Assembly (NCBI GenBank): GCA_947447005.1
Contig: CANFHO010000003.1
Location: 1 to 56,961 of the forward strand
DNA from: Chitinophagaceae bacterium
GTDB taxonomy: Bacteria; Bacteroidota; Bacteroidia; Chitinophagales; Chitinophagaceae
Direction: 5' to 3'
Length of the DNA stretch: 56,961 bases
Positions within the stretch are counted from its first letter, which is position 1; every line of letters begins with the position of its first letter. Made by a program: the position numbers and the translations under genes. The notes under the pieces were generated by a model. That model saw only the letters and a list, made by a program, of their open reading frames with translations. It searched no databases and was not told where the DNA came from. Shown here piece after piece: positions 1 to 56,961 of this stretch.

Positions 1-1187
1 AAATCAGTATATTTCAAATTGAAACGCTGACTTAAATGAAAATTTGTAAGGGACCCTTTATAGAGATAAACGCCATTTCTGATGTTCAACTGATGCCAAA
101 CCAGCTTCTCCAGCCCCCCCTCATCACTGATGGTAAGCAACAATGGCATTAACACATTGCTGATTGCCTGCGATGCCGTTTTGGCAAAACCAGATGGAAT
201 ATTGGGCACCCCATAATGAATGACCCCATATTTGGAGACAATTGGGTGTTCATGAGATGTTACCTCTGAAGTTTCAAAACATCCTCCCCTGTCAATACTC
301 ACATCAATAATGACACTTCCTGGTCGCATGGCTGCAACCATTTCTTCTGTAACAACAATCGGCGTTCTTCCACTTGAAGAAGAAAGAGCACCAACAGCCA
401 CATCACAGGTTTTGAGTTGTTTTGCAAGGATTTTGGGTTCTAAAACCGAAGTCCACAATCGCGCCCCAATATTATTTTGAAGCCTCTTCAACTTGTAAAT
501 ATTGTTATCAAAAATCTTAACACTAGCGCCAACCGCGAGGGCTGTTCTTGCAGCATATTCACCTACAATTCCTGCGCCAATAATAATAACTTTTGTTGGG
601 GGGATTCCTGAGATGCCACCCAATAACATCCCTTTACCACTATTGGTACTGCTGAGATATTGTCCTGCAATCAACATAACCGCACTTCCCGCAATCTCGC
701 TCATACTCCTGACAATGGGATTATGACCAGACTCATCCTTTAGGTTCTCAAATGAAAGTGCAGTAATTTTTTTATCCATCATCTTCTCCAGGATATGGGT
801 CTTCATAACTGGTAGATGTATGGGAGAGATGATGGTTTGCCCAATATTTAGCAATGGTAATTCTTCCTCTGAAACAGGTGCAGATTTTACAACCAAATCA
901 TTTTTAAAAAGTTCTTTTTTGTCATGTACAATTTCAGCCCCTGCCTCTGCATAATCATTGTCTGAAAAATGAGAACCCTCACCTGCCTTATGTTCTACCA
1001 TCACTTGATGCCCATTGCTCACCAACACGCCAACAGCATCTGGGGTCAATGCAATCCTGTTTTCCTGAAATGCATTTTCTTTGGGAATGGCAATAGACAA
1101 TGAGGTTGCAGAAGGCTTAACATCCAATGTTTCCTCCAATGTTTCATAGGAAAAAGATGAACTTACAAAAGGTTTTTTAGGAAGCAT
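1..1187 (-). CDS. ald: Alanine dehydrogenase (C-terminus cut off by window edge)
   Basis: Oxidatively deaminates L-alanine to pyruvate with NAD+ in the cytoplasm. The reading frame is open from an ATG at 1187 down to base 3, giving about 395 residues with no stop, so the last few residues lie outside the window. The AlaDH/PNT N-terminal domain is seen in KENAFQENRIALTPDAV (near residue 37) and VEHKAGEGSHFSD, and the NAD-binding Rossmann part in VIIIGAGIVGEYAART. The final visible part, HYGVPNIPSGFAKTAS, is typical of alanine dehydrogenases and unlike the alpha subunit of transhydrogenase. It begins with about 35 residues before the usual family start. It lies 21 bp behind tsaE on the same strand and is probably co-transcribed with it. 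Confidence 0.93.
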   Translation of the reverse strand, partial: MLPKKPFVSSSFSYETLEETLDVKPSATSLSIAIPKENAFQENRIALTPDAVGVLVSNGHQVMVEHKAGEGSHFSDNDYAEAGAEIVHDKKELFKNDLVVKSAPVSEEELPLLNIGQTIISPIHLPVMKTHILEKMMDKKITALSFENLKDESGHNPIVRSMSEIAGSAVMLIAGQYLSSTNSGKGMLLGGISGIPPTKVIIIGAGIVGEYAARTALAVGASVKIFDNNIYKLKRLQNNIGARLWTSVLEPKILAKQLKTCDVAVGALSSSSGRTPIVVTEEMVAAMRPGSVIIDVSIDRGGCFETSEVTSHEHPIVSKYGVIHYGVPNIPSGFAKTASQAISNVLMPLLLTISDEGGLEKLVWHQLNIRNGVYLYKGSLTNFHLSQRFNLKYTD

Positions 1188-1208
1188 GACGACAATTGTG
1201 TTTTCAAG

Positions 1209-1652
1209 TTAGTCATTTTTAATGGAGCGAACAACGATATGCCTTTCACCATCAGGCATATGTGATAGTTCAACATGCAATGCATCATCAGGAATGACAG
1301 AAGGTACTTTCGAAGGCCATTCCACAAAAGATATTCCATCCCCATAGATACAATCTTCAATGCCCGCATGTCGGGCCTCTTCCTCATCCGCCAATCGATA
1401 CATATCTATATGATAAATCCGAACTGGTTTTTCAGCTAATGTACCTTCGTATTCATTTATGATTGAAAAAGTAGGACTGCCAACTGAATCTTTCACCCGC
1501 AAACAACGGCATATCTCTGCAATCAAGGTGGTTTTACCTGCACCCAATTCACCCTCAAATGCAACAACTTTGCTTACTGGAAGAATTTCTGATAGCATTT
1601 GGGCCACCACGGTAATTTCCTCTAATGCATAAGTTCTCTCCAGTATATTCAT
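1209..1652 (-). CDS. tsaE: tRNA threonylcarbamoyladenosine biosynthesis ATPase TsaE
   Basis: ATPase partner of TsaB/TsaD in making the t6A modification at position 37 of tRNAs that read ANN codons. The protein is about 147 residues, the usual family size. The P-loop GELGAGKTT is at residues 34-42, followed by SPTFSIINEY and YHIDMYRL, which are characteristic of TsaE, and FVEWPSK near the Walker B position. The frame stays open upstream to 1697, but those extra 15 residues are hydrophobic and unlike the family, so I chose the ATG at 1652. It is divergent from the copper ATPase gene, with 140 bp between them. Confidence 0.93.
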   Translation of the reverse strand: MNILERTYALEEITVVAQMLSEILPVSKVVAFEGELGAGKTTLIAEICRCLRVKDSVGSPTFSIINEYEGTLAEKPVRIYHIDMYRLADEEEARHAGIEDCIYGDGISFVEWPSKVPSVIPDDALHVELSHMPDGERHIVVRSIKND

Positions 1653-1792
1653 ACAAACGAAGATAATACAAATCTGAACGGAGCAAACGGGTTTCAATCA
1701 AGAATGATATTCATCATATCTGATATTTCAGACTATTATCAAATCACAATTTTATACAACTAAAATGCAATGGGATTAAGTAAATTCGTAGT

Positions 1793-3910
1793 ATGGAAAA
1801 CATACATCTGAAAGTTGATGGAATGACCTGTGCAAATTGCGCTCTTACCATCAACAAGTATCTTGATAAAAAAGGAATGCAAAATGTGAAGGTCAATCCA
1901 ATAGATGGTGATGTGTCATTTGAAATGATTGAAGGAACACCAAAAGATGAATTAATTAAAGGAATCAATGATCTGGGTTATAAAGTAGTGGCAGAAAGCA
2001 AAGGGGAAATACCAGAAAAACAAAAATTTCTAAACACACAAGTTGGACGCTTTTTTTTCTGCTTGCCTTTCACACTGGTATTGATGTTACATATGCTGGA
2101 ATCATGGATTCACATTCATTTTTTAATGAATCCATGGTGGCAGTTTGCAATTTGCTTGCCAGTATACTTGATGGGAATGTCTTTCTTTGGAAAGAGTGCC
2201 ATAAAAAGTTTACGCAACGGATTACCCAATATGAATGTATTGATTACCATTGGTGCATCTGCTGCATTTATCTACAGTTTTGTAGGGGCATTGATAGGAC
2301 AAGGACATGAATACATGTTCTATGAAACGGCAGCCACCATCATTACATTGGTATTTTTTGGTAATTACATGGAAGATGCTTCCATTCAATCTACACAACG
2401 TGCTTTGAAGTCTTTGGTAAAGTCACAAAAAGTGATGGCCAATATGATTGCATTTGACGAAAATCATCAGGAGATTATTTTTCCTATTGAAAACACACAA
2501 TTAAAAGTAGGTGATCTTATTTTAGTAAGAAGTGGCGAACAAGTACCAATTGATTGTAAAATTCTTTGGGGAGATGCTCATGTGAATGAGGCCTTGCTTA
2601 CTGGTGAAAGTATTCCGGTTCACAAAATTCAAAAAGACAAAGTCATTGGAGGCAGTATAGTTGAAACAGGACAAATCAAAGCACAGGTTACTGCGGTAGG
2701 AGATGACACCGTCCTTTCCGGTATACTGAATCTGGTTAAGCAGGCACAGGGAGAAAAACCTCCTATTCAACATTTGGCAGACAAAATAAGTGCCATCTTT
2801 GTACCTGCAGTCATTGGCATTGCTGTTATTACTTTTATTGCGAATTATATCTATCTGGGCACATTCACACCTTCATTAATGAGAAGTATCGCTGTATTGG
2901 TTATTGCATGCCCTTGTGCAATGGGACTTGCAACGCCAGCAGCCATTGCAGTTGGCCTTGGAAGAGCAGCAAGAACTGGCATTCTTTTTAGAAATGCAAA
3001 GAGCCTTGAAAATTTTCGAACCATAAAACAAGTGGTATTCGACAAAACAGGAACACTTACAACTGGCTCTTTTAAACTTGCTTCTCATCAGATTTTCGAG
3101 ATGGAAGAAAAAGAATGGCAATCTATTGTATACTCCCTTGAACGATATTCAAACCATCCCATAGCACAATGTGTATCAGCATCATTTAAAACAAAAGATG
3201 AAATAAGGTGGAGCTCAATTGAAGAAGTGAAAGGCCTAGGAATGAAAGGAATTGACAAAGATGGAAATACTTTTTGGGCAGGTTCATATAAAATAGTAAG
3301 TGCCATTACTACAGAATCAATGCACAATGTATACATTGTCAAAAATGATGAACTCATTGGTTGGATTGATGTGGAAGATGAACTCCGACCAGAAGCCAAA
3401 GATGTAATTACTTATTTGCACTCTGTTGGAATAAAAAGTGTTTTATTGAGTGGCGACAGACAAGAAAAATGTGATCATATTGCAAAGCTATTGGGAATTG
3501 ATGTTGTCATTGCAGAACAAACGCCAGAAGAAAAACTGGAAAAGATAGCAGCCTTGAATGCAATTGAACCAACTGCCATGGTTGGCGATGGCATCAATGA
3601 TGCACCAGCCCTTGCAAAAGCTACTATTGGAATTTCTCTTAGCGATGCTTCACAACTTGCAATACAAAGTGCACAAGTTGTTTTGATGAGCCAGGGTTTA
3701 AAAAAACTTCCTACCGCGTTGGGACTAGGTAAGCACACCTATATCACTATCAAGCAAAATTTGTTCTGGGCATTTTTCTACAATATCATTGCTATCCCAA
3801 TTGCAGCGTTGGGATTCCTTACACCAACATTTGGTGCATTGGTCATGGGACTTAGCGATGTAGTTTTGGCCATCAATTCTGTCAGACTATTTTTCAAAAA
3901 AGTAATTTGA
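1793..3910 (+). CDS. copA: Copper-type P1B ATPase (CopA-like)
   Basis: ATP-driven metal pump of the inner membrane, probably exporting Cu(I). Of 705 residues, the N-terminus is a heavy-metal-binding domain with GMTCANC at residues 10-16. Membrane segments follow, then CPC in the helix-6 motif near residue 373, the phosphorylation motif DKTGTLT near 417, GDGINDAP near 597, and two final helices. Known copper ATPases have YN in helix 7, which is present (FFYNIIAIP), and MxxSS in helix 8. Here that site reads MGLSDVVLAIN, with SD in place of SS, so copper is likely but the metal is not proved. The stop codon is followed 4 bp later by recQ. No copper chaperone or CueR/CsoR-type regulator is adjacent. 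Confidence 0.9.
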   Translation: MENIHLKVDGMTCANCALTINKYLDKKGMQNVKVNPIDGDVSFEMIEGTPKDELIKGINDLGYKVVAESKGEIPEKQKFLNTQVGRFFFCLPFTLVLMLHMLESWIHIHFLMNPWWQFAICLPVYLMGMSFFGKSAIKSLRNGLPNMNVLITIGASAAFIYSFVGALIGQGHEYMFYETAATIITLVFFGNYMEDASIQSTQRALKSLVKSQKVMANMIAFDENHQEIIFPIENTQLKVGDLILVRSGEQVPIDCKILWGDAHVNEALLTGESIPVHKIQKDKVIGGSIVETGQIKAQVTAVGDDTVLSGILNLVKQAQGEKPPIQHLADKISAIFVPAVIGIAVITFIANYIYLGTFTPSLMRSIAVLVIACPCAMGLATPAAIAVGLGRAARTGILFRNAKSLENFRTIKQVVFDKTGTLTTGSFKLASHQIFEMEEKEWQSIVYSLERYSNHPIAQCVSASFKTKDEIRWSSIEEVKGLGMKGIDKDGNTFWAGSYKIVSAITTESMHNVYIVKNDELIGWIDVEDELRPEAKDVITYLHSVGIKSVLLSGDRQEKCDHIAKLLGIDVVIAEQTPEEKLEKIAALNAIEPTAMVGDGINDAPALAKATIGISLSDASQLAIQSAQVVLMSQGLKKLPTALGLGKHTYITIKQNLFWAFFYNIIAIPIAALGFLTPTFGALVMGLSDVVLAINSVRLFFKKVI

Positions 3911-3914
3911 TGTA

Positions 3915-5813
3915 TTGAAGGCTCCAAAAGACATATTGAAACAATATTGGGGCCATGAGGCTTTCAGACCCTTACAAGAAGATATTATTCTTCATGCACT
4001 TGAAGGCAAGGATACATTGGCTGTCCTGCCAACAGGTGGTGGAAAATCCATTTGTTTTCAAGTGCCTGCATTGTTGTTGAAGGGTTGCAGTATTGTCATT
4101 TCTCCTTTAATCGCATTAATGGAGGACCAGGTCAGAAACCTGAATGAAAGGGGAATTCCAGCAAAGGCAATTATAGCAGGAATGGGAAATCTGGAAGTAG
4201 AAGAAGTCCTAAAAGATGCCGTTGAAGGGGAAATCAAACTTCTCTACATATCTCCCGAAAGGATCGACTCTAGAAATTTTCAGGAATATTTACCGCATAT
4301 TCCTGTATCCATGATTGCGGTGGATGAGTCCCATTGCATTTCACAATGGGGATATGATTTCAGGCCAGCTTACCTGCATATTTCCAGAATCAGGGATGTT
4401 TTCCCAAAAGTACCCATCATCGCATTAACAGCATCTGCCACTGGAGCTGTTAAAAGTGATATCATTTCTAAAATGAAAATGCGGGATGTTCAAGAGTTCA
4501 TGACTTCCTTTTCAAGACCCAACCTTTCTTACACTGCTGAGAACTGTCCAGATAAAATCAATCGGATCATTCAAATTCTCGAAAAAGTACCAGGCTCTGC
4601 ACTTGTTTATTGTAAAACAAGAAGGAAGACCAAAGAAATGAGCGACCTGTTGAATCAATTTGGTTTGTCGTGCGACTACTATCATGCTGGCCTTGACCAT
4701 GAAACAAGAAAAAACAAACAAGATGATTGGATTAGAGGAAGGACCCGCATTATAGCCTGTACCAATGCGTTTGGCATGGGAATAGACAAACCTGACGTAA
4801 GGTTGGTAATTCATGCAGAGTTGCCTGATTGTCTCGAAAATTATTATCAAGAAGCCGGTCGTGCCGGCAGGGATGGCAACAAGGCTTATGCTATTTTACT
4901 ATATAGCCAGCATGATATAAACGAACTTTTAGAACTACCCAATATAAAATATCCCGGTATTGAAACCATTAGAAAGGTATATCATGCACTTGGAAATTAT
5001 CTTCAAGTACCTGCAGGAGCTGGAGTTGAACAATATTTTGATTTCGATCTGGATACTTTTTTGGATAGATTCAAGCTTCCCCTGCTTGAGGTCATCAATT
5101 CTTTGCAAGCACTTAAACAAGAGAATATCATTTCCTACCTTGACCAGGTAAACAGACCTGCAAAGGTTCAATTTACTTGTGGGAGAAATGATTTGAGTGA
5201 ACTGGAAAAAAATCGCCCGGAATTGGACCCCCTGATCAAGGCATTATTGAGAAATTACAGTGGGGTCTGGGATGTGGAAGTGAATATAAATGAACGACAC
5301 CTTGCAAAACTTGCCAAAAGACCTATCCTGGAGATACAACAAGGATTGAAGATGTTGGATAAATTCGGAATCATTCATTTTACCACTAAAAAAGAATCCC
5401 CGCAAATTAGATATATACAAAATAGGATCACAACATCAGAACTTGAGTTGAATTACGATGAATATCTGGGCAGGAAGAATTCCTACAAGGGAAGAATTGA
5501 TCAAATGATTCAATATTGTGAAACACTTGAATGCCGTTCTGTGTTGATTGGAAAGTATTTTGGGGACTACAAAATTACGAACTGTGGTATATGTGATAAT
5601 TGCTTAAAAAATGCAAAAAAGCGCATTTTACCATCCGAATTTGCCGAATTATATCAAAAAATGATCACTTTTCTTCAAAAAGGACCTGCCACTTTACAGA
5701 CCATTATGAATCATAAAATTGAAAATTCCACACTATTGGAAGAAGTCTTGTCTGAGTTAAAAAAAGAAGGGAAAATAGGAGTAGACAGGGATGGAAGGAT
5801 TTCCCTAAAATAA
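3915..5813 (+). CDS. recQ: RecQ-family ATP-dependent DNA helicase
   Basis: 3'-5' DNA helicase for recombination and repair of stalled forks. The protein has 632 residues. The Walker A motif LPTGGGKSIC is near residue 40, the DExH box appears as DESHCISQWGYDFRP near 138, and helicase motif VI is QEAGRAGRDGN near 315. Four cysteines near residues 535-568 (CETLEC, then CGICDNC) form the RecQ zinc site, followed by a short winged-helix tail; no HRDC domain is evident. The start is a TTG at 3915. The only ATG nearby (3910) gives ATG-TAT-TGA and is out of frame. It follows the copper ATPase by 4 bp and is probably translated from the same message, although the two functions are unrelated. Confidence 0.92.
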   Translation: MKAPKDILKQYWGHEAFRPLQEDIILHALEGKDTLAVLPTGGGKSICFQVPALLLKGCSIVISPLIALMEDQVRNLNERGIPAKAIIAGMGNLEVEEVLKDAVEGEIKLLYISPERIDSRNFQEYLPHIPVSMIAVDESHCISQWGYDFRPAYLHISRIRDVFPKVPIIALTASATGAVKSDIISKMKMRDVQEFMTSFSRPNLSYTAENCPDKINRIIQILEKVPGSALVYCKTRRKTKEMSDLLNQFGLSCDYYHAGLDHETRKNKQDDWIRGRTRIIACTNAFGMGIDKPDVRLVIHAELPDCLENYYQEAGRAGRDGNKAYAILLYSQHDINELLELPNIKYPGIETIRKVYHALGNYLQVPAGAGVEQYFDFDLDTFLDRFKLPLLEVINSLQALKQENIISYLDQVNRPAKVQFTCGRNDLSELEKNRPELDPLIKALLRNYSGVWDVEVNINERHLAKLAKRPILEIQQGLKMLDKFGIIHFTTKKESPQIRYIQNRITTSELELNYDEYLGRKNSYKGRIDQMIQYCETLECRSVLIGKYFGDYKITNCGICDNCLKNAKKRILPSEFAELYQKMITFLQKGPATLQTIMNHKIENSTLLEEVLSELKKEGKIGVDRDGRISLK

Positions 5814-5817
5814 AAAA

Positions 5818-5846
5818 AGGGCCAGGATAGAAATCCAGCCCGTTTT
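5818..5846 (+). terminator. Probable rho-independent terminator after recQ
   Basis: GGGC and GGAT pair with ATCC and GCCC around an AGAA loop, with small bulges (5819-5841), followed by GTTTT. It lies 5 bp after the recQ stop. The stem is imperfect. Confidence 0.45.
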
Positions 5847-5922
5847 AAAATCCAATATCCTATGAAAAACCGGGTTAAAGATATGTTATAAGAATAGAAT
5901 ACCAAAAAAATAGAGTATTATT

Positions 5923-6294
5923 TTATAACTCTTCATCCCGCTCTAACATGAGGATTGCGCCTTGCGGCACAATAAAATATTTATTCCCTTCATATTCAAC
6001 CTCGGTAGCTCCACTCATCAGAAAAATCGCCAAATCTCCTTCACGCGCTTGCAAAGGCACATATTTGACCTTTTCCTCGTCCGACTTCCAAGACTCCTCT
6101 TCTACAGGCACAGGGATAACAAACCCGGGGCCTGTTTTGATAATAACCCCTTGTTGTACTTTTTCCTTTTCCTGAACACCTGGAGGAAGATATAAACCAC
6201 TGGCAGTTTTTTCATTTGGGGTAGATGGCCTGATCAATACCCTGTCGCCAATCACAATGAGCTTCTTGAAAGTATTATCTGATGTTAAATGCAT
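5923..6294 (-). CDS. GroES-like co-chaperonin paralogue
   Basis: Chaperonin-10 fold protein of 123 residues, compared with about 95 for canonical GroES. The family signature is seen in VIGDRVLIRPSTPNEKTASG (residues 14-33) followed by LYLPPG, and in GAILMLER near the end. An insertion of about 20 residues (VPVEEESWKSDEEKVKYVP, about 62-80) enlarges the middle, and the segment corresponding to the GroES mobile loop is TASGLYLPPGVQEKEK. No groEL is adjacent, so this is probably a second, non-operonic GroES-like protein rather than the housekeeping one. Whether it caps GroEL is not known from the sequence. It is convergent with recQ. Confidence 0.85.
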   Translation of the reverse strand: MHLTSDNTFKKLIVIGDRVLIRPSTPNEKTASGLYLPPGVQEKEKVQQGVIIKTGPGFVIPVPVEEESWKSDEEKVKYVPLQAREGDLAIFLMSGATEVEYEGNKYFIVPQGAILMLERDEEL

Positions 6295-6412
6295 AAAATG
6301 AGATGATTAATAGCACTAAAGTTCAAAAAAGAGGGACGTTTAACAAAATTTTATTGGCCTGGACTTTTTTTATATGGCAGTTAAATATTTTATTTGTTGA
6401 AAATCAACACAT

Positions 6413-7120
6413 ATGTCTGATACTACTTCTAAGGCCAAGGTTCTTTTGTGTGAGGATGATCCAAATTTAGGATTGGTCCTTAAAAACTTTTTGGAACTGA
6501 ATGATTTTGATGTAATCCTCGAAAGAGACGGAAGATTGGGTCTCGCAGCCTTTCAACGCGAGAAATTTGAAATCTGCCTTTTGGATGTAATGATGCCAAA
6601 AATGGACGGTTTTATGTTAGCAGAAGAAATCAGAGATATCAACCCGGATATTCCGTTGTTCTTCCTTTCTGCCAAATCAATGAAAGAAGATCAAATTAAA
6701 GGTTATAAACTTGGTGCTGATGACTATATAACCAAACCATTTGATTCAGAGCTCCTATTGTTTAAGATAAAAGCCATCCTAAAAAGAAACGAAGAACAAA
6801 ACAAGGAAAGTGTCAATCAGGAATATGACTTGGGTAAATACCATTTCATTCCAAAATTGAGAGAGCTCTCTATCGACGATAAAAAAATCACTTTGTCGCC
6901 TAAAGAAAATGAACTCCTCAAAATGCTGAGTGAATATAAAAATGATCTCTTACAAAGAGACCTGGCTTTGAAAAAAATCTGGGGAAACGACAATTATTTC
7001 AATGGAAGAAGCATGGACGTGTACATTGCGAAACTCAGAAAATATCTGAAAGAAGATCCAGAAGTAGAAATTGTAAATATCCATGGAAATGGTTTCCGCC
7101 TCATCGTAAAGAACGACTAG
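6413..7120 (+). CDS. OmpR-family response regulator (RprY-like, orphan)
   Basis: DNA-binding response regulator of 235 residues. The receiver domain (8-125) has the acidic pair EDD at 14-16, phospho-acceptor D58 (LLDVMMPKMDG), and K108 in DDYITKPF. The C-terminal winged helix (about 140-233) ends NIHGNGFRLIV, typical of the OmpR/PhoB class. No histidine kinase gene is next to it, so its partner is elsewhere. Resemblance to the Bacteroides regulator RprY is based on overall pattern only. A strong hairpin terminator follows 25 bp after its stop. Confidence 0.9.
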   Translation: MSDTTSKAKVLLCEDDPNLGLVLKNFLELNDFDVILERDGRLGLAAFQREKFEICLLDVMMPKMDGFMLAEEIRDINPDIPLFFLSAKSMKEDQIKGYKLGADDYITKPFDSELLLFKIKAILKRNEEQNKESVNQEYDLGKYHFIPKLRELSIDDKKITLSPKENELLKMLSEYKNDLLQRDLALKKIWGNDNYFNGRSMDVYIAKLRKYLKEDPEVEIVNIHGNGFRLIVKND

Positions 7121-7144
7121 AAATCACAATATTAATAAAACTAC

Positions 7145-7182
7145 AATGGGCATGCCAATTCAGCATGCCCATTTGTTTTATC
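7145..7182. terminator. Bidirectional terminator between response regulator and ruvB
   Basis: A perfect 11-bp stem, AATGGGCATGC (7145-7155) with GCATGCCCATT (7163-7173), has a 7-base loop and is followed by a T-rich run on the plus strand. It sits between two convergent genes and can serve both. Confidence 0.85.
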
Positions 7183-7198
7183 TTAAAAATTATCCAAA

Positions 7199-8224
7199 TT
7201 AGAAGAGTAAATTTTCATTGCCTTTGGGAGAAGTTTTGCCCAAATGATCATAAGCCCTTCGGGTTACTTCCCTACCCCTGGATGTTCTTTGCAAAAACCC
7301 CTGTTGGATCAAAAAAGGCTCATACACATCTTCAATGGTTCCTGGTTCTTCCCCTACTGCTGTGGCAATGGTTCCTAATCCTACAGGCCCACCTTTAAAT
7401 TTATCTATAATTGTAGAAAGTATTCTGTTGTCCATTTCATCTAACCCATGATCATCCACGTGCAATGCCTTTAATGCATGTTTGGTGATCCCAAGATCAA
7501 TGACCCCATTTCCCAAAACCATAGCAAAATCCCGTACTCTTTTAAGCAGACCGTTTGCAATACGTGGTGTTGCTCTGCTCCTGCTTGCAATCTCCCTAGC
7601 AGAGTCTGAAGTTATCTTAGTTCCCAGAATGACAGAGGACCTGTTTACAATACGTTCTAATACTTCGACAGGATAATACTCCAATCTTGACTTTATTGCG
7701 AACCTTGATAGCAATGGAGCTGTCAACAATCCACTTCGGGTGGTAGCACCTATCAATGTAAATGGATTGAGATTGATTTGAATGGTTTTAGCACTTGGAC
7801 CACTATCAATCATGATATCAATTTTATAATCCTCCATCGCAGAATATAAATATTCCTCTACAACATTGCTTAGCCGATGGATTTCATCAATAAATAATAC
7901 ATCATTGGCATCCAAACCTGTTAATAATCCCGCCAGGTCCGCTGGTTTTTCAATCACAGGCCCGGATGTTTCCTTGATATTCACTCCCATTTCCCTTGCT
8001 ACAATTCGGGAAAGGGTTGTTTTACCCAAACCGGGAGGTCCATGAAACAATACATGATCGAGGGCCTCACTCCTCATTTGAGCAGCCTTGATGAAAATGC
8101 GTAGGTTTTCAATAATATCTGGTTGCCCGGAAAATTCCTCCAGGTTACCAGGTCTGATGGTGTTTTCAAATTCACCATCGTTTGAAGACAAGCCTCCGCT
8201 GGGGTCCAAATTCGGATTGATCAT
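7199..8224 (-). CDS. ruvB: Holliday junction branch-migration helicase RuvB
   Basis: AAA+ motor that drives branch migration with RuvA at Holliday junctions. The protein has 341 residues, the usual size. Walker A is [10 protein letters not shown] (about 66-75), Walker B is LFIDEIHRL (about 115-123), sensor 1 is [10 protein letters not shown] (about 159-168), and the C-terminal winged helix contains [13 protein letters not shown]. The start ATG at 8224 opens with a short acidic lead before [13 protein letters not shown]. ruvC is in the same window at 18.0 kb but not in the same operon, and ruvA is not present here. Confidence 0.97.
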
Positions 8225-8276
8225 GTTGTGAAATTACGTTCATTCCAGATAAAGAAAACACAAATGTGTAATTGTT

Positions 8277-8966
8277 CTATTTGAAGCGGTTTAAATTCAA
8301 TATCAGATCTGGATCAGGACAATTATGTTGATATGTAGACAACGTGGAGTTGCTGCAAACCCCTGGATAATCCCCTTCATTGCCTTCCAAATCCTGAATC
8401 ACCTGAAAATGCAAATGTGGCGGCCAATATCCATTTTCCAGATGATTCCCGAAATGTGCAATCAATTGCCCCGATACAATCTCATCCCCTGATTTTAATG
8501 TCAAATCCGCTTTTGAAAGATGGCCATACAATGTATGGAAAACAATATTTTCTAATTGATGTTGAAGAATGATGGTTGCCCCATAATCACCTTTTGTATC
8601 ATTGTCTGCAATACTGTGCACCACTGCATTCATAGGTGCAAAAATTTCAGTACCTGCTTTTCCCCAAATATCAATACCTAAATGATTTCTTCTTGGCTCC
8701 TCAGATTTGCTTCCATTAAAGACATCACTTCTTCTATATAGATTCCTATGTTCGCAATATCCACCAATAGCAAATAGTGCATCATGAAGATTCAAGTGTT
8801 CATTGATGGTTTTCTCAAACAAGTGAATGTCTGATATGACCTCTTCTGTCAGATTTGTATTTGAATCACTCAAATCAATTCCAATAATTCGATCTTTGCC
8901 AGCTGCAACTTTCACCACAGGCAAAAAAGTATGCCTATATTTTTGAAGTAAATCAACCAACAACAT
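8277..8966 (-). CDS. M23-family (LytM-type) metallopeptidase-like protein without signal peptide
   Basis: A 229-residue protein with the complete M23 zinc site: HLGID (near residue 95), YGHL (near 148) and PPHLHF (near 184). No signal peptide or membrane helix is visible, so it should stay in the cytoplasm, which is unusual for a cell-wall hydrolase. The stretch from HLGIDIWG to the PGVCS and CPDPDLIL segments resembles, from memory, the middle M23 domain of large fusion proteins that combine an aminoglycoside-phosphotransferase-like kinase, M23 and a class III aminotransferase. Here that module stands alone. Its start overlaps the end of leuS by 14 bp, so translation is coupled. Substrate unknown. 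Confidence 0.8.
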   Translation of the reverse strand: MLLVDLLQKYRHTFLPVVKVAAGKDRIIGIDLSDSNTNLTEEVISDIHLFEKTINEHLNLHDALFAIGGYCEHRNLYRRSDVFNGSKSEEPRRNHLGIDIWGKAGTEIFAPMNAVVHSIADNDTKGDYGATIILQHQLENIVFHTLYGHLSKADLTLKSGDEIVSGQLIAHFGNHLENGYWPPHLHFQVIQDLEGNEGDYPGVCSNSTLSTYQHNCPDPDLILNLNRFK

Positions 8967-11727
8967 TGATCATCTTGTTTTTTACAAAAATGATCTTCTT
9001 GGGTTGTTTCCCTTCCAGCCATTTCAATACAACAGGCTCTGCCATCACAATCCTTTCCACATCCTCTTGTGTTGCATTCATGTCCAACTGAAGCGTGGTC
9101 CTGGTTTTGCCATTGATAGCCAATGGATACTCCTTGCTTGTTTCGACAAGATATTTTTCTTCTACTTCAGGATAAGATGCATCTAAAATGGATCCGGAAT
9201 GTCCTGTCAAACTCCATAGCTCTTCACAAATATGAGGAGCATACGGTGTGAGTATGATTAAGAATTTCTCCAGAAGTTCAAGAGAGTGGCAGTTCAGATC
9301 ATTCAAATCATTAACTCCAATCATGAATCCACTCACGGCTGTATTGAAAGAAAACTTCGCAGTATCGTCTTCCACTTTCTTCATCATTTTATAGAAAGCT
9401 TTCCACGCAGCTGCATCTGCTGGTTGGGTTGAAACAACAGATCCTTTCTCTGCATCATAGAACAAACGCCAGAATTTTTTGATAAACCTATGTACCCCTT
9501 CAATTCCCTTGGTATCCCAAGGTTTATCTTGTTCTACAGGACCAAGGAACATTTCATACATCCTGAAAGTATCAGCACCATATTTTTCAACAATATCATC
9601 TGGATTAACAACATTGAAATAACGTTTACTCATTTTTTCGAGCCTGCTGCCACATTTATACACCCCATCTTCTGTAATGAAAGTTGCATCAGCAAAATCA
9701 GGCTTCCATTGTTTGAAAGACTCCATATTCAAATCAAATCCATCTACCAATGAAACATCTACGTGAATTTCATCTGTTTCGTATTGATCTTTCAGTCCAC
9801 CGGAGACAAACTGCTTTGTTCCCCTTATACGATACACCAAACGAGAATCTCCTCCAATTTTTCCCTGATTTACGAGACGCTTGTATGGCTCATCAAATCC
9901 AATGTATCCAAGATCAAACAAAGCTTTGGTCCACATCCTGCTGTATAACAAATGTCCTACCGCATGCTCTGTTCCTCCGATATAAATATCCACTTGTCCC
10001 CAATAATCACTTGCCTGTCTGCTACAGAATTCACCTTCATTTTTGGGATCCATATAACGAAGAAAATACCAGCTACTTCCTGCGTAACCTGGCATGGTAT
10101 TGACCTCTCTTATCCCACCTCCAAAGTTTGCCCATTCAGGCAGATTTGCCAGCGGGCCTTGAGCATCAGGACCAGGTTTCAGGTCCGACAAAGGAGGTAA
10201 AACCACAGGAAGATCTGACTCAGGCAATGTTTCAGCTACATCGCCTTTCCAAACAATGGGAAATGGCTCACCCCAATAACGTTGGCGGCTAAAAGCAGCG
10301 TCACGCATTTTATAATTTGTTTGGCGTTTGCCAATTCCCAAATCTTCGATTTTTTGAATAGCTACCCCAATAGCATCAGACATCTTCAGTCCACTCAAGA
10401 AACCACTATTCTCCAGCAAAGCGTCTTTCGTAGAATTTGCTTCTATGCCATTGAAATGTTCGCCAATGATATTGGTAACAGGTATATTGAAATGGTGTGC
10501 AAATTTAAAATCACGTTCATCTCCACAAGGCACAGCCATGATAGCACCAGTTCCATATCCTGCGAGCACATACTCACTGATCCATACTGGAATCATGCTA
10601 TCGTTAAAAGGATTTTTACAATAAGCCCCAGAGAAAACACCTGTGATTTTCTTTTCCGCCATGCGTTCACGTTCTGAGCGACTATTCACATATTCCAGAT
10701 ATTGATGAACTGCATCCGACTGTTCTTCCGTTGTAATGATTGAAACCAATTCGTGTTCTGGCGCAACGACCATAAAATCAACTCCAAAAATCGTATCAGG
10801 CCTGGTGGTATATACTTTTAGATTTTTACCTGCAGCTTTTGGATTGGTTGACTCCAATGCAAAATCCATTTCAGCTCCAAAACTTTTTCCAATCCAGTTC
10901 GTTTGCATGTCTTTCATGCTATCACTGAAATCAACCGTTTGCAAACCAGATAACAATCTTTCTGCATACTCAGTAATTCTCAAATACCATTGGCGCAATT
11001 TTTTCTTTACAACAGGATGTCCACCTCTTTCACTTACACCATTGATTACTTCATCATTCGCCAATACAGTACCCAACGCTTCGCACCAATTCACTTCCCC
11101 CACACCACAAAAAGCAAGTCTGTAATGCATGAGAATTTCAGCTTTTCTGGTACCATCAAAACCATTCCACTCATTTGAAGTAAACTGAAGCTTTCGATCG
11201 CCGGGACAAATATGACCACTGTTACCTTGTTGTGAAAAGATATTTTCAAGTTCATTGATTCTCTTGGCCTTTTGACTTGACCTATCGAACCAAGAATCAA
11301 ACAATTGAAGAAAAATCCATTGTGTCCATTTATAATAATCTGGATTTGATGTTCTCACTTCCCTATCCCAATCATAACAAAAGCCAATCTTATCCAGCTG
11401 ACCCCTGAAATTATCAATATTCTGGTCAGTTGATACCGCCGGAGGAATACCATGTTCAATGGCATATTGTTCAGCAGGCAATCCAAAGGAATCGTAACCC
11501 ATAGGGTGTAAAACATTGAACCCCTTCAAACGTTTATAGCGACTATAAATATCACTTGAAATATATCCCAATGGATGCCCCACATGTAAACCGGCCCCGC
11601 TAGGATAAGGAAACATGTCAAGTACATAGTACTTGGGCTTGCTGCTTTCATTACTCACTTTGTAGGCTCCTTGTTCTTTCCAAGCTGCTTGCCATTTTTT
11701 TTCTATATCTCTAAATCCATATTCCAT
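8953..11727 (-). CDS. leuS: Leucyl-tRNA synthetase
   Basis: Class I aminoacyl-tRNA synthetase charging tRNA-Leu; 924 residues. The HIGH-type motif is in FPYPSGAGLHVGHPLGY (about 39-55) and the KMSKS loop is EKMSKRYFNV (near residue 696). The editing domain (CP1) lies between, with TTRPDTIFGVDFMVVAPEH. A catalytic-domain insertion with GGTEHAVGHLLYSRMWTK and the C-terminal anticodon-binding domain are intact. There is an extra segment near residues 155-200 (GHICPGDRKL and flanks) as in other Bacteroidota LeuRS. Its 3' end overlaps the M23-like gene. Confidence 0.97.
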   Translation of the reverse strand: MEYGFRDIEKKWQAAWKEQGAYKVSNESSKPKYYVLDMFPYPSGAGLHVGHPLGYISSDIYSRYKRLKGFNVLHPMGYDSFGLPAEQYAIEHGIPPAVSTDQNIDNFRGQLDKIGFCYDWDREVRTSNPDYYKWTQWIFLQLFDSWFDRSSQKAKRINELENIFSQQGNSGHICPGDRKLQFTSNEWNGFDGTRKAEILMHYRLAFCGVGEVNWCEALGTVLANDEVINGVSERGGHPVVKKKLRQWYLRITEYAERLLSGLQTVDFSDSMKDMQTNWIGKSFGAEMDFALESTNPKAAGKNLKVYTTRPDTIFGVDFMVVAPEHELVSIITTEEQSDAVHQYLEYVNSRSERERMAEKKITGVFSGAYCKNPFNDSMIPVWISEYVLAGYGTGAIMAVPCGDERDFKFAHHFNIPVTNIIGEHFNGIEANSTKDALLENSGFLSGLKMSDAIGVAIQKIEDLGIGKRQTNYKMRDAAFSRQRYWGEPFPIVWKGDVAETLPESDLPVVLPPLSDLKPGPDAQGPLANLPEWANFGGGIREVNTMPGYAGSSWYFLRYMDPKNEGEFCSRQASDYWGQVDIYIGGTEHAVGHLLYSRMWTKALFDLGYIGFDEPYKRLVNQGKIGGDSRLVYRIRGTKQFVSGGLKDQYETDEIHVDVSLVDGFDLNMESFKQWKPDFADATFITEDGVYKCGSRLEKMSKRYFNVVNPDDIVEKYGADTFRMYEMFLGPVEQDKPWDTKGIEGVHRFIKKFWRLFYDAEKGSVVSTQPADAAAWKAFYKMMKKVEDDTAKFSFNTAVSGFMIGVNDLNDLNCHSLELLEKFLIILTPYAPHICEELWSLTGHSGSILDASYPEVEEKYLVETSKEYPLAINGKTRTTLQLDMNATQEDVERIVMAEPVVLKWLEGKQPKKIIFVKNKMINVVG

Positions 11728-11893
11728 ATTACGATGCTTTTATATGATCAATTTCCGACATCAAATAGCAAATAACCCTTTTTATTTGTACAGAATGTTT
11801 ACAAAGCTTGAAATAACAAGTTGAAAGCCTGTTAAAATTGAGCCAGGAACCTGATGAAGGAAGCGCAAAGTTACATAAACCCTTGAAAATTGT

Positions 11894-11901
11894 TATTTTT
11901 G
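11894..11901 (+). promoter_or_regulatory. Candidate -7 element upstream of ftsX
   Basis: TATTTTTG matches the Bacteroidota -7 consensus TAnnTTTG, 42 bp before the ftsX start. No clear -33 TTG was found at the expected distance. Confidence 0.35.
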
Positions 11902-11943
11902 AAAACCAAACGAATATAAAAAGCCTACAAAGCACAATATATT

Positions 11944-12819
11944 ATGACCGGACAAAGAAATGCATCGATGAAGCGCAGCAAACCATCCTATTTTATGCCC
12001 ATCCTGGGTGTTGGGTTGGTTCTGTTTATTTTGGGAATATTGGGTTGGTTGGTAATCAATGCCAGCAAGCTTGAAAACTATTTCATGGGAAATATTCAGG
12101 TACATGCATTCATTCGTGAAGGAACACCGCAAAAGGATATCGACCTTGTAAAAAATATCATTGCATCCAAACCGTATGCTAAAACTGTTGAATATGTAAC
12201 CAAGGACATGGCCCGAAATAAATTCATGGGCGATGGCAATGCAGATTGGAATAAAGTATTGGATTATAATCCTCTGCCCGCGAGTATTGACTTTTATCTC
12301 GACAAGGATTATGTCAATAAAGATAGTCTCAAAGTTATTTCTGCAGACCTCGCTACAAATTTCATTATCAGTGAAGTGAAATATCCTGATGCAGTAGTAA
12401 GCAACTTAAATGACGTTGTTAAAAAAATAAGCTACTTTCTTTTGACCATTGCGGGCGTTCTGGCAATTATAGTAATCATCTTAATAGATAACACCATCAA
12501 ACTGGCAATGTTCTCCAATAGATTCCTCATTAAGACCATGCAAATGGTGGGTGCCACCAGATGGTTCATTTCAAAACCATTTGACACCAGGGCTATTTTA
12601 AATGGCTTTATCAGTGCTATACTGGCAATCATTTCTATTGCAATCATTATCTATGGGGTAGAAAATTGGTGGTTGCCTGAACTTAAAGCATTGCACGACA
12701 GCGGAATGCTTACAATGATGTATCTTGTTTTGATACTGATTGGAATCAGCATCACATTTGTGAGCACACACAGAAGTGTAACCAAGTATCTTAAAATGAA
12801 ATTAGACGATCTTTATTAA
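11944..12819 (+). CDS. ftsX: Cell division ABC transporter permease FtsX
   Basis: Inner-membrane partner of FtsE that activates peptidoglycan hydrolases at the division site. The protein has 291 residues: one helix at about 18-40, an extracytoplasmic domain of about 120 residues (VHAFIREGTPQKDIDLV and on), then three helices with the FtsX-family signature around NRFLIKTMQMVGATRWFI (about 195-212). ftsE is not adjacent, which is common in this phylum. It begins the ftsX-DUF3098-uppP cluster, and the next gene starts 18 bp after its stop. Confidence 0.93.
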   Translation: MTGQRNASMKRSKPSYFMPILGVGLVLFILGILGWLVINASKLENYFMGNIQVHAFIREGTPQKDIDLVKNIIASKPYAKTVEYVTKDMARNKFMGDGNADWNKVLDYNPLPASIDFYLDKDYVNKDSLKVISADLATNFIISEVKYPDAVVSNLNDVVKKISYFLLTIAGVLAIIVIILIDNTIKLAMFSNRFLIKTMQMVGATRWFISKPFDTRAILNGFISAILAIISIAIIIYGVENWWLPELKALHDSGMLTMMYLVLILIGISITFVSTHRSVTKYLKMKLDDLY

Positions 12820-12837
12820 TACCAAGCAATCAAGAAC

Positions 12838-13074
12838 ATGGAAAATAATAACAACCTTTTCGGAAAAGAAAATCTTCGCTGGATGCTCATTGGAGCAGCT
12901 GTGATTATCTTAGGACTTATTCTACTCGCTGGTGGAAAAAACACAGACCCCAATGTATTTGATGTCAATCAGGTATATGGCAAAATGCATATTACAGTTG
13001 CTCCCATTTTGATTATTGCCGGACTTCTCATTGAAGTGTACGCAATCATGAAAAAAGGCAACAAAGAAGCTTAG
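12838..13074 (+). CDS. DUF3098 small membrane protein
   Basis: A 78-residue protein with two predicted membrane helices (about 14-30 and 52-70) joined by a short loop with NPFDV-like residues (TDPNVFDVNQVYG). This matches the DUF3098 family, a Bacteroidota protein usually found between ftsX and uppP. Function is unknown. The conserved position suggests a link to envelope growth or division, which is inference from context. Confidence 0.88.
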   Translation: MENNNNLFGKENLRWMLIGAAVIILGLILLAGGKNTDPNVFDVNQVYGKMHITVAPILIIAGLLIEVYAIMKKGNKEA

Positions 13075-13093
13075 ATAAACCCAGAACTGCTGC

Positions 13094-13888
13094 ATGGATA
13101 ATTTTCAAGCGATTGCATTAGCAATCATCGAAGGAATTACAGAGTTTCTTCCAGTTTCATCTACAGGACACATGGCTATTGCATCTGCTTTTTTTAACAT
13201 AGAAGATGATGCATTTACCAAATTATTTGAAATTGTTATTCAATTGGGGGCTATCCTTTCTGTGGTTTTCATTTATTGGAAAAAATTTTTAAACTTCAGA
13301 CATTTTTCCTTTTACACAAAGTTGATCATCGCAATTATTCCTGCATTGGTATTTGGCGCTGGATTAAAAAAACACATTGACCGTGTATTGGAAAATCCTT
13401 TATTTATTTCTATCGTATTGCTTGTGGGGGGTGTTATTCTATTGTTTGTAGACAAATGGTTTAAGGAAGGAGAAATAAATTCAGAAAAAGAGATTACACA
13501 TAAAAAAGCATTCATTGTAGGATTATATCAAGTGCTGGCAGTTGCATTTCCAGGGTTGAGCAGGAGTGCTGCAACAATCATTGGTGGGATGCAACAAAAA
13601 CTGACAAGATCAGCAGCTGCAGAATTCTCCTTCTTTTTAGCTGTGCCAACGATGATGGCAGCAACAGCAAAAAGCTTGTTGGATATTTGGCAAGATCATC
13701 CTGAAGTATTGAATATGGAAGGTATTCACTATCTCCTCCTTGGCAGCATCATTGCATTCCTCGTTGCATTTGTCGCGGTAAGATTCTTTATCCAATATCT
13801 GAAAACCAATGGATTCAAATGGTTTGGTGTTTACAGGATTATACTGGGAGTTGTTTTGATTACATTGATACTTACTGGCAAATTATAA
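13094..13888 (+). CDS. uppP: Undecaprenyl-diphosphatase UppP/BacA
   Basis: Dephosphorylates undecaprenyl diphosphate so the lipid carrier for peptidoglycan and O-antigen can be reused. Of 264 residues, most are membrane helices. The family signatures are EGITEFLPVSSTGHMA (residues 13-28, catalytic Glu and Ser) and FPGLSRSAATIIGG (about 153-166, with the essential Arg). Length is normal. It is 19 bp behind the DUF3098 gene in the same operon. Confidence 0.97.
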   Translation: MDNFQAIALAIIEGITEFLPVSSTGHMAIASAFFNIEDDAFTKLFEIVIQLGAILSVVFIYWKKFLNFRHFSFYTKLIIAIIPALVFGAGLKKHIDRVLENPLFISIVLLVGGVILLFVDKWFKEGEINSEKEITHKKAFIVGLYQVLAVAFPGLSRSAATIIGGMQQKLTRSAAAEFSFFLAVPTMMAATAKSLLDIWQDHPEVLNMEGIHYLLLGSIIAFLVAFVAVRFFIQYLKTNGFKWFGVYRIILGVVLITLILTGKL

Positions 13889-13957
13889 TCAGAAACATAC
13901 CCCTTTCTCCTTGCATTGTTTTTTTCATTATCTTCCCTTTAACCTAAATAGAATGCA

Positions 13958-15289
13958 ATGGAAAAAGGATCAAAAAAATTAGAGAATGCATGGGCCATGT
14001 ATGATTGGGCAAATAGCTCGTACAATTTGGTTATAACCTCTACTATTTTCCCAGCATATTATGTTGCAGTTACAAGTAGCAAAATTGCAGGTGAACTTTC
14101 GTACGTAAATTTCTTTGGTCTGAAAATCATCAACACAGCACTTCAGAATTATGCACTGGCTACCGTGTTCCTGATTGTTTCTTTTCTTTCCCCCATTCTT
14201 TCATCCATAGCAGATTTCAGAGGAAACAAAAAAGCATTCATGAAAGCATTCACCCTCATGGGAGCCCTTTCTTGCAGCATGCTATTTTTCTTCACCCCAG
14301 AAAAAGTGGAATATGGAATCATCTTCTTTGCCATTGCCGCATTGGGATTCTGGAGCAGCCTGGTATTCTACAATTCTTATTTGCCTGATATCTCATTTCC
14401 AGAAGACCGCGATCGTGTAAGTGCAAAAGGCTTTGCCATGGGATATATAGGAAGTGTGATACTTCAACTCATTTGTTTTCTGATCATTTTGCAACCTGGC
14501 TGGTTTGGATTGGATAACGGCGACAAAACATTAGGTCCTCGTATTTCATTTTTGCTTGTAGGACTTTGGTGGTTTGGATTTGCACAAATCACTTTCAAGG
14601 CATTGCCATCCAATACCAATGTAAACAAAGTCCTGAAAAAACATATCATCATCAATGGATTTCATGAACTTAAATTGGTGTTAGACCAAGTGAAGCAATT
14701 GATTGCACTTAAAAGATTTTTATTTTCATTTTTCTTGTTCAGTGTAGGAGTACAAACTGTTATGCTGGTTGCAGCAAGCTTCAGCAAAAAGGAGATTTTT
14801 CCAAAAGATGAAGATGAGCCAAAGCTATTACTCACGATTATCCTCATTCAATTAGTTGCACTTTTTGGCGCATTGCTCATGAGTAAGCTTTCTAAAAAAA
14901 TAGGTAATATACCAACCCTGCTGGTTGCAGTTTCCATCTGGATAGCCATTTGCATTTGCGGTTACTTCGTAAAATCACAAACACAGTTTTATATTCTTGC
15001 AGCATTCGTTGGCTTGGTGATGGGTGGAATTCAATCCATGAGCAGAAGTACCTATGCCAAATTACTTCCCAAAACAGAAGACACAACTGCTTTTTTTAGT
15101 TTCTATGATGTTACGGAAAAAATTGCATTGACAATTGGCCTTTATCTTTTTGCCAGCAATGAGGAACTTACAGGCAGTATGAGAAATTCAATTCTTGTAT
15201 TGATGGTATTTTTCATTTTGAGCTTTTTCGCATTGTTGTACACCAGAAAATCAGTAACCAAAGAAGAATATGCAGATCTTTTCAATTGA
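13958..15289 (+). CDS. MFS transporter, UMF1/Atg22-like
   Basis: A 443-residue protein with about 12 membrane helices. The N-terminus NAWAMYDWANSSYNLVI is the typical opening of the Atg22/UMF1 branch of the major facilitator superfamily, whose yeast member effluxes amino acids from the vacuole. RDRVSAKGFAMGYIG and GGIQSMSRSTYAKLLP are further family motifs. The bacterial substrate is unknown. Its last 20 bp overlap the start of the MBL-fold gene, so the two are translationally coupled and may act on the same compound. Confidence 0.88.
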   Translation: MEKGSKKLENAWAMYDWANSSYNLVITSTIFPAYYVAVTSSKIAGELSYVNFFGLKIINTALQNYALATVFLIVSFLSPILSSIADFRGNKKAFMKAFTLMGALSCSMLFFFTPEKVEYGIIFFAIAALGFWSSLVFYNSYLPDISFPEDRDRVSAKGFAMGYIGSVILQLICFLIILQPGWFGLDNGDKTLGPRISFLLVGLWWFGFAQITFKALPSNTNVNKVLKKHIIINGFHELKLVLDQVKQLIALKRFLFSFFLFSVGVQTVMLVAASFSKKEIFPKDEDEPKLLLTIILIQLVALFGALLMSKLSKKIGNIPTLLVAVSIWIAICICGYFVKSQTQFYILAAFVGLVMGGIQSMSRSTYAKLLPKTEDTTAFFSFYDVTEKIALTIGLYLFASNEELTGSMRNSILVLMVFFILSFFALLYTRKSVTKEEYADLFN

Positions 15290-16121
15290 TACGGGAATGT
15301 TTAAACTGGATGGCGGCGCTATGTTTGGTGTTGTACCAAAATCCATTTGGCAGAAAGAAAACCCTGCCGACGAGAACAACATGTGTGATTGGGCCATGCG
15401 ATGCATGCTTGTTATAGATGGCAATAGAAAAATATTGGTGGATACCGGAATGGGCAATAAACAATCTGAAAAATTTTTCAGCTACTATTACCCTTTTGGA
15501 AATGAAACGTTAATGGGTTCTATTGCAAAACATGGATTTCAAGCAGAAGATATAACAGATGTCATTCTCACCCATTTGCATTTCGATCATTGTGGCGGTG
15601 CTGTCAACCTTGTAAACGATCAACTTATTCTTGCATTCCCAAATGCAACATACTGGAGCAGTAAAAATCATTGGGAAGAAGCAACCAACCCGAATGCACG
15701 GGAAAAAGCTTCCTTCCTGAAAGAAAATATTCTGCCTATCCAAGAAAGCGGACAATTAAAATTTGTGGAAGAAATTTCAGGGCAAAGAACCCGATTTTCG
15801 GAAAACGTTGAAATCGCTTTTGTAAACGGACATACCAAATCCATGATGTTGCCATTTGTCAACTTTCATGGAAGAACAATTGCCTATATGGCAGACCTCA
15901 TTCCTTCAGCAGGACATATCCCTGTTCCTTATGTGATGGGCTATGATATGTTTCCAATGACTACACTTGATGAGAAAGAAACCTTTTTAAAAGAAGCATT
16001 CGAAAAAGATTTCATTCTGTTCTTTGAACACGACCCTTCCATTGTTATGGCAACAGTCCAAATGAATGAAAAAGGCGGGTTTAGGAAAAAAGAAGTAATC
16101 CCACTAAGTTTCATGGGGTGA
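15270..16121 (+). CDS. MBL-fold metallo-hydrolase
   Basis: A cytoplasmic metallo-beta-lactamase-fold hydrolase of 283 residues. The metal motif HLHFDHCGG (about 107-115) supplies the HxHxDH ligands. VNGHTKSM (about 187-194), MADLIPS and FFEHDPS supply the later ligands. It resembles quorum-quenching-lactonase and AHL-lactonase-like MBL proteins, but no substrate can be assigned. Start ATG at 15270, inside the end of the MFS gene. It is convergent with the DUF3108 gene, 3 bp away. Confidence 0.87.
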   Translation: MQIFSIDTGMFKLDGGAMFGVVPKSIWQKENPADENNMCDWAMRCMLVIDGNRKILVDTGMGNKQSEKFFSYYYPFGNETLMGSIAKHGFQAEDITDVILTHLHFDHCGGAVNLVNDQLILAFPNATYWSSKNHWEEATNPNAREKASFLKENILPIQESGQLKFVEEISGQRTRFSENVEIAFVNGHTKSMMLPFVNFHGRTIAYMADLIPSAGHIPVPYVMGYDMFPMTTLDEKETFLKEAFEKDFILFFEHDPSIVMATVQMNEKGGFRKKEVIPLSFMG

Positions 16122-16124
16122 TTG

Positions 16125-16931
16125 TTAATCCTTTTTAGGTAACTGCGACTGTAAAGGATAACGTAAATTTTTACAACTCATCATATCCACTTTTACACTA
16201 CCAACAGAGATTGGGCTCTCAATTCGCAGTGGCACATGATTGGCGTCGTCTGAAACCCAAACTGTCATTAATTCTCCTCCTTGGAAAACAGTTCCCTTAA
16301 TTAACAATGGCTTGAATTTGATTGCATTGTAACGTCCAAATCGCGTCTTGATGACTTCTTTGCCCATATAACGTATGTATACATTATGAATCTCTTCATC
16401 CAAAAACATCGCCAAAGGCACTTTTTCACCCACCTTAATATTACTGAAATCAATATTTCGGGCATAATAGATAGAGCTCAATACATCCTGAATACAAGAA
16501 TTAATTGGATAGGAACCCTTTTGCGTGATGGCCTTATGTTCTTCATAATTAAAATTCACCAACTCATCCTTCCTATAACCACCCTCTTCCACATGTCTTA
16601 CAAATCTATATGGCTTCAACATACCTGTATCAATATATGATTCATATCGATCACGCACCTTAAAAATCCAATCGTATGAAGGGTTTGATGTACCCAATCC
16701 CACAACATGATAAACCGGTTTGTTATTTATTTTAGAAGACTCAACAGTAAAAGAAGCATTACCTGCATCTACATACAAACCAATAACATTATAGAAGATC
16801 TTATAATTGATTTGCTCTCCATATCCGAATGAGTAATTTGCCAAATTACATAAAGATCCATTCCCTTGGTTTTGATCAAAAGCAAATAAAAAAGGAATGA
16901 AAAAAAGTAAGATTTTCCAATATACTTTCAT
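16125..16931 (-). CDS. DUF3108 exported protein
   Basis: A 268-residue protein with an N-terminal signal peptide (KILLFFIPFLFAF). The body matches DUF3108: GEQINYKIFYNVIGLYVDAG near residue 38, then SYPINSCIQDVLSSIYYAR (about 138) and VWVSDDANHVPLRIE near 232. Members are periplasmic or outer-membrane-associated beta-rich proteins of unknown role. It stands alone on the minus strand between an MBL gene and a flippase-like gene. Confidence 0.85.
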   Translation of the reverse strand: MKVYWKILLFFIPFLFAFDQNQGNGSLCNLANYSFGYGEQINYKIFYNVIGLYVDAGNASFTVESSKINNKPVYHVVGLGTSNPSYDWIFKVRDRYESYIDTGMLKPYRFVRHVEEGGYRKDELVNFNYEEHKAITQKGSYPINSCIQDVLSSIYYARNIDFSNIKVGEKVPLAMFLDEEIHNVYIRYMGKEVIKTRFGRYNAIKFKPLLIKGTVFQGGELMTVWVSDDANHVPLRIESPISVGSVKVDMMSCKNLRYPLQSQLPKKD

Positions 16932-17020
16932 GTTACAAATATAACATCAAGTGAGATGGCATTGTTCAGATGGTAATTATCTATGAATAAATATTTCTTA
17001 AAGTTGATACAGTTCATATT

Positions 17021-17995
17021 CTATTGAGGTTTATTTTTTACTAAAAAGAAGAAACTCCCAATCAGAGATGGCAATAAAAGATTAACTAACCAGATGATGA
17101 ACATAGAGAGACCTATGCCCAATAAATTAAAACTTATCATTCCAAAAATCTTGATTCCCAACCCCAATCTCATTCCAAGCTCTAGAAACGTAACACTTGG
17201 AACAGCTGATAAAATCAAAAACAGAAATGATAATAATATCCAAAGATCACCAATGCTGATATGTACATGACAAATGGTAAAAACAACCCAATATTGCATT
17301 ACAAAAACAATATATCTCAAACATGAATAAAATAATACTTTAACCAAAACCATATTGGTTAAGTCTGGTGTAGTATTCATTTTATTGACAAATGGTTGCA
17401 ACCATTTAATTGTAATGAAAAAACCAATTATTTTATCTGCCTTGAAATATGTCAAAAAAATAAAAACGAGTATAACAGGGTTAACAATTGCCAACGGGAA
17501 TAAAATTGATTTGAAGAGAGGTGATAATTGAGCATATGGAAATACAATTATCCATATTACTGCACACCATCCTAATATAACGGTTACAATCAATTGCGCA
17601 ATTCCTGAAACGAACGTAAATGAGCTACCTAGGATTTTTTTTTCATCGGGAAGATGCCATATTCTCCCTATAAACTCTCCCATCCTATTGGGCGTAGCAT
17701 TTGCAAATGACAATCCGGATAGAACTGCTTTGAATGCCTGAATGTAATTAATATGCATTGAACTTGAAAAAAGCACTTGCCATTTAATAGCTTCGAGCCC
17801 CCAATTCATGCACATTAAAAAAATCAATAACAAATACAATACTACATCTGCAAAACCGATGCCTTTATAAAATGATGCATACTGTTCCCAAAATGTGCCT
17901 TGGGCTTGCATTTGGTGTATTGCATCATAGGCTAACCATATGAACAATAAAGGTCCAGCCAGATAATTGAAAAATATTTTGATACTTTTGTTCAG
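17021..17995 (-). CDS. Lysylphosphatidylglycerol synthase TM region / UPF0104-like membrane protein
   Basis: Integral membrane protein of the flippase-like family also found as the N-terminal half of MprF and in YbhN, with about seven to eight helices. WGLEAIKWQVLF and LSFANATPNRMGEFIGRI are the family motifs. No ATG fits. The frame stays open above the TTG at 17947 and encodes LNKSIKIFFNYLAGPLLFIW, which looks like the genuine family N-terminus. I therefore extend it to a CTG at 17995 (325 residues); the TTG at 17947 would give 308. It is divergent from ruvC with only about 31 bp between the coding ends. Substrate unknown; no catalytic aminoacyl-transferase domain is attached. Confidence 0.75.
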   Translation of the reverse strand: MNKSIKIFFNYLAGPLLFIWLAYDAIHQMQAQGTFWEQYASFYKGIGFADVVLYLLLIFLMCMNWGLEAIKWQVLFSSSMHINYIQAFKAVLSGLSFANATPNRMGEFIGRIWHLPDEKKILGSSFTFVSGIAQLIVTVILGWCAVIWIIVFPYAQLSPLFKSILFPLAIVNPVILVFIFLTYFKADKIIGFFITIKWLQPFVNKMNTTPDLTNMVLVKVLFYSCLRYIVFVMQYWVVFTICHVHISIGDLWILLSFLFLILSAVPSVTFLELGMRLGLGIKIFGMISFNLLGIGLSMFIIWLVNLLLPSLIGSFFFLVKNKPQ

Positions 17996-18026
17996 CGCTA
18001 ATGATTCTATTCAAAATTAATCTCCC

Positions 18027-18611
18027 TTGCAGAAGAAAGCTAAAATAATTTTAGGAATCGATCCGGGAACCGTCATCATGGGATACAGTATACTGGAATC
18101 TTCCGGCAATTCGCTGCGTATGTTGGAGATGAATGTAGTGAAATTGAATGGGAAAAAGGATATGTTTGAAAGGCTAGGTATTATCCATGAAGTAATCCAG
18201 CAACTGATCAAAAAATATCATCCAGATGATATGGCAATTGAAGCTCCTTTTTTTGGAAAGAACGTACAAAGTATGCTCAAATTAGGCCGCGCACAAGGCA
18301 TTGCCATTGCGGTAGGTATTTCAAACAACCTACATGTAACAGAGTACTCTCCAAAAAAAATCAAGCAATCAATTACTGGCAACGGAAACGCAAACAAAGA
18401 ACAGGTATGGAAGATGCTAAATAATATCATGCCACTTAGCCATTCGCTTCAATACTATGATGCCTCAGATGCTTTGGCAGTAGCCGTTTGTCATCATTTC
18501 AACGGACATGGTTTGAATATATCCAGTAAGCCTGCCACAAAAAAATCAAAAACAAAAAAGGCATCCGCCTGGGAAGATTTTATCAAAAAGAACCCTGATA
18601 GAGTCAGCTGA
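18027..18611 (+). CDS. ruvC: Holliday junction resolvase RuvC
   Basis: Endonuclease that cuts Holliday junctions moved by RuvAB. The protein has 194 residues, with the acidic catalytic residues visible in LGIDPGT (near 11), AIEAPFFG (near 73) and DASDALAVAVCHH (near 150). A stop codon lies just upstream in frame and no ATG occurs before residue 18, so the start is TTG at 18027. The C-terminal 25 residues are lysine-rich beyond the conserved core. It is divergent from the flippase-like gene. Confidence 0.93.
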   Translation: MQKKAKIILGIDPGTVIMGYSILESSGNSLRMLEMNVVKLNGKKDMFERLGIIHEVIQQLIKKYHPDDMAIEAPFFGKNVQSMLKLGRAQGIAIAVGISNNLHVTEYSPKKIKQSITGNGNANKEQVWKMLNNIMPLSHSLQYYDASDALAVAVCHHFNGHGLNISSKPATKKSKTKKASAWEDFIKKNPDRVS

Positions 18612-18941
18612 TTATTTAAGTTTCACCCAAAAATAAATAAAAGGAACTATCAACAATAGTTTGTAATAATCGAATGCATGTACATAAACATCGAGCCCTA
18701 CATGGGTAAAAATTACTCCCAAAAAAAGCCATAAGGCCCATTTCTCCCTGGATCCAATAAAAGACAATGCAAGAAAAAGGATGATATTCAAAAAAACATG
18801 AGCTGCGGTATATAGCAAACCCAGATGGGCATAGGCCCCGGTAAAGCTATACAAAACATCAAAAATTCCGAGAGCAAAAAGAAGACCAAGAACAATATTG
18901 AAAATAATTTCCTGGGTGGCAATTGCCTGTTTTTGTGTCAT
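18612..18941 (-). CDS. Small integral membrane protein, unknown function
   Basis: A 109-residue protein with about four predicted helices (roughly 12-31, 40-60, 67-85 and 92-107) and a histidine-containing loop, THVGLDVYVHAF. I do not recognise the family. Its stop codon directly abuts the ruvC stop on the other strand, and its start is 1 bp after the HIT gene stop, so it is the last gene of a greA-HIT-membrane protein operon. Confidence 0.7.
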   Translation of the reverse strand: MTQKQAIATQEIIFNIVLGLLFALGIFDVLYSFTGAYAHLGLLYTAAHVFLNIILFLALSFIGSREKWALWLFLGVIFTHVGLDVYVHAFDYYKLLLIVPFIYFWVKLK

Positions 18942-18942
18942 A

Positions 18943-19338
18943 TTAAATAAGATGTTGGCGTATTTTCTCTTGCACTTCTTTCAATTCTTCTGCATTGAGT
19001 TTTAACTTGGAACGGGTAAAATTCAAGTCATCTGCACTGTTTATAGGAACAATATGCAAATGTGCATGTGGCACCTCCAAACCGATTACAGATAATCCAC
19101 AACGCTCACAAGGAAAAGCTTGTTCAATGGCCTTAGCAATGGGCTTTGCAAATACCAATATTTCAGATAAGAACTCATCGTTAAGATCAAATATATAGTC
19201 TGTTTCAAGCTTTGGAACTACCAACGTATGGCCTAATGCCATTGGAAAAACATCTAAAAATGCATAGAAATGTTCATTCTCCGCTATCTTATAAGATGGA
19301 ATTTCCCCAGCGATGATCCGTGAAAAAATGCTTGGCAT
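18943..19338 (-). CDS. HIT-family nucleotide hydrolase
   Basis: A 131-residue protein of the histidine-triad family, which hydrolyses nucleoside phosphoramidates and similar adenylated compounds. The triad HAHLHIVPI is at about residues 98-106. The N-terminus, FSRIIAGEIPSYKIAENEHF, is that of the Hint branch. It sits 6 bp behind greA and 1 bp before a small membrane gene, within one operon. Confidence 0.93.
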   Translation of the reverse strand: MPSIFSRIIAGEIPSYKIAENEHFYAFLDVFPMALGHTLVVPKLETDYIFDLNDEFLSEILVFAKPIAKAIEQAFPCERCGLSVIGLEVPHAHLHIVPINSADDLNFTRSKLKLNAEELKEVQEKIRQHLI

Positions 19339-19344
19339 TTCAAA

Positions 19345-19818
19345 TTAGATTGAAATGTTATCTATACTAAACGTTATTTTCCCATTAGGAGCAATGACTT
19401 CGGCCTCATCTCCTACTTTCTTGCCCAATAACCCCTTCCCTATGGGAGAAGTAACAGATATTTTCTGTTGCTTCAAATCGGCTTCTTTCTCAGAAACAAT
19501 TTGATAGGTCATAGACTTTTTTGTTGCCTTATTTGTAATGGTAACCTTCGTAAGAATGGAAACCTTGCTGATATCAATATTGGTAATATCCAAAATACGA
19601 GCGCTGGCAAGCTCTGTGTCCATGCGACTGATTCTTGCTTCAAGGAGTCCTTGAGCTTCTTTAGCAGCATCATATTCAGCATTCTCTTTTAAATCACCTT
19701 TTTCCCTTGCTTCAGCTATAGCACGAGAAGCAGCTGGCCGCTCAACTGTTTTCAGATGATGCAGTTCAGATTTCATTAGCTCAAGTGTCTCTTTGGTTAC
19801 ATATATTACATCACTCAT
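19345..19818 (-). CDS. greA: Transcription elongation factor GreA
   Basis: Rescues backtracked RNA polymerase by stimulating transcript cleavage. The protein has 157 residues: an N-terminal coiled coil (about 10-75) whose tip carries acidic residues (GDLKENAEYDAAKE near 41-54) and a C-terminal FKBP-like domain with SPIGKGLLGKKVGDEA. Length is normal. First gene of the greA-HIT operon. A hairpin with a T-run lies 26-65 bp upstream of its start. Confidence 0.96.
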   Translation of the reverse strand: MSDVIYVTKETLELMKSELHHLKTVERPAASRAIAEAREKGDLKENAEYDAAKEAQGLLEARISRMDTELASARILDITNIDISKVSILTKVTITNKATKKSMTYQIVSEKEADLKQQKISVTSPIGKGLLGKKVGDEAEVIAPNGKITFSIDNISI

Positions 19819-19843
19819 AAGGAATTATTTCTTTCTTGAGTTG

Positions 19844-19883
19844 AAAAAAATAGCAACGCCCCAGTTGTAACTGAAGCGTTGCT
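19844..19883 (-). terminator. Terminator hairpin between the hydroxyacid dehydrogenase gene and greA
   Basis: On the minus strand, AGCAACGC pairs perfectly with GCGTTGCT (arms within 19852-19883). An inner CAGT-TACA-ACTG stem is followed by seven T. It lies 30 bp after the dehydrogenase stop and would end that transcript. Confidence 0.75.
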
Positions 19884-19889
19884 GTAGTG

Positions 19890-19897
19890 CAAAATTA
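19890..19897 (-). promoter_or_regulatory. Candidate -7 element upstream of greA
   Basis: TAATTTTG on the minus strand matches TAnnTTTG. The start point it implies (near 19884) would coincide with the first base of the terminator-like hairpin, so either this match is fortuitous or greA mRNA begins with that hairpin. Confidence 0.3.
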
Positions 19898-19913
19898 ATG
19901 ATTTTTTTGAAAA

Positions 19914-20852
19914 TCAGACACTTACCCTGATTCCAAGCTTGTCCAATATTACTGTAGCCATCTTTATTAAGGCTTCGCGACTGTATCCTGCAATATGTGG
20001 GGTAATCAACACATTGGTTCTTGCTACCAAATTTTGAAAGAGTGCCATTTCTTCTTCAGAATATGTTGCAAGTGATTCATTTTCAAGCACATCCAACCCA
20101 GCAGCAGAAATCAGTTTTTCATCCAACGCATGAATCAAGGCCGGCGTATCAATCACCTTACCCCTACTTGCATTCATCAATACTGGGGAGCGTTTGAGTG
20201 CCTGAAAAAAATGATTATCTGCGTAATGATATGTTTCCTCCGTCAATGGCAAATGAAAACTTATGATATCTGCCTGCTCCTGAATTTCATGCAAGGTTGC
20301 CTCCTGAATATATCCAGAAGAAAATCCTGTCTTATATCCATCATGTGCCAAAACCCTGACATGAAAAGAAGACAATAGTTGGGCCAGTTTCCACCCGGTA
20401 TTTCCATAGCCTATAATACCAACCGTTTTACCTCCCAATTCAGTACCGCGATTTTCATCTCTTAACCAAATCCCTTTACGAACTTCATTAGAGGATCGAT
20501 CAATATGATGCAATAAAGATAGGATCATGCCAATCACCTGCTCACCAACCGTATCTCGATTGCCCTCAGGGCTGCTGACACATTGAATGCCTTTTGATGC
20601 TGCATATACATGATCAATCATCTCCATACCACTACCCAACCGCCCAATCCATTTCAGAGATGTTGCCTTATCGATTATGGACTTATCAATTTTTAACCTG
20701 GTTGTAACGATCATTCCTGTGAATGAACCTATCATTGCAGACAATTCATCATAAGATATTTTAAACGACTCAACTACCTCAAATCCAGCAGCCCCCATAC
20801 TTTTCTTCAGAATGGGATGTGCAAATGCCGTTATGATTACCTTTTGTTTCAT
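19914..20852 (-). CDS. D-isomer-specific 2-hydroxyacid dehydrogenase
   Basis: A cytoplasmic NAD-dependent dehydrogenase of 312 residues, related to 3-phosphoglycerate and erythronate-4-phosphate dehydrogenases. The NAD-binding site is GGKTVGIIGYGNTGWKLAQ (about 141-159). Catalytic Arg is in NASRGKVIDT (near 230), Glu in GLDVLENE (near 258) and His in ITPHIAGY (near 286). No ACT regulatory domain is present. The ATG at 20852 overlaps the rsmA stop (TGATG), so translation is coupled; a GTG at 20855 is the alternative. Because pdxA lies just beyond rsmA, a role as the erythronate-4-phosphate dehydrogenase of vitamin B6 synthesis is possible, but serine synthesis or another hydroxyacid is equally open. 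Confidence 0.88.
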   Translation of the reverse strand: MKQKVIITAFAHPILKKSMGAAGFEVVESFKISYDELSAMIGSFTGMIVTTRLKIDKSIIDKATSLKWIGRLGSGMEMIDHVYAASKGIQCVSSPEGNRDTVGEQVIGMILSLLHHIDRSSNEVRKGIWLRDENRGTELGGKTVGIIGYGNTGWKLAQLLSSFHVRVLAHDGYKTGFSSGYIQEATLHEIQEQADIISFHLPLTEETYHYADNHFFQALKRSPVLMNASRGKVIDTPALIHALDEKLISAAGLDVLENESLATYSEEEMALFQNLVARTNVLITPHIAGYSREALIKMATVILDKLGIRVSV

Positions 20853-21601
20853 CACATCATGTTCAGCAAATCAACAAAATCTTGGACAGAAAGTTGCTCT
20901 GCTCTTTTCGAAAAAATATCATTTTGTAAAACCTCTTTTTTAAAATAGGGTTTTAAGGGATTTCTGAGTTGTTTTCTCCTTTGGCCAAAAGCAGCTTTCA
21001 CCAGCATGAGAAATCTTTTATGATTTTCAATTCCATATGGATTGCCAATAAAAGAAAAACGGATTACGCCGCTTTTAACTTTGGGAGGCGGATTGAAACA
21101 ATCTTCATCTACATCAAACAAATATTCTGTTTTGAAATATGCCTGCGTTAACACACTTAAAATGCCATACTCTTTTGAACCAGGACCAGAACAAATCCGA
21201 AGTGCCACTTCCTTTTGAAACATCCCCACCATGGATTCTATTTGCTCTCGCCATTCAATAACACGAAAAACAATCTGTGTAGAAATATTATATGGAAAAT
21301 TGCCAATCAAGGTAAATTTCCCATCAAAAGGAACAGGAATATCTAAAATACTCGCCTCAGTGATTTTTCCTATCAAAACAGGATAGTTTTTCTCAAGAAA
21401 TTCCACCTTTTCATGATCCAGCTCTACAGCTTTGAAATCAATACCTTCCAATTTTAATAAATGGGCGGTCAAAGCTCCGCCACCAGGACCAACCTCTATC
21501 AATTGACTAAATGTATGATTTTGAAGGGCATCTACAATGCGTAAACAGACTGTTTCATCCTTCAAAAAGTGTTGCCCAAGCGATTTCTTCAATGTATACA
21601 T
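20852..21601 (-). CDS. rsmA: 16S rRNA dimethyladenosine methyltransferase RsmA (KsgA)
   Basis: Dimethylates A1518 and A1519 of 16S rRNA late in small-subunit assembly. The protein has 249 residues. The SAM site is IEVGPGGGALT (about 37-47) and the target-base motif is GNFPYNIST (about 104-112), both diagnostic. The C-terminal domain carries FGQRRKQLRNPLK. The start KKSLGQHFL is the usual N-terminus. It is divergent from pdxA (67 bp apart); rsmA and pdxA are neighbours in many bacteria. Confidence 0.96.
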   Translation of the reverse strand: MYTLKKSLGQHFLKDETVCLRIVDALQNHTFSQLIEVGPGGGALTAHLLKLEGIDFKAVELDHEKVEFLEKNYPVLIGKITEASILDIPVPFDGKFTLIGNFPYNISTQIVFRVIEWREQIESMVGMFQKEVALRICSGPGSKEYGILSVLTQAYFKTEYLFDVDEDCFNPPPKVKSGVIRFSFIGNPYGIENHKRFLMLVKAAFGQRRKQLRNPLKPYFKKEVLQNDIFSKRAEQLSVQDFVDLLNMM

Positions 21602-21638
21602 CTGTTCAAAATTAAGATAAAGATCCCCGTTTTCATTG

Positions 21639-21646
21639 TACCTTTG
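21639..21646 (+). promoter_or_regulatory. Candidate -7 element for pdxA
   Basis: TACCTTTG matches TAnnTTTG and lies 22 bp before the pdxA start, a normal leader length. The -33 element is not clear. Confidence 0.5.
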
Positions 21647-21668
21647 CTCATAACTGAAAAGAAATCAA

Positions 21669-22754
21669 ATGAGTGTACAAAATAGACCTGTGGTAGGTAT
21701 CTCTGTCGGCGACCTTAATGGCATCGGCATAGAGCTGATCATCAAAACCTTTTCAGATCCACGTATATTGGATTTTTGCACCCCCATCATTTTTGGATCA
21801 AGCAAAGTCATCAACTTTTACAGAAAGACGTTGCCGGAAGTCAATATCAACTATACCAATATCAAGGAACTGGGCAAAGTCAATGCCAAACAATTGAATA
21901 TATTCAATGTTTGGGAAGAAGATGTTGATGTTGAGCCTGGTGTAATGAATGAAACAGGAGGTAAATATGGCGTTAAATCTTTGCAAGCTGCAGTCAAGGC
22001 TTTGAAGGATAATCAAATTGATGCACTTGTAACAGCACCACTTCACAAATATGCCATGCAAAGTGAAGAATTTCAATTTACTGGTCATACCCCTTATTTA
22101 CAAAAAGAATTTCAAGCCAATGATGTGTTGATGTTGATGGTAGCAGAAAATATGCGTGTAGGATTGTTAACTGAACATGTTGCTATTGGTGATGTAGCAA
22201 AGCATATTTCAAAAGAAAAAATTCTCAATAAACTTAATTTGTTGAAAAATAGTCTTAGAAAAGACTTCAGTATCGACAAACCCAGAATTGCTGTATTGGG
22301 CCTCAATCCTCATGCAGGGGATGAAGGATTGGTAGGAAAAGAAGAAAAGGAAATCATCCGACCTGCTGTTCTGGAAGCCAGGAAAATGGACTGTGTTGTA
22401 TTGGGGCCATACAGCGCTGATGCTTTCTTTGCCCGTGGCACACATGAAAAATTTGATGCTGTTTTGGCGATGTACCATGACCAGGGATTGATTCCTTTCA
22501 AATCATTGGCACTCGGGGAAGGGACAAACTTCACTGCAGGATTGGCAGTGATCAGAACCTCTCCAGACCATGGAACTGCTTTTGATATTGCAGGAAAAAA
22601 TCTGGCAGATGAGTCTTCATTCAGAGCTGCTATTTTTACTGCCATCGATATCTATGATGCCAGAATGGGTTATGCAGAATTAAGACAAAACCCATTGAGA
22701 AGAATGTCAGCAAAAGTTCTTGCCAATGTTGTAGATGAAAGACTTGAAGATTGA
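21669..22754 (+). CDS. pdxA: 4-hydroxythreonine-4-phosphate dehydrogenase PdxA
   Basis: Oxidises 4-phosphohydroxy-L-threonine in the deoxyxylulose-phosphate route to pyridoxal phosphate. The protein has 361 residues, slightly longer than E. coli PdxA (329). The metal and substrate motifs are FTGHTPYL (about 138-145), GLNPHAGDEGL (about 211-221), AMYHDQGLIPFKSL (about 267-280) and TSPDHGTAFDIAGK (about 297-310). A lone gene with its own promoter candidate; pdxJ is not in the window. Confidence 0.96.
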   Translation: MSVQNRPVVGISVGDLNGIGIELIIKTFSDPRILDFCTPIIFGSSKVINFYRKTLPEVNINYTNIKELGKVNAKQLNIFNVWEEDVDVEPGVMNETGGKYGVKSLQAAVKALKDNQIDALVTAPLHKYAMQSEEFQFTGHTPYLQKEFQANDVLMLMVAENMRVGLLTEHVAIGDVAKHISKEKILNKLNLLKNSLRKDFSIDKPRIAVLGLNPHAGDEGLVGKEEKEIIRPAVLEARKMDCVVLGPYSADAFFARGTHEKFDAVLAMYHDQGLIPFKSLALGEGTNFTAGLAVIRTSPDHGTAFDIAGKNLADESSFRAAIFTAIDIYDARMGYAELRQNPLRRMSAKVLANVVDERLED

Positions 22755-22781
22755 TTAAATGTTTTAGGTTCAAATCATTTT

Positions 22782-22821
22782 AAAAAGTCAATCGACCTTT
22801 TTAGAAAAAAAATAGAACCTA
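22782..22821. terminator. Weak bidirectional terminator between pdxA and the LolA-like gene
   Basis: AAAAAGTC pairs with GACCTTTTT (one bulge, loop AATC) at 22782-22802. A wider inverted repeat, TAGGTTC (22765-22771) with GAACCTA (22815-22821), encloses it. The two genes are convergent. Confidence 0.45.
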
Positions 22822-23481
22822 GAACTTGTACTCCTGATATACAATTTCCACTTTACCCTTATTGGTTTTTGGTTTAACAGCTTTCGGCTTATCTTCAAAA
22901 CCTGACTCATACTCAAACGTCAAGGCTTTGGGCAACTTATAATCCTTCATATTGAAGGCCATGATTACCCTATCTGGCAGCGACCACTTCGCATACTTCC
23001 CATATTCCATTTCAACCTCATAGGTTCCGTTATCCTTTGTGTTATTGATTGCTTTAATAATCAAAAGAGATTTTTCATCCACATACAAAGTGGCAAGGGC
23101 TATTTCTGGATCTTCTTTGATGGGTAACATCTTGACAATGGTAAGATCCTTGCCTTTGTAAGAAATTCTGCCTGAAATGATGGACATAAACTTCCCTTCT
23201 TCCAAGATTGAAGACAAATTCATCTTTATTCCACCTTTTGGCATCAATGAAATTCCGTTTTGTCGCTTGATATCAAACTTATCAGGATAAGCATAATAAA
23301 TAAATACCTCGGAAATAGGAATCTTTAGAAAGGCTACATCTGTCTTGAGTTTGGCTTTAGCCTCATATTTTTTTATGGCAAAGGCCTTCTGCCGCAGTGA
23401 GGTCATCAAAGCATCCGCCGACTGAGAATCAGCGTTGAAAGACAACAGGAATAATGAAATGAAAATAATTACTCTATTCAT
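22819..23481 (-). CDS. LolA-like outer-membrane lipoprotein-sorting protein
   Basis: A 220-residue exported protein. The signal peptide VIIFISLFLLSFNADSQS is followed by a helix and then beta-rich segments such as YYAYPDKFDIKRQNGISLMP and VDEKSLLIIKAINNTKDNGT, in the style of the LolA/LolB fold that carries lipoproteins or glycolipids across the periplasm. Sequence signatures in this family are weak, so the assignment rests on overall pattern. It is convergent with pdxA and 33 bp after the TIM-barrel gene. Confidence 0.6.
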   Translation of the reverse strand: MNRVIIFISLFLLSFNADSQSADALMTSLRQKAFAIKKYEAKAKLKTDVAFLKIPISEVFIYYAYPDKFDIKRQNGISLMPKGGIKMNLSSILEEGKFMSIISGRISYKGKDLTIVKMLPIKEDPEIALATLYVDEKSLLIIKAINNTKDNGTYEVEMEYGKYAKWSLPDRVIMAFNMKDYKLPKALTFEYESGFEDKPKAVKPKTNKGKVEIVYQEYKF

Positions 23482-23514
23482 TCATATACAACAAGACTGC
23501 GGTGAAAAGGTTGC

Positions 23515-24447
23515 CTATAAGAAGGAATCTGCCTCGCGATAAGATTTTATCAATGCCTGCACTCCTTCAACACCCTTACCTGAAATGCCATGTTCCATAC
23601 CTAAAATGCCTTTATACCCTTTAGAATAGATATGTTTGAAAATGTTTTTATAATTCATTTCCCCTGTTCCAGGTTCTTTGCGACCAGGATTATCTCCAAT
23701 CTGCATATACCCGATTTCATCCCAACAACGATTGATATGTGCTATGATATCACCCTCATTCCGCTGCATATGGTACATATCAAAAAGAATTTTACAAGCA
23801 CTGCTGTTAACAGCCTTGCAAATCATATGCGTTTGTTCTGAATGACGCAAAAAGAGATCTGGGTTATCTGACAATGGTTCAAGTACCATCACCAAACCAT
23901 TTTTCTCCAATACTTCAGCGCCAAGTCGCAATGCAGTAATCACATTTCCAGTTTGAATATCAATAGGCAAAGAATGATCATAATTACCAGGAACAACTGT
24001 CATCCATTTGGCATTGCAACGCTTGGCCACTTCAACTGCAGTTTTACAATCTCTAACAATCACATCTTTGAATTCCTGTTTTCCCGTTGTCAAACTAAGC
24101 TTCCAATGCCAGCTATCAGTGGTTACAACAAATACGCCCATTTGCATGCCCAATTTTGCCAAGGCATTACCAATTTTTTCCTGTTCTTCAACAGAACGGC
24201 CCATCATACCATTGTCTTCAATAGACCTGAAACCCTGATCATATGCCCATTTGATTTGATCAATAAAATCTTTACCTGCTGTTGCGCCAAACATTCCATC
24301 ATGAAATGCATAATTCAGATTGAAGGTTTTCCCTGTCAAATCTGATAAGGCATTATGTTGTTGTGTTGTTGAGGCGATTGATTTTACTCCTGGTAACATG
24401 GCGGCTCCAGCCAATGCGGTATTCCTGAAAAAATTTCTGCGTTGCAT
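23515..24447 (-). CDS. Hydroxypyruvate isomerase-like TIM-barrel protein with Tat-type signal
   Basis: A 310-residue protein with a twin-arginine leader (QRRNFFRNTALAGAAMLPG), so it is probably exported folded. The body is the AP-endonuclease-2/xylose-isomerase-like TIM barrel: MVLEPLSDNPD (near 192), KILFDMYHMQRNEGD (near 216), YMQIGDNPGRKEPGTGEMNY (near 245) and GMEHG near the end supply metal-binding Glu, Asp and His. Hydroxypyruvate isomerase or a sugar epimerase/isomerase acting on keto-sugars is likely; the exact substrate is not evident. It is divergent from the FGE-fold gene and near an exported Gfo/Idh/MocA oxidoreductase, which fits periplasmic sugar processing. Confidence 0.8.
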   Translation of the reverse strand: MQRRNFFRNTALAGAAMLPGVKSIASTTQQHNALSDLTGKTFNLNYAFHDGMFGATAGKDFIDQIKWAYDQGFRSIEDNGMMGRSVEEQEKIGNALAKLGMQMGVFVVTTDSWHWKLSLTTGKQEFKDVIVRDCKTAVEVAKRCNAKWMTVVPGNYDHSLPIDIQTGNVITALRLGAEVLEKNGLVMVLEPLSDNPDLFLRHSEQTHMICKAVNSSACKILFDMYHMQRNEGDIIAHINRCWDEIGYMQIGDNPGRKEPGTGEMNYKNIFKHIYSKGYKGILGMEHGISGKGVEGVQALIKSYREADSFL

Positions 24448-24520
24448 ATCGTTGAAATTTGATAATTTAAATATTCTAATCTTTCTACAATTTACTTAAA
24501 ATTGCATCAAAATTCTTCCA

Positions 24521-25462
24521 TTGAAAAAAATTATCCTTTCCCTCTCTATTGCTTTTACTCTCTCTGCAAACGCACAAACAACTTCTCAGGAATCAAAGAT
24601 GATTGATTTGCCAGGTTCTGACTTGAAAATCAAATTGATTAAACTTCCAGAAGGAAGCTTTCAGATGGGCAACAACGCATCTGATCATTCAAATGAAAAA
24701 CCTGCAAAAAATGTTTCTGTATCTGGATTCTGGATGGGAGCATTTGAAATCACACACGATCAATTCAATGTCTTTTATAAAGATGACAATACATCACAAG
24801 GATCCGGTGTAGATGCAGTAACAAGACCTACAGCCCAATATATAGACCTCTCGTGGAATATGGGTAAAGATGGTGGCTATCCTGTAAACAGCATGAGTGT
24901 AGATGCTGCAATGATGTTCTGCAGATGGCTGTATAGCAAAACAGGCGTATTCTTCAGACTTCCATCCGAAGCAGAATGGGAGTATGCATGCAGAGCTGGC
25001 AGCAAAACAAATTATTACTTTGGAAATGATGCAGCTCAGTTGAAACAATATGCATGGTTCAGTGCAAACAGCAAAGGGAAATACCAAAAAGTAGGACAGA
25101 AAAAACCCAATGCATGGGGATTGTATGACATGTTGGGCAATGTTGCAGAATGGACACTTGATCAATATGATGCAGAGTATTTCAATAAAATAAATGATGG
25201 GGCAAAAGACCCAATCATACAACCTAAATCAAGATATCCAAGAAGTATTCGAGGAGGATCTTATGAAAATGAGCCCTTGGATCTTATTGTCTCATCCCGA
25301 CACTTCAGTGAGGTATCCTGGAACAAAAGAGACCCTCAAATTCCTAAAAGCAGATGGTGGTTGACAGATGGTGCATTTGCAGGATTTAGAATTGTTCAAC
25401 CAATTGTTCAGCCAAGTGCGGAAGAAGCCGAAAAATTTTATAAATTGTACTTGGGTAATTAA
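24521..25462 (+). CDS. Exported FGE/SUMF1-fold protein lacking the catalytic cysteines
   Basis: A 313-residue protein with a signal peptide (KKIILSLSIAFTLSANAQ) and TTG start. The formylglycine-generating-enzyme/sulfatase-modifying fold is clear: EGSFQMGNN (near 44), FRLPSEAEWEYACRAG (near 146), WGLYDMLGNVAEWTLDQYD (near 199) and AFAGFRIV near the end. True FGEs hold two cysteines in the segment after the RGGS motif. Here it reads RGGSYENEPLDLIVSSRHF and has none, so sulfatase activation is unlikely. Its role is unknown, perhaps carbohydrate-linked. It lies 19 bp before the Gfo/Idh/MocA gene in an apparent operon. Confidence 0.85.
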   Translation: MKKIILSLSIAFTLSANAQTTSQESKMIDLPGSDLKIKLIKLPEGSFQMGNNASDHSNEKPAKNVSVSGFWMGAFEITHDQFNVFYKDDNTSQGSGVDAVTRPTAQYIDLSWNMGKDGGYPVNSMSVDAAMMFCRWLYSKTGVFFRLPSEAEWEYACRAGSKTNYYFGNDAAQLKQYAWFSANSKGKYQKVGQKKPNAWGLYDMLGNVAEWTLDQYDAEYFNKINDGAKDPIIQPKSRYPRSIRGGSYENEPLDLIVSSRHFSEVSWNKRDPQIPKSRWWLTDGAFAGFRIVQPIVQPSAEEAEKFYKLYLGN

Positions 25463-25481
25463 ATCTTTAAAATAAACAACG

Positions 25482-26825
25482 ATGCGTAAACAAATGCCAG
25501 AGTCCCATGCAAGCCGCAGGGATTTCATGAAACAATCCAGCCTGCTCGCAGGTGGTGTGATTGCTGCACCTCTTATGAGCAATGCAAATTATTTTTCAGG
25601 TGCAAGTGATGTAATTAAAATTGCACTCATCGGCTGTGGTGGTCGTGGTACAGGTGCTGTAACTCAAGCTTTGCTGAGTAAACAAAATGTAAAACTTATT
25701 GCCATGGCTGATGCTTTCCGCAACCGAATTGACATGAGTTATAATGAAATCACCAAGGATGATATGTCTGATGCTGGTATAACTGGAAATCTGAAGGCCA
25801 TGATAGATGTACCTGAGGAAAGAAAGTTTGTAGGGTTTGATGCATATAAAAGTGCGATTGCTTTGGCTGATGTTGTGATTTTGACAACGCCTCCCGGTTT
25901 CAGACCAATTCATTTTGAAGAAGCCGTGAAGCAAGGCAAACATATCTTCATGGAGAAGCCAGTTGCTACAGATCCAGAAGGAATCAAGCGCGTATTGGTT
26001 GCTGCAGAAGAAGCCAAAAAGAAAAAGCTCAATGTGGTTGTCGGACTACAAAGGCATTATCAAAATTCATATCGTGAACTTTTCAAAAGAAAGGATCAGA
26101 TTGGAGATATTACTTCTATGCAAGCATGGTGGAACAATGATGGTGTTTGGGTAAATCCTAGAAAACCGGAACAAACTGAAATGGAATACCAAATGAGAAA
26201 CTGGTACTATTTCAACTGGCTTTGTGGAGATCATATCACAGAACAACATATCCATAATCTTGATGTCATTAACTGGTTCAAGGGTTCTTATCCAGTGAAA
26301 GCTCAAGGGATGGGTGGCCGTCAGGTGCGCAATGGTAAAGATTATGGTGAGATTTTTGATCATCACTTTGTTGAATTTCAATATGCTGATGGATCTATCT
26401 TAAATAGCCAATGTCGTCATATTCCAAAAACTTCAGCTAAGGTGGATGAATTATTCATTGGAACCAAAGGCAAAATTTTCTGTGGCGCAGCCAAGATCAC
26501 TGACCTTAAGGGAAATACCATCTATCAATTCGACAAGAAAGGAGAAAACAACGGATATCAAACAGAACATGATGAACTGTTTGCTGCCATTGCAAAAGGT
26601 GAATATAAATTTGCAGATGCTGAAAATGGAGCAAAGAGTTCCATGACTTCTATTCTGGGTCGTATGGCTACTTATAGCGGACAAGTGATTGAGTGGGATA
26701 AGGCCCTTAACTGTGGATTGAATCTACAACCCTCAGCTTATACATGGGATACATTGCCAAAATCGCTTCCAGACGCCGATGGTCGATATAAGATTGCAGT
26801 GCCTGGGGTGACGAAGTTTTATTAA
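25482..26825 (+). CDS. Gfo/Idh/MocA-family oxidoreductase with Tat-type signal
   Basis: A 447-residue NAD(P)-dependent sugar oxidoreductase. The leader SRRDFMKQSSLLAGGVIAAP is a twin-arginine signal, so it probably acts outside the cytoplasm with bound cofactor. The Rossmann motif IKIALIGCGGRGTGAV is at about residues 45-60 and HIFMEKPVATDPEG (about 153-166) contains the conserved EKP. GDHITEQHIHNLDVINWF gives the catalytic His. It resembles the exported oxidoreductases of Planctomycetes and Bacteroidota. With the TIM-barrel isomerase nearby, oxidation to keto-sugars or keto-glycosides is a reasonable guess. Confidence 0.88.
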   Translation: MRKQMPESHASRRDFMKQSSLLAGGVIAAPLMSNANYFSGASDVIKIALIGCGGRGTGAVTQALLSKQNVKLIAMADAFRNRIDMSYNEITKDDMSDAGITGNLKAMIDVPEERKFVGFDAYKSAIALADVVILTTPPGFRPIHFEEAVKQGKHIFMEKPVATDPEGIKRVLVAAEEAKKKKLNVVVGLQRHYQNSYRELFKRKDQIGDITSMQAWWNNDGVWVNPRKPEQTEMEYQMRNWYYFNWLCGDHITEQHIHNLDVINWFKGSYPVKAQGMGGRQVRNGKDYGEIFDHHFVEFQYADGSILNSQCRHIPKTSAKVDELFIGTKGKIFCGAAKITDLKGNTIYQFDKKGENNGYQTEHDELFAAIAKGEYKFADAENGAKSSMTSILGRMATYSGQVIEWDKALNCGLNLQPSAYTWDTLPKSLPDADGRYKIAVPGVTKFY

Positions 26826-26834
26826 AAGGGAAAG

Positions 26835-26973
26835 AGGCAAGGAGGCAAAGAGGCAGAGAGTTTCTTCACGTTAATTTACTAAAAAAGGGAGTCAGATTTT
26901 TTCTGCTCCCTTTTTTTAGTTTTTTTCGATAGAAATTATATCCTTGCCTCTTTCCCTCTTTGCCTCCTTGCCT
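26835..26973. repeat. 19-bp inverted repeat of degenerate AGGCAA(G/A) units around a terminator
   Basis: AGGCAAGGAGGCAAAGAGG at 26835-26853 recurs as its exact reverse complement at 26955-26973. Each arm is built from short AGGCAAR/GAGG units that continue imperfectly outside the 19 bp. The arms are 101 bp apart and frame the terminator at 26881-26917. Confidence 0.9.
26881..26917. terminator. Strong bidirectional terminator
   Basis: AAAAAAGGGAG pairs with CTCCCTTTTTT, with CAG/CTG extending the stem past a single bulged T, and a T-rich loop. T-runs exist on both strands. It separates the convergent oxidoreductase and esterase genes. Confidence 0.85.
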
Positions 26974-26979
26974 TGTAAA

Positions 26980-28368
26980 TTATTTATCCGTCCTGAACAA
27001 ATTCACGGGCAAGCCTTCAGCAGAAATAAGATTGGGTGTTGCAGTATTATTGAAACCAAATCGAACAGCAATAGGATCCTTGACTTCCTTATTTGAAACA
27101 ACAACAGTTTTCCCTTCAATCTTAGCTTCTGCTGGAACGAATTTATTGTCTTCGCCTGCCACATAAAAATCAGTCAATGGTGCACCATTTTTGGACATGA
27201 GTGTAGTAGGAACATGATCGAAACTGATTCTGATTTTTCCTTTCTCCGCCACATGAGCACGATATACAGGACTTTTATAATTCAAGCCATTCAACCCATA
27301 TGTTTCAGCCAATGCATAATTGGCAAGTCGTTTAGAAACATTGATTTTATCAATGGGGTGAATATTCTTTATATCACTGACCAAATCACTTACAACAACC
27401 ATGCCTGTTTTAGAATGATAGGATGCTCGGGTTTGTGCATCTCTCAGCAAGGCTCCATTGATATTATCATCCCCATAAGTATATGGAGCAATTTGAACAA
27501 AATAAAATGGAAAATCCTTACCCCATGCCTTTCTCCATGAATCAATCATCGATGTAAAAAGCTTTTCATAGCCATAATGCGTTCCTACATTGCTTTCTCC
27601 CTGATACCAGATAACCCCGGCAATAGAAAGATTTGTAAGTGGATAAATCATTGCATTATAACAATGACCATTTACATATGGCCACCATGCAGATGGCTGT
27701 AATTTTTCTGAAGCAGCTTTCAAGTCATTGTCATTCTGTACAACATCACTTGGCGTCCATACTTCAGCAGGAGTCCCTCCCCAATTGCTATTGATAAGTC
27801 CTACAGGATAATTTGTTTTGGCATTGATCTCCTTTCCAAAGAAATATCCTACTGCACTGAAGTGCAACATATCCTCTGGGTTGCATACAACCCATTTCCC
27901 ACTCAAATCATCCTGAGGAAATTCTGCAGTTGATTTTGCAACATAGAAAAACCTGATTTGATTGTTCGTTGCGTTGGGCGATTCGTCCTTGGATTGTTGC
28001 AAACCCTGATCTGCACTCCATTCCATATTGCTTTGTCCGCTGCAAACCCAAACTTCGCCAATCAACACATCTTCCAATACAATCTGATTGCTTGCTTTAA
28101 TGGTGATAGAATAAGGTCCACCTGCTGTTGGCGTTTTAATCTCTGAAACCCATTTCGCACCTCTGTTGGCATTGACTGTATACGTTGTTGTATCCCAACC
28201 AACATTGATCTTAACCTTTTCTCCAGGTGAAGCCCATCCCCATAACTTTACAGTACTCTTTTGCTGAAGCACCATATGCGAACCGATGATTGCAGGAAGC
28301 TTGACAGAAGCCGTAACTAGACTGGAAATGGATATAAAAAGAAGAAATAAACAGATATTTTTTTTCAT
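26980..28368 (-). CDS. Sialate O-acetylesterase-like SGNH hydrolase, exported
   Basis: A 462-residue carbohydrate esterase with a signal peptide (NICLFLLFISISSLVTAS). The SGNH family block I appears as VWVCSGQSNMEWS (about 107-119, nucleophile Ser), with GVIWYQGESNV near 231 and an N-terminal beta domain starting LPAIIGSHMVLQQ. These match the 9-O-acetylesterase/DUF303 group that removes acetyl groups from sialic acid or plant polysaccharides; xylan is as likely as sialate. It ends the sugar-related group and is convergent with the Gfo/Idh/MocA gene. Confidence 0.88.
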   Translation of the reverse strand: MKKNICLFLLFISISSLVTASVKLPAIIGSHMVLQQKSTVKLWGWASPGEKVKINVGWDTTTYTVNANRGAKWVSEIKTPTAGGPYSITIKASNQIVLEDVLIGEVWVCSGQSNMEWSADQGLQQSKDESPNATNNQIRFFYVAKSTAEFPQDDLSGKWVVCNPEDMLHFSAVGYFFGKEINAKTNYPVGLINSNWGGTPAEVWTPSDVVQNDNDLKAASEKLQPSAWWPYVNGHCYNAMIYPLTNLSIAGVIWYQGESNVGTHYGYEKLFTSMIDSWRKAWGKDFPFYFVQIAPYTYGDDNINGALLRDAQTRASYHSKTGMVVVSDLVSDIKNIHPIDKINVSKRLANYALAETYGLNGLNYKSPVYRAHVAEKGKIRISFDHVPTTLMSKNGAPLTDFYVAGEDNKFVPAEAKIEGKTVVVSNKEVKDPIAVRFGFNNTATPNLISAEGLPVNLFRTDK

Positions 28369-28414
28369 GTGGCTATTTTTTTGCTACATGAATTTAATCT
28401 AAACAATCCAAAAA

Positions 28415-29296
28415 TCAAGTAAGTATATCCTTTCTTTTAAATACATAGATGGATCCTAAAAGAAATCCGAAAATGTGTATTATCAAAATCCCTGCAGATA
28501 TAAGTACCCCCCTGAGATTTTCAATGGAACCCATAATCTGGACATTATTTTCATCTACCTGAACATCAAAAAAACCTTTCCATCCCAACATATGGGTGGT
28601 GAAAAGATATGGTTTGATATGATTGAATATAGGAAGATCAAGTGTATTTAGAATGGTAAAAATGATAATAATACTCATGGTAGCCATGATGGGTCCAATA
28701 GAATTTTCCGAAAAAATGCTTAGAAAAAATGCCATTGCAGATACTGCAATCATGGCGATCGATGCAAAACCAAATGCGGCAAGATAGCGCCAAAATACAT
28801 CCGATTGGATGATTTGAGTTACCAAATCACTTTTCAATATAAGCATATCACCTGCCCCAAAAATAAGAATCGAAATCCCCAATGCCCAAATGGCCATCCA
28901 AAACAAAAGCAACATAGTATAAATCGAAGATGCAATAAACTTACCTAAAATAAGTTCTGTTCTTCCAACTGGTTTGGTTAATAACAATCTGAGGGTACCC
29001 ATATTGGCTTCACCGGAAATCATATCAGCCGAAACCAATGCAATTAATAAAGGCACATGCACCAAGAGTGTTTGCAGAATGATATATGCCATCAAATATC
29101 CATTGAGGATTTTACCCTTTACATCAAAAGATTCTTCGAGTGACTGCATCCCAAACTTCATATAACTTTCACCATCTGCATAAAATCCCAATTGAATGAG
29201 CCCTACAATAGCTGCAATTGCTCCAAATGCAATATATGTCCTTGGCTTCCGGAAAATCTTGAACAGCTCTACATATATGATCTTAGTTATCTGCAT
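28415..29296 (-). CDS. ABC-2 type transporter permease
   Basis: Membrane half of an ABC exporter, 293 residues with six predicted helices. SADMISGEANMGTLRLLLTKP (about 88-108) is the coupling-region motif of ABC-2 permeases. Its start overlaps the ATPase gene end by 14 bp, so the two are co-translated. A 55-residue extracytoplasmic loop lies between helices 1 and 2. Substrate unknown. Confidence 0.9.
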   Translation of the reverse strand: MQITKIIYVELFKIFRKPRTYIAFGAIAAIVGLIQLGFYADGESYMKFGMQSLEESFDVKGKILNGYLMAYIILQTLLVHVPLLIALVSADMISGEANMGTLRLLLTKPVGRTELILGKFIASSIYTMLLLFWMAIWALGISILIFGAGDMLILKSDLVTQIIQSDVFWRYLAAFGFASIAMIAVSAMAFFLSIFSENSIGPIMATMSIIIIFTILNTLDLPIFNHIKPYLFTTHMLGWKGFFDVQVDENNVQIMGSIENLRGVLISAGILIIHIFGFLLGSIYVFKRKDILT

Positions 29297-30194
29297 GAGC
29301 TGATGTTAATGATAAAAAATAATTTTCCAACCTATTAGAAGAATGCAACCCAGTAAGACCAATACCTTGATCGACGATCCACTTTGATAACACTGCAATC
29401 TCCTCTTTCTTTACTTCCAATATAATTTTGAAAGCATCCAACTTTTGCATTTGACCTGCCCATTGGCTATTTGACAATGCTGAAATTGTTTGTAAGTTGT
29501 CCGTCGTGCTGATTTCAACCTGCACCAATGCGGGGTCTAATAAAGCTGCAACAGAACCTTCCACGATCTTCTTCCCCTTATGGATAATCAACATACTATC
29601 TGCAATCAATTCAACTTCTGATAACAAATGAGACGACACCAACACCGTCTTGTGCATCTCCTTACTCAATTGAATAATCAGATTACGTATATCAGCTATC
29701 CCCTGAGGATCTAATCCATTTGTTGGCTCATCGAGTATAATCAGCTTGGGATCATTTACCATTGCCACAGCAATACCCAATCGCTGTTTCATGCCTTGTG
29801 AATATACCTTCACTTTATCTCCGGCCCTTTGTTCCAAGCCAACAACAGCCAGCTTGTACAAGATCTCTGATCTGGTTAGATTTACTCCACTCAACAAAGA
29901 GAAGATGCGCATATTCTCATAGGCAGATAAATAATTGTATAAATCTGCCTTCTCTACAACAGCACCAACATGACGAAGAATTTGATTTCTTTCGGTAGAA
30001 AGATCTTTGTCAAATATCCTGATTGTTCCAACGGAAGGCCTTATCAGAGAAAGCATCATTCTGATGGTGGTGGACTTACCAGCACCATTTTGGCCTAAGA
30101 ATCCATATACCTCTCCTTCTTTTACAGAAAAAGACAAGTCATTCACCGCTGTGAAACTTCCAAAAGATTTACTAAGGTGTTGTATTTGTATCAA
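29283..30194 (-). CDS. ABC transporter ATP-binding protein
   Basis: Nucleotide-binding subunit for the adjacent ABC-2 permease. Walker A is GFLGQNGAGKSTTIR (near residue 32), the Q-loop region is VGAVVEKADLYNYLSA, the ABC signature is YSQGMKQRLGIA (near 131) and Walker B is LIILDEPTNGLDP (near 151). The frame is open to 30230, but the first 12 residues there are not family-like. The TTG at 30194 gives IQIQHLSKSFG, the normal opening, for 304 residues. A long C-terminal tail is typical of the CcmA/NatA type. Confidence 0.9.
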   Translation of the reverse strand: MIQIQHLSKSFGSFTAVNDLSFSVKEGEVYGFLGQNGAGKSTTIRMMLSLIRPSVGTIRIFDKDLSTERNQILRHVGAVVEKADLYNYLSAYENMRIFSLLSGVNLTRSEILYKLAVVGLEQRAGDKVKVYSQGMKQRLGIAVAMVNDPKLIILDEPTNGLDPQGIADIRNLIIQLSKEMHKTVLVSSHLLSEVELIADSMLIIHKGKKIVEGSVAALLDPALVQVEISTTDNLQTISALSNSQWAGQMQKLDAFKIILEVKKEEIAVLSKWIVDQGIGLTGLHSSNRLENYFLSLTSAHADN

Positions 30195-30258
30195 AAGAAT
30201 AAATGAATGATGATATCCATATGATAACACAAATTATGACTTCTTGTTTCGATTGTAT

Positions 30259-30291
30259 AAAAAAAGTCTGAGTGTTGCCACCCAGACTTTC
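30259..30291 (-). terminator. Terminator of the ATP synthase operon
   Basis: On the minus strand GAAAGTCTG..CAGACTTTTTTT. The 8-bp stem AAAGTCTG/CAGACTTT (30263-30290) is extended by GTG/CAC around a TTGC loop and followed by seven T. It lies 60 bp after the atpA stop. Confidence 0.85.
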
Positions 30292-30350
30292 AAATGATAT
30301 GGAAAGATGTGTATGAAGAATAAATCAGCCTACAACCATCAACCTAGAAT

Positions 30351-31928
30351 TTACTTAAACTGTGCAATCAAAGCCTTTGCAAGTTCAGTCATGGTTTTCA
30401 ATCCATCTTCAGGAAGGTTTCCTTTTTTGAACTCAGCAAGAATCTCTGGATTTTTAGCTTCCAATTCCAACAGGAAGGTTTCTTCAAAAGCCTTCACATG
30501 CCTTACTGGTAGATCTCTAAGAACACCTTGTGTACCCAAATAGATGATTGCCACTTGCTTTTCAACAGATACAGGTTGATATTGACCTTGCTTCAGGATC
30601 TCTACGTTACGAGCACCTTTGTCAATTACAGACTTGGTTGCAGCATCAAGGTCTCCACCAAATTTAGAGAAGGCTTCCAACTCACGGTAAAGCGCCTGGT
30701 CGAGTTTCAAAGTACCAGAAACCTTCTTCATTGATTTAATCTGTGCATTACCACCTACGCGGCTTACAGAGATACCTACGTTGATCGCAGGACGAATACC
30801 TGCATTGAATAGGTTTGATTCAAGGAATATCTGACCATCTGTGATGGAGATTACGTTTGTAGGGATATATGCAGATACGTCACCTGCCTGAGTTTCAATG
30901 ATTGGCAAAGCCGTCAAAGAACCACCACCTTTTACAAGGTGCTTGATTGATTCAGGAAGGTCATTCATTTTCTTTGCAACTTCATCCTTGGCAATCACTT
31001 TCGCAGCACGCTCAAGCAAACGGCTATGGAGATAGAATACATCACCAGGGTAAGCTTCACGTCCTGGAGGGCGGCGAAGCAAGAGAGATACCTCACGATA
31101 TGCTACTGCCTGCTTAGACAAGTCATCATAAATAATCAAGGCTGCATTTCCTGTATCACGAAGAAACTCACCAATCGCAGCACCAGCAAATGGAGCATAG
31201 AATTGAAGAGGAGCTGGATCGGCAGCAGAAGCTGCAACAATGATGGTGTATTCCATAGCACCATTGTCTTCCAGGGTTTTCATCACACCAGCAATGGTTG
31301 ATGCCTTTTGTCCGATCGCTACATATATACAATAAACAGGTTTACCTGCCTTGTAAAATTCTTTTTGGTTGATGATGGTATCCACCGCAATCGCAGTTTT
31401 ACCAGTCTGACGGTCACCAATGATCAACTCCCTTTGTCCACGCCCGATAGGAATCATGGCATCGATTGCCTTGATACCTGTTTGCAGTGGTTCTTTTACT
31501 GGTTCACGAAAGATAACACCAGGTGCTTTACGCTCCAATGGCATTTCATACAGATCACCTGCAATTGGGCCTTTACCATCGATGGCTTCACCAAGGGTAT
31601 TGATAACACGGCCAACCATACCCATACCAGCTTTGATCGATGCGATCATACCGGTACGCTTAACTTTGGAACCTTCTTTTATGCCTGCTCCTTCTCCCAT
31701 CAATACCACACCTACATTGTCTTCTTCAAGGTTAAGAGCGATGGCTTTAACTCCGTTATCAAACTCCACGAGTTCACCGGATTTAACGTTGTTCAAACCA
31801 TAGATGCGGGCAATTCCATCACCAACTTGCAATACTGTACCTACTTCTTCCAGCTCTGCTGAAGTATTGAAATTGCTCAGCTGCTGGCGGAGTATGGCTG
31901 ATATTTCATCTGGTTTAATGTCTATCAT
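30351..31928 (-). CDS. atpA: ATP synthase F1 subunit alpha
   Basis: Regulatory nucleotide-binding subunit of the F1 head, 525 residues. Walker A is [11 protein letters not shown] (near 170), [11 protein letters not shown] and the alpha signature [17 protein letters not shown] (about 376-392) are intact. It is the last gene of atpB-E-F-H-A. In many relatives atpG follows directly. Here a terminator and an ABC transporter follow instead. Confidence 0.98.
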
Positions 31929-31963
31929 ATTTGCTGATTTAAAAGATATGAATGTTTATCTGA

Positions 31964-32527
31964 TTATTTAATCGCTGAAACGTACATGTTTTTTACAAAC
32001 TGTTTTTTGATAGCTTGCAGATCATGTCTGATGCTGGCATCAAAGAATTGATCTTCTACCTGAACTATCAATCCGCCAATAATGGAAGAATCAACAATTT
32101 CTTTCAGTTCAATAGATTTGTTCTTTAATATGCTGCTACCTGACAGAACCTTACGGATGGTTGCCTTCACTTCATCAGAAACAGCAACTGCAGTGGTTAT
32201 TTCAACAATTTGTATGCCTTTGTGCTGACGATACATTCCGTTAAATGCTTCAATGATTTCGTCAATGGCTATTGAACGGCCTTTTAAAAAGATTAACTTG
32301 AAAAAGGCGATGGTTACTTGCTGTACATATTTTGAAAAGATAGCCTCAAATATGGCTGTTTTCTTTTCACCAGCCACAACAGGCGACATCAGAAACACTT
32401 TAAGTTCCTTGTGGTCTAATTTATGAATGGCATCTAGATCCGCTTTTACATCATCTATATTGCCCTTATCAAGAGCAAAATCGAAGAGTGCTTTGGCGTA
32501 ACGCTGTGCTACTTTTGTTTGGCGCAT
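31964..32527 (-). CDS. atpH: ATP synthase subunit delta
   Basis: Peripheral-stalk subunit that fixes the F1 head to subunit b. The protein has 187 residues. The N-terminus QRYAKALFDFALDKGN and the C-terminal VDSSIIGGLIVQVEDQFFDASI are the two delta/OSCP signatures. It is 5 bp after atpF and 35 bp before atpA. Confidence 0.95.
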   Translation of the reverse strand: MRQTKVAQRYAKALFDFALDKGNIDDVKADLDAIHKLDHKELKVFLMSPVVAGEKKTAIFEAIFSKYVQQVTIAFFKLIFLKGRSIAIDEIIEAFNGMYRQHKGIQIVEITTAVAVSDEVKATIRKVLSGSSILKNKSIELKEIVDSSIIGGLIVQVEDQFFDASIRHDLQAIKKQFVKNMYVSAIK

Positions 32528-32532
32528 ATCAA

Positions 32533-33033
32533 TTAGTTTCCGAACTGGTTAAGTTCACCAGCCATCTGCTGAATATATTTTTCTTGCTCTGCTTTGTTAT
32601 CCAGTTGTTTGCGAATAACTCTTTCAGAGATCTCAATGACCATATTACCAATCTGATTTTTTACATCAGTAAGGGCCGCCATTTTCTGTGTTTGAATGGC
32701 ATTATGCGCATCAGCAATGATCTTTGCAGCTTCCGCTTTGGCCTGATCTTTTGCATCATTGATCAATCTGTCTTTTATTTCTTTGGCTTCTTTCAATAGC
32801 TTGGTACGTTCTTCACGTGCCTCTGCCATCAAGGCCTCATTCTCGTTTTTGAGTTGAGACATTTCTGCTTTCATCTTTTGAGCAGATTCCAATGAATCAG
32901 CAATGCCTTGCTCACGCTCATCAAGAGACTGGATAATAATCTTCCAGGCAAATTTTTTCAAAATGAAAAAAACCAGAAGGAATGCGACCAATGTCCATGC
33001 CAATAAGCCAATACCGGGTAATAACAAATCCAT
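32533..33033 (-). CDS. atpF: ATP synthase F0 subunit b
   Basis: Peripheral stalk of the ATP synthase, 166 residues: one N-terminal membrane helix (about 6-24, GLLAWTLVAFLLVFFILKKF) and a long charged coiled coil (about 40-150) reaching up to delta. Length and layout are normal. Gap to atpE about 88 bp. Confidence 0.95.
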   Translation of the reverse strand: MDLLLPGIGLLAWTLVAFLLVFFILKKFAWKIIIQSLDEREQGIADSLESAQKMKAEMSQLKNENEALMAEAREERTKLLKEAKEIKDRLINDAKDQAKAEAAKIIADAHNAIQTQKMAALTDVKNQIGNMVIEISERVIRKQLDNKAEQEKYIQQMAGELNQFGN

Positions 33034-33121
33034 AACGAATATTTTGAATCAACTTTTTTTCTAGGAACTGCATCCTCCGCCCTTTGCTTTGGATGCAGTT
33101 GTTTTTTTACGTGCGAACTTA

Positions 33122-34499
<1,378 letters not shown>

Positions 34500-34519
34500 A
34501 TTTTTCTCCAAATTTTTCG

Positions 34520-34527
34520 CAAAGATA
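34520..34527 (-). promoter_or_regulatory. Candidate -7 element of the ATP synthase operon
   Basis: TATCTTTG on the minus strand matches TAnnTTTG and lies 20 bp before the atpB ATG. The upstream -33 position holds only a T-rich run. Confidence 0.55.
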
Positions 34528-34570
34528 GGGATGCTCAGAGTAAAAACCTTGCAATAATCAAAAAACTCCT

Positions 34571-36358
34571 TTATTGTAATTGCTCTTGCAGCTCCTGCAG
34601 ATTAGCATAAGCTCCCCCCAAACGGATAAGCTCCTGATGGGTGCCTTTTTCCACTATTTGACCCTTATCCAACACAATGATTTGACTTGCCTTGCGGATG
34701 GTTGACAACCTATGGGCAATGACGATCGAGGTACGTCCCTGTGTCAATACATCGATGGCATGTTGAATGAGCTTTTCAGTATGACTGTCAACAGAGGAAG
34801 TAGCCTCATCCAATATCAATATGGCTGGATTGAACAACAATGCCCTCATAAAAGACAACAATTGCCTTTGCCCGAGAGATAAGGTACCACCCCTTTCCAT
34901 TACATTATAAAAGTAGGCACCCGGAAGCTGTTCAATAAAATCATGAATACCTATCATTTTAGCTGCCGAAACCACCTGTTCCATGGTTATGTCAGGATTT
35001 CGAAGGGTAACATTATCAAAAATGGTTCCAGAAAATAGAAATACATCCTGCAAAACGACCCCAATCTGACTGCGCAATGAGTGGAATGTAATGGATTCAA
35101 TTGACCTCCCATCAATCAAAATTTCTCCTGATTGATGCTGATAAAGCCTGTTGACCAGATTGATAATAGTGGATTTTCCACTTCCAGTATGTCCAACAAT
35201 TGCCACCGTTTCACCTTTACCAACCTCAAAGGATACATTTTTTAATACGGGGGTTCCTTGAACATATTCAAAACATACCTCGTTAAATGAAATTTTGCCT
35301 TCTATTTTTACATCCAAAGTCCCAACATTATCCTCTAATACATCCTCATTATCAAGCACCAACAATACCCTTTCTCCGGCCACCATACCCATCTGCAATA
35401 CATTGAACTTATCAGCAATCATTCTCAAAGGTCTGAACAAGAGGTTCAGCAGCAAGATGAAAGAAACCACATCGCCGGTAACCGTCAATGCTTGTTCTGT
35501 TCCCATATGATAAGCATTTCGTGCTGCAAACCATACCAATAATCCCATCGAAAATGCCAGGATAATCTCTACCACAGGAAAAAATACAGAATATGCAAAA
35601 ATGGCCTGAATATTGGCATCCCGGTGCCGTTTATTGATCACTTCAAATTTTTGATACTCACGCTTTTCTGATGTAAATGCCTGAATAACAAACATCCCCG
35701 AAATATGCTCCTGCACAAAAGCATTCAGCGCTGCTATTGAATTACGAACCGTGGAAAAAGATTTGTTCACACTTTCTTTGAAATAATAAGTTGCAAGAAT
35801 CAAAAAGGGAAATGGGATCAAACAAACCAAGGTTAATCTCCAATTGGTATAGAACATGGCTGCAAGAATTGCCAGAATAGATAGCATATCTGCAACAATT
35901 GGGATCAATCCTTCTGAAAAAATATCGTTGACAGCCTCAATATCATTGATGGTTCTGGTTGTTAATGTTCCAATAGGCGTCTTATCAAACTGCTTTAAAT
36001 TCAATGAGAGTATTTTACTGAAAACCTTTACACGGATGTCTTTCACCACCCGATGGCCCAGCCATGAAGTCAGATAGGAAAACAGAAATCTCAATATGGT
36101 TTCAAGGGCAAGAATACCTACTTGTAGTAATGTAAGTCTTATTAAAAAATCCTTGACAAGATCTGCCTGACCTTCATGCGCATTTGCAACATGTTGAAGT
36201 GTTTGATTGATCAACATGGGCCTTAATGGCGACAGTATTGCCAATAGAATTGATAATACAACAGAGCCTGCAAATTTACTCTTGTATGGCCTTGCATATG
36301 AGAAGATCTTGGATAATAACCCAATATCAAATATTTTTTTATGTGCCTGTTTTGTCAT
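34571..36358 (-). CDS. ABC exporter with fused membrane and ATPase domains (MsbA-like)
   Basis: A 595-residue half-transporter that works as a homodimer. Six membrane helices occupy about 25-320, and the nucleotide-binding domain has Walker A VGHTGSGKSTI (near 384), signature LSLGQRQLLSF (near 487) and Walker B AILILDEATSSVD (near 508). The family includes MsbA (lipid A) and lipid or peptide exporters; the cargo cannot be told. Its ATG overlaps the stop of the 732-residue protein by one base (TGATG), which indicates coupled translation and possibly a shared process. Confidence 0.9.
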   Translation of the reverse strand: MTKQAHKKIFDIGLLSKIFSYARPYKSKFAGSVVLSILLAILSPLRPMLINQTLQHVANAHEGQADLVKDFLIRLTLLQVGILALETILRFLFSYLTSWLGHRVVKDIRVKVFSKILSLNLKQFDKTPIGTLTTRTINDIEAVNDIFSEGLIPIVADMLSILAILAAMFYTNWRLTLVCLIPFPFLILATYYFKESVNKSFSTVRNSIAALNAFVQEHISGMFVIQAFTSEKREYQKFEVINKRHRDANIQAIFAYSVFFPVVEIILAFSMGLLVWFAARNAYHMGTEQALTVTGDVVSFILLLNLLFRPLRMIADKFNVLQMGMVAGERVLLVLDNEDVLEDNVGTLDVKIEGKISFNEVCFEYVQGTPVLKNVSFEVGKGETVAIVGHTGSGKSTIINLVNRLYQHQSGEILIDGRSIESITFHSLRSQIGVVLQDVFLFSGTIFDNVTLRNPDITMEQVVSAAKMIGIHDFIEQLPGAYFYNVMERGGTLSLGQRQLLSFMRALLFNPAILILDEATSSVDSHTEKLIQHAIDVLTQGRTSIVIAHRLSTIRKASQIIVLDKGQIVEKGTHQELIRLGGAYANLQELQEQLQ

Positions 36359-38556
36359 CAGTTCTTTTCTCCTCTTTGTGATATCCTATTACTATATGCC
36401 TTGATAAACAATGCTCCCAGATTTTTATGAGGAGGAATGTAATTTTCAAAACGCTCTTTTCCAACACCACTACTAAATTGCTTTTGAAGCAATTCCCACA
36501 TGTTTATCCATTGAATCGATTCTCCTTTCCGCAATGTTTCATTCATTAATTTCAAAATGGGTTCATTTACCAACCTTGTTCCTACTTCTTTTGAAGAAAC
36601 AATATGTGCCTCAGGACAAACAGAAAGTACAGCATTCAGATTTTGATAGCTACCACAAGAACCCAGTATGATAATTTTTGCTGTTTTGGGCAGTTGTTCG
36701 ATGGTATACTTCAGATGATAACTATGCCCTCTATGAATTACGATGGAGGGCTCCAAACCCTGTGCAGATAGATATTCAGAGAGCATTGCCTGGGCTTTGG
36801 CATCAGGATCATCCCCATCCTTATTCTCTAAAGGGAGATTGGCATATATCCAAACAGGCTTTCCAATCAATGATCTGATTTCTACCCATTGTTCATTCTT
36901 GAGTATTTTCCATTCTGGCTTATTTATAAACTGACCCATGAAGCTTGCAAAAGATTCAATTCCATCCTTATCGCCATAGAAAAAAATTTGTTGTACTACC
37001 CTACCAGATTTATCCGCCAAATCTTGATAATTAACCTGAAAAGGTGGCGGAATATGATACTTTTCAGAAAGTGCAGCTCCACTATCCGTCGTTGACTTAA
37101 ATAATAAATCGAGAATATCATAAATAATGCCACCACGGAGATTTGCCAACTCGGTTTGCTTTTCCAAATTGAGTTTAATCTCAGTTTGAACCAACTGTTG
37201 TATCAGTGAATCGCTGAGACTTCCATACGAATCTGCTACATCAACTGCATCTTCCAAGGTCAACCCCTTTTCCAGACCTCGCACAAAAGCCTTCATTAAT
37301 AAGTGAGAAGTACTATCTGGCATCGTTTTCAAAAAATCATCCAGTTTGTTGTAACCTGCTGCCATCTTGATAAATTTTCTAAATTTATCAAACCTAACTT
37401 TCATTAATAAAGTGTCGCCGGCAGACTTTGGCAATGCCGACATCATTCGGTTATATACCCCAACATAACTGGAAGTATAAATAATATCTTCTCCTGTTAC
37501 TATAATATAATAAAGCTCCTCAGGTCGAAGACCATGAAGGATTGCAAATCTCTTATCATCTGCCTCTTCATGCAATGCATTGATCTCGTTGATGAATATT
37601 TCCTCCGCTTTTCTGGCAATCATGTTCGAGATTTCCATACGCAACAAGGGAGTATCCTGACGTCTCATGTCATCTAAATATTGTATTTGTGTAGACACAA
37701 GCAATTTGAAATAATTGACATCATCTAAAATTAATGACTTAACACTGTCAAAACTGATTCTATTTCTGAGAATGGAATGTAAAAAAGGGAATAACAATCT
37801 TCCACTTTTGTCGTCTGATAATTGGACAATCAGCCTAACAGTGGAATCATTTACAGTTCTGATTTTTTTTCCCAGTTTGGTTGCTGATGCTGCAGCATAA
37901 TCATAAAATTTTTCAGGATACCTTTTTGCAGATGTTATAATTACACTATCTGCAAAAGGGAGATCCATAAAAGGATCCAGTGTCTTGAGTGCTTTTTCTG
38001 GATAAAGCAGCCCATACTGCTTGTACATGTGAACACGTACATCCAAGAGGCCTTTATTATCAAAAAAAACAGTTTTAGGTCCTAACAATAGTTGATTGAT
38101 TGAATATGGGTATTGCATGGCTACACCCAACAATTCATTTTCATAAAAATCTGCAGCAACCAATTTTTTATACGCATCAAAGAATACAGGAGCCATTCCA
38201 GCAGCATAGGTTCCGGCATGGAGTCCATCATAAAAACCAGAAAGCATAAACAACAATCCACTCAAATATTTTACCTTGAGCCGATGGTCGTAAACAACAC
38301 TTGATTCAATGCCTTGTTGCATCTCATCAACTTGTCTGGTCAAATAGTCTGTAATCAAGAGATCAAGATCTACATCACCGGTTTGATTTATGAACGAATC
38401 TTTTTTTCCGTCCATCAAGGAAATATCAGACTGAACTTTATCAATATCTTCATGAAGTTTAACACGCCTGATATCGATGGGCACTTTGGTGGTGTCTGCC
38501 AAAGCTAAAGCGTAGAAGCTTTGAAAAAGAAATGATATGATAAAAATTATTCTCAA
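36358..38556 (-). CDS. Exported 732-residue protein with a possible caspase-like (clan CD) His/Cys site
   Basis: Not a family I can name. A signal peptide (IIFIISFLFQSFYALALA) follows the TTG start. The long middle part is helical, without membrane segments after the leader. Near the C-terminus, IVIHRGHSYH (His611) is followed 23 residues later by IIILGSCGSYQNL (Cys634), each at the end of a hydrophobic strand. This is the layout of the catalytic His and Cys of clan CD peptidases such as caspases, gingipains and CHAT. SKEVGTRLVNEPIL follows. A protease role is inference from this pattern only. It is translationally coupled to the downstream ABC exporter and preceded by a TTAATGTTAA motif. Confidence 0.65.
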   Translation of the reverse strand: MRIIFIISFLFQSFYALALADTTKVPIDIRRVKLHEDIDKVQSDISLMDGKKDSFINQTGDVDLDLLITDYLTRQVDEMQQGIESSVVYDHRLKVKYLSGLLFMLSGFYDGLHAGTYAAGMAPVFFDAYKKLVAADFYENELLGVAMQYPYSINQLLLGPKTVFFDNKGLLDVRVHMYKQYGLLYPEKALKTLDPFMDLPFADSVIITSAKRYPEKFYDYAAASATKLGKKIRTVNDSTVRLIVQLSDDKSGRLLFPFLHSILRNRISFDSVKSLILDDVNYFKLLVSTQIQYLDDMRRQDTPLLRMEISNMIARKAEEIFINEINALHEEADDKRFAILHGLRPEELYYIIVTGEDIIYTSSYVGVYNRMMSALPKSAGDTLLMKVRFDKFRKFIKMAAGYNKLDDFLKTMPDSTSHLLMKAFVRGLEKGLTLEDAVDVADSYGSLSDSLIQQLVQTEIKLNLEKQTELANLRGGIIYDILDLLFKSTTDSGAALSEKYHIPPPFQVNYQDLADKSGRVVQQIFFYGDKDGIESFASFMGQFINKPEWKILKNEQWVEIRSLIGKPVWIYANLPLENKDGDDPDAKAQAMLSEYLSAQGLEPSIVIHRGHSYHLKYTIEQLPKTAKIIILGSCGSYQNLNAVLSVCPEAHIVSSKEVGTRLVNEPILKLMNETLRKGESIQWINMWELLQKQFSSGVGKERFENYIPPHKNLGALFIKAYSNRISQRGEKN

Positions 38557-38566
38557 ACCTTGTAAG

Positions 38567-38588
38567 AATTTCGTAAAATTAACATTAA
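38567..38588 (-). promoter_or_regulatory. Tandem 11-bp units upstream of the 732-residue protein gene (Pho-box-like)
   Basis: On the minus strand TTAATGTTAAT then TTTACGAAATT, 11 bp apart. The first shares TTAATGTTAA exactly with units at 40543 and 40565. The site ends 11 bp before the TTG start. It could bind the PhoB-like regulator encoded next door. Confidence 0.4.
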
Positions 38589-38693
38589 ATAGCCCTTACG
38601 CCAATAAATTGAATTTTAACAGATGGGAATAACTGGTGGGTTCACTTAACAATTTCATAATCTGTGTAGTTTAAGATATTGGTCATTCCAAGT

Positions 38694-38701
38694 TAATTTT
38701 G
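38694..38701 (+). promoter_or_regulatory. Candidate -7 element for the two-component operon
   Basis: TAATTTTG matches TAnnTTTG and lies 20 bp before the response-regulator start. Confidence 0.5.
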
Positions 38702-38721
38702 AGTAAAATACATATTCTACC

Positions 38722-39402
38722 ATGGCTGAAGAAGGTAAGAAAATATTGATTGCTGATGATGAACCCGATATACTCGAAATCATCAAATTCAACCTTCAAT
38801 TGCACGACCATGAGGTAGAAACTGCCAAGGATGGTGACCAGGCGATTGAAATTGCTAAAAAATTCAAACCAGATCTGATCATACTTGATATCATGATGCC
38901 TAAGAAAAACGGCATTGAAGTATGTAAAATTTTAAGATCCCTCCCGGAATTCCAAGATACAATCATAGTATTTCTCACTGCCTTGAATGATGAACTTTCG
39001 CATGTTAAAGGTTTAGAATTCGGGGCGGATGACTATCTAAATAAACCCATTTCGCCTAAAGTAATGGTTAGCAAGGTCAATTCATTATTCAGAAGATTGA
39101 ACAAACAAGAACAATCCAGGATTTTGGATTTTGGCGATTTGAAAATCGACCCCGACCAATATGTCGTGTATTTTAAAGGCCAGTCTATATCGCTTGCAAA
39201 GAAAGAATTTGATTTGCTTCATTTCCTGGCAACAAAACCCGGTAGGGTTTTTCTCAGAAATGAAATCCTGAATGAAATTTGGGGAAGTGAAGTAATTGTG
39301 GGAGATCGAACCATTGATGTTCATATCAGAAAAATCCGACAAAAACTAGGGATTGAATGTATCAAAACAGTAAAAGGGGTGGGCTATAAATTTGATCTCT
39401 AA
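38722..39402 (+). CDS. phoB: OmpR/PhoB-type response regulator
   Basis: A 226-residue transcription factor. The receiver has DDE at 12-14, phospho-acceptor D56 (LIILDIMMPKKNG) and K108 (DDYLNKPI). The winged-helix DNA-binding domain (about 130-225) ends CIKTVKGVGYKFDL. It lies 42 bp before its histidine kinase. The symbol phoB rests on similarity in style to Bacteroidota PhoB and on the surrounding phosphate genes (ppk1, ppx, PlcP-like); it has not been tested against other OmpR-type regulators. Confidence 0.8.
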   Translation: MAEEGKKILIADDEPDILEIIKFNLQLHDHEVETAKDGDQAIEIAKKFKPDLIILDIMMPKKNGIEVCKILRSLPEFQDTIIVFLTALNDELSHVKGLEFGADDYLNKPISPKVMVSKVNSLFRRLNKQEQSRILDFGDLKIDPDQYVVYFKGQSISLAKKEFDLLHFLATKPGRVFLRNEILNEIWGSEVIVGDRTIDVHIRKIRQKLGIECIKTVKGVGYKFDL

Positions 39403-39444
39403 TTGAGTTTCCCACCTGATTCTATCTAATTCGTACATTGCAAT

Positions 39445-40491
39445 ATGTTCGAAACTAAAAATCTAACTCCACTCCATATCTCATCTATCATTGGGAGCGT
39501 GGCAGCAAGTACTGCAGGAATTTTTGTCATTTTTATGACAGGAAGTTTTTCCTACATGTTACTGACATTGATAATAATTTTTATCCTGTCTTTTTCTGTG
39601 AGTAAATTTTTTATTGAGAAATTCATCAACAGGAAAATCAAGTTGATCTATAAATTCATTCATCAAACCAAAGCTTCTAAACGGGAAGAATTTTTTACAA
39701 AAACCATTTTACCTAGCAAAACTTTAGATGAAGTTGGTGAGGAAGTATTTAAGTGGGCCGATCAGCGTAAGGAAAAAATGGAAATGCTTGAAAGAAATGA
39801 GGAATTCAGAAAAGAATTTCTTCAAAACCTGTCGCATGAATTTAAAACACCTGCTTTTGCCATTCTAGGATACCTGGAAACCCTTATTGCAGGCGCCATA
39901 GACAACCCCGATGTAAATAAAAAATTTCTGAACAATGCCTTTCGTAATACTGAAAGATTAATCAATCTTATTTCAGATCTGGATGAAATCACTAAACTCG
40001 AAAGTGGAAAACTGGAATTGCATTATCAAAATTTTGTTATTCAGGACCTCATCATAGAGGCATATGAGTCTTTATCACTGAAAGCAGAAGAAAAAAATAT
40101 TCATTGCTCCATTAAAAAGGGTTGCGAAGTACCCGTATTGGTCCATGCAGACAAGGAAAAAATAAGACAGGTAATTGCAAACCTGATTGAAAATGCAATT
40201 AAATATGGCAATAAGGATGGTAAAATCGAAGCATCTGTTTACAAAACAGATGATAAAAATTATCTGATTGAAATAACAGACGATGGCATAGGAATAGCAG
40301 AAGAACATTTACCCAGGATTTTTGAACGATTCTACAGAACAGACTATGGAAGAAGTAGAAATATTGGTGGAACCGGACTGGGTTTGGCCATCTGTAAGCA
40401 TATTATTGAAGCCCATGGACAAATAATTCATGCAAGGAGCAAGCCTGGCATTGGTTCTACATTTGGATTTACACTCAGGAAAAATATTTGA
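39445..40491 (+). CDS. phoR: Sensor histidine kinase (PhoR-like)
   Basis: A 348-residue membrane kinase partner of the preceding regulator. Two helices near 13-32 and 37-56 are separated by only a few residues, so almost no periplasmic sensor domain exists. The H-box is LSHEFKTPAFAILGY with His131; N-box NLIENAIKYG (near 251), G1 ITDDGIGI and G2 GGTGLGLAICKHI complete the ATPase domain. The lack of an extracytoplasmic sensor fits PhoR, which in E. coli senses phosphate through the Pst system rather than directly. No pst genes are in the window. Confidence 0.82.
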   Translation: MFETKNLTPLHISSIIGSVAASTAGIFVIFMTGSFSYMLLTLIIIFILSFSVSKFFIEKFINRKIKLIYKFIHQTKASKREEFFTKTILPSKTLDEVGEEVFKWADQRKEKMEMLERNEEFRKEFLQNLSHEFKTPAFAILGYLETLIAGAIDNPDVNKKFLNNAFRNTERLINLISDLDEITKLESGKLELHYQNFVIQDLIIEAYESLSLKAEEKNIHCSIKKGCEVPVLVHADKEKIRQVIANLIENAIKYGNKDGKIEASVYKTDDKNYLIEITDDGIGIAEEHLPRIFERFYRTDYGRSRNIGGTGLGLAICKHIIEAHGQIIHARSKPGIGSTFGFTLRKNI

Positions 40492-40517
40492 TAATATATT
40501 GAATATCAATTATTTGA

Positions 40518-40525
40518 TAAATTTG
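40518..40525 (+). promoter_or_regulatory. Candidate -7 element upstream of the transglutaminase-like gene
   Basis: TAAATTTG matches TAnnTTTG, 56 bp before the start codon. A start here would place the 11-bp repeats in the leader RNA region. Confidence 0.35.
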
Positions 40526-40542
40526 TTTGCAGTTATATTAAT

Positions 40543-40575
40543 TTAATGTTAACTTAATATGAATTTAATGTTAAC
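40543..40575 (+). promoter_or_regulatory. Three tandem 11-bp TTAAT units (Pho-box-like)
   Basis: TTAATGTTAAC, TTAATATGAAT, TTAATGTTAAC run without a gap. The first and third are identical (flanking AA/T extends the identity to 14 bp) and exactly 22 bp, two helical turns, apart. OmpR/PhoB-type regulators bind such 11-bp direct repeats. It ends 5 bp before the TTG start. Confidence 0.5.
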
Positions 40576-40580
40576 AAAAG

Positions 40581-41783
40581 TTGCAACAAATCATCACATT
40601 CTTCATTTTAGTCTGTCTTTCCATTGGTGCACAAGCATCGAAGGCTGAATACCTCAAAGATTCAATAGAAATTGAATTTCTGGGGAAGAAGTATGCTTTA
40701 TATAATACTACAAAAGAACCCTCCTTCAATAAAAATGTATCAACAGATCATATTCTTTCGTTCTGTGAACAAAAGAATAATCCTCAAATGGAATATATAA
40801 GTCATCAATTGGATATAATCAAAACATCTGAGCACCTAGACGACTGGATGTTTTATCAATTGGTCAGAAAAGCGGCACAGGAAATCACCCCAAAAGAAGA
40901 TGATTATATTGGATATACCATCAACAAATGGTATCTGCTTTCTAAAACTGGATATAATGTATTATTGAGCTGCTCAGAAAACAAAGTGCTGTTATACGTA
41001 GAATCCAGCGACAGTATATTTAATCTTCCGATAAAATATTTAAAAGGAAATCAATATGTATGCATGAATTATCATGATTATGGCTATAGCATTGATTTTG
41101 AAACAGAAAAATTCAATGTTGTAAATAACATTAAAACCGAAGGTCATCTTTTTTCATTCAAGATAAATTCACTGCCAAACTTTGACGAAAATGCCTTTAG
41201 CACAAAGGATATAACGTATCATTTTCGCCAAAAGGATTGTCACTTGAATATTAAGATAAACCGTGAGATGGAAAGCTATTTTAGGAATTACCCAGTGACA
41301 GATTACAAGAACCAGTTTAACATACCCATCAACAAAACAACATACAATTCGCTTATTTCTGCACTCATGGACAAAACCAAAAATATGAGTACAAGAAAAG
41401 GTGTTGAATATTTAATGGCATTTACACGTCATGCTTTCATGTTTGAAAAAGATACAGACTACTTTGGCAGAGAAAAAAGATTATCACCTGAACAAACATT
41501 GCTCTATGAAAGAAGCGACTGTGAAGACAGATCAGCACTGTTTTATTATCTTGTAAAAGAGATATATAAACTTCCGATGATTATCCTTTCATATCCCGAA
41601 CATGTAACAGTTGCTGTAAAACTTGATAAACCCGTAAGGCATCAAGTGTTATTTAATGGTGAGTCTTTTACATTGTGTGAGCCTACTCCACAATCAAGAG
41701 ATCTGAAACTTGGTGAATTAGCACCGGGGCTTAAAAACAAGCCTTATGAAATCGCTTTTGCCTTCCAGCCTGCACAAAAATGA
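40581..41783 (+). CDS. Exported transglutaminase-like protein
   Basis: A 400-residue protein with a signal peptide (QIITFFILVCLSIGAQASKA) after a TTG start. Near the C-terminus, YERSDCEDRSALFYYLV (Cys314), ILSYPEHVTVAV (His341) and FTLCEPTPQS (Glu367) have the spacing and setting of the transglutaminase-like Cys-His-Asp/Glu triad, so a peptidase or amidase role in the periplasm is plausible. The first 280 residues are not recognised. It follows the two-component genes on the same strand and its last 40 bp overlap the glycosyltransferase gene, which runs the other way. Confidence 0.68.
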   Translation: MQQIITFFILVCLSIGAQASKAEYLKDSIEIEFLGKKYALYNTTKEPSFNKNVSTDHILSFCEQKNNPQMEYISHQLDIIKTSEHLDDWMFYQLVRKAAQEITPKEDDYIGYTINKWYLLSKTGYNVLLSCSENKVLLYVESSDSIFNLPIKYLKGNQYVCMNYHDYGYSIDFETEKFNVVNNIKTEGHLFSFKINSLPNFDENAFSTKDITYHFRQKDCHLNIKINREMESYFRNYPVTDYKNQFNIPINKTTYNSLISALMDKTKNMSTRKGVEYLMAFTRHAFMFEKDTDYFGREKRLSPEQTLLYERSDCEDRSALFYYLVKEIYKLPMIILSYPEHVTVAVKLDKPVRHQVLFNGESFTLCEPTPQSRDLKLGELAPGLKNKPYEIAFAFQPAQK

Positions 41784-42844
41784 TCTTCAGCAATCATCAT
41801 TTGTTGATGATTACTCATCTTATCAACTTTCGTTTCTTTATTCATCTCCCTGATACAAGTTGTTTTGGAAAAAACAGACTCTATTATAACTTCTGTTGTA
41901 TACTTTAAATTAAAATCAATCAATTTCGAATCGAAAATCCAATTGTTAAAAAAAGATGGGAAAAAATCATCAATTTCTTCTATTGCCATAATTCCCATTT
42001 CTTTAAGCGATGCCGCATTACATTGCTGTTCGTATTGTCCTTTCATGGGAATAACCATCAATTTTTTTCTCAACAGCATGGCTTCTGCAGGAGTTTCAAA
42101 ACCACCTCCGGTGATGACTCCATGCGATTCAATCATACTTTGTGAAAACACATCCTTATTTACAGGAAATACTTTAATGTTATCTTGAATGTATGGCTGA
42201 GAAATTGTAGAAGAAAACAAATGAAATTGAAACCCCTTTAAAAGTAACAATTGTTTTATCAAAACTTCATCTGAATACTGACCTAAATACACAGTAATAT
42301 GACCTTTATCTGTGGGTTCGGATTCTAAAATTGCTTTTTTGATAATAGGCGAATAAATATCCTTGTCATAATCCTTAAAGTGTAGTCCTATTGTATTCGT
42401 GCCATAGGCATAATTCTTTAAGACCCACTCTCCTATTGCACTTCGCTTTGTTGGTCGTGGCACCTTTTTACTTCTGAAACTGGCTTGATGACCAAAATGT
42501 AAGGATTGAATGCCTTTCAACTTACATGCCAAAGATGTCAATGGCTCAAAGTCATTGATAATAAGATCATATTTTTCTAAAGGAAGATGTTTTGCCTCGC
42601 TAAAAAGTTTTCTTGGAGCAATGGATTTAATAGTTTTAGGCACATCAATGGCCCCATTGGAGTGATCATAAAACAGGCTGATTCCTTTACTTCGATATGC
42701 AACAGGTAAATCTGTTTTCAAACCAAAATTTGAGCCACTTAAAAATATATCTACATTACCATATTCTTGCAAATAAGGTAACAATTCAGAAGCCCTGCTT
42801 ATGTGGCCATTCCCTGTAGCTTGAACTGCGTAAAATATTTTCAT
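41744..42844 (-). CDS. GT-B-fold glycosyltransferase, candidate glycolipid synthase
   Basis: A 366-residue protein with no signal or membrane helix. The N-terminal glycine-rich loop QATGNGHISRASELLPYL (about 8-25) and the C-terminal GVITGGGFETPAEAMLLRKK (about 241-260) place it in the MurG/GT1/GT28-like group, which includes diacylglycerol glucosyltransferases. Its ATG is 2 bp after the PlcP-like stop codon. In known phosphorus-limitation lipid remodelling, PlcP makes diacylglycerol and a glycosyltransferase (Agt, a different family) converts it to glycolipid. This gene could do the second step, which is inference. The last 26 or so residues look poorly conserved and overlap the opposite gene. 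Confidence 0.75.
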   Translation of the reverse strand: MKIFYAVQATGNGHISRASELLPYLQEYGNVDIFLSGSNFGLKTDLPVAYRSKGISLFYDHSNGAIDVPKTIKSIAPRKLFSEAKHLPLEKYDLIINDFEPLTSLACKLKGIQSLHFGHQASFRSKKVPRPTKRSAIGEWVLKNYAYGTNTIGLHFKDYDKDIYSPIIKKAILESEPTDKGHITVYLGQYSDEVLIKQLLLLKGFQFHLFSSTISQPYIQDNIKVFPVNKDVFSQSMIESHGVITGGGFETPAEAMLLRKKLMVIPMKGQYEQQCNAASLKEMGIMAIEEIDDFFPSFFNNWIFDSKLIDFNLKYTTEVIIESVFSKTTCIREMNKETKVDKMSNHQQMMIAEDHFCAGWKAKAIS

Positions 42845-42846
42845 TT

Positions 42847-43707
42847 TTACCGAATCTGTACGGCTAAAGAATTTAAAAACAAAGAAACCTCATCTGTGAT
42901 TACATCAAGTAATGGAATTTTATTGGCTTTTGTGAATGTCTTTGGCTCTTCCACGTAACTGCTTTTTTCACAGAATTGATGTATTTCCCAATTGCCATTT
43001 GAGTATTCCAATGAAGTAAGGTTTTCAATCCAATCACCACTGTTCAAATAAACTACACTACCCTTTTCGGTTTCGATTACTCTGTGTTGAGGTTGGTGAA
43101 TATGACCACAGATTACATGAGAATATCCTTTTTGAATGGCTAATTCGGCAGCTGTTTGTTCGAAATTACCTATCCAGGAAACTGCTTTCTTAACCCCATT
43201 TTTAACCTTCTTACTTAAGCTCATCTTCTCCTTACCCATCAATTTCAACAACCAGTTGATTGCCCTGTTAACTAAAATCAATAAATCATATCCATGTCCG
43301 CCAAGCTTTGCAATCAATTTAGCACTACCCTTGGTTGTTGCATCAAAAACATCGCCATGAAAAATCCATGTTTTATTACCATCTAAATCAATAACGAGTT
43401 TGTCCAACAATTGAAGATTTCCCATTTTCAAACCACTGTAACGCCTGAGGGTTTCATCATGATTACCGGTAATGTAGACAACTTCTGTTCCACGCGACAT
43501 CATGCTGAATATCTCCTTGATAACCTGCATGTGTGAGCCGGGAAAATAATGTTTTCGGAATTGCCAAATGTCTATGATATCTCCATTCAACACCAATAAC
43601 TTAGGAGAAATACTTCTTAGATAGGTAACAAGTTCAGATGCATGACATCCATATGTTCCTAAATGCACATCACTTAAAACAACTACATCCAATGATTTTT
43701 TATTCAT
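42847..43707 (-). CDS. plcP: Calcineurin-like metallophosphoesterase resembling phospholipase PlcP
   Basis: A 286-residue cytoplasmic phosphoesterase usually labelled UDP-2,3-diacylglucosamine diphosphatase-like. Metal motifs are LSDVHLGTYGC (about 12-22), LNGDIIDIW (about 40-48), YITGNHDETLRRY (about 77-89), FHGDVFD and VICGHIHQPQH. SDVHLGT-GC, the GNHDE-LR-Y spacing, WIGNFEQTAAE and LNSGDWIE recall PlcP of Sinorhizobium, which strips head groups from phospholipids under phosphate starvation, more than LpxH. This is judged from memory. It is adjacent to a glycosyltransferase, ppx and ppk1, and preceded by three TTAA 11-bp units. The C-terminal 50 residues are variable. Confidence 0.72.
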   Translation of the reverse strand: MNKKSLDVVVLSDVHLGTYGCHASELVTYLRSISPKLLVLNGDIIDIWQFRKHYFPGSHMQVIKEIFSMMSRGTEVVYITGNHDETLRRYSGLKMGNLQLLDKLVIDLDGNKTWIFHGDVFDATTKGSAKLIAKLGGHGYDLLILVNRAINWLLKLMGKEKMSLSKKVKNGVKKAVSWIGNFEQTAAELAIQKGYSHVICGHIHQPQHRVIETEKGSVVYLNSGDWIENLTSLEYSNGNWEIHQFCEKSSYVEEPKTFTKANKIPLLDVITDEVSLFLNSLAVQIR

Positions 43708-43734
43708 AATAGAGAGGTTCTATAAAATAACAAC

Positions 43735-43767
43735 CTTACTATTAAGAATAGTTTAAAATGACATTAA
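43735..43767 (-). promoter_or_regulatory. Three tandem 11-bp TTAA units upstream of plcP (Pho-box-like)
   Basis: On the minus strand TTAATGTCATT, TTAAACTATTC, TTAATAGTAAG, contiguous, all starting with TTAA. They lie 28-60 bp before the plcP-like start, in the 88-bp gap after ppx, and suggest that plcP and the glycosyltransferase have their own regulated promoter. Confidence 0.5.
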
Positions 43768-43795
43768 GGAATATTGAAATGATATGAACAAAAGG

Positions 43796-44677
43796 TTAAT
43801 GAATCATTTCTGCATAAAGATGTTGAACCAATCCATCTGCCAGACCAATTTTAGGTACAAGCATTTCATCAATAGAAGCCCATTTCATTACTTGTATATA
43901 AATGAGAAGCGCAGGAACAATTACATCTGCTCGATCAGATCTAAGATTATAAAGCCGTATTCTATCTTCCAAGGAACAAGATGAAAATTCTTTATAATAA
44001 TCCTTGAGAAGTTCTAACTGTATGGGCTTGCCATCCTTTCTTTTACTCATGGAAAATATTTTATTGATATTTCCCCCTGTTCCAATGGCAATGGTATTTT
44101 TAACGCCCTTTATATTTTCTTTGATGGTATCTTTCATAAAATCCCAATCAGACTCATGAACAAGATCTTTAAGCAACCGAATTGTACCTATATTAAATGA
44201 ATGCTTGAATACAAGTTCACCTGCAGTAAAAAAGGTAAGTTCGGTACTACCACCACCAACGTCCACATACAAGTAGTTGCTGTTGGTGTCTAGATTTTCA
44301 GCTATATGAGATTCGTAAATAAGTGAAGCTTCAAAATCCCCGGAAATAACTTCAATATTTATACCTGTTTCCAGGTATATCTTACGAACAATATCAATAC
44401 GATTTTTTGCATCACGCATCGCACTTGTTGCAACTGCAATATGCCTATCCACCTGGTATGCTTTCATCAAATGGGCATAAGCTTTCATTGTTTCAAGAAT
44501 CATATTGATCCTTGGCTTTGAAATTTCGCCTGTTTCAAACACATCAAAACCCAATCTCAACGGCACACGAACCAAATTTAATTTGTTGAAAACCGGGGCT
44601 GAACGTTCATTAGAGATCACTTCAGTGATCAATAGTCTTGAGGCATTTGTTCCTATGTCAATTGCTGCTAGTCTCAC
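43796..44677 (-). CDS. ppx: Ppx/GppA-family exopolyphosphatase
   Basis: Removes terminal phosphates from polyphosphate and, in the related GppA, converts pppGpp to ppGpp. The protein has 293 residues, the short single-module form. The actin-like phosphate loops are DIGTNASRLLI (about 6-16) and VDVGGGSTELTFF (about 139-151), with IGTGGNINKIF near 201. The start is GTG at 44677. It lies 9 bp after the ppk1 stop, so synthesis and breakdown of polyphosphate are encoded together. Confidence 0.92.
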   Translation of the reverse strand: MRLAAIDIGTNASRLLITEVISNERSAPVFNKLNLVRVPLRLGFDVFETGEISKPRINMILETMKAYAHLMKAYQVDRHIAVATSAMRDAKNRIDIVRKIYLETGINIEVISGDFEASLIYESHIAENLDTNSNYLYVDVGGGSTELTFFTAGELVFKHSFNIGTIRLLKDLVHESDWDFMKDTIKENIKGVKNTIAIGTGGNINKIFSMSKRKDGKPIQLELLKDYYKEFSSCSLEDRIRLYNLRSDRADVIVPALLIYIQVMKWASIDEMLVPKIGLADGLVQHLYAEMIH

Positions 44678-44686
44678 GTATTCCTA

Positions 44687-46753
44687 TCAAGATTTTTTTT
44701 GAAGGTACTTCAATATCTCTTCCTGAGAACGTATTTTTTTCTTTCCGTGTGAATCAATATATATATTTTTAAAATCTGCATCCAACACCCTTGCTTTTAC
44801 ATTATCAGAAAGTTGAATTTGCAGAATTTCCTTTAATTCCTGTTTTAAAAATTCATCTAAAATAGGACATGCCGCTTCAACACGATGGTCTAAATTTCTA
44901 ACCATGAAATCAGCACTCGAAATATACATCAAATCTTCACCTGAATGATGAAAATGGAGTACGCGGGCATGCTCAAGATATTGATCAACAATGCTAATTG
45001 CATTGAGAGAATCTGGCCTTTTTCTCTCTTTTCGTTTTGCAGAAAATATTCCACGGATGATCAGATCAACTTTGACTCCAGCGATGGAGGCTTTATATAA
45101 TTGATCAGCCAGGGCAATATCGCTTAATGAGTTCAATTTTAATGTAATGCTTGAAGGACGCCCTCTTTTTGCCTGTGAAATCTCAAAATCAATTAACTCT
45201 TTGAGCTTTTTACGCATGCCGAGAGGGCTGACCAAAAGCGTTTTTATATCCAAAAGTGCCTTACCATGCATTACAGGGTTTTCCAAATAAAAGAAAATCC
45301 TATTGATATCAGCCATGATAGACCTATTGCTCGTAAGCAAACAATGGTCACCATAGAAATTGGCTGTTTTTTCATTTAAGTTTCCGGTGCTTACAAATCC
45401 ATACTGAATGGTTTTATTGCGCACCCTTTTTTTAATAACACAAATCTTAGCATGAACTTTCATATTGGGAATTCCCAAAATAACTTTTACCCCTTCATCT
45501 TCCAATACGTTTTTCCATTCCAAATTGGCTTCCTCATCAAATCTTGCTTTGAGCTCCAACATCACTTCAACATTCTTTCCGTTCCTGGATGCATTGATCA
45601 GGGCATTGATGACTTTAGAATCTGATGCCAATCTGTAGGCAGTAATCTTAATTGAACTTACATCCGGATCAATAGCGGCTTCCCTTAAAAGATCGATGAT
45701 AGAACTAAAAGAATGATAAGGGAAATGAAGTAATACATCCTTTGCAGTAATGACATCAGTAACCCTGTGGGCTTTTTTTAATTCCGGATGCGGGATAGAA
45801 GAAGGCCTTTCTTTTACAGCAGGGAATACATTGGGAAAATCCATAAAATGTTTAAAATTATGAATCCTTCCACCGGGTATAATGCTTGATTTATTATCCA
45901 ATTTCAGTTTTTTGGTTAAGAAATTCAATAACCCTCCATTCATTTCTCGATCATACACAAATCTTACAGGCTTTCCCTTCCTTCGTCCTTTTAAACCTTT
46001 TTTCATCTTTTCAACCAAAGAGATGCTCACATCATTGTCAAAGTCAATTTCAGCATCTTTTGTAACCTTAAAAATATGTGCATCAAATTGATCATAACCA
46101 AAATAGGAGAATATATAAGGTAGATTCACTCGAATAATATCCTCCAGCAAAATGATATGTGTCTCTTTGTTTGCTGTAGGCAATTGTATAAATCGACCAA
46201 CAGATTTAGATGGAATTTCAATCAGGGCATATTGTTGATGGTATGCAGATTGTTTACTTTGCATCACAACACCGAGATAAATACTCTTTTCACGCAGATA
46301 TGGCAGTTCAGCCAATCCTTCGATCATTAATGGAATGATGTTGGATCGCACATTTTTCTCAAAAAAATCGACAACAAAATCTTTCTGCACTTTTGAAAGC
46401 TGTTTATCATTTTTCAGATAAACTTTATTGCGTTTCATTTCACTCTGAATATTAATCCAGATTCGGTCAAATTCATTTTGTTGTTTTAATACATTATGTA
46501 AAATTTCGATTAAAATTTCACTGGGAAGGTTTTCCATGTGAAAATTCATTTTGTCTTTCTTCCCGGTTAATTCAACCATTCTTTTCAAGGTTGCAACACG
46601 CACTCTGAAAAACTCGTCAAGATTATTGGAGAAAATCCCTAAAAATCTAATTCGATCTTTTAGAGAAACTGATTGATCATTCGCCTCCTGCAACACCCTT
46701 GCATTAAAGCTTAACCAACTGATATCTCTTTGTACAAATGAACTCTTCAACAT
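44687..46753 (-). CDS. ppk1: Polyphosphate kinase 1
   Basis: Reversibly polymerises the gamma-phosphate of ATP into polyphosphate. The protein has 688 residues, the usual length. The N-terminal domain has RDISWLSFNARVLQEA (about 9-24) and FSNNLDEFFRVRVATLKR (about 41-58). The phospholipase-D-like catalytic part has the active-site His434 in MKVHAKICVI, with FVSTGNLNEKTANFYGDHC after it. First gene of ppk1-ppx. An 11-bp-phased AT-rich site (46776-46797) precedes the start. Confidence 0.97.
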   Translation of the reverse strand: MLKSSFVQRDISWLSFNARVLQEANDQSVSLKDRIRFLGIFSNNLDEFFRVRVATLKRMVELTGKKDKMNFHMENLPSEILIEILHNVLKQQNEFDRIWINIQSEMKRNKVYLKNDKQLSKVQKDFVVDFFEKNVRSNIIPLMIEGLAELPYLREKSIYLGVVMQSKQSAYHQQYALIEIPSKSVGRFIQLPTANKETHIILLEDIIRVNLPYIFSYFGYDQFDAHIFKVTKDAEIDFDNDVSISLVEKMKKGLKGRRKGKPVRFVYDREMNGGLLNFLTKKLKLDNKSSIIPGGRIHNFKHFMDFPNVFPAVKERPSSIPHPELKKAHRVTDVITAKDVLLHFPYHSFSSIIDLLREAAIDPDVSSIKITAYRLASDSKVINALINASRNGKNVEVMLELKARFDEEANLEWKNVLEDEGVKVILGIPNMKVHAKICVIKKRVRNKTIQYGFVSTGNLNEKTANFYGDHCLLTSNRSIMADINRIFFYLENPVMHGKALLDIKTLLVSPLGMRKKLKELIDFEISQAKRGRPSSITLKLNSLSDIALADQLYKASIAGVKVDLIIRGIFSAKRKERKRPDSLNAISIVDQYLEHARVLHFHHSGEDLMYISSADFMVRNLDHRVEAACPILDEFLKQELKEILQIQLSDNVKARVLDADFKNIYIDSHGKKKIRSQEEILKYLQKKS

Positions 46754-46775
46754 ATATCCCGAATATATTAAAACC

Positions 46776-46797
46776 TTGTTGTAAAATTAAAAATTAA
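46776..46797 (-). promoter_or_regulatory. Possible 11-bp-phased site upstream of ppk1
   Basis: On the minus strand TTAATTTTTAA then TTTTACAACAA, similar to the pair at 38567-38588 (TTAATGTTAAT, TTTACGAAATT). Both are followed by ACAAGGTTT. It is weaker than the other sites because the sequence is simple AT. Confidence 0.28.
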
Positions 46798-46807
46798 ATA
46801 ATCGGCT

Positions 46808-46845
46808 ATAAAAAAGAGACCGCTCCAAGAATGAAGCGGTCGTAA
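46808..46845 (-). terminator. Terminator after the IPT lipoprotein gene
   Basis: GACCGCT (46818-46824) and AGCGGTC (46835-46841) form a 7-bp stem. On the minus strand a run of T follows. It separates the TonB receptor/lipoprotein operon from ppk1. Confidence 0.8.
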
Positions 46846-46926
46846 AAAACTACTCTTTGTTAAATGCTATCCATGATTGCTACTAATCAGAGCTGATTGT
46901 TTAAAAAATGGATAGCCAAAATATTC

Positions 46927-48567
46927 TTATAGACCCCATTTAGTCCAACCCACTGTCCAGTCTGATGTACCAATGGCACCTACAAATGTAACCTTATCAA
47001 AAAATGCATTGGTTAATTTGGTAGGAGTGAAGGTAGAGCCACTCAACAATGGAGAGCCTGCTTGTGGATTGAGGTTAGGAGCAGCAACAGTAAAAGGACT
47101 TGTCAATTTCAACGTTGTTACATCAGAAACCTCAACAGTACCAGTTGCAGCATATTGAGATTTAATAGCTACTAAATCGTATGATGGGAAACCAGCGATG
47201 GTATAAGGAGATGCAGATGCAGAATACTTATCAGCTACTGCAAAAACCTTAGCTTGATCGCCAATATAGCAATTTTGAAGAAGGCTAGAACCTCTTAAGT
47301 AATATGCAATAGTTGAATCTTCCTGAACCCTGAATGCTTCTTTAGCTGAACCCAAAACAACTGAGTTAGCCAATAAAAACTGAGCGCCTCTTCTCCAACG
47401 CATACCCCAACCATAATCAGCTGAAGTACCATTAACACCTGCTGCACTGTTAGGACCAATTGCTGTGAAGTTTGAAAGTACTGGCGAAGTAATCGGGGCA
47501 CGTGTCAAAGTGAATCCGTTAGAAGGATTTACATTATCTACTTCAAAATTATTAGATACGTCACCAGTCGTTCCTTTAGGATCGGTGAAAGCAGGATCAC
47601 GGAAAGAAATAGCATATTGGATCATTCCACGGTATCCATCATCAAAATCGAAATCATCATCAGCGCAATTGTATATAACCACGTGCTTCAGATTAGCTGC
47701 GCCACCAAATATTTCCAATCCATCATCATATCCTCTGGAAATCTGAATGTAATCGAATGTTGTACCAGAACCTACACCATACAATGACAAACCATTTACC
47801 TCATCACCAGGATTTACTGCTTTACCAGCATATTCAATACGAACATAACGAAGGGTACCTGAGTTATCAGCATCATTGTTGCCACCAAACGCCTGGTAGC
47901 GAACATCCAAACCACCTTCCATTACAGCGTGGTTACCATTCACTTTAGCATTACCTGCAATAACTACACCACCCAAGTCACCAGGAACCGGAGATGTTTC
48001 AGCAGATGTAAAAACAATAGGCGCAGAAGCAGTTCCATCTGCAATGATTTTTGCATCAGGAGTTACAATCAAAACGCCAGCAGAATCTTTGTTAGATACA
48101 ATCTTAGTACCAGCTTCGATTGTCAATGTAGCACCATTTAATACATATACATAACCACGGAGTCTATACACATAATCCTTTTTCCAGGTTGTATTTGCTG
48201 TAATAGTTCCACGTACATCTAAACGTGAACCAACACCTACAAATGTAAATCCTGCAAATGAAACAGATCCACCAGGTGTTGTTACAGTAACGCTACCTGA
48301 AGCACTACCCGCAGCAACTGTAGCAGTAATTGAAGTTGCGCTAACTACTGTAAATGCTGCTGCATTTACACCACCAAAAGAAACAGATGTTGCATTGGTG
48401 AAATTTGTACCAGTTATTGTAATAACATCACCTGCAATTGCAGAACCAGGAGAAATTGCAGTAATGGTAGGAGTAGCTACTGTAGGTACTACAGGCTGTT
48501 CTGTTTTTTTACATGCAAATGCCATCATTAGAAGGCCAGCAGCGAGAAAAATTTTCAATTGTTTCAT
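46927..48567 (-). CDS. Surface lipoprotein with IPT/TIG domain and right-handed beta-helix region
   Basis: A 546-residue lipoprotein: the lipobox LLMMAFAC places the lipid-bearing Cys near residue 19, followed by KK. An IPT/TIG Ig-like domain (about 33-110, TAISPGSAIAGDVITITGTN) is followed by a threonine- and glycine-rich part with repeated strands (RLRGYVYVLNGATLTIEAGT, LKHVVIYNCADDDFDFDDGY) that look like a beta-helix. Similar proteins are paired with TonB receptors in Bacteroidota, and some are mislabelled multidrug transporters. It starts 19 bp after the receptor stop and probably serves as its surface partner. Ligand unknown. Acidic clusters suggest metal (calcium) binding. Confidence 0.82.
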   Translation of the reverse strand: MKQLKIFLAAGLLMMAFACKKTEQPVVPTVATPTITAISPGSAIAGDVITITGTNFTNATSVSFGGVNAAAFTVVSATSITATVAAGSASGSVTVTTPGGSVSFAGFTFVGVGSRLDVRGTITANTTWKKDYVYRLRGYVYVLNGATLTIEAGTKIVSNKDSAGVLIVTPDAKIIADGTASAPIVFTSAETSPVPGDLGGVVIAGNAKVNGNHAVMEGGLDVRYQAFGGNNDADNSGTLRYVRIEYAGKAVNPGDEVNGLSLYGVGSGTTFDYIQISRGYDDGLEIFGGAANLKHVVIYNCADDDFDFDDGYRGMIQYAISFRDPAFTDPKGTTGDVSNNFEVDNVNPSNGFTLTRAPITSPVLSNFTAIGPNSAAGVNGTSADYGWGMRWRRGAQFLLANSVVLGSAKEAFRVQEDSTIAYYLRGSSLLQNCYIGDQAKVFAVADKYSASASPYTIAGFPSYDLVAIKSQYAATGTVEVSDVTTLKLTSPFTVAAPNLNPQAGSPLLSGSTFTPTKLTNAFFDKVTFVGAIGTSDWTVGWTKWGL

Positions 48568-48585
48568 TTTGATTGATTTTGAAAT

Positions 48586-51429
48586 TTAGAAGTTTAATTT
48601 GAGGCCAAGATTCACACTTGTACCGTATTTTGCTGAATTGATTACTTTATCTTTAGATGCATCAAAATTGTTATTTGATGGGTTCTGATCGAACTTATAA
48701 AACCATCTGAAAGGCTGAGCCAGGATATCAGATATAGCAAATTTCACTTCTGCCTTACCCTTCATGATTTTCTTACTCACCTGAACATCCACAAGGTCGC
48801 GTGGCATTTCAAAAATATTGAATGCTCCACCTTGAACTGCCCTAAACTTCAATCTAGGACCAACCCTGTTGTACAACATGCTGATCGAAAGATCTTTGTC
48901 TGTGGCATAGCTTAAACTTGTATTGATAATGTATGGAGATTGACCCTGCAATGGGGTGTTAACCTGACTGCTGCCAAAGGTTACATTACCCAACATGTAT
49001 GCAAGGTTTGTGTAGAAAGAAAGATTTTCAAAGAATTTTCCCCCAATGAAATCAAGTTTTTTCCTGAGTTCAACTTCTGTTCCATATGTTTTTGCCTTGT
49101 CGGCATTTTTGTATGAAAGCACATCATTTCCAAGATTCACTTGTTCAATCGGGTTGCTGAATGATTTGAAAAAAACACTCGCTGAAAAAATCTCACCTGC
49201 TGATGGGAAAGTTTCGTAGCGCAAATCGATATTGTTAATCAGAGCACGTTTTAAATTTGGATTACCACGAACCACTACGAAATTGTCGTAATCAAATACA
49301 CTATAACTCGCCAATTCCCTAAACTCAGGTCTGTTAACAGAAATTGAACCAGCCAATCTGAGATTTGTTTTATCTCCAATAGCATATGTCAACAATGCTG
49401 AAGGTAAAACATCAAAATTCTGAAGTTTCACATCCGCTTGATTGAGTGCGTGTAATTCCTGTGAATAATTTTCAACCCTGGCTCCTGTTGTCAATTTGAG
49501 CTTGTCAGAAAATTTACCATCATACATCAAATAACCTGCATTGAGCATTGCATTTGCAGTGTATGAGGTTGAGTTATTGCCAATTGTAGCCAATGTCAAT
49601 TTGAATGCATCGATGTTTGAAGGAGAAAAGATGGTAGAATAATCAGTGGACTTAGTTTCATAAATAGTTACACCTCTGAAATCAAGAGATGCATAACCAA
49701 GTGCATCAACAATTGTTTTTCTGTCGCGATAATAATTCAAAGAACCAAACTTCAACTTCTGCGCAGCACCATTCACTTTGAACTGGTAAGTGAAATTAAA
49801 ACCTGCATTGTAGATCTTTTCATCCAGGTTTGAGAAAATCCTTCCTGCATTTCTGATTTCTGGTGAATTTTCATTACCTATTTTTAAATAATAATTGTTT
49901 GTCTGATCATTGGGAGTTCTGAAGGCAACAATTTTTTGATCCGGCTGATTTTTGTACGCATCAGAAACAGATGTTGTCCAATCAACAGTCAATTTTGAAC
50001 TCAATGAATGTGTTCCATCCAATACCATACTTGCCAATCCTACAGAACTTAATTCATTGTTATAGCTTTTTAGCTCAAAACGGGTAGGACGGTTGCTGAT
50101 ATCATATCCATTTCTCAGACCCAGTGAATTTGAAAAATCATTATTGAACAAGCCTTTCAATGTATACTTGCTTTTGCCTTTTGAATATGCAAGATTGATC
50201 AAGCCAGATAGACTGTTCTTTTGATCATACACATTCGTGTTGTTTTCATATAAAAGGTCTCCATTCAACATATAATCTGATCTTCCCTTGTCTGATACCT
50301 TTCTACCATTGCTATAACTAACCATGTAGAGGAAACCAAACTTTGCATTGTTTTTCAGCAACAAAGTATTACCACCACTCACACCTACACTGAAACTTGG
50401 AGCTGAAACAGCCTTTCCTTCATAACCATAGCTACTTGGAAACTGTTTAGATATTTGTTGCTTGGTGTAATTTGGCAAAGAAATAAAACCCGAGCCGCGA
50501 TTTGCAAGATATTGGGCAGGAACATTTCTCAACTTATCGAACATGCCAAAATTATCATACTTACCATTGAAAGTGGAACCGTAAAAACCTTTGCCAGTAG
50601 TCAGGGAATTGCCTGAACCTGAAATAGATACTTCAGTAAATGCTTTTGCAGGGTAATCTTTGGTAACAACTTTAACCAATCCTCCAGAAAAATCTCCTGG
50701 CAAATCGGGTGTAAGCGTTTTATATATAATCAAGTTATCAATAGCTGATGCAGGTATGATATCAAAGGAAAACGCTTTTTTATCTGGCTCTGTACTGGGA
50801 AGAATGTTATTATTCAACATGGCAACATTGTATCGCTCATTCAAACCCCTGATAACCACGAATTTATTGTCTTGCACAGATGCACCTGATACCCTGCGGA
50901 TCACCTCACCTGTGTTTTTGTCTGGTGATTTTCTGATAGATTCTGCAGAGATACCGTCTTGAATGCTTGAACTGTTTCGTTGCATGAGATACAATGAAGC
51001 AACAGATTCTTTCCGCCCTGATGCCTTAACAACAACTTCTGCCATTTCCTTCATTTTGGGTTGAAGTGAAATAACCAATCCATTGTCGTTTAGTGGATCA
51101 ATATCGCTGATGATTTTCTTTTCATAGCTTGCAGAACTGATTTCCAACTCATACTTCAAACCTTGCTTCATCTCAATGATGAATTTTCCTTCAACATCTG
51201 AGGCAATGCTTTTCTGTGTTTGAGTAAGCTTTACAGTTGCACCTACAATTGCAGATCTGGTTCTACCATCAATTACTGTTCCATTAAATTTGATTGATTT
51301 TTGTGCTGTTGCAATGAGAGAAAACAGCAAAGCAAAGAACAGGAGAGTAGTAGTTTTAGATCTGCCATGAAGCATATTGAACACAAGTTCAATGTTGCTT
51401 TTTGTTGATTTTTTAAATCCCTGGGTCAT
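48586..51429 (-). CDS. TonB-dependent outer-membrane receptor with carboxypeptidase-like N-terminal domain
   Basis: Imports a bulky ligand through the outer membrane with TonB energy. The protein has 947 residues. The leader (about 25-42) is followed by a CarboxypepD_reg domain (FNGTVIDGRTRSAIVGATVKL), a plug with KSPDKNTGEVIRRVSGAS and FVVIRGLNERYNVAMLNN, and a beta-barrel ending in the aromatic VNLGLKLNF. It has no SusD partner; the downstream IPT lipoprotein takes that place. The promoter shows a TAGATTTG element with 11-bp units just upstream, as if activated by the PhoB-like regulator. Uptake of a phosphorus compound is a guess from that context. Confidence 0.92.
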   Translation of the reverse strand: MTQGFKKSTKSNIELVFNMLHGRSKTTTLLFFALLFSLIATAQKSIKFNGTVIDGRTRSAIVGATVKLTQTQKSIASDVEGKFIIEMKQGLKYELEISSASYEKKIISDIDPLNDNGLVISLQPKMKEMAEVVVKASGRKESVASLYLMQRNSSSIQDGISAESIRKSPDKNTGEVIRRVSGASVQDNKFVVIRGLNERYNVAMLNNNILPSTEPDKKAFSFDIIPASAIDNLIIYKTLTPDLPGDFSGGLVKVVTKDYPAKAFTEVSISGSGNSLTTGKGFYGSTFNGKYDNFGMFDKLRNVPAQYLANRGSGFISLPNYTKQQISKQFPSSYGYEGKAVSAPSFSVGVSGGNTLLLKNNAKFGFLYMVSYSNGRKVSDKGRSDYMLNGDLLYENNTNVYDQKNSLSGLINLAYSKGKSKYTLKGLFNNDFSNSLGLRNGYDISNRPTRFELKSYNNELSSVGLASMVLDGTHSLSSKLTVDWTTSVSDAYKNQPDQKIVAFRTPNDQTNNYYLKIGNENSPEIRNAGRIFSNLDEKIYNAGFNFTYQFKVNGAAQKLKFGSLNYYRDRKTIVDALGYASLDFRGVTIYETKSTDYSTIFSPSNIDAFKLTLATIGNNSTSYTANAMLNAGYLMYDGKFSDKLKLTTGARVENYSQELHALNQADVKLQNFDVLPSALLTYAIGDKTNLRLAGSISVNRPEFRELASYSVFDYDNFVVVRGNPNLKRALINNIDLRYETFPSAGEIFSASVFFKSFSNPIEQVNLGNDVLSYKNADKAKTYGTEVELRKKLDFIGGKFFENLSFYTNLAYMLGNVTFGSSQVNTPLQGQSPYIINTSLSYATDKDLSISMLYNRVGPRLKFRAVQGGAFNIFEMPRDLVDVQVSKKIMKGKAEVKFAISDILAQPFRWFYKFDQNPSNNNFDASKDKVINSAKYGTSVNLGLKLNF

Positions 51430-51446
51430 GGCTTATTAATTTGGAG

Positions 51447-51491
51447 CAAATCTAGCCTTGCATTGTTAACGAATTATTAAGTCAGTGTCAA
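51447..51491 (-). promoter_or_regulatory. Promoter of the TonB receptor operon with 11-bp phased units
   Basis: On the minus strand TTGACACTGAC, TTAATAATTCG, TTAACAATGCA (51459-51491) run without gaps. Four bases later TAGATTTG (51447-51454) matches the Bacteroidota -7 element, 17 bp before the ATG. There is no TTG at -33; the phased units occupy that position, as expected where an activator replaces the -33 contact. Confidence 0.5.
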
Positions 51492-51678
51492 CAGAAAATA
51501 ACATCTAAAAAATGTTAATAAATAAGAGGCCTGTTTACAATTTATTAATATTGACTTTACATACAACTCATATTGGGCATATTAATTTCTTGGGCTATAA
51601 AATCGACTTCACATTGGATTTTATTGTACGAATCCATATGGAAAATGTCTATAAATCGTCTACTTAAAAAGTTTGACA

Positions 51679-51686
51679 TATTTTTG
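51679..51686 (+). promoter_or_regulatory. Candidate -7 element for rmlA
   Basis: TATTTTTG matches TAnnTTTG and lies 13 bp before the rmlA ATG. The leader would be very short. Confidence 0.4.
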
Positions 51687-51699
51687 TCCAAATACAAAT

Positions 51700-52569
51700 A
51701 TGAAAGGAATCATATTAGCAGGCGGCTCAGGAACCAGATTGTATCCTATCACATATGCCATTAGCAAGCAAATCATGCCGGTATATGACAAACCCATGAT
51801 TTATTACCCTTTGTCTACCTTGATGCTAGCAGGCATAAAGGATATCTTGATCATATCCACCCCACACGATCTTCCACAATTTGAAAAATTGTTTGGAAAT
51901 GGACATCATTTGGGTTTAAACTTTACCTATAAAATACAAGAAGTTCCAAACGGACTTGCACAAGCATTTGTGATTGGTGAGGAATTTATTGGGGATGATA
52001 GTTGTGCCCTGGTATTGGGTGATAATATCTTCTACGGAATGGGTTTGGGGAATACCCTTTCTCAAAATGCAAACCCAGACGGTGGAATTGTATATGCTTA
52101 CCAGGTTAGTGACCCAGAGAGATATGGTGTCGTTGAATTTGATGGCAATAAAAAAGCCATTTCAATAGAAGAAAAACCTGTGAATCCTAAAAGTCGCTTT
52201 GCAGTTCCCGGCTTGTATTTTTATGACAACGATGTGGTTGACATTGCAAAAAACATCAAACCTTCTCCAAGAGGTGAGTATGAGATAACAGATGTTAACC
52301 TTGAATATCTAAGAAGAGGCAAATTACATGTTTCCGTTCTTGACAGGGGAACCGCCTGGTTGGATACCGGCACATTTGACTCATTAATGCAAGCGTCCCA
52401 ATTTATACAGGTAATAGAACAACGACAAGGAATCAAAGTTGCCTGTATTGAAGAAATAGCATGGAGAAAGGGTTTTATTGACACCAATCAACTTATAAAA
52501 CTTGCCGAACCATTGCTCAAGAGTGGATATGGAACATATTTGATGGGGTTATTAGAGCGTTCATTTTAA
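51700..52569 (+). CDS. rmlA: Glucose-1-phosphate thymidylyltransferase RmlA
   Basis: Makes dTDP-glucose, the entry point to dTDP-rhamnose for surface polysaccharide. The protein has 289 residues from the ATG at 51700, where [16 protein letters not shown] is the standard N-terminus; the open frame starts 27 bp earlier without support. [28 protein letters not shown] (about 108-118) and [10 protein letters not shown] are family motifs. rmlB, rmlC and rmlD are not in the window. galE follows after 9 bp. Confidence 0.96.
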
Positions 52570-52578
52570 TCAACAACA

Positions 52579-53637
52579 ATGAAAAAAATATTGGTTACCG
52601 GAGGGTCTGGCTATATAGGAGCACACACAATTGTAGACCTGATTGAAAATGGATTTGAAGTGATTTCCGCAGATAATAATTCAAGATCAACACCTGATAT
52701 GTTGGCTGGTGTTGAAAAAATCACTGGTACAAAAATCAAAAATTACAAGGTAGACCTGTGTAACTATGACGAAACCCATGCCATTTTTGAAGAAAACAGT
52801 GATATTTCCGGAATCATCCATTTTGCTGCATACAAAGCTGTTGGGGAATCTGTAGAAAAACCAGTATTGTATTTCCAAAACAATCTTGGGTCTCTGATCA
52901 ATATTCTGAGATGTATAGAAGAGTTTCATATTCCACATTTCGTTTTTTCATCTTCTTGCACCGTTTATGGAAATCCAGATAGCATCCCTGTTACGGAAGA
53001 AACACCAAGAAAAAATGCTGAATCACCTTATGGCCTTACTAAGCAAATGGGTGAGCAAATGATAGAATCTTTTGCAGTTGCACATCCAACATCCAAATCA
53101 GTGCTTTTGCGATATTTCAATCCAGCAGGAGCCCATCCATCTGCCATTATTGGTGAACTCCCCATTGACAGACCCCAAAATCTTACTCCGGTTATAACAC
53201 AAACTGCCATAGGCAAAATACCTTCTTTGACTGTTTTTGGAGATGATTACCCAACCAGGGATGGTTCTTGCCTTAGAGACTTAATCCATGTTTGTGATTT
53301 GGCACATGCCCATACCCTTGCTCTTCAGTTCTTGATAGATGGCAAAAACAGCAGCAATTGTGAAGTTTTCAATCTTGGTTCAGGAAATGGTATAACAGTC
53401 TTGGAAGCCATTGCAGCTTTTGAAAAAAGTACTGGAATAAAATTAAACTATAGCATTGGGAACAGGCGTCCTGGGGATGTTATAGCTATCTATGCAAATA
53501 ATGATAAGGCAAGAAAGGAATTGAAGTGGGAGCCAAGGAATAGCCTGGAAGACATTATGACGAGTGCCTGGAAATGGGAACAATTCATTGCAAATCAACC
53601 CAAACATCTTGAATTACGGTCCCATAAGCTGAACTGA
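52579..53637 (+). CDS. galE: UDP-glucose 4-epimerase GalE
   Basis: Interconverts UDP-glucose and UDP-galactose. The protein has 352 residues. The NAD-binding start is VTGGSGYIGAHT (about 6-17), IIHFAAYKAVGESV (near 79) follows, SSSCTVYGNP holds the catalytic Ser/Thr region, YGLTK the Tyr and Lys (near 152), and LRYFNPAGAHPS (about 175-186) and RDGSCLRDLIHVCDL are galE-specific. It forms a nucleotide-sugar pair with rmlA. Confidence 0.95.
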   Translation: MKKILVTGGSGYIGAHTIVDLIENGFEVISADNNSRSTPDMLAGVEKITGTKIKNYKVDLCNYDETHAIFEENSDISGIIHFAAYKAVGESVEKPVLYFQNNLGSLINILRCIEEFHIPHFVFSSSCTVYGNPDSIPVTEETPRKNAESPYGLTKQMGEQMIESFAVAHPTSKSVLLRYFNPAGAHPSAIIGELPIDRPQNLTPVITQTAIGKIPSLTVFGDDYPTRDGSCLRDLIHVCDLAHAHTLALQFLIDGKNSSNCEVFNLGSGNGITVLEAIAAFEKSTGIKLNYSIGNRRPGDVIAIYANNDKARKELKWEPRNSLEDIMTSAWKWEQFIANQPKHLELRSHKLN

Positions 53638-53711
53638 ACTCCAAAAATGTGACCTTTCAGCCTTGATTAATGCCTTATTGGTAGTAACTTGCGTCAAACT
53701 TTTTAACAGTT

Positions 53712-54668
53712 ATGTTGGACGCAATCACAGTAACAGGACAGAAAGATACCAGAAGCGGCTTTGGCGACGGAATATTTGAATTGGGACAAAAAAACCCGAA
53801 TGTGGTTGCTTTAACGGCTGACCTTGCCGGATCACTTAAATTAAATGCTTTTATCAAGTCTTTCCCTGAAAGATTTATTCAATGCGGTATTGCAGAAGCC
53901 AATATGATTGGAATTGCTGCAGGACTTACCATTGGCGGTAAAATTCCATATACAACTACTTTTGCTAATTTCTCCACAGGAAGGGTTTATGATCAGATTA
54001 GACAATCAGTAGCTTACTCAGGTAAGAATGTAAAAATCTGTGCATCACACGCTGGTGTAACATTGGGTGAAGATGGAGCAACCCATCAGATCCTTGAAGA
54101 TATAGGTTTGATGAAAATGCTTCCAGGAATGTCCGTTGTGGTTCCTTGCGACTACAACCAAACAAAAGCAGCTACCATAGCTATTGCAGATTATGATGGA
54201 CCTGTTTACCTGAGGTTTGGACGTCCTGTTTGGCCAATTTTTACAAACCCGGAAGATTTTGTTTTCGGAAAAGCACAATTTTTCTCGAGAGGAAAGGATG
54301 TGAGCATTTTTGCCTGTGGCCATCTTGTTTGGAAGGCCATTGAAGCAGGGAAAATCCTTAAGGAAAAGGGAATTGATGCTGAGATCATCAACATACACAC
54401 TATCAAACCTTTGGATGTTCCTGCCGTGTTGGAATCCATCAAAAAAACAGGATGTGCAGTTACTGCAGAAGAACATAGTATTTTTGGAGGTTTGGGTGAC
54501 AGTATAGCCCAGGTTTCTGTGAAAGAACATCCAATTCCAATTGAAATGATTGGAACTCAGGATACTTTTGGTGAAAGTGGTAAGCCTACCGAATTGTTGA
54601 AAAAATTTGGATTAGATACAGAATTTATAGTTGCTGCAGCTGAAAAAGCAATTTCCAGAAAAAAATAG
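53712..54668 (+). CDS. Transketolase C-terminal subunit (stand-alone)
   Basis: A 318-residue protein corresponding to the second half of transketolase: pyrimidine-binding domain (about 12-175) with the catalytic Glu in QCGIAEANMIGIAAGL (about 57-72), and C-terminal domain (about 190-315). The thiamine-diphosphate-binding half (GDG...N motif) is missing, and the 74 bp between galE and this start cannot encode it. Split transketolase is common in this phylum, with the N-terminal subunit a separate gene of about 280 residues. Here the partner must be elsewhere. The DXS-like or pyruvate-dehydrogenase-beta alternatives are less likely. Confidence 0.85.
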   Translation: MLDAITVTGQKDTRSGFGDGIFELGQKNPNVVALTADLAGSLKLNAFIKSFPERFIQCGIAEANMIGIAAGLTIGGKIPYTTTFANFSTGRVYDQIRQSVAYSGKNVKICASHAGVTLGEDGATHQILEDIGLMKMLPGMSVVVPCDYNQTKAATIAIADYDGPVYLRFGRPVWPIFTNPEDFVFGKAQFFSRGKDVSIFACGHLVWKAIEAGKILKEKGIDAEIINIHTIKPLDVPAVLESIKKTGCAVTAEEHSIFGGLGDSIAQVSVKEHPIPIEMIGTQDTFGESGKPTELLKKFGLDTEFIVAAAEKAISRKK

Positions 54669-54681
54669 TACCTTATCTGGT

Positions 54682-55236
54682 ATGATGCAACCTGTAATTG
54701 ACGATAGTCTGTTGATAGAACAATTTAAGTCGCCTGGAAGACGGGATAGCGCTTTCACAAGCATCGTTAAAAAATATCAGGAAAAAATATATTGGCAGAT
54801 AAGGCGAATAGTGGTTGGTCATGATGATGCCAATGATGTGATGCAAAATGTATTTATCAAAGCATGGAACGGGTTAGACAATTTCAGGGCCGATTCCAAG
54901 CTATCAACCTGGCTTTATAGAATTGCAGTGAATGAATCTCTTACATTTTTGGAACAACAAAAAAGAAAATCTTCTATTTCATTGGATGAAGGAAGCTTGA
55001 ATCTGGAAGAGAAGCTTCAAAGCGAAAAAGATTTTGATGCCAACAAAGCAGTCTGGAAACTACAGCTTGCTATCCAGCAACTCCCTGAAAAACAACGCAT
55101 TGTGTTCAATATGAGGTATTTTGAAGAAACTCCATATGAAGAAATGAGCCAGATTTTGGATACTTCGGTGGGCGCTCTAAAAGCGAGTTACCATCATGCT
55201 GTTAAAAAAATCGAGGAATATGTTCTAAATCATTAA
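54682..55236 (+). CDS. ECF-type RNA polymerase sigma factor
   Basis: A 184-residue sigma-70 factor with only regions 2 and 4. Region 2 has DDANDVMQNVFIKAWNGLDNF (about 49-69) and STWLYRIAVNESLTFLEQQK. Region 4 has LPEKQRIVFNMRYFEETPYE and a helix-turn-helix near 160. The open frame starts inside the transketolase gene at 54631, but the ATG at 54682 gives the normal N-terminus. It is followed by a membrane protein and a Spy-like periplasmic protein, a typical sigma/anti-sigma/sensor order. Confidence 0.93.
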   Translation: MMQPVIDDSLLIEQFKSPGRRDSAFTSIVKKYQEKIYWQIRRIVVGHDDANDVMQNVFIKAWNGLDNFRADSKLSTWLYRIAVNESLTFLEQQKRKSSISLDEGSLNLEEKLQSEKDFDANKAVWKLQLAIQQLPEKQRIVFNMRYFEETPYEEMSQILDTSVGALKASYHHAVKKIEEYVLNH

Positions 55237-55267
55237 ACTAAGGGTAAGGAAATATGTCAAAGTATTG

Positions 55268-55999
55268 ATGAAAAAAAATCAAAACATATCATCATATCAA
55301 GGCCAGTCAAGCAAAGTCGTTGCTAACCTACCTAACCAACACCCATTTTCCGTACCCAATGACTACTTCGAAGAATTTCCAAGGCAAATCCTTGCACTTG
55401 TAAAAGATGATCCCCATTTCGAAAAGATCATCTCAAAAGAAATGCCTTTTTCTACACCTGATGATTATTTTGAAAATTTCCACAAGAACATTTTGGGGGG
55501 AATAAAATCAAATGAAAATCCCAAGCATGAACTTGCAGAAATCTCACCAGGTTTGCTTTCATTAAAATCAGAGAATCCTTTTCAAGTTCCTGAAAATTAT
55601 TTTAACAATTTCGAATCAACTATTTCATCTCAAAAACGCAAATTTGTACCACTTTTAAGCATCAAACATTTTATACAATATGCAGCGGCAGCTTGTATTA
55701 TTGGGATTGTGTTCTTTGTTTATAGAGGGATTGAAAATAAGGGTGTTTCAGTTAAACAAAACATGGCAGTAAACACCAAAACATCTGACTTGTCTACTGA
55801 ATCGTTGAATAAATATCTCAATGAATCTGAAATACAAATTGATGTATCAGTGAACGAAGACCTGGCCTCCAATGATGATAACTTATTAGTTAACATCAAT
55901 AAAGAGACTGTTAGCATGGTACTTTCCGAAATATCAGAAAATGATATAAAACAATTTCTGAATCAGTCAGAGAATTCAGAAAACAACAACATTAATTGA
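55268..55999 (+). CDS. Probable anti-sigma membrane protein with three PFxxPxxYFxxF repeats
   Basis: A 243-residue protein with one membrane helix (about 135-153). The cytoplasmic N-terminal half holds three copies of a motif: HPFSVPNDYFEEFPRQIL (about 25-42), MPFSTPDDYFENFHKNIL (59-76) and NPFQVPENYFNNFESTIS (103-120). The C-terminal part is outside the cytoplasm, acidic and asparagine-rich. Directly after the ECF sigma gene (31 bp), it is best explained as its membrane anti-sigma factor, although no zinc-binding anti-sigma (HxxxCxxC) motif is present. ATG at 55268 chosen; TTG at 55265 is the alternative. Confidence 0.7.
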   Translation: MKKNQNISSYQGQSSKVVANLPNQHPFSVPNDYFEEFPRQILALVKDDPHFEKIISKEMPFSTPDDYFENFHKNILGGIKSNENPKHELAEISPGLLSLKSENPFQVPENYFNNFESTISSQKRKFVPLLSIKHFIQYAAAACIIGIVFFVYRGIENKGVSVKQNMAVNTKTSDLSTESLNKYLNESEIQIDVSVNEDLASNDDNLLVNINKETVSMVLSEISENDIKQFLNQSENSENNNIN

Positions 56000-56025
56000 A
56001 CTTAAGCATCTGAAAAAATAGAATC

Positions 56026-56463
56026 ATGAAAAAGCTCATCTTATTATTAAGCATTCTGGCAATTTACTCTTTGGTAAATGCTCAATCAGTGCGCCCTGAA
56101 CGCCAGGATAACAGAAGCACAGATCTTAAAAAAATTCAAGCTATGGAAATGGCATTCATCACCAAAGAGTTAAATCTTTCACCTGATGAAGCACAGAAAT
56201 TCTGGCCTATTTATAATCAATACCGCAATGAATTAAAAAGCATTGCAACAGAACGCAGCCAAGGTGGCGACAGGCTTGAGAAACAACAAAAAGTATTAGA
56301 TGTACGTAAAAAATACAGGGACGATTTTACAAAAGTAATGACACAAGATAGAGCCAATAAGGTGTTTGGAGCTGAAGACGAATTTAAATCATTGGTAAGA
56401 CGTGAATTCCAAAAAAGACAAATGGAAAGGCGCGATCGGGATGATCACAAAAAAGGATTTTGA
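56026..56463 (+). CDS. Spy/CpxP-like periplasmic protein, probable envelope-stress sensor
   Basis: A 145-residue exported protein: the signal peptide KLILLLSILAIYSLVNA ends near residue 19. The mature part is one long amphipathic helical region, with FITKELNLSPDEAQKFWPIY (about 44-63) in the style of LTXXQ/Spy proteins, and a very basic C-terminus. Similar proteins next to ECF sigma genes in Bacteroidota are called sensors of ECF-type sigma factor. It starts 26 bp after the anti-sigma-like gene and is followed by a strong terminator. Confidence 0.82.
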   Translation: MKKLILLLSILAIYSLVNAQSVRPERQDNRSTDLKKIQAMEMAFITKELNLSPDEAQKFWPIYNQYRNELKSIATERSQGGDRLEKQQKVLDVRKKYRDDFTKVMTQDRANKVFGAEDEFKSLVRREFQKRQMERRDRDDHKKGF

Positions 56464-56516
56464 TTAAAAAATATTAACACGTAATTTTAACTCGGTGTTT
56501 TTCATAGGTTAGCAAC

Positions 56517-56552
56517 GGCTGGCTCTTTTTAGAGCTGGCCTCTTTTTTTTAT
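56517..56552 (+). terminator. Terminator after the ECF sigma module
   Basis: GGCTGGCTCT (56517-56526) pairs with AGAGCTGGCC (56531-56540), including two G-T wobbles, around a TTTT loop. Then T runs from 56543 after a CT. It lies 54 bp after the last gene of the operon. Confidence 0.85.
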
Positions 56553-56666
56553 AAGATGTTTATGCTTGAAAATCATTTTTTTAGATGCAATAACGCCAAA
56601 TTATCATTGTGGGATTTTTTCTTTCCCAATAAATTACAGATATAAATTTTCTGTAATAACCTATGA

Positions 56667-56961
56667 TTAATCTGCCTTGTAGAATGGTGTTTTGATATCG
56701 TGATAAAATAGAAAAGTCCATTTTTCCTGATTCCCCAGATCCCACCATTGTTGGCGTAAGGCCATCGCTTTCTTGCCATCATTGTCATATTTTGCCACAA
56801 AACGTGTCCGCATTTGTTGCAATTGGGGCGCTTCATCACCCCCATAAAAAACCATTCCAGAAGGATCCTGAAAATAAAATACCTGATGAAATGGGGAATG
56901 ACCGCCACTCAATTCATACTGGATCCCTTCAGCAATTTCACCTGCATCGTCATTCAGTAGA
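56667..56961 (-). CDS. MBL-fold hydrolase, C-terminal part (start lies beyond right edge)
   Basis: The frame is open from the right edge to a stop at 56667, giving about 97 residues. GGHSPFHQVFYF, FYGGDEAPQ, KYDNDGKKAM and FLFYHD follow the pattern of the second half of metallo-beta-lactamase-fold hydrolases (GHTPGHQ, GD, YD, FxHD), similar to the complete MBL protein at 15.3 kb. The HxHxDH motif would be outside the window, so activity cannot be judged. Convergent with the Spy-like gene. Confidence 0.7.
   Translation of the reverse strand, partial: LLNDDAGEIAEGIQYELSGGHSPFHQVFYFQDPSGMVFYGGDEAPQLQQMRTRFVAKYDNDGKKAMALRQQWWDLGNQEKWTFLFYHDIKTPFYKAD

Follow-up and report, generated by a model that had tools for sequence, protein, structure and literature searches.

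The window, i.e., the whole stretch of 56,961 nucleotides analyzed from a Chitinophagaceae bacterium, carries four genes on the minus strand in the order ppk1, ppx, metallophosphoesterase, and GT-B glycosyltransferase. Both this order and the 2 bp gap between the last two genes, as proposed in an earlier sequence-only reading, were confirmed from the open reading frames. The polyphosphate kinase gene ppk1 (44687–46753, 688 aa) encodes all PPK1 domains and scored 666 bits against TIGR03705, above the cut-off. The exopolyphosphatase gene ppx (43796–44677, 293 aa) matched PF02541 (Ppx/GppA) and reached 204 bits against TIGR03706, below the cut-off of 307. The metallophosphoesterase (42847–43707, 286 aa), a putative intracellular phospholipase C of the PlcP type, matched PF00149 and PF12850 and carries the signatures GDW[IV]E and CGH[IT]H; the motifs SDVHLGT-GC, GNHDE-LR-Y, and NSGDWIE, named in the sequence-only reading, were present in its translation. 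The glycosyltransferase (41744–42844, 366 aa) was characterized by Pfam, NCBIfam, AlphaFold, Foldseek, and a 54-sequence alignment as a PF13528/MJ1255-like protein, and it is proposed to act on diacylglycerol. A hypothetical 400-aa gene on the plus strand (40581–41783), whose 3' end shares 40 bp with the transferase gene, yielded no match in Pfam or NCBIfam, and related genes occurred at 9 of 80 loci. Also on the plus strand are a PhoB-type response regulator (38722–39402) and a PhoR-type histidine kinase (39445–40491). A TIG-domain surface protein (46927–48567, PF01833) and a TonB-dependent receptor (48586–51429; PF07715, PF13715, PF14905) are encoded on the minus strand.

The metallophosphoesterase fold is common to LpxH and the window protein. 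As an alternative, the phosphoesterase could be a second, LpxH-like lipid A enzyme, with the pair serving lipopolysaccharide synthesis. The best NCBIfam matches were indeed LpxH models, the best 25 Foldseek rows were all LpxH chains, and databases label the relatives of the protein as UDP-2,3-diacylglucosamine diphosphatase. The model scores, however, were far below the LpxH cut-offs, as were those of the S. meliloti and P. aeruginosa PlcPs. We discarded these cut-offs as a criterion, because the LpxH of the same genome also misses them (98.8 vs. 134). In the tree, the 11 LpxH rows split off at 100/100, leaving the window protein on the PlcP side together with L191, an S. meliloti protein assumed to be orthologous to the verified PlcP, and the plcP–agt pair of P. 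aeruginosa (L238, taken as PA3219–PA3218); E. coli LpxH formed a very long branch, which was flagged by the tool. The proteobacterial PlcPs formed a sister branch with 19 of the 21 group-B rows and did not surround the window protein, while the remaining two (L207 and L208) were placed among group A. GDW[IV]E, an end motif picked after the data had been viewed, was found in 42 of 43 group-A, 18 of 21 group-B, 5 of 5 proteobacterial, and none of the 11 LpxH rows, and the window protein has NSGDWIE. The final Glu was retained because GDW[IV] fails to separate PlcP from LpxH (4 of 11 LpxH rows carry it). GNHDE was not universal, being present in 6 of 21 group-B rows. The LpxH identity was rejected based on the tree split and the separate LpxH found in the genome (L005), and the role in lipid A synthesis is thus highly improbable. 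The case named in the sequence-only reading as damaging, grouping within LpxH in a genome that has no further LpxH, was not what we found on either count. The window phosphoesterase is a PlcP-type enzyme, with phospholipid cleavage as its putative activity.

For the transferase, PF13528 (Glyco_trans_1_3) was matched with 81 bits against a cut-off of 25. TIGR00661 (MJ1255/VC2487) was the sole NCBIfam model matched, at 128.3 bits and below its cut-off of 195.9. The AlphaFold model (pLDDT 91) returned Foldseek matches of the GT-B fold, with two MurG structures among the 50 matches listed. Neither a MurG model nor PF04101 was matched at E 0.001 in Pfam and NCBIfam, and membership in MurG or plain GT28 by sequence was therefore rejected. 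The likeness to the MurG/GT28 group put forward earlier holds for the GT-B fold, but by sequence the protein belongs with MJ1255/PF13528. The non-Agt character claimed for it was upheld. Against the Agt1-type protein of P. aeruginosa (L238), the similarity was only 25% over 28 residues (E 0.8), and Agt matches GT4-type models, unlike those matched by the window transferase. Agt membership was rejected on both grounds; the best match of this Agt in the window's own genome was a different one, a partial match on contig C58. UgtP and plant MGD1 are GT28-type diacylglycerol glycosyltransferases with a GT-B fold and a MurG-like glycine-rich N-terminus. By this general description, they would have both features in common with the window transferase.

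The sequence-only reading had called for a check of the recurrence of the pair in Bacteroidota, and the outcome was positive. The plcP–transferase pair was found in 65 of the 87 genomes with a strong PlcP match, spread over 12 families as tallied from the family labels, and plcP came first in all 65. This recurrence places the arrangement beyond chance. At the level of loci, 79 of 80 were paired, with a median gap of 5 bp; the remaining one (L104) has its transferase truncated at the end of the contig. In a second set of PlcP proteins, the partner at 16 of 20 loci is a transferase of the Parabacteroides type. At 3 of 12 loci, plcP is followed by a third type of transferase, which combines PF04101 and PF13528 in both members scanned.

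Such adjacency bears on the acceptor of the transferase. The PlcP-type enzyme and Pho control may be right, with the transferase acting on an aminolipid, lipid A, or a cell-surface glycan, and the diacylglycerol being recycled into other lipids. PF13528 carries no information on the acceptor, and transferases 30–34% identical to that of the window occur in family f17 in different surroundings and with no strong PlcP match. The wider transferase family is therefore not tied to phosphorus. For the plcP-bearing flavobacterium Dokdonia MED134, the non-phosphorus lipids named in the available portion of the source are aminolipids, not glycolipids. On the other hand, three transferase types adjoin plcP, in line with the plcP–agt pattern, whose partner glycosylates diacylglycerol. 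We consider another acceptor rather unlikely and retain diacylglycerol as the proposed one.

The link to phosphorus, drawn earlier from ppk1–ppx, was borne out, also by the PhoBR-like genes, pst, and a Pho-box-like motif, but ppk1/ppx itself lies near the pair at just 20 of the 80 loci. The other neighbors counted were SusCD (20 loci), a response regulator with a histidine kinase (18), pst–phoU (16), and TonB with TIG (15), and 26 loci had none of the five. A search of the window's own genome for PhoU found none.

In locus L239, the regulator occupying the PhoB position had the window regulator as its best match in the window's whole own genome (51%), the next best reaching 39%. The PhoR-position kinase of this locus likewise matched the window kinase best (42%, E 8e-73), the next best own-genome match being at 5e-21. 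Against the PhoB models, of which TIGR02154 was the best NCBIfam match, the window regulator scored 225.1 of 296.2 and 206.2 of 270, and the kinase scored 216 of 334.2 and 188.8 of 500 against the PhoR models, all below the cut-offs. PhoB/PhoR orthology is proposed on the basis of the best matches and synteny. At 10 of the 12 loci that carry the third type of transferase, a regulator–kinase pair lies at most one gene away. In one locus (L242), a PF07396 porin is located between the transferase and this pair, in agreement with the PhoBR locus published for F. johnsoniae, and the 400-aa gene occupies the corresponding slot in the window. The TIG protein, which corresponds in position to the hypothetical lipoprotein Fjoh_0546, was 37–42% identical to the proteins at that position in six loci. 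The TonB receptor contains the domains listed for Fjoh_0545 and shared only 24–31% identity with its positional counterparts in the compared loci. The window is thus tied to the F. johnsoniae locus by synteny, where putative orthology to the Fjoh proteins was traced via synteny with other genomes.

Upstream of plcP in other genomes, we found a Pho-box-like motif of 11-bp repeats, which is new here. Its matrix is approximately a tandem of two or three TTAACANTNNN units. In the dereplicated upstream regions, direct repeats at offset 11 numbered 87, as compared with a shuffle mean of 23.5 and maximum of 40 (100 shuffles); at offset 22 they numbered 59 (mean 21.2, maximum 37). Repeats of 11 or 22 bp occurred in 38 of 47 regions (shuffle mean 22.5, maximum 31, 100 shuffles). 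Before dereplication, offset 15 also narrowly exceeded the shuffle maximum (60 vs. 53). The coding control peaked at the same offset (57), so this signal points to the sequences being related; after dereplication, it was no longer above the maximum (34 vs. 38).

In the window, the strongest candidate site (51535–51563, plus strand, 22.1 bits, no mismatch to the own-genome pattern) lies between two divergently oriented genes, that of the TonB receptor and a hypothetical one at 51673, and could serve either. A second candidate (51462–51490, minus strand, 15.8 bits) lies approximately 30 bp upstream of the receptor start. An 11/22-bp repeat array with three overlapping matches of 12.0–14.1 bits (40533–40578) precedes the 400-aa gene. 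Approximately 73 bp upstream of plcP and overlapping the 3' end of ppx, there is a weak site (43781–43809, minus strand, 12.5 bits), at which the repeat search found no repeat. Outside the training genomes, just 2 of 11 and 1 of 13 plcP upstream regions reached 12 bits. The motif control is weakened, because 14 of 106 intergenic stretches that were classed as convergent attained this value as well; mechanical ORF calling possibly mislabels some of them. Searching the own genome with the pattern produced 12 matches, against 11 for the reversed control, which indicates no overall excess. With at most one mismatch, there were six sites: three in the window, one upstream of a SusC/SusD pair, and two beside genes without an evident phosphate link. 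Only these six are suggestive of Pho-type sites, where the control count covers all mismatch levels together.

The weak box upstream of the window plcP and the 26 loci without any counted neighbor would also be in line with a loose gathering of phosphate genes, in which PlcP and the transferase act in constitutive membrane housekeeping and not in a starvation response. Against this stand the repeats at 38 of the 47 plcP upstream regions and the expression data in the available parts of the literature. Phosphate depletion induces the F. johnsoniae PlcP Fjoh_4577 (8.59 in the FC column) and the transferase Fjoh_0541 (5.42) (PMC8115612), and plcP is induced in phosphate-starved marine isolates. 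We regard constitutive housekeeping as quite improbable.

The computed results, namely gene order with its recurrence, the PlcP clade distinct from LpxH, the non-Agt transferase, the Pho-regulon company, and the repeat motif, make it likely that plcP and the transferase gene form the center of a pathway by which Bacteroidota remodel their lipids in phosphate starvation. Co-transcription, PhoB control, the substrates, the sugar, and the pathway direction are our inferences. At low phosphate, the regulon would be activated by the adjacent PhoR–PhoB, after which the PlcP-type enzyme would remove the phosphate-bearing head group from membrane phospholipids to give diacylglycerol, to which the GT-B transferase, probably encoded on the same transcript, would add a sugar, yielding a phosphorus-free membrane glycolipid. 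Ppk1 and Ppx may buffer the freed phosphate as polyphosphate, while the TonB receptor and the TIG protein may scavenge extracellular phosphate compounds. Counting against this pathway, the lipid profile of Labilibaculum, another member of Bacteroidota, was stable, though its authors state that phosphate was not really limiting. We give an even chance to the broader proposal that Bacteroidota have their own version of the pathway, with PlcP partnered not by Agt but by at least three separate MJ1255/MurG-like GT-B transferase types, and with control by a Bacteroidota-type Pho box, built of 11-bp TTAACANTNNN repeats, extending to TonB/SusCD phosphate scavenging and the pst operon.

Bacteroidota are common in phosphate-poor habitats. 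Their phosphate-sparing membrane lipids and the enzymes involved are hardly characterized in the literature examined. The conserved pair offers two concrete genes for genetic work on lipid remodeling in this phylum, and the repeat motif is a testable candidate PhoB binding site and a means of listing the regulon across it. Among the titles and abstract openings of the matches listed, we found neither a Bacteroidota Pho box nor an enzymatic test of such a Bacteroidetes transferase.

The pair is probably a real Bacteroidota variant of PlcP lipid remodeling, but partly anticipated in print (PMC8115612, PMC4796936). As far as the accessible text extends, the PlcP–Agt system of Alphaproteobacteria and Pseudomonas (PMC4796936, PMC8528852) has in common with it the order of plcP and a glycosyltransferase gene, the Pho setting, and the PlcP clade. 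It differs in the partner, which matches GT4-type models instead of PF13528/MJ1255, and in its PlcPs, whose branch is sister to that of the window PlcP. PMC4796936 also describes marine bacteria with plcP directly upstream of non-agt glycosyltransferases (types 3 and 5), as in the window, one non-agt partner making di- and triglycosyldiacylglycerols; compared by description, these types may or may not include the window family. For F. johnsoniae, the category "Lipid remodelling" in Table 1 of PMC8115612 includes both the PlcP Fjoh_4577 and the glycosyl transferase Fjoh_0541 (pf04101). The locus Fjoh_0541–0546 of this species unites PhoB, PhoR, a TonB receptor, a surface lipoprotein, and the transferase, as does the window. 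There, however, plcP is an orphan and the transferase is annotated as pf04101, whereas the window plcP is paired with a PF13528 transferase beside ppk1–ppx. Finally, the proteobacterial Pho box, quoted in PMC8528852 as CTGTCATNNNNCTGTCAT, has direct repeats of 11-bp period in common with the Bacteroidota motif, while the repeated unit of the latter is different.

ORF and family searches reproduced the coordinates, gene order, and motifs of the sequence-only reading, as well as its 2-bp phosphoesterase–transferase gap. That reading had proposed a phosphorus-limitation lipid-remodelling cluster, in which a PlcP-like phospholipase and a non-Agt glycosyltransferase lie beside ppk1-ppx. The minus strand carries, in sequence, a TonB receptor (48586–51429), a TIG-domain protein (46927–48567), ppk1 (44687–46753), ppx (43796–44677), the PlcP-type phosphoesterase (42847–43707), and the transferase (41744–42844). 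A response regulator with a histidine kinase (38722–40491) and a 400-aa hypothetical gene without family match (40581–41783), all on the plus strand, point toward the transferase. The DCEDRS, YPEH, and CEPT motifs of the 400-aa protein presumably indicate a transglutaminase-like fold. Its relatives were seen repeatedly beside TonB/TIG genes or ppk1, and its gene is preceded by an 11/22-bp repeat array. The assembly comprises 169 contigs, 2.9 Mb in total.

For the phosphoesterase, PlcP had to be distinguished from LpxH. In a maximum-likelihood tree built from 80 selected rows, the 11 LpxH-type rows split from all 69 PlcP-type rows at 100/100; the E. coli LpxH branch was very long and flagged. 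The PlcP side holds the S. meliloti protein (L191) and the product of the first gene of the P. aeruginosa plcP-agt pair (L238, taken as PA3219-PA3218). These two proteins are 46.6% identical, in agreement with the 46% given for PA3219 and S. meliloti PlcP in the excerpted text of PMC8528852, where PA3219 deletion abolished MGDG. We infer that both are orthologues of the verified PlcP enzymes. The window protein, 40% identical to the P. aeruginosa and 34% to the S. meliloti enzyme, falls within Bacteroidota group A. It is separate from a branch (99/100) with five proteobacterial rows and 19 of the 21 rows of group B, the second Bacteroidota PlcP set; L207 and L208 were labelled B by similarity score, yet were placed among A. 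The GDW[IV]E motif is present in 42/43 group A, 18/21 group B, 5/5 proteobacterial, and 0/11 LpxH rows. The genome's own LpxH is a separate gene (L005), 41% identical to annotated Parabacteroides LpxH. With the phosphoesterase structure model, which is of middling confidence (pLDDT 75), the first 25 Foldseek rows were LpxH chains; on this model, the matches show a common fold and do not decide function. Position outside LpxH and the presence of L005 uphold the PlcP-like assignment, and the phosphoesterase is, judged by its sequence, PlcP-type.

The transferase matches PF13528 (81 bits), with TIGR00661 (MJ1255) matched below cut-off. Its named relatives are Bacteroidota, mainly Chitinophagaceae, and many are metagenome-assembled. 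No meaningful similarity was found to the Agt1-type protein of L238 (25% over 28 residues), which matches GT4-type models such as MGlcDAGSynMgs, every one below cut-off. At the level of sequence, the window transferase is not Agt; this part of the earlier claim stood, and the proposed MurG/GT28 family gave way to a PF13528/MJ1255-like one. The confident AlphaFold model (pLDDT 91) matched GT-B enzymes, chiefly UDP-glycosyltransferase-type ones plus two MurG chains, at TM values mostly of 0.4–0.6, with large rmsd (6–16 Å) and differently set domains. GT1 and MurG enzymes are inverting; MshA, a retaining enzyme, was also among the matches (TM 0.31). QATGNGH and GFExPxE...YEQxCN were invariant in an alignment of 54 relatives, and we take them to resemble the MurG pattern. 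In a tree of 47 transferases, the Parabacteroides, third, and uvrD-linked types each occupied one side of a branch with support of 99–100, the window-type proteins and their unpaired copies forming the remainder; deep joins are uncertain and long branches were flagged.

The pair recurs in Bacteroidota. A search of 296 genomes of the phylum identified at least 87 with a strong PlcP match (E ≤ 3e-89; at least 89 rows). Among the matches listed, 65 of 87 had a co-oriented transferase match no more than 400 bp downstream, always with plcP first; these span 12 families by family label, and 31 belong to one (f23). Twelve of the 22 genomes without the pair among the matches listed were fetched, and three of these had a third transferase type directly behind plcP (PF04101 and PF13528 in both members scanned). 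In group B, 16 of 20 fetched loci carried the transferase type that adjoins plcP in Parabacteroides; the single member scanned has PF13528. L216 had the window type on the opposite strand, and no transferase was found in the fetched loci L199, L207, and L208. Among the matches listed, 73 window-type transferase rows were counted, of which three come from genomes lacking a strong PlcP row; in one of those genomes (G123), a PlcP fragment lies about 225 bp from the transferase.

Neighbourhoods were compared in 80 loci retrieved for their similarity to the window transferase, a sample biased to its kin. All contained plcP, and the transferase lay directly behind it in 79, the exception (L104) being truncated where the contig stops; the gap was at most 30 bp in 72/79 (median 5). 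Within seven genes we found ppk1/ppx in 20 loci, SusC+SusD in 20, a response regulator and kinase in 18, pst-phoU in 16 (one further in part), and a TonB receptor with TIG protein in 15, PhoU, Pst, SusC, and SusD being identified on cluster representatives. None of these sets occurred in 26 loci. Orientations vary; in L079, which shares the gene set of the window, ppx-ppk1 is inverted. Although pst-phoU flanks the pair in those relatives, PhoU had no match in the window's own genome, where phosphate uptake may run another way. On a betaproteobacterial plasmid (L194, 3884–8667), plcP, ppk1, and a ppx-type gene are adjacent, an independent plcP–polyphosphate association. The records of L191, L192, and L238 are labelled plasmid and look like chromosomes or parts of chromosomes, e.g. 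the 3.7-Mb S. meliloti 'pSymB'.

Upstream of plcP in 68 regions from other genomes, exact 5-mers recurred at offset 11 (112 vs a shuffle mean of 32, maximum 51 of 20) and offset 22 (94 vs 35, maximum 51); coding controls showed no such recurrence at either (15 and 14). Offset 15 barely exceeded its maximum, as it did in the coding control. After dereplication to 47 regions, the values were 87 vs 23.5 (maximum 40 of 100) and 59 vs 21.2 (37); all remaining offsets between 6 and 35 stayed within their maxima. The 11/22-offset repeat occurred in 38/47 regions vs 22.5 in shuffles (maximum 31 of 100); five other offset pairs gave 17–26 of 47.

With a matrix derived from these 68 regions, the window left out, scanning both strands of the whole window gave six sites of at least 12 bits, vs 0.9 per shuffle. 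The gap that precedes the TonB receptor holds two, of 22.1 and 15.8 bits (only the former exceeds the shuffle maximum of 15.9), three overlap upstream of the 400-aa gene, and one weak site (12.5 bits) precedes plcP. Among non-training genes, this threshold was reached upstream of the TonB receptor in 15/15 regions (14 loci), of the 434-aa gene heading the pst row in 11/11, of SusC in 7/10, and of a PhoU_div gene in 4/5, all vs 13/272 for other genes; the rates were only 2/5 for the 400-aa gene, 2/14 for the regulator, 1/14 for the PF01663 gene, and 1/10 for ppk1. The loci are related, and the counts are not independent. Stretches scored as convergent reached it in 14/106 cases. Third-type genomes gave 6/8 for the TonB receptor and 2/11 each for plcP and the transferase, vs 10/67 for other genes; group B plcP gave 1/13. 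In the own genome, six sites fit the pattern with no more than one mismatch. Three are in the window, and two adjoin genes without evident phosphate link. The remaining one precedes, by about 73 bp, a SusC/SusD pair (L264, 1651–4896, on contig C15) that shares 45–48% identity with the pairs beside plcP in relatives and is a candidate phosphate-induced uptake system. From the motif counts across genes and the own-genome sites, PhoB-type control of the regulon is well supported in Chitinophagaceae-like genomes, and less so for plcP in the window itself.

Some evidence runs counter to the glycolipid step. In the flavobacterium Dokdonia, phosphate starvation induced plcP expression, phospholipid fell by about a third, and the non-phosphorus lipids were described as aminolipids (excerpt of PMC4796936). 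Lipid classes were stable in a Bacteroidota strain grown in medium that the authors did not consider phosphate-limited (excerpt of PMC12927429). Both data sets come from work on subjects other than the window transferase. Transferases of 30–34% identity (family f17) occupy a different conserved row in 8/10 fetched loci, the other two having been missed by ORF calling; in L271 (2398–8702) the row is uvrD, MJ1255-like transferase, nitroreductase, and arsA. Given this other setting, PF13528-type similarity alone is no proof of a phosphorus role.

Around the third transferase type, a regulator–kinase pair was at most one gene away in 10/12 loci, with a TonB receptor in the same region in 8/12 and a TIG-type protein in 6/12; in L242, a PF07396 porin sits between kinase and transferase. 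Across the whole own genome, the regulator of locus L239 matches the window regulator best (51%, next best 39%), and the L239 kinase matches the window kinase best (42%, next best E 5e-21). Similarity to the counterparts is lower for the window receptor (24–31%) and the TIG protein (37–42%). The third-type loci share the gene order of Fjoh_0546–0541 in F. johnsoniae: hypothetical lipoprotein, TonB receptor (pf07715, pf13715, pf14905), PhoB, PhoR, OprP (pf07396), and glycosyl transferase (pf04101), with FC values under phosphate depletion of 9.91, 8.02, 3.06, 0.76, -1.3, and 5.42, those of PhoR and OprP not being significant (PMC8115612, Table 1). PlcP (Fjoh_4577), encoded elsewhere, has an FC of 8.59 in the same table. 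From gene order, we infer that the third-type loci are the Flavobacterium counterparts.

The lipid-remodelling proposal is largely sound, with its transferase family corrected. Its novelty is reduced by the consulted portions of PMC8115612 and PMC4796936; the latter describes types 3 and 5, with plcP beside other glycosyltransferases, and notes putative Pho boxes in plcP clusters. Compared with these systems, what is new here is the candidate Pho box and the pairing, across the phylum, of plcP with transferases of three types.
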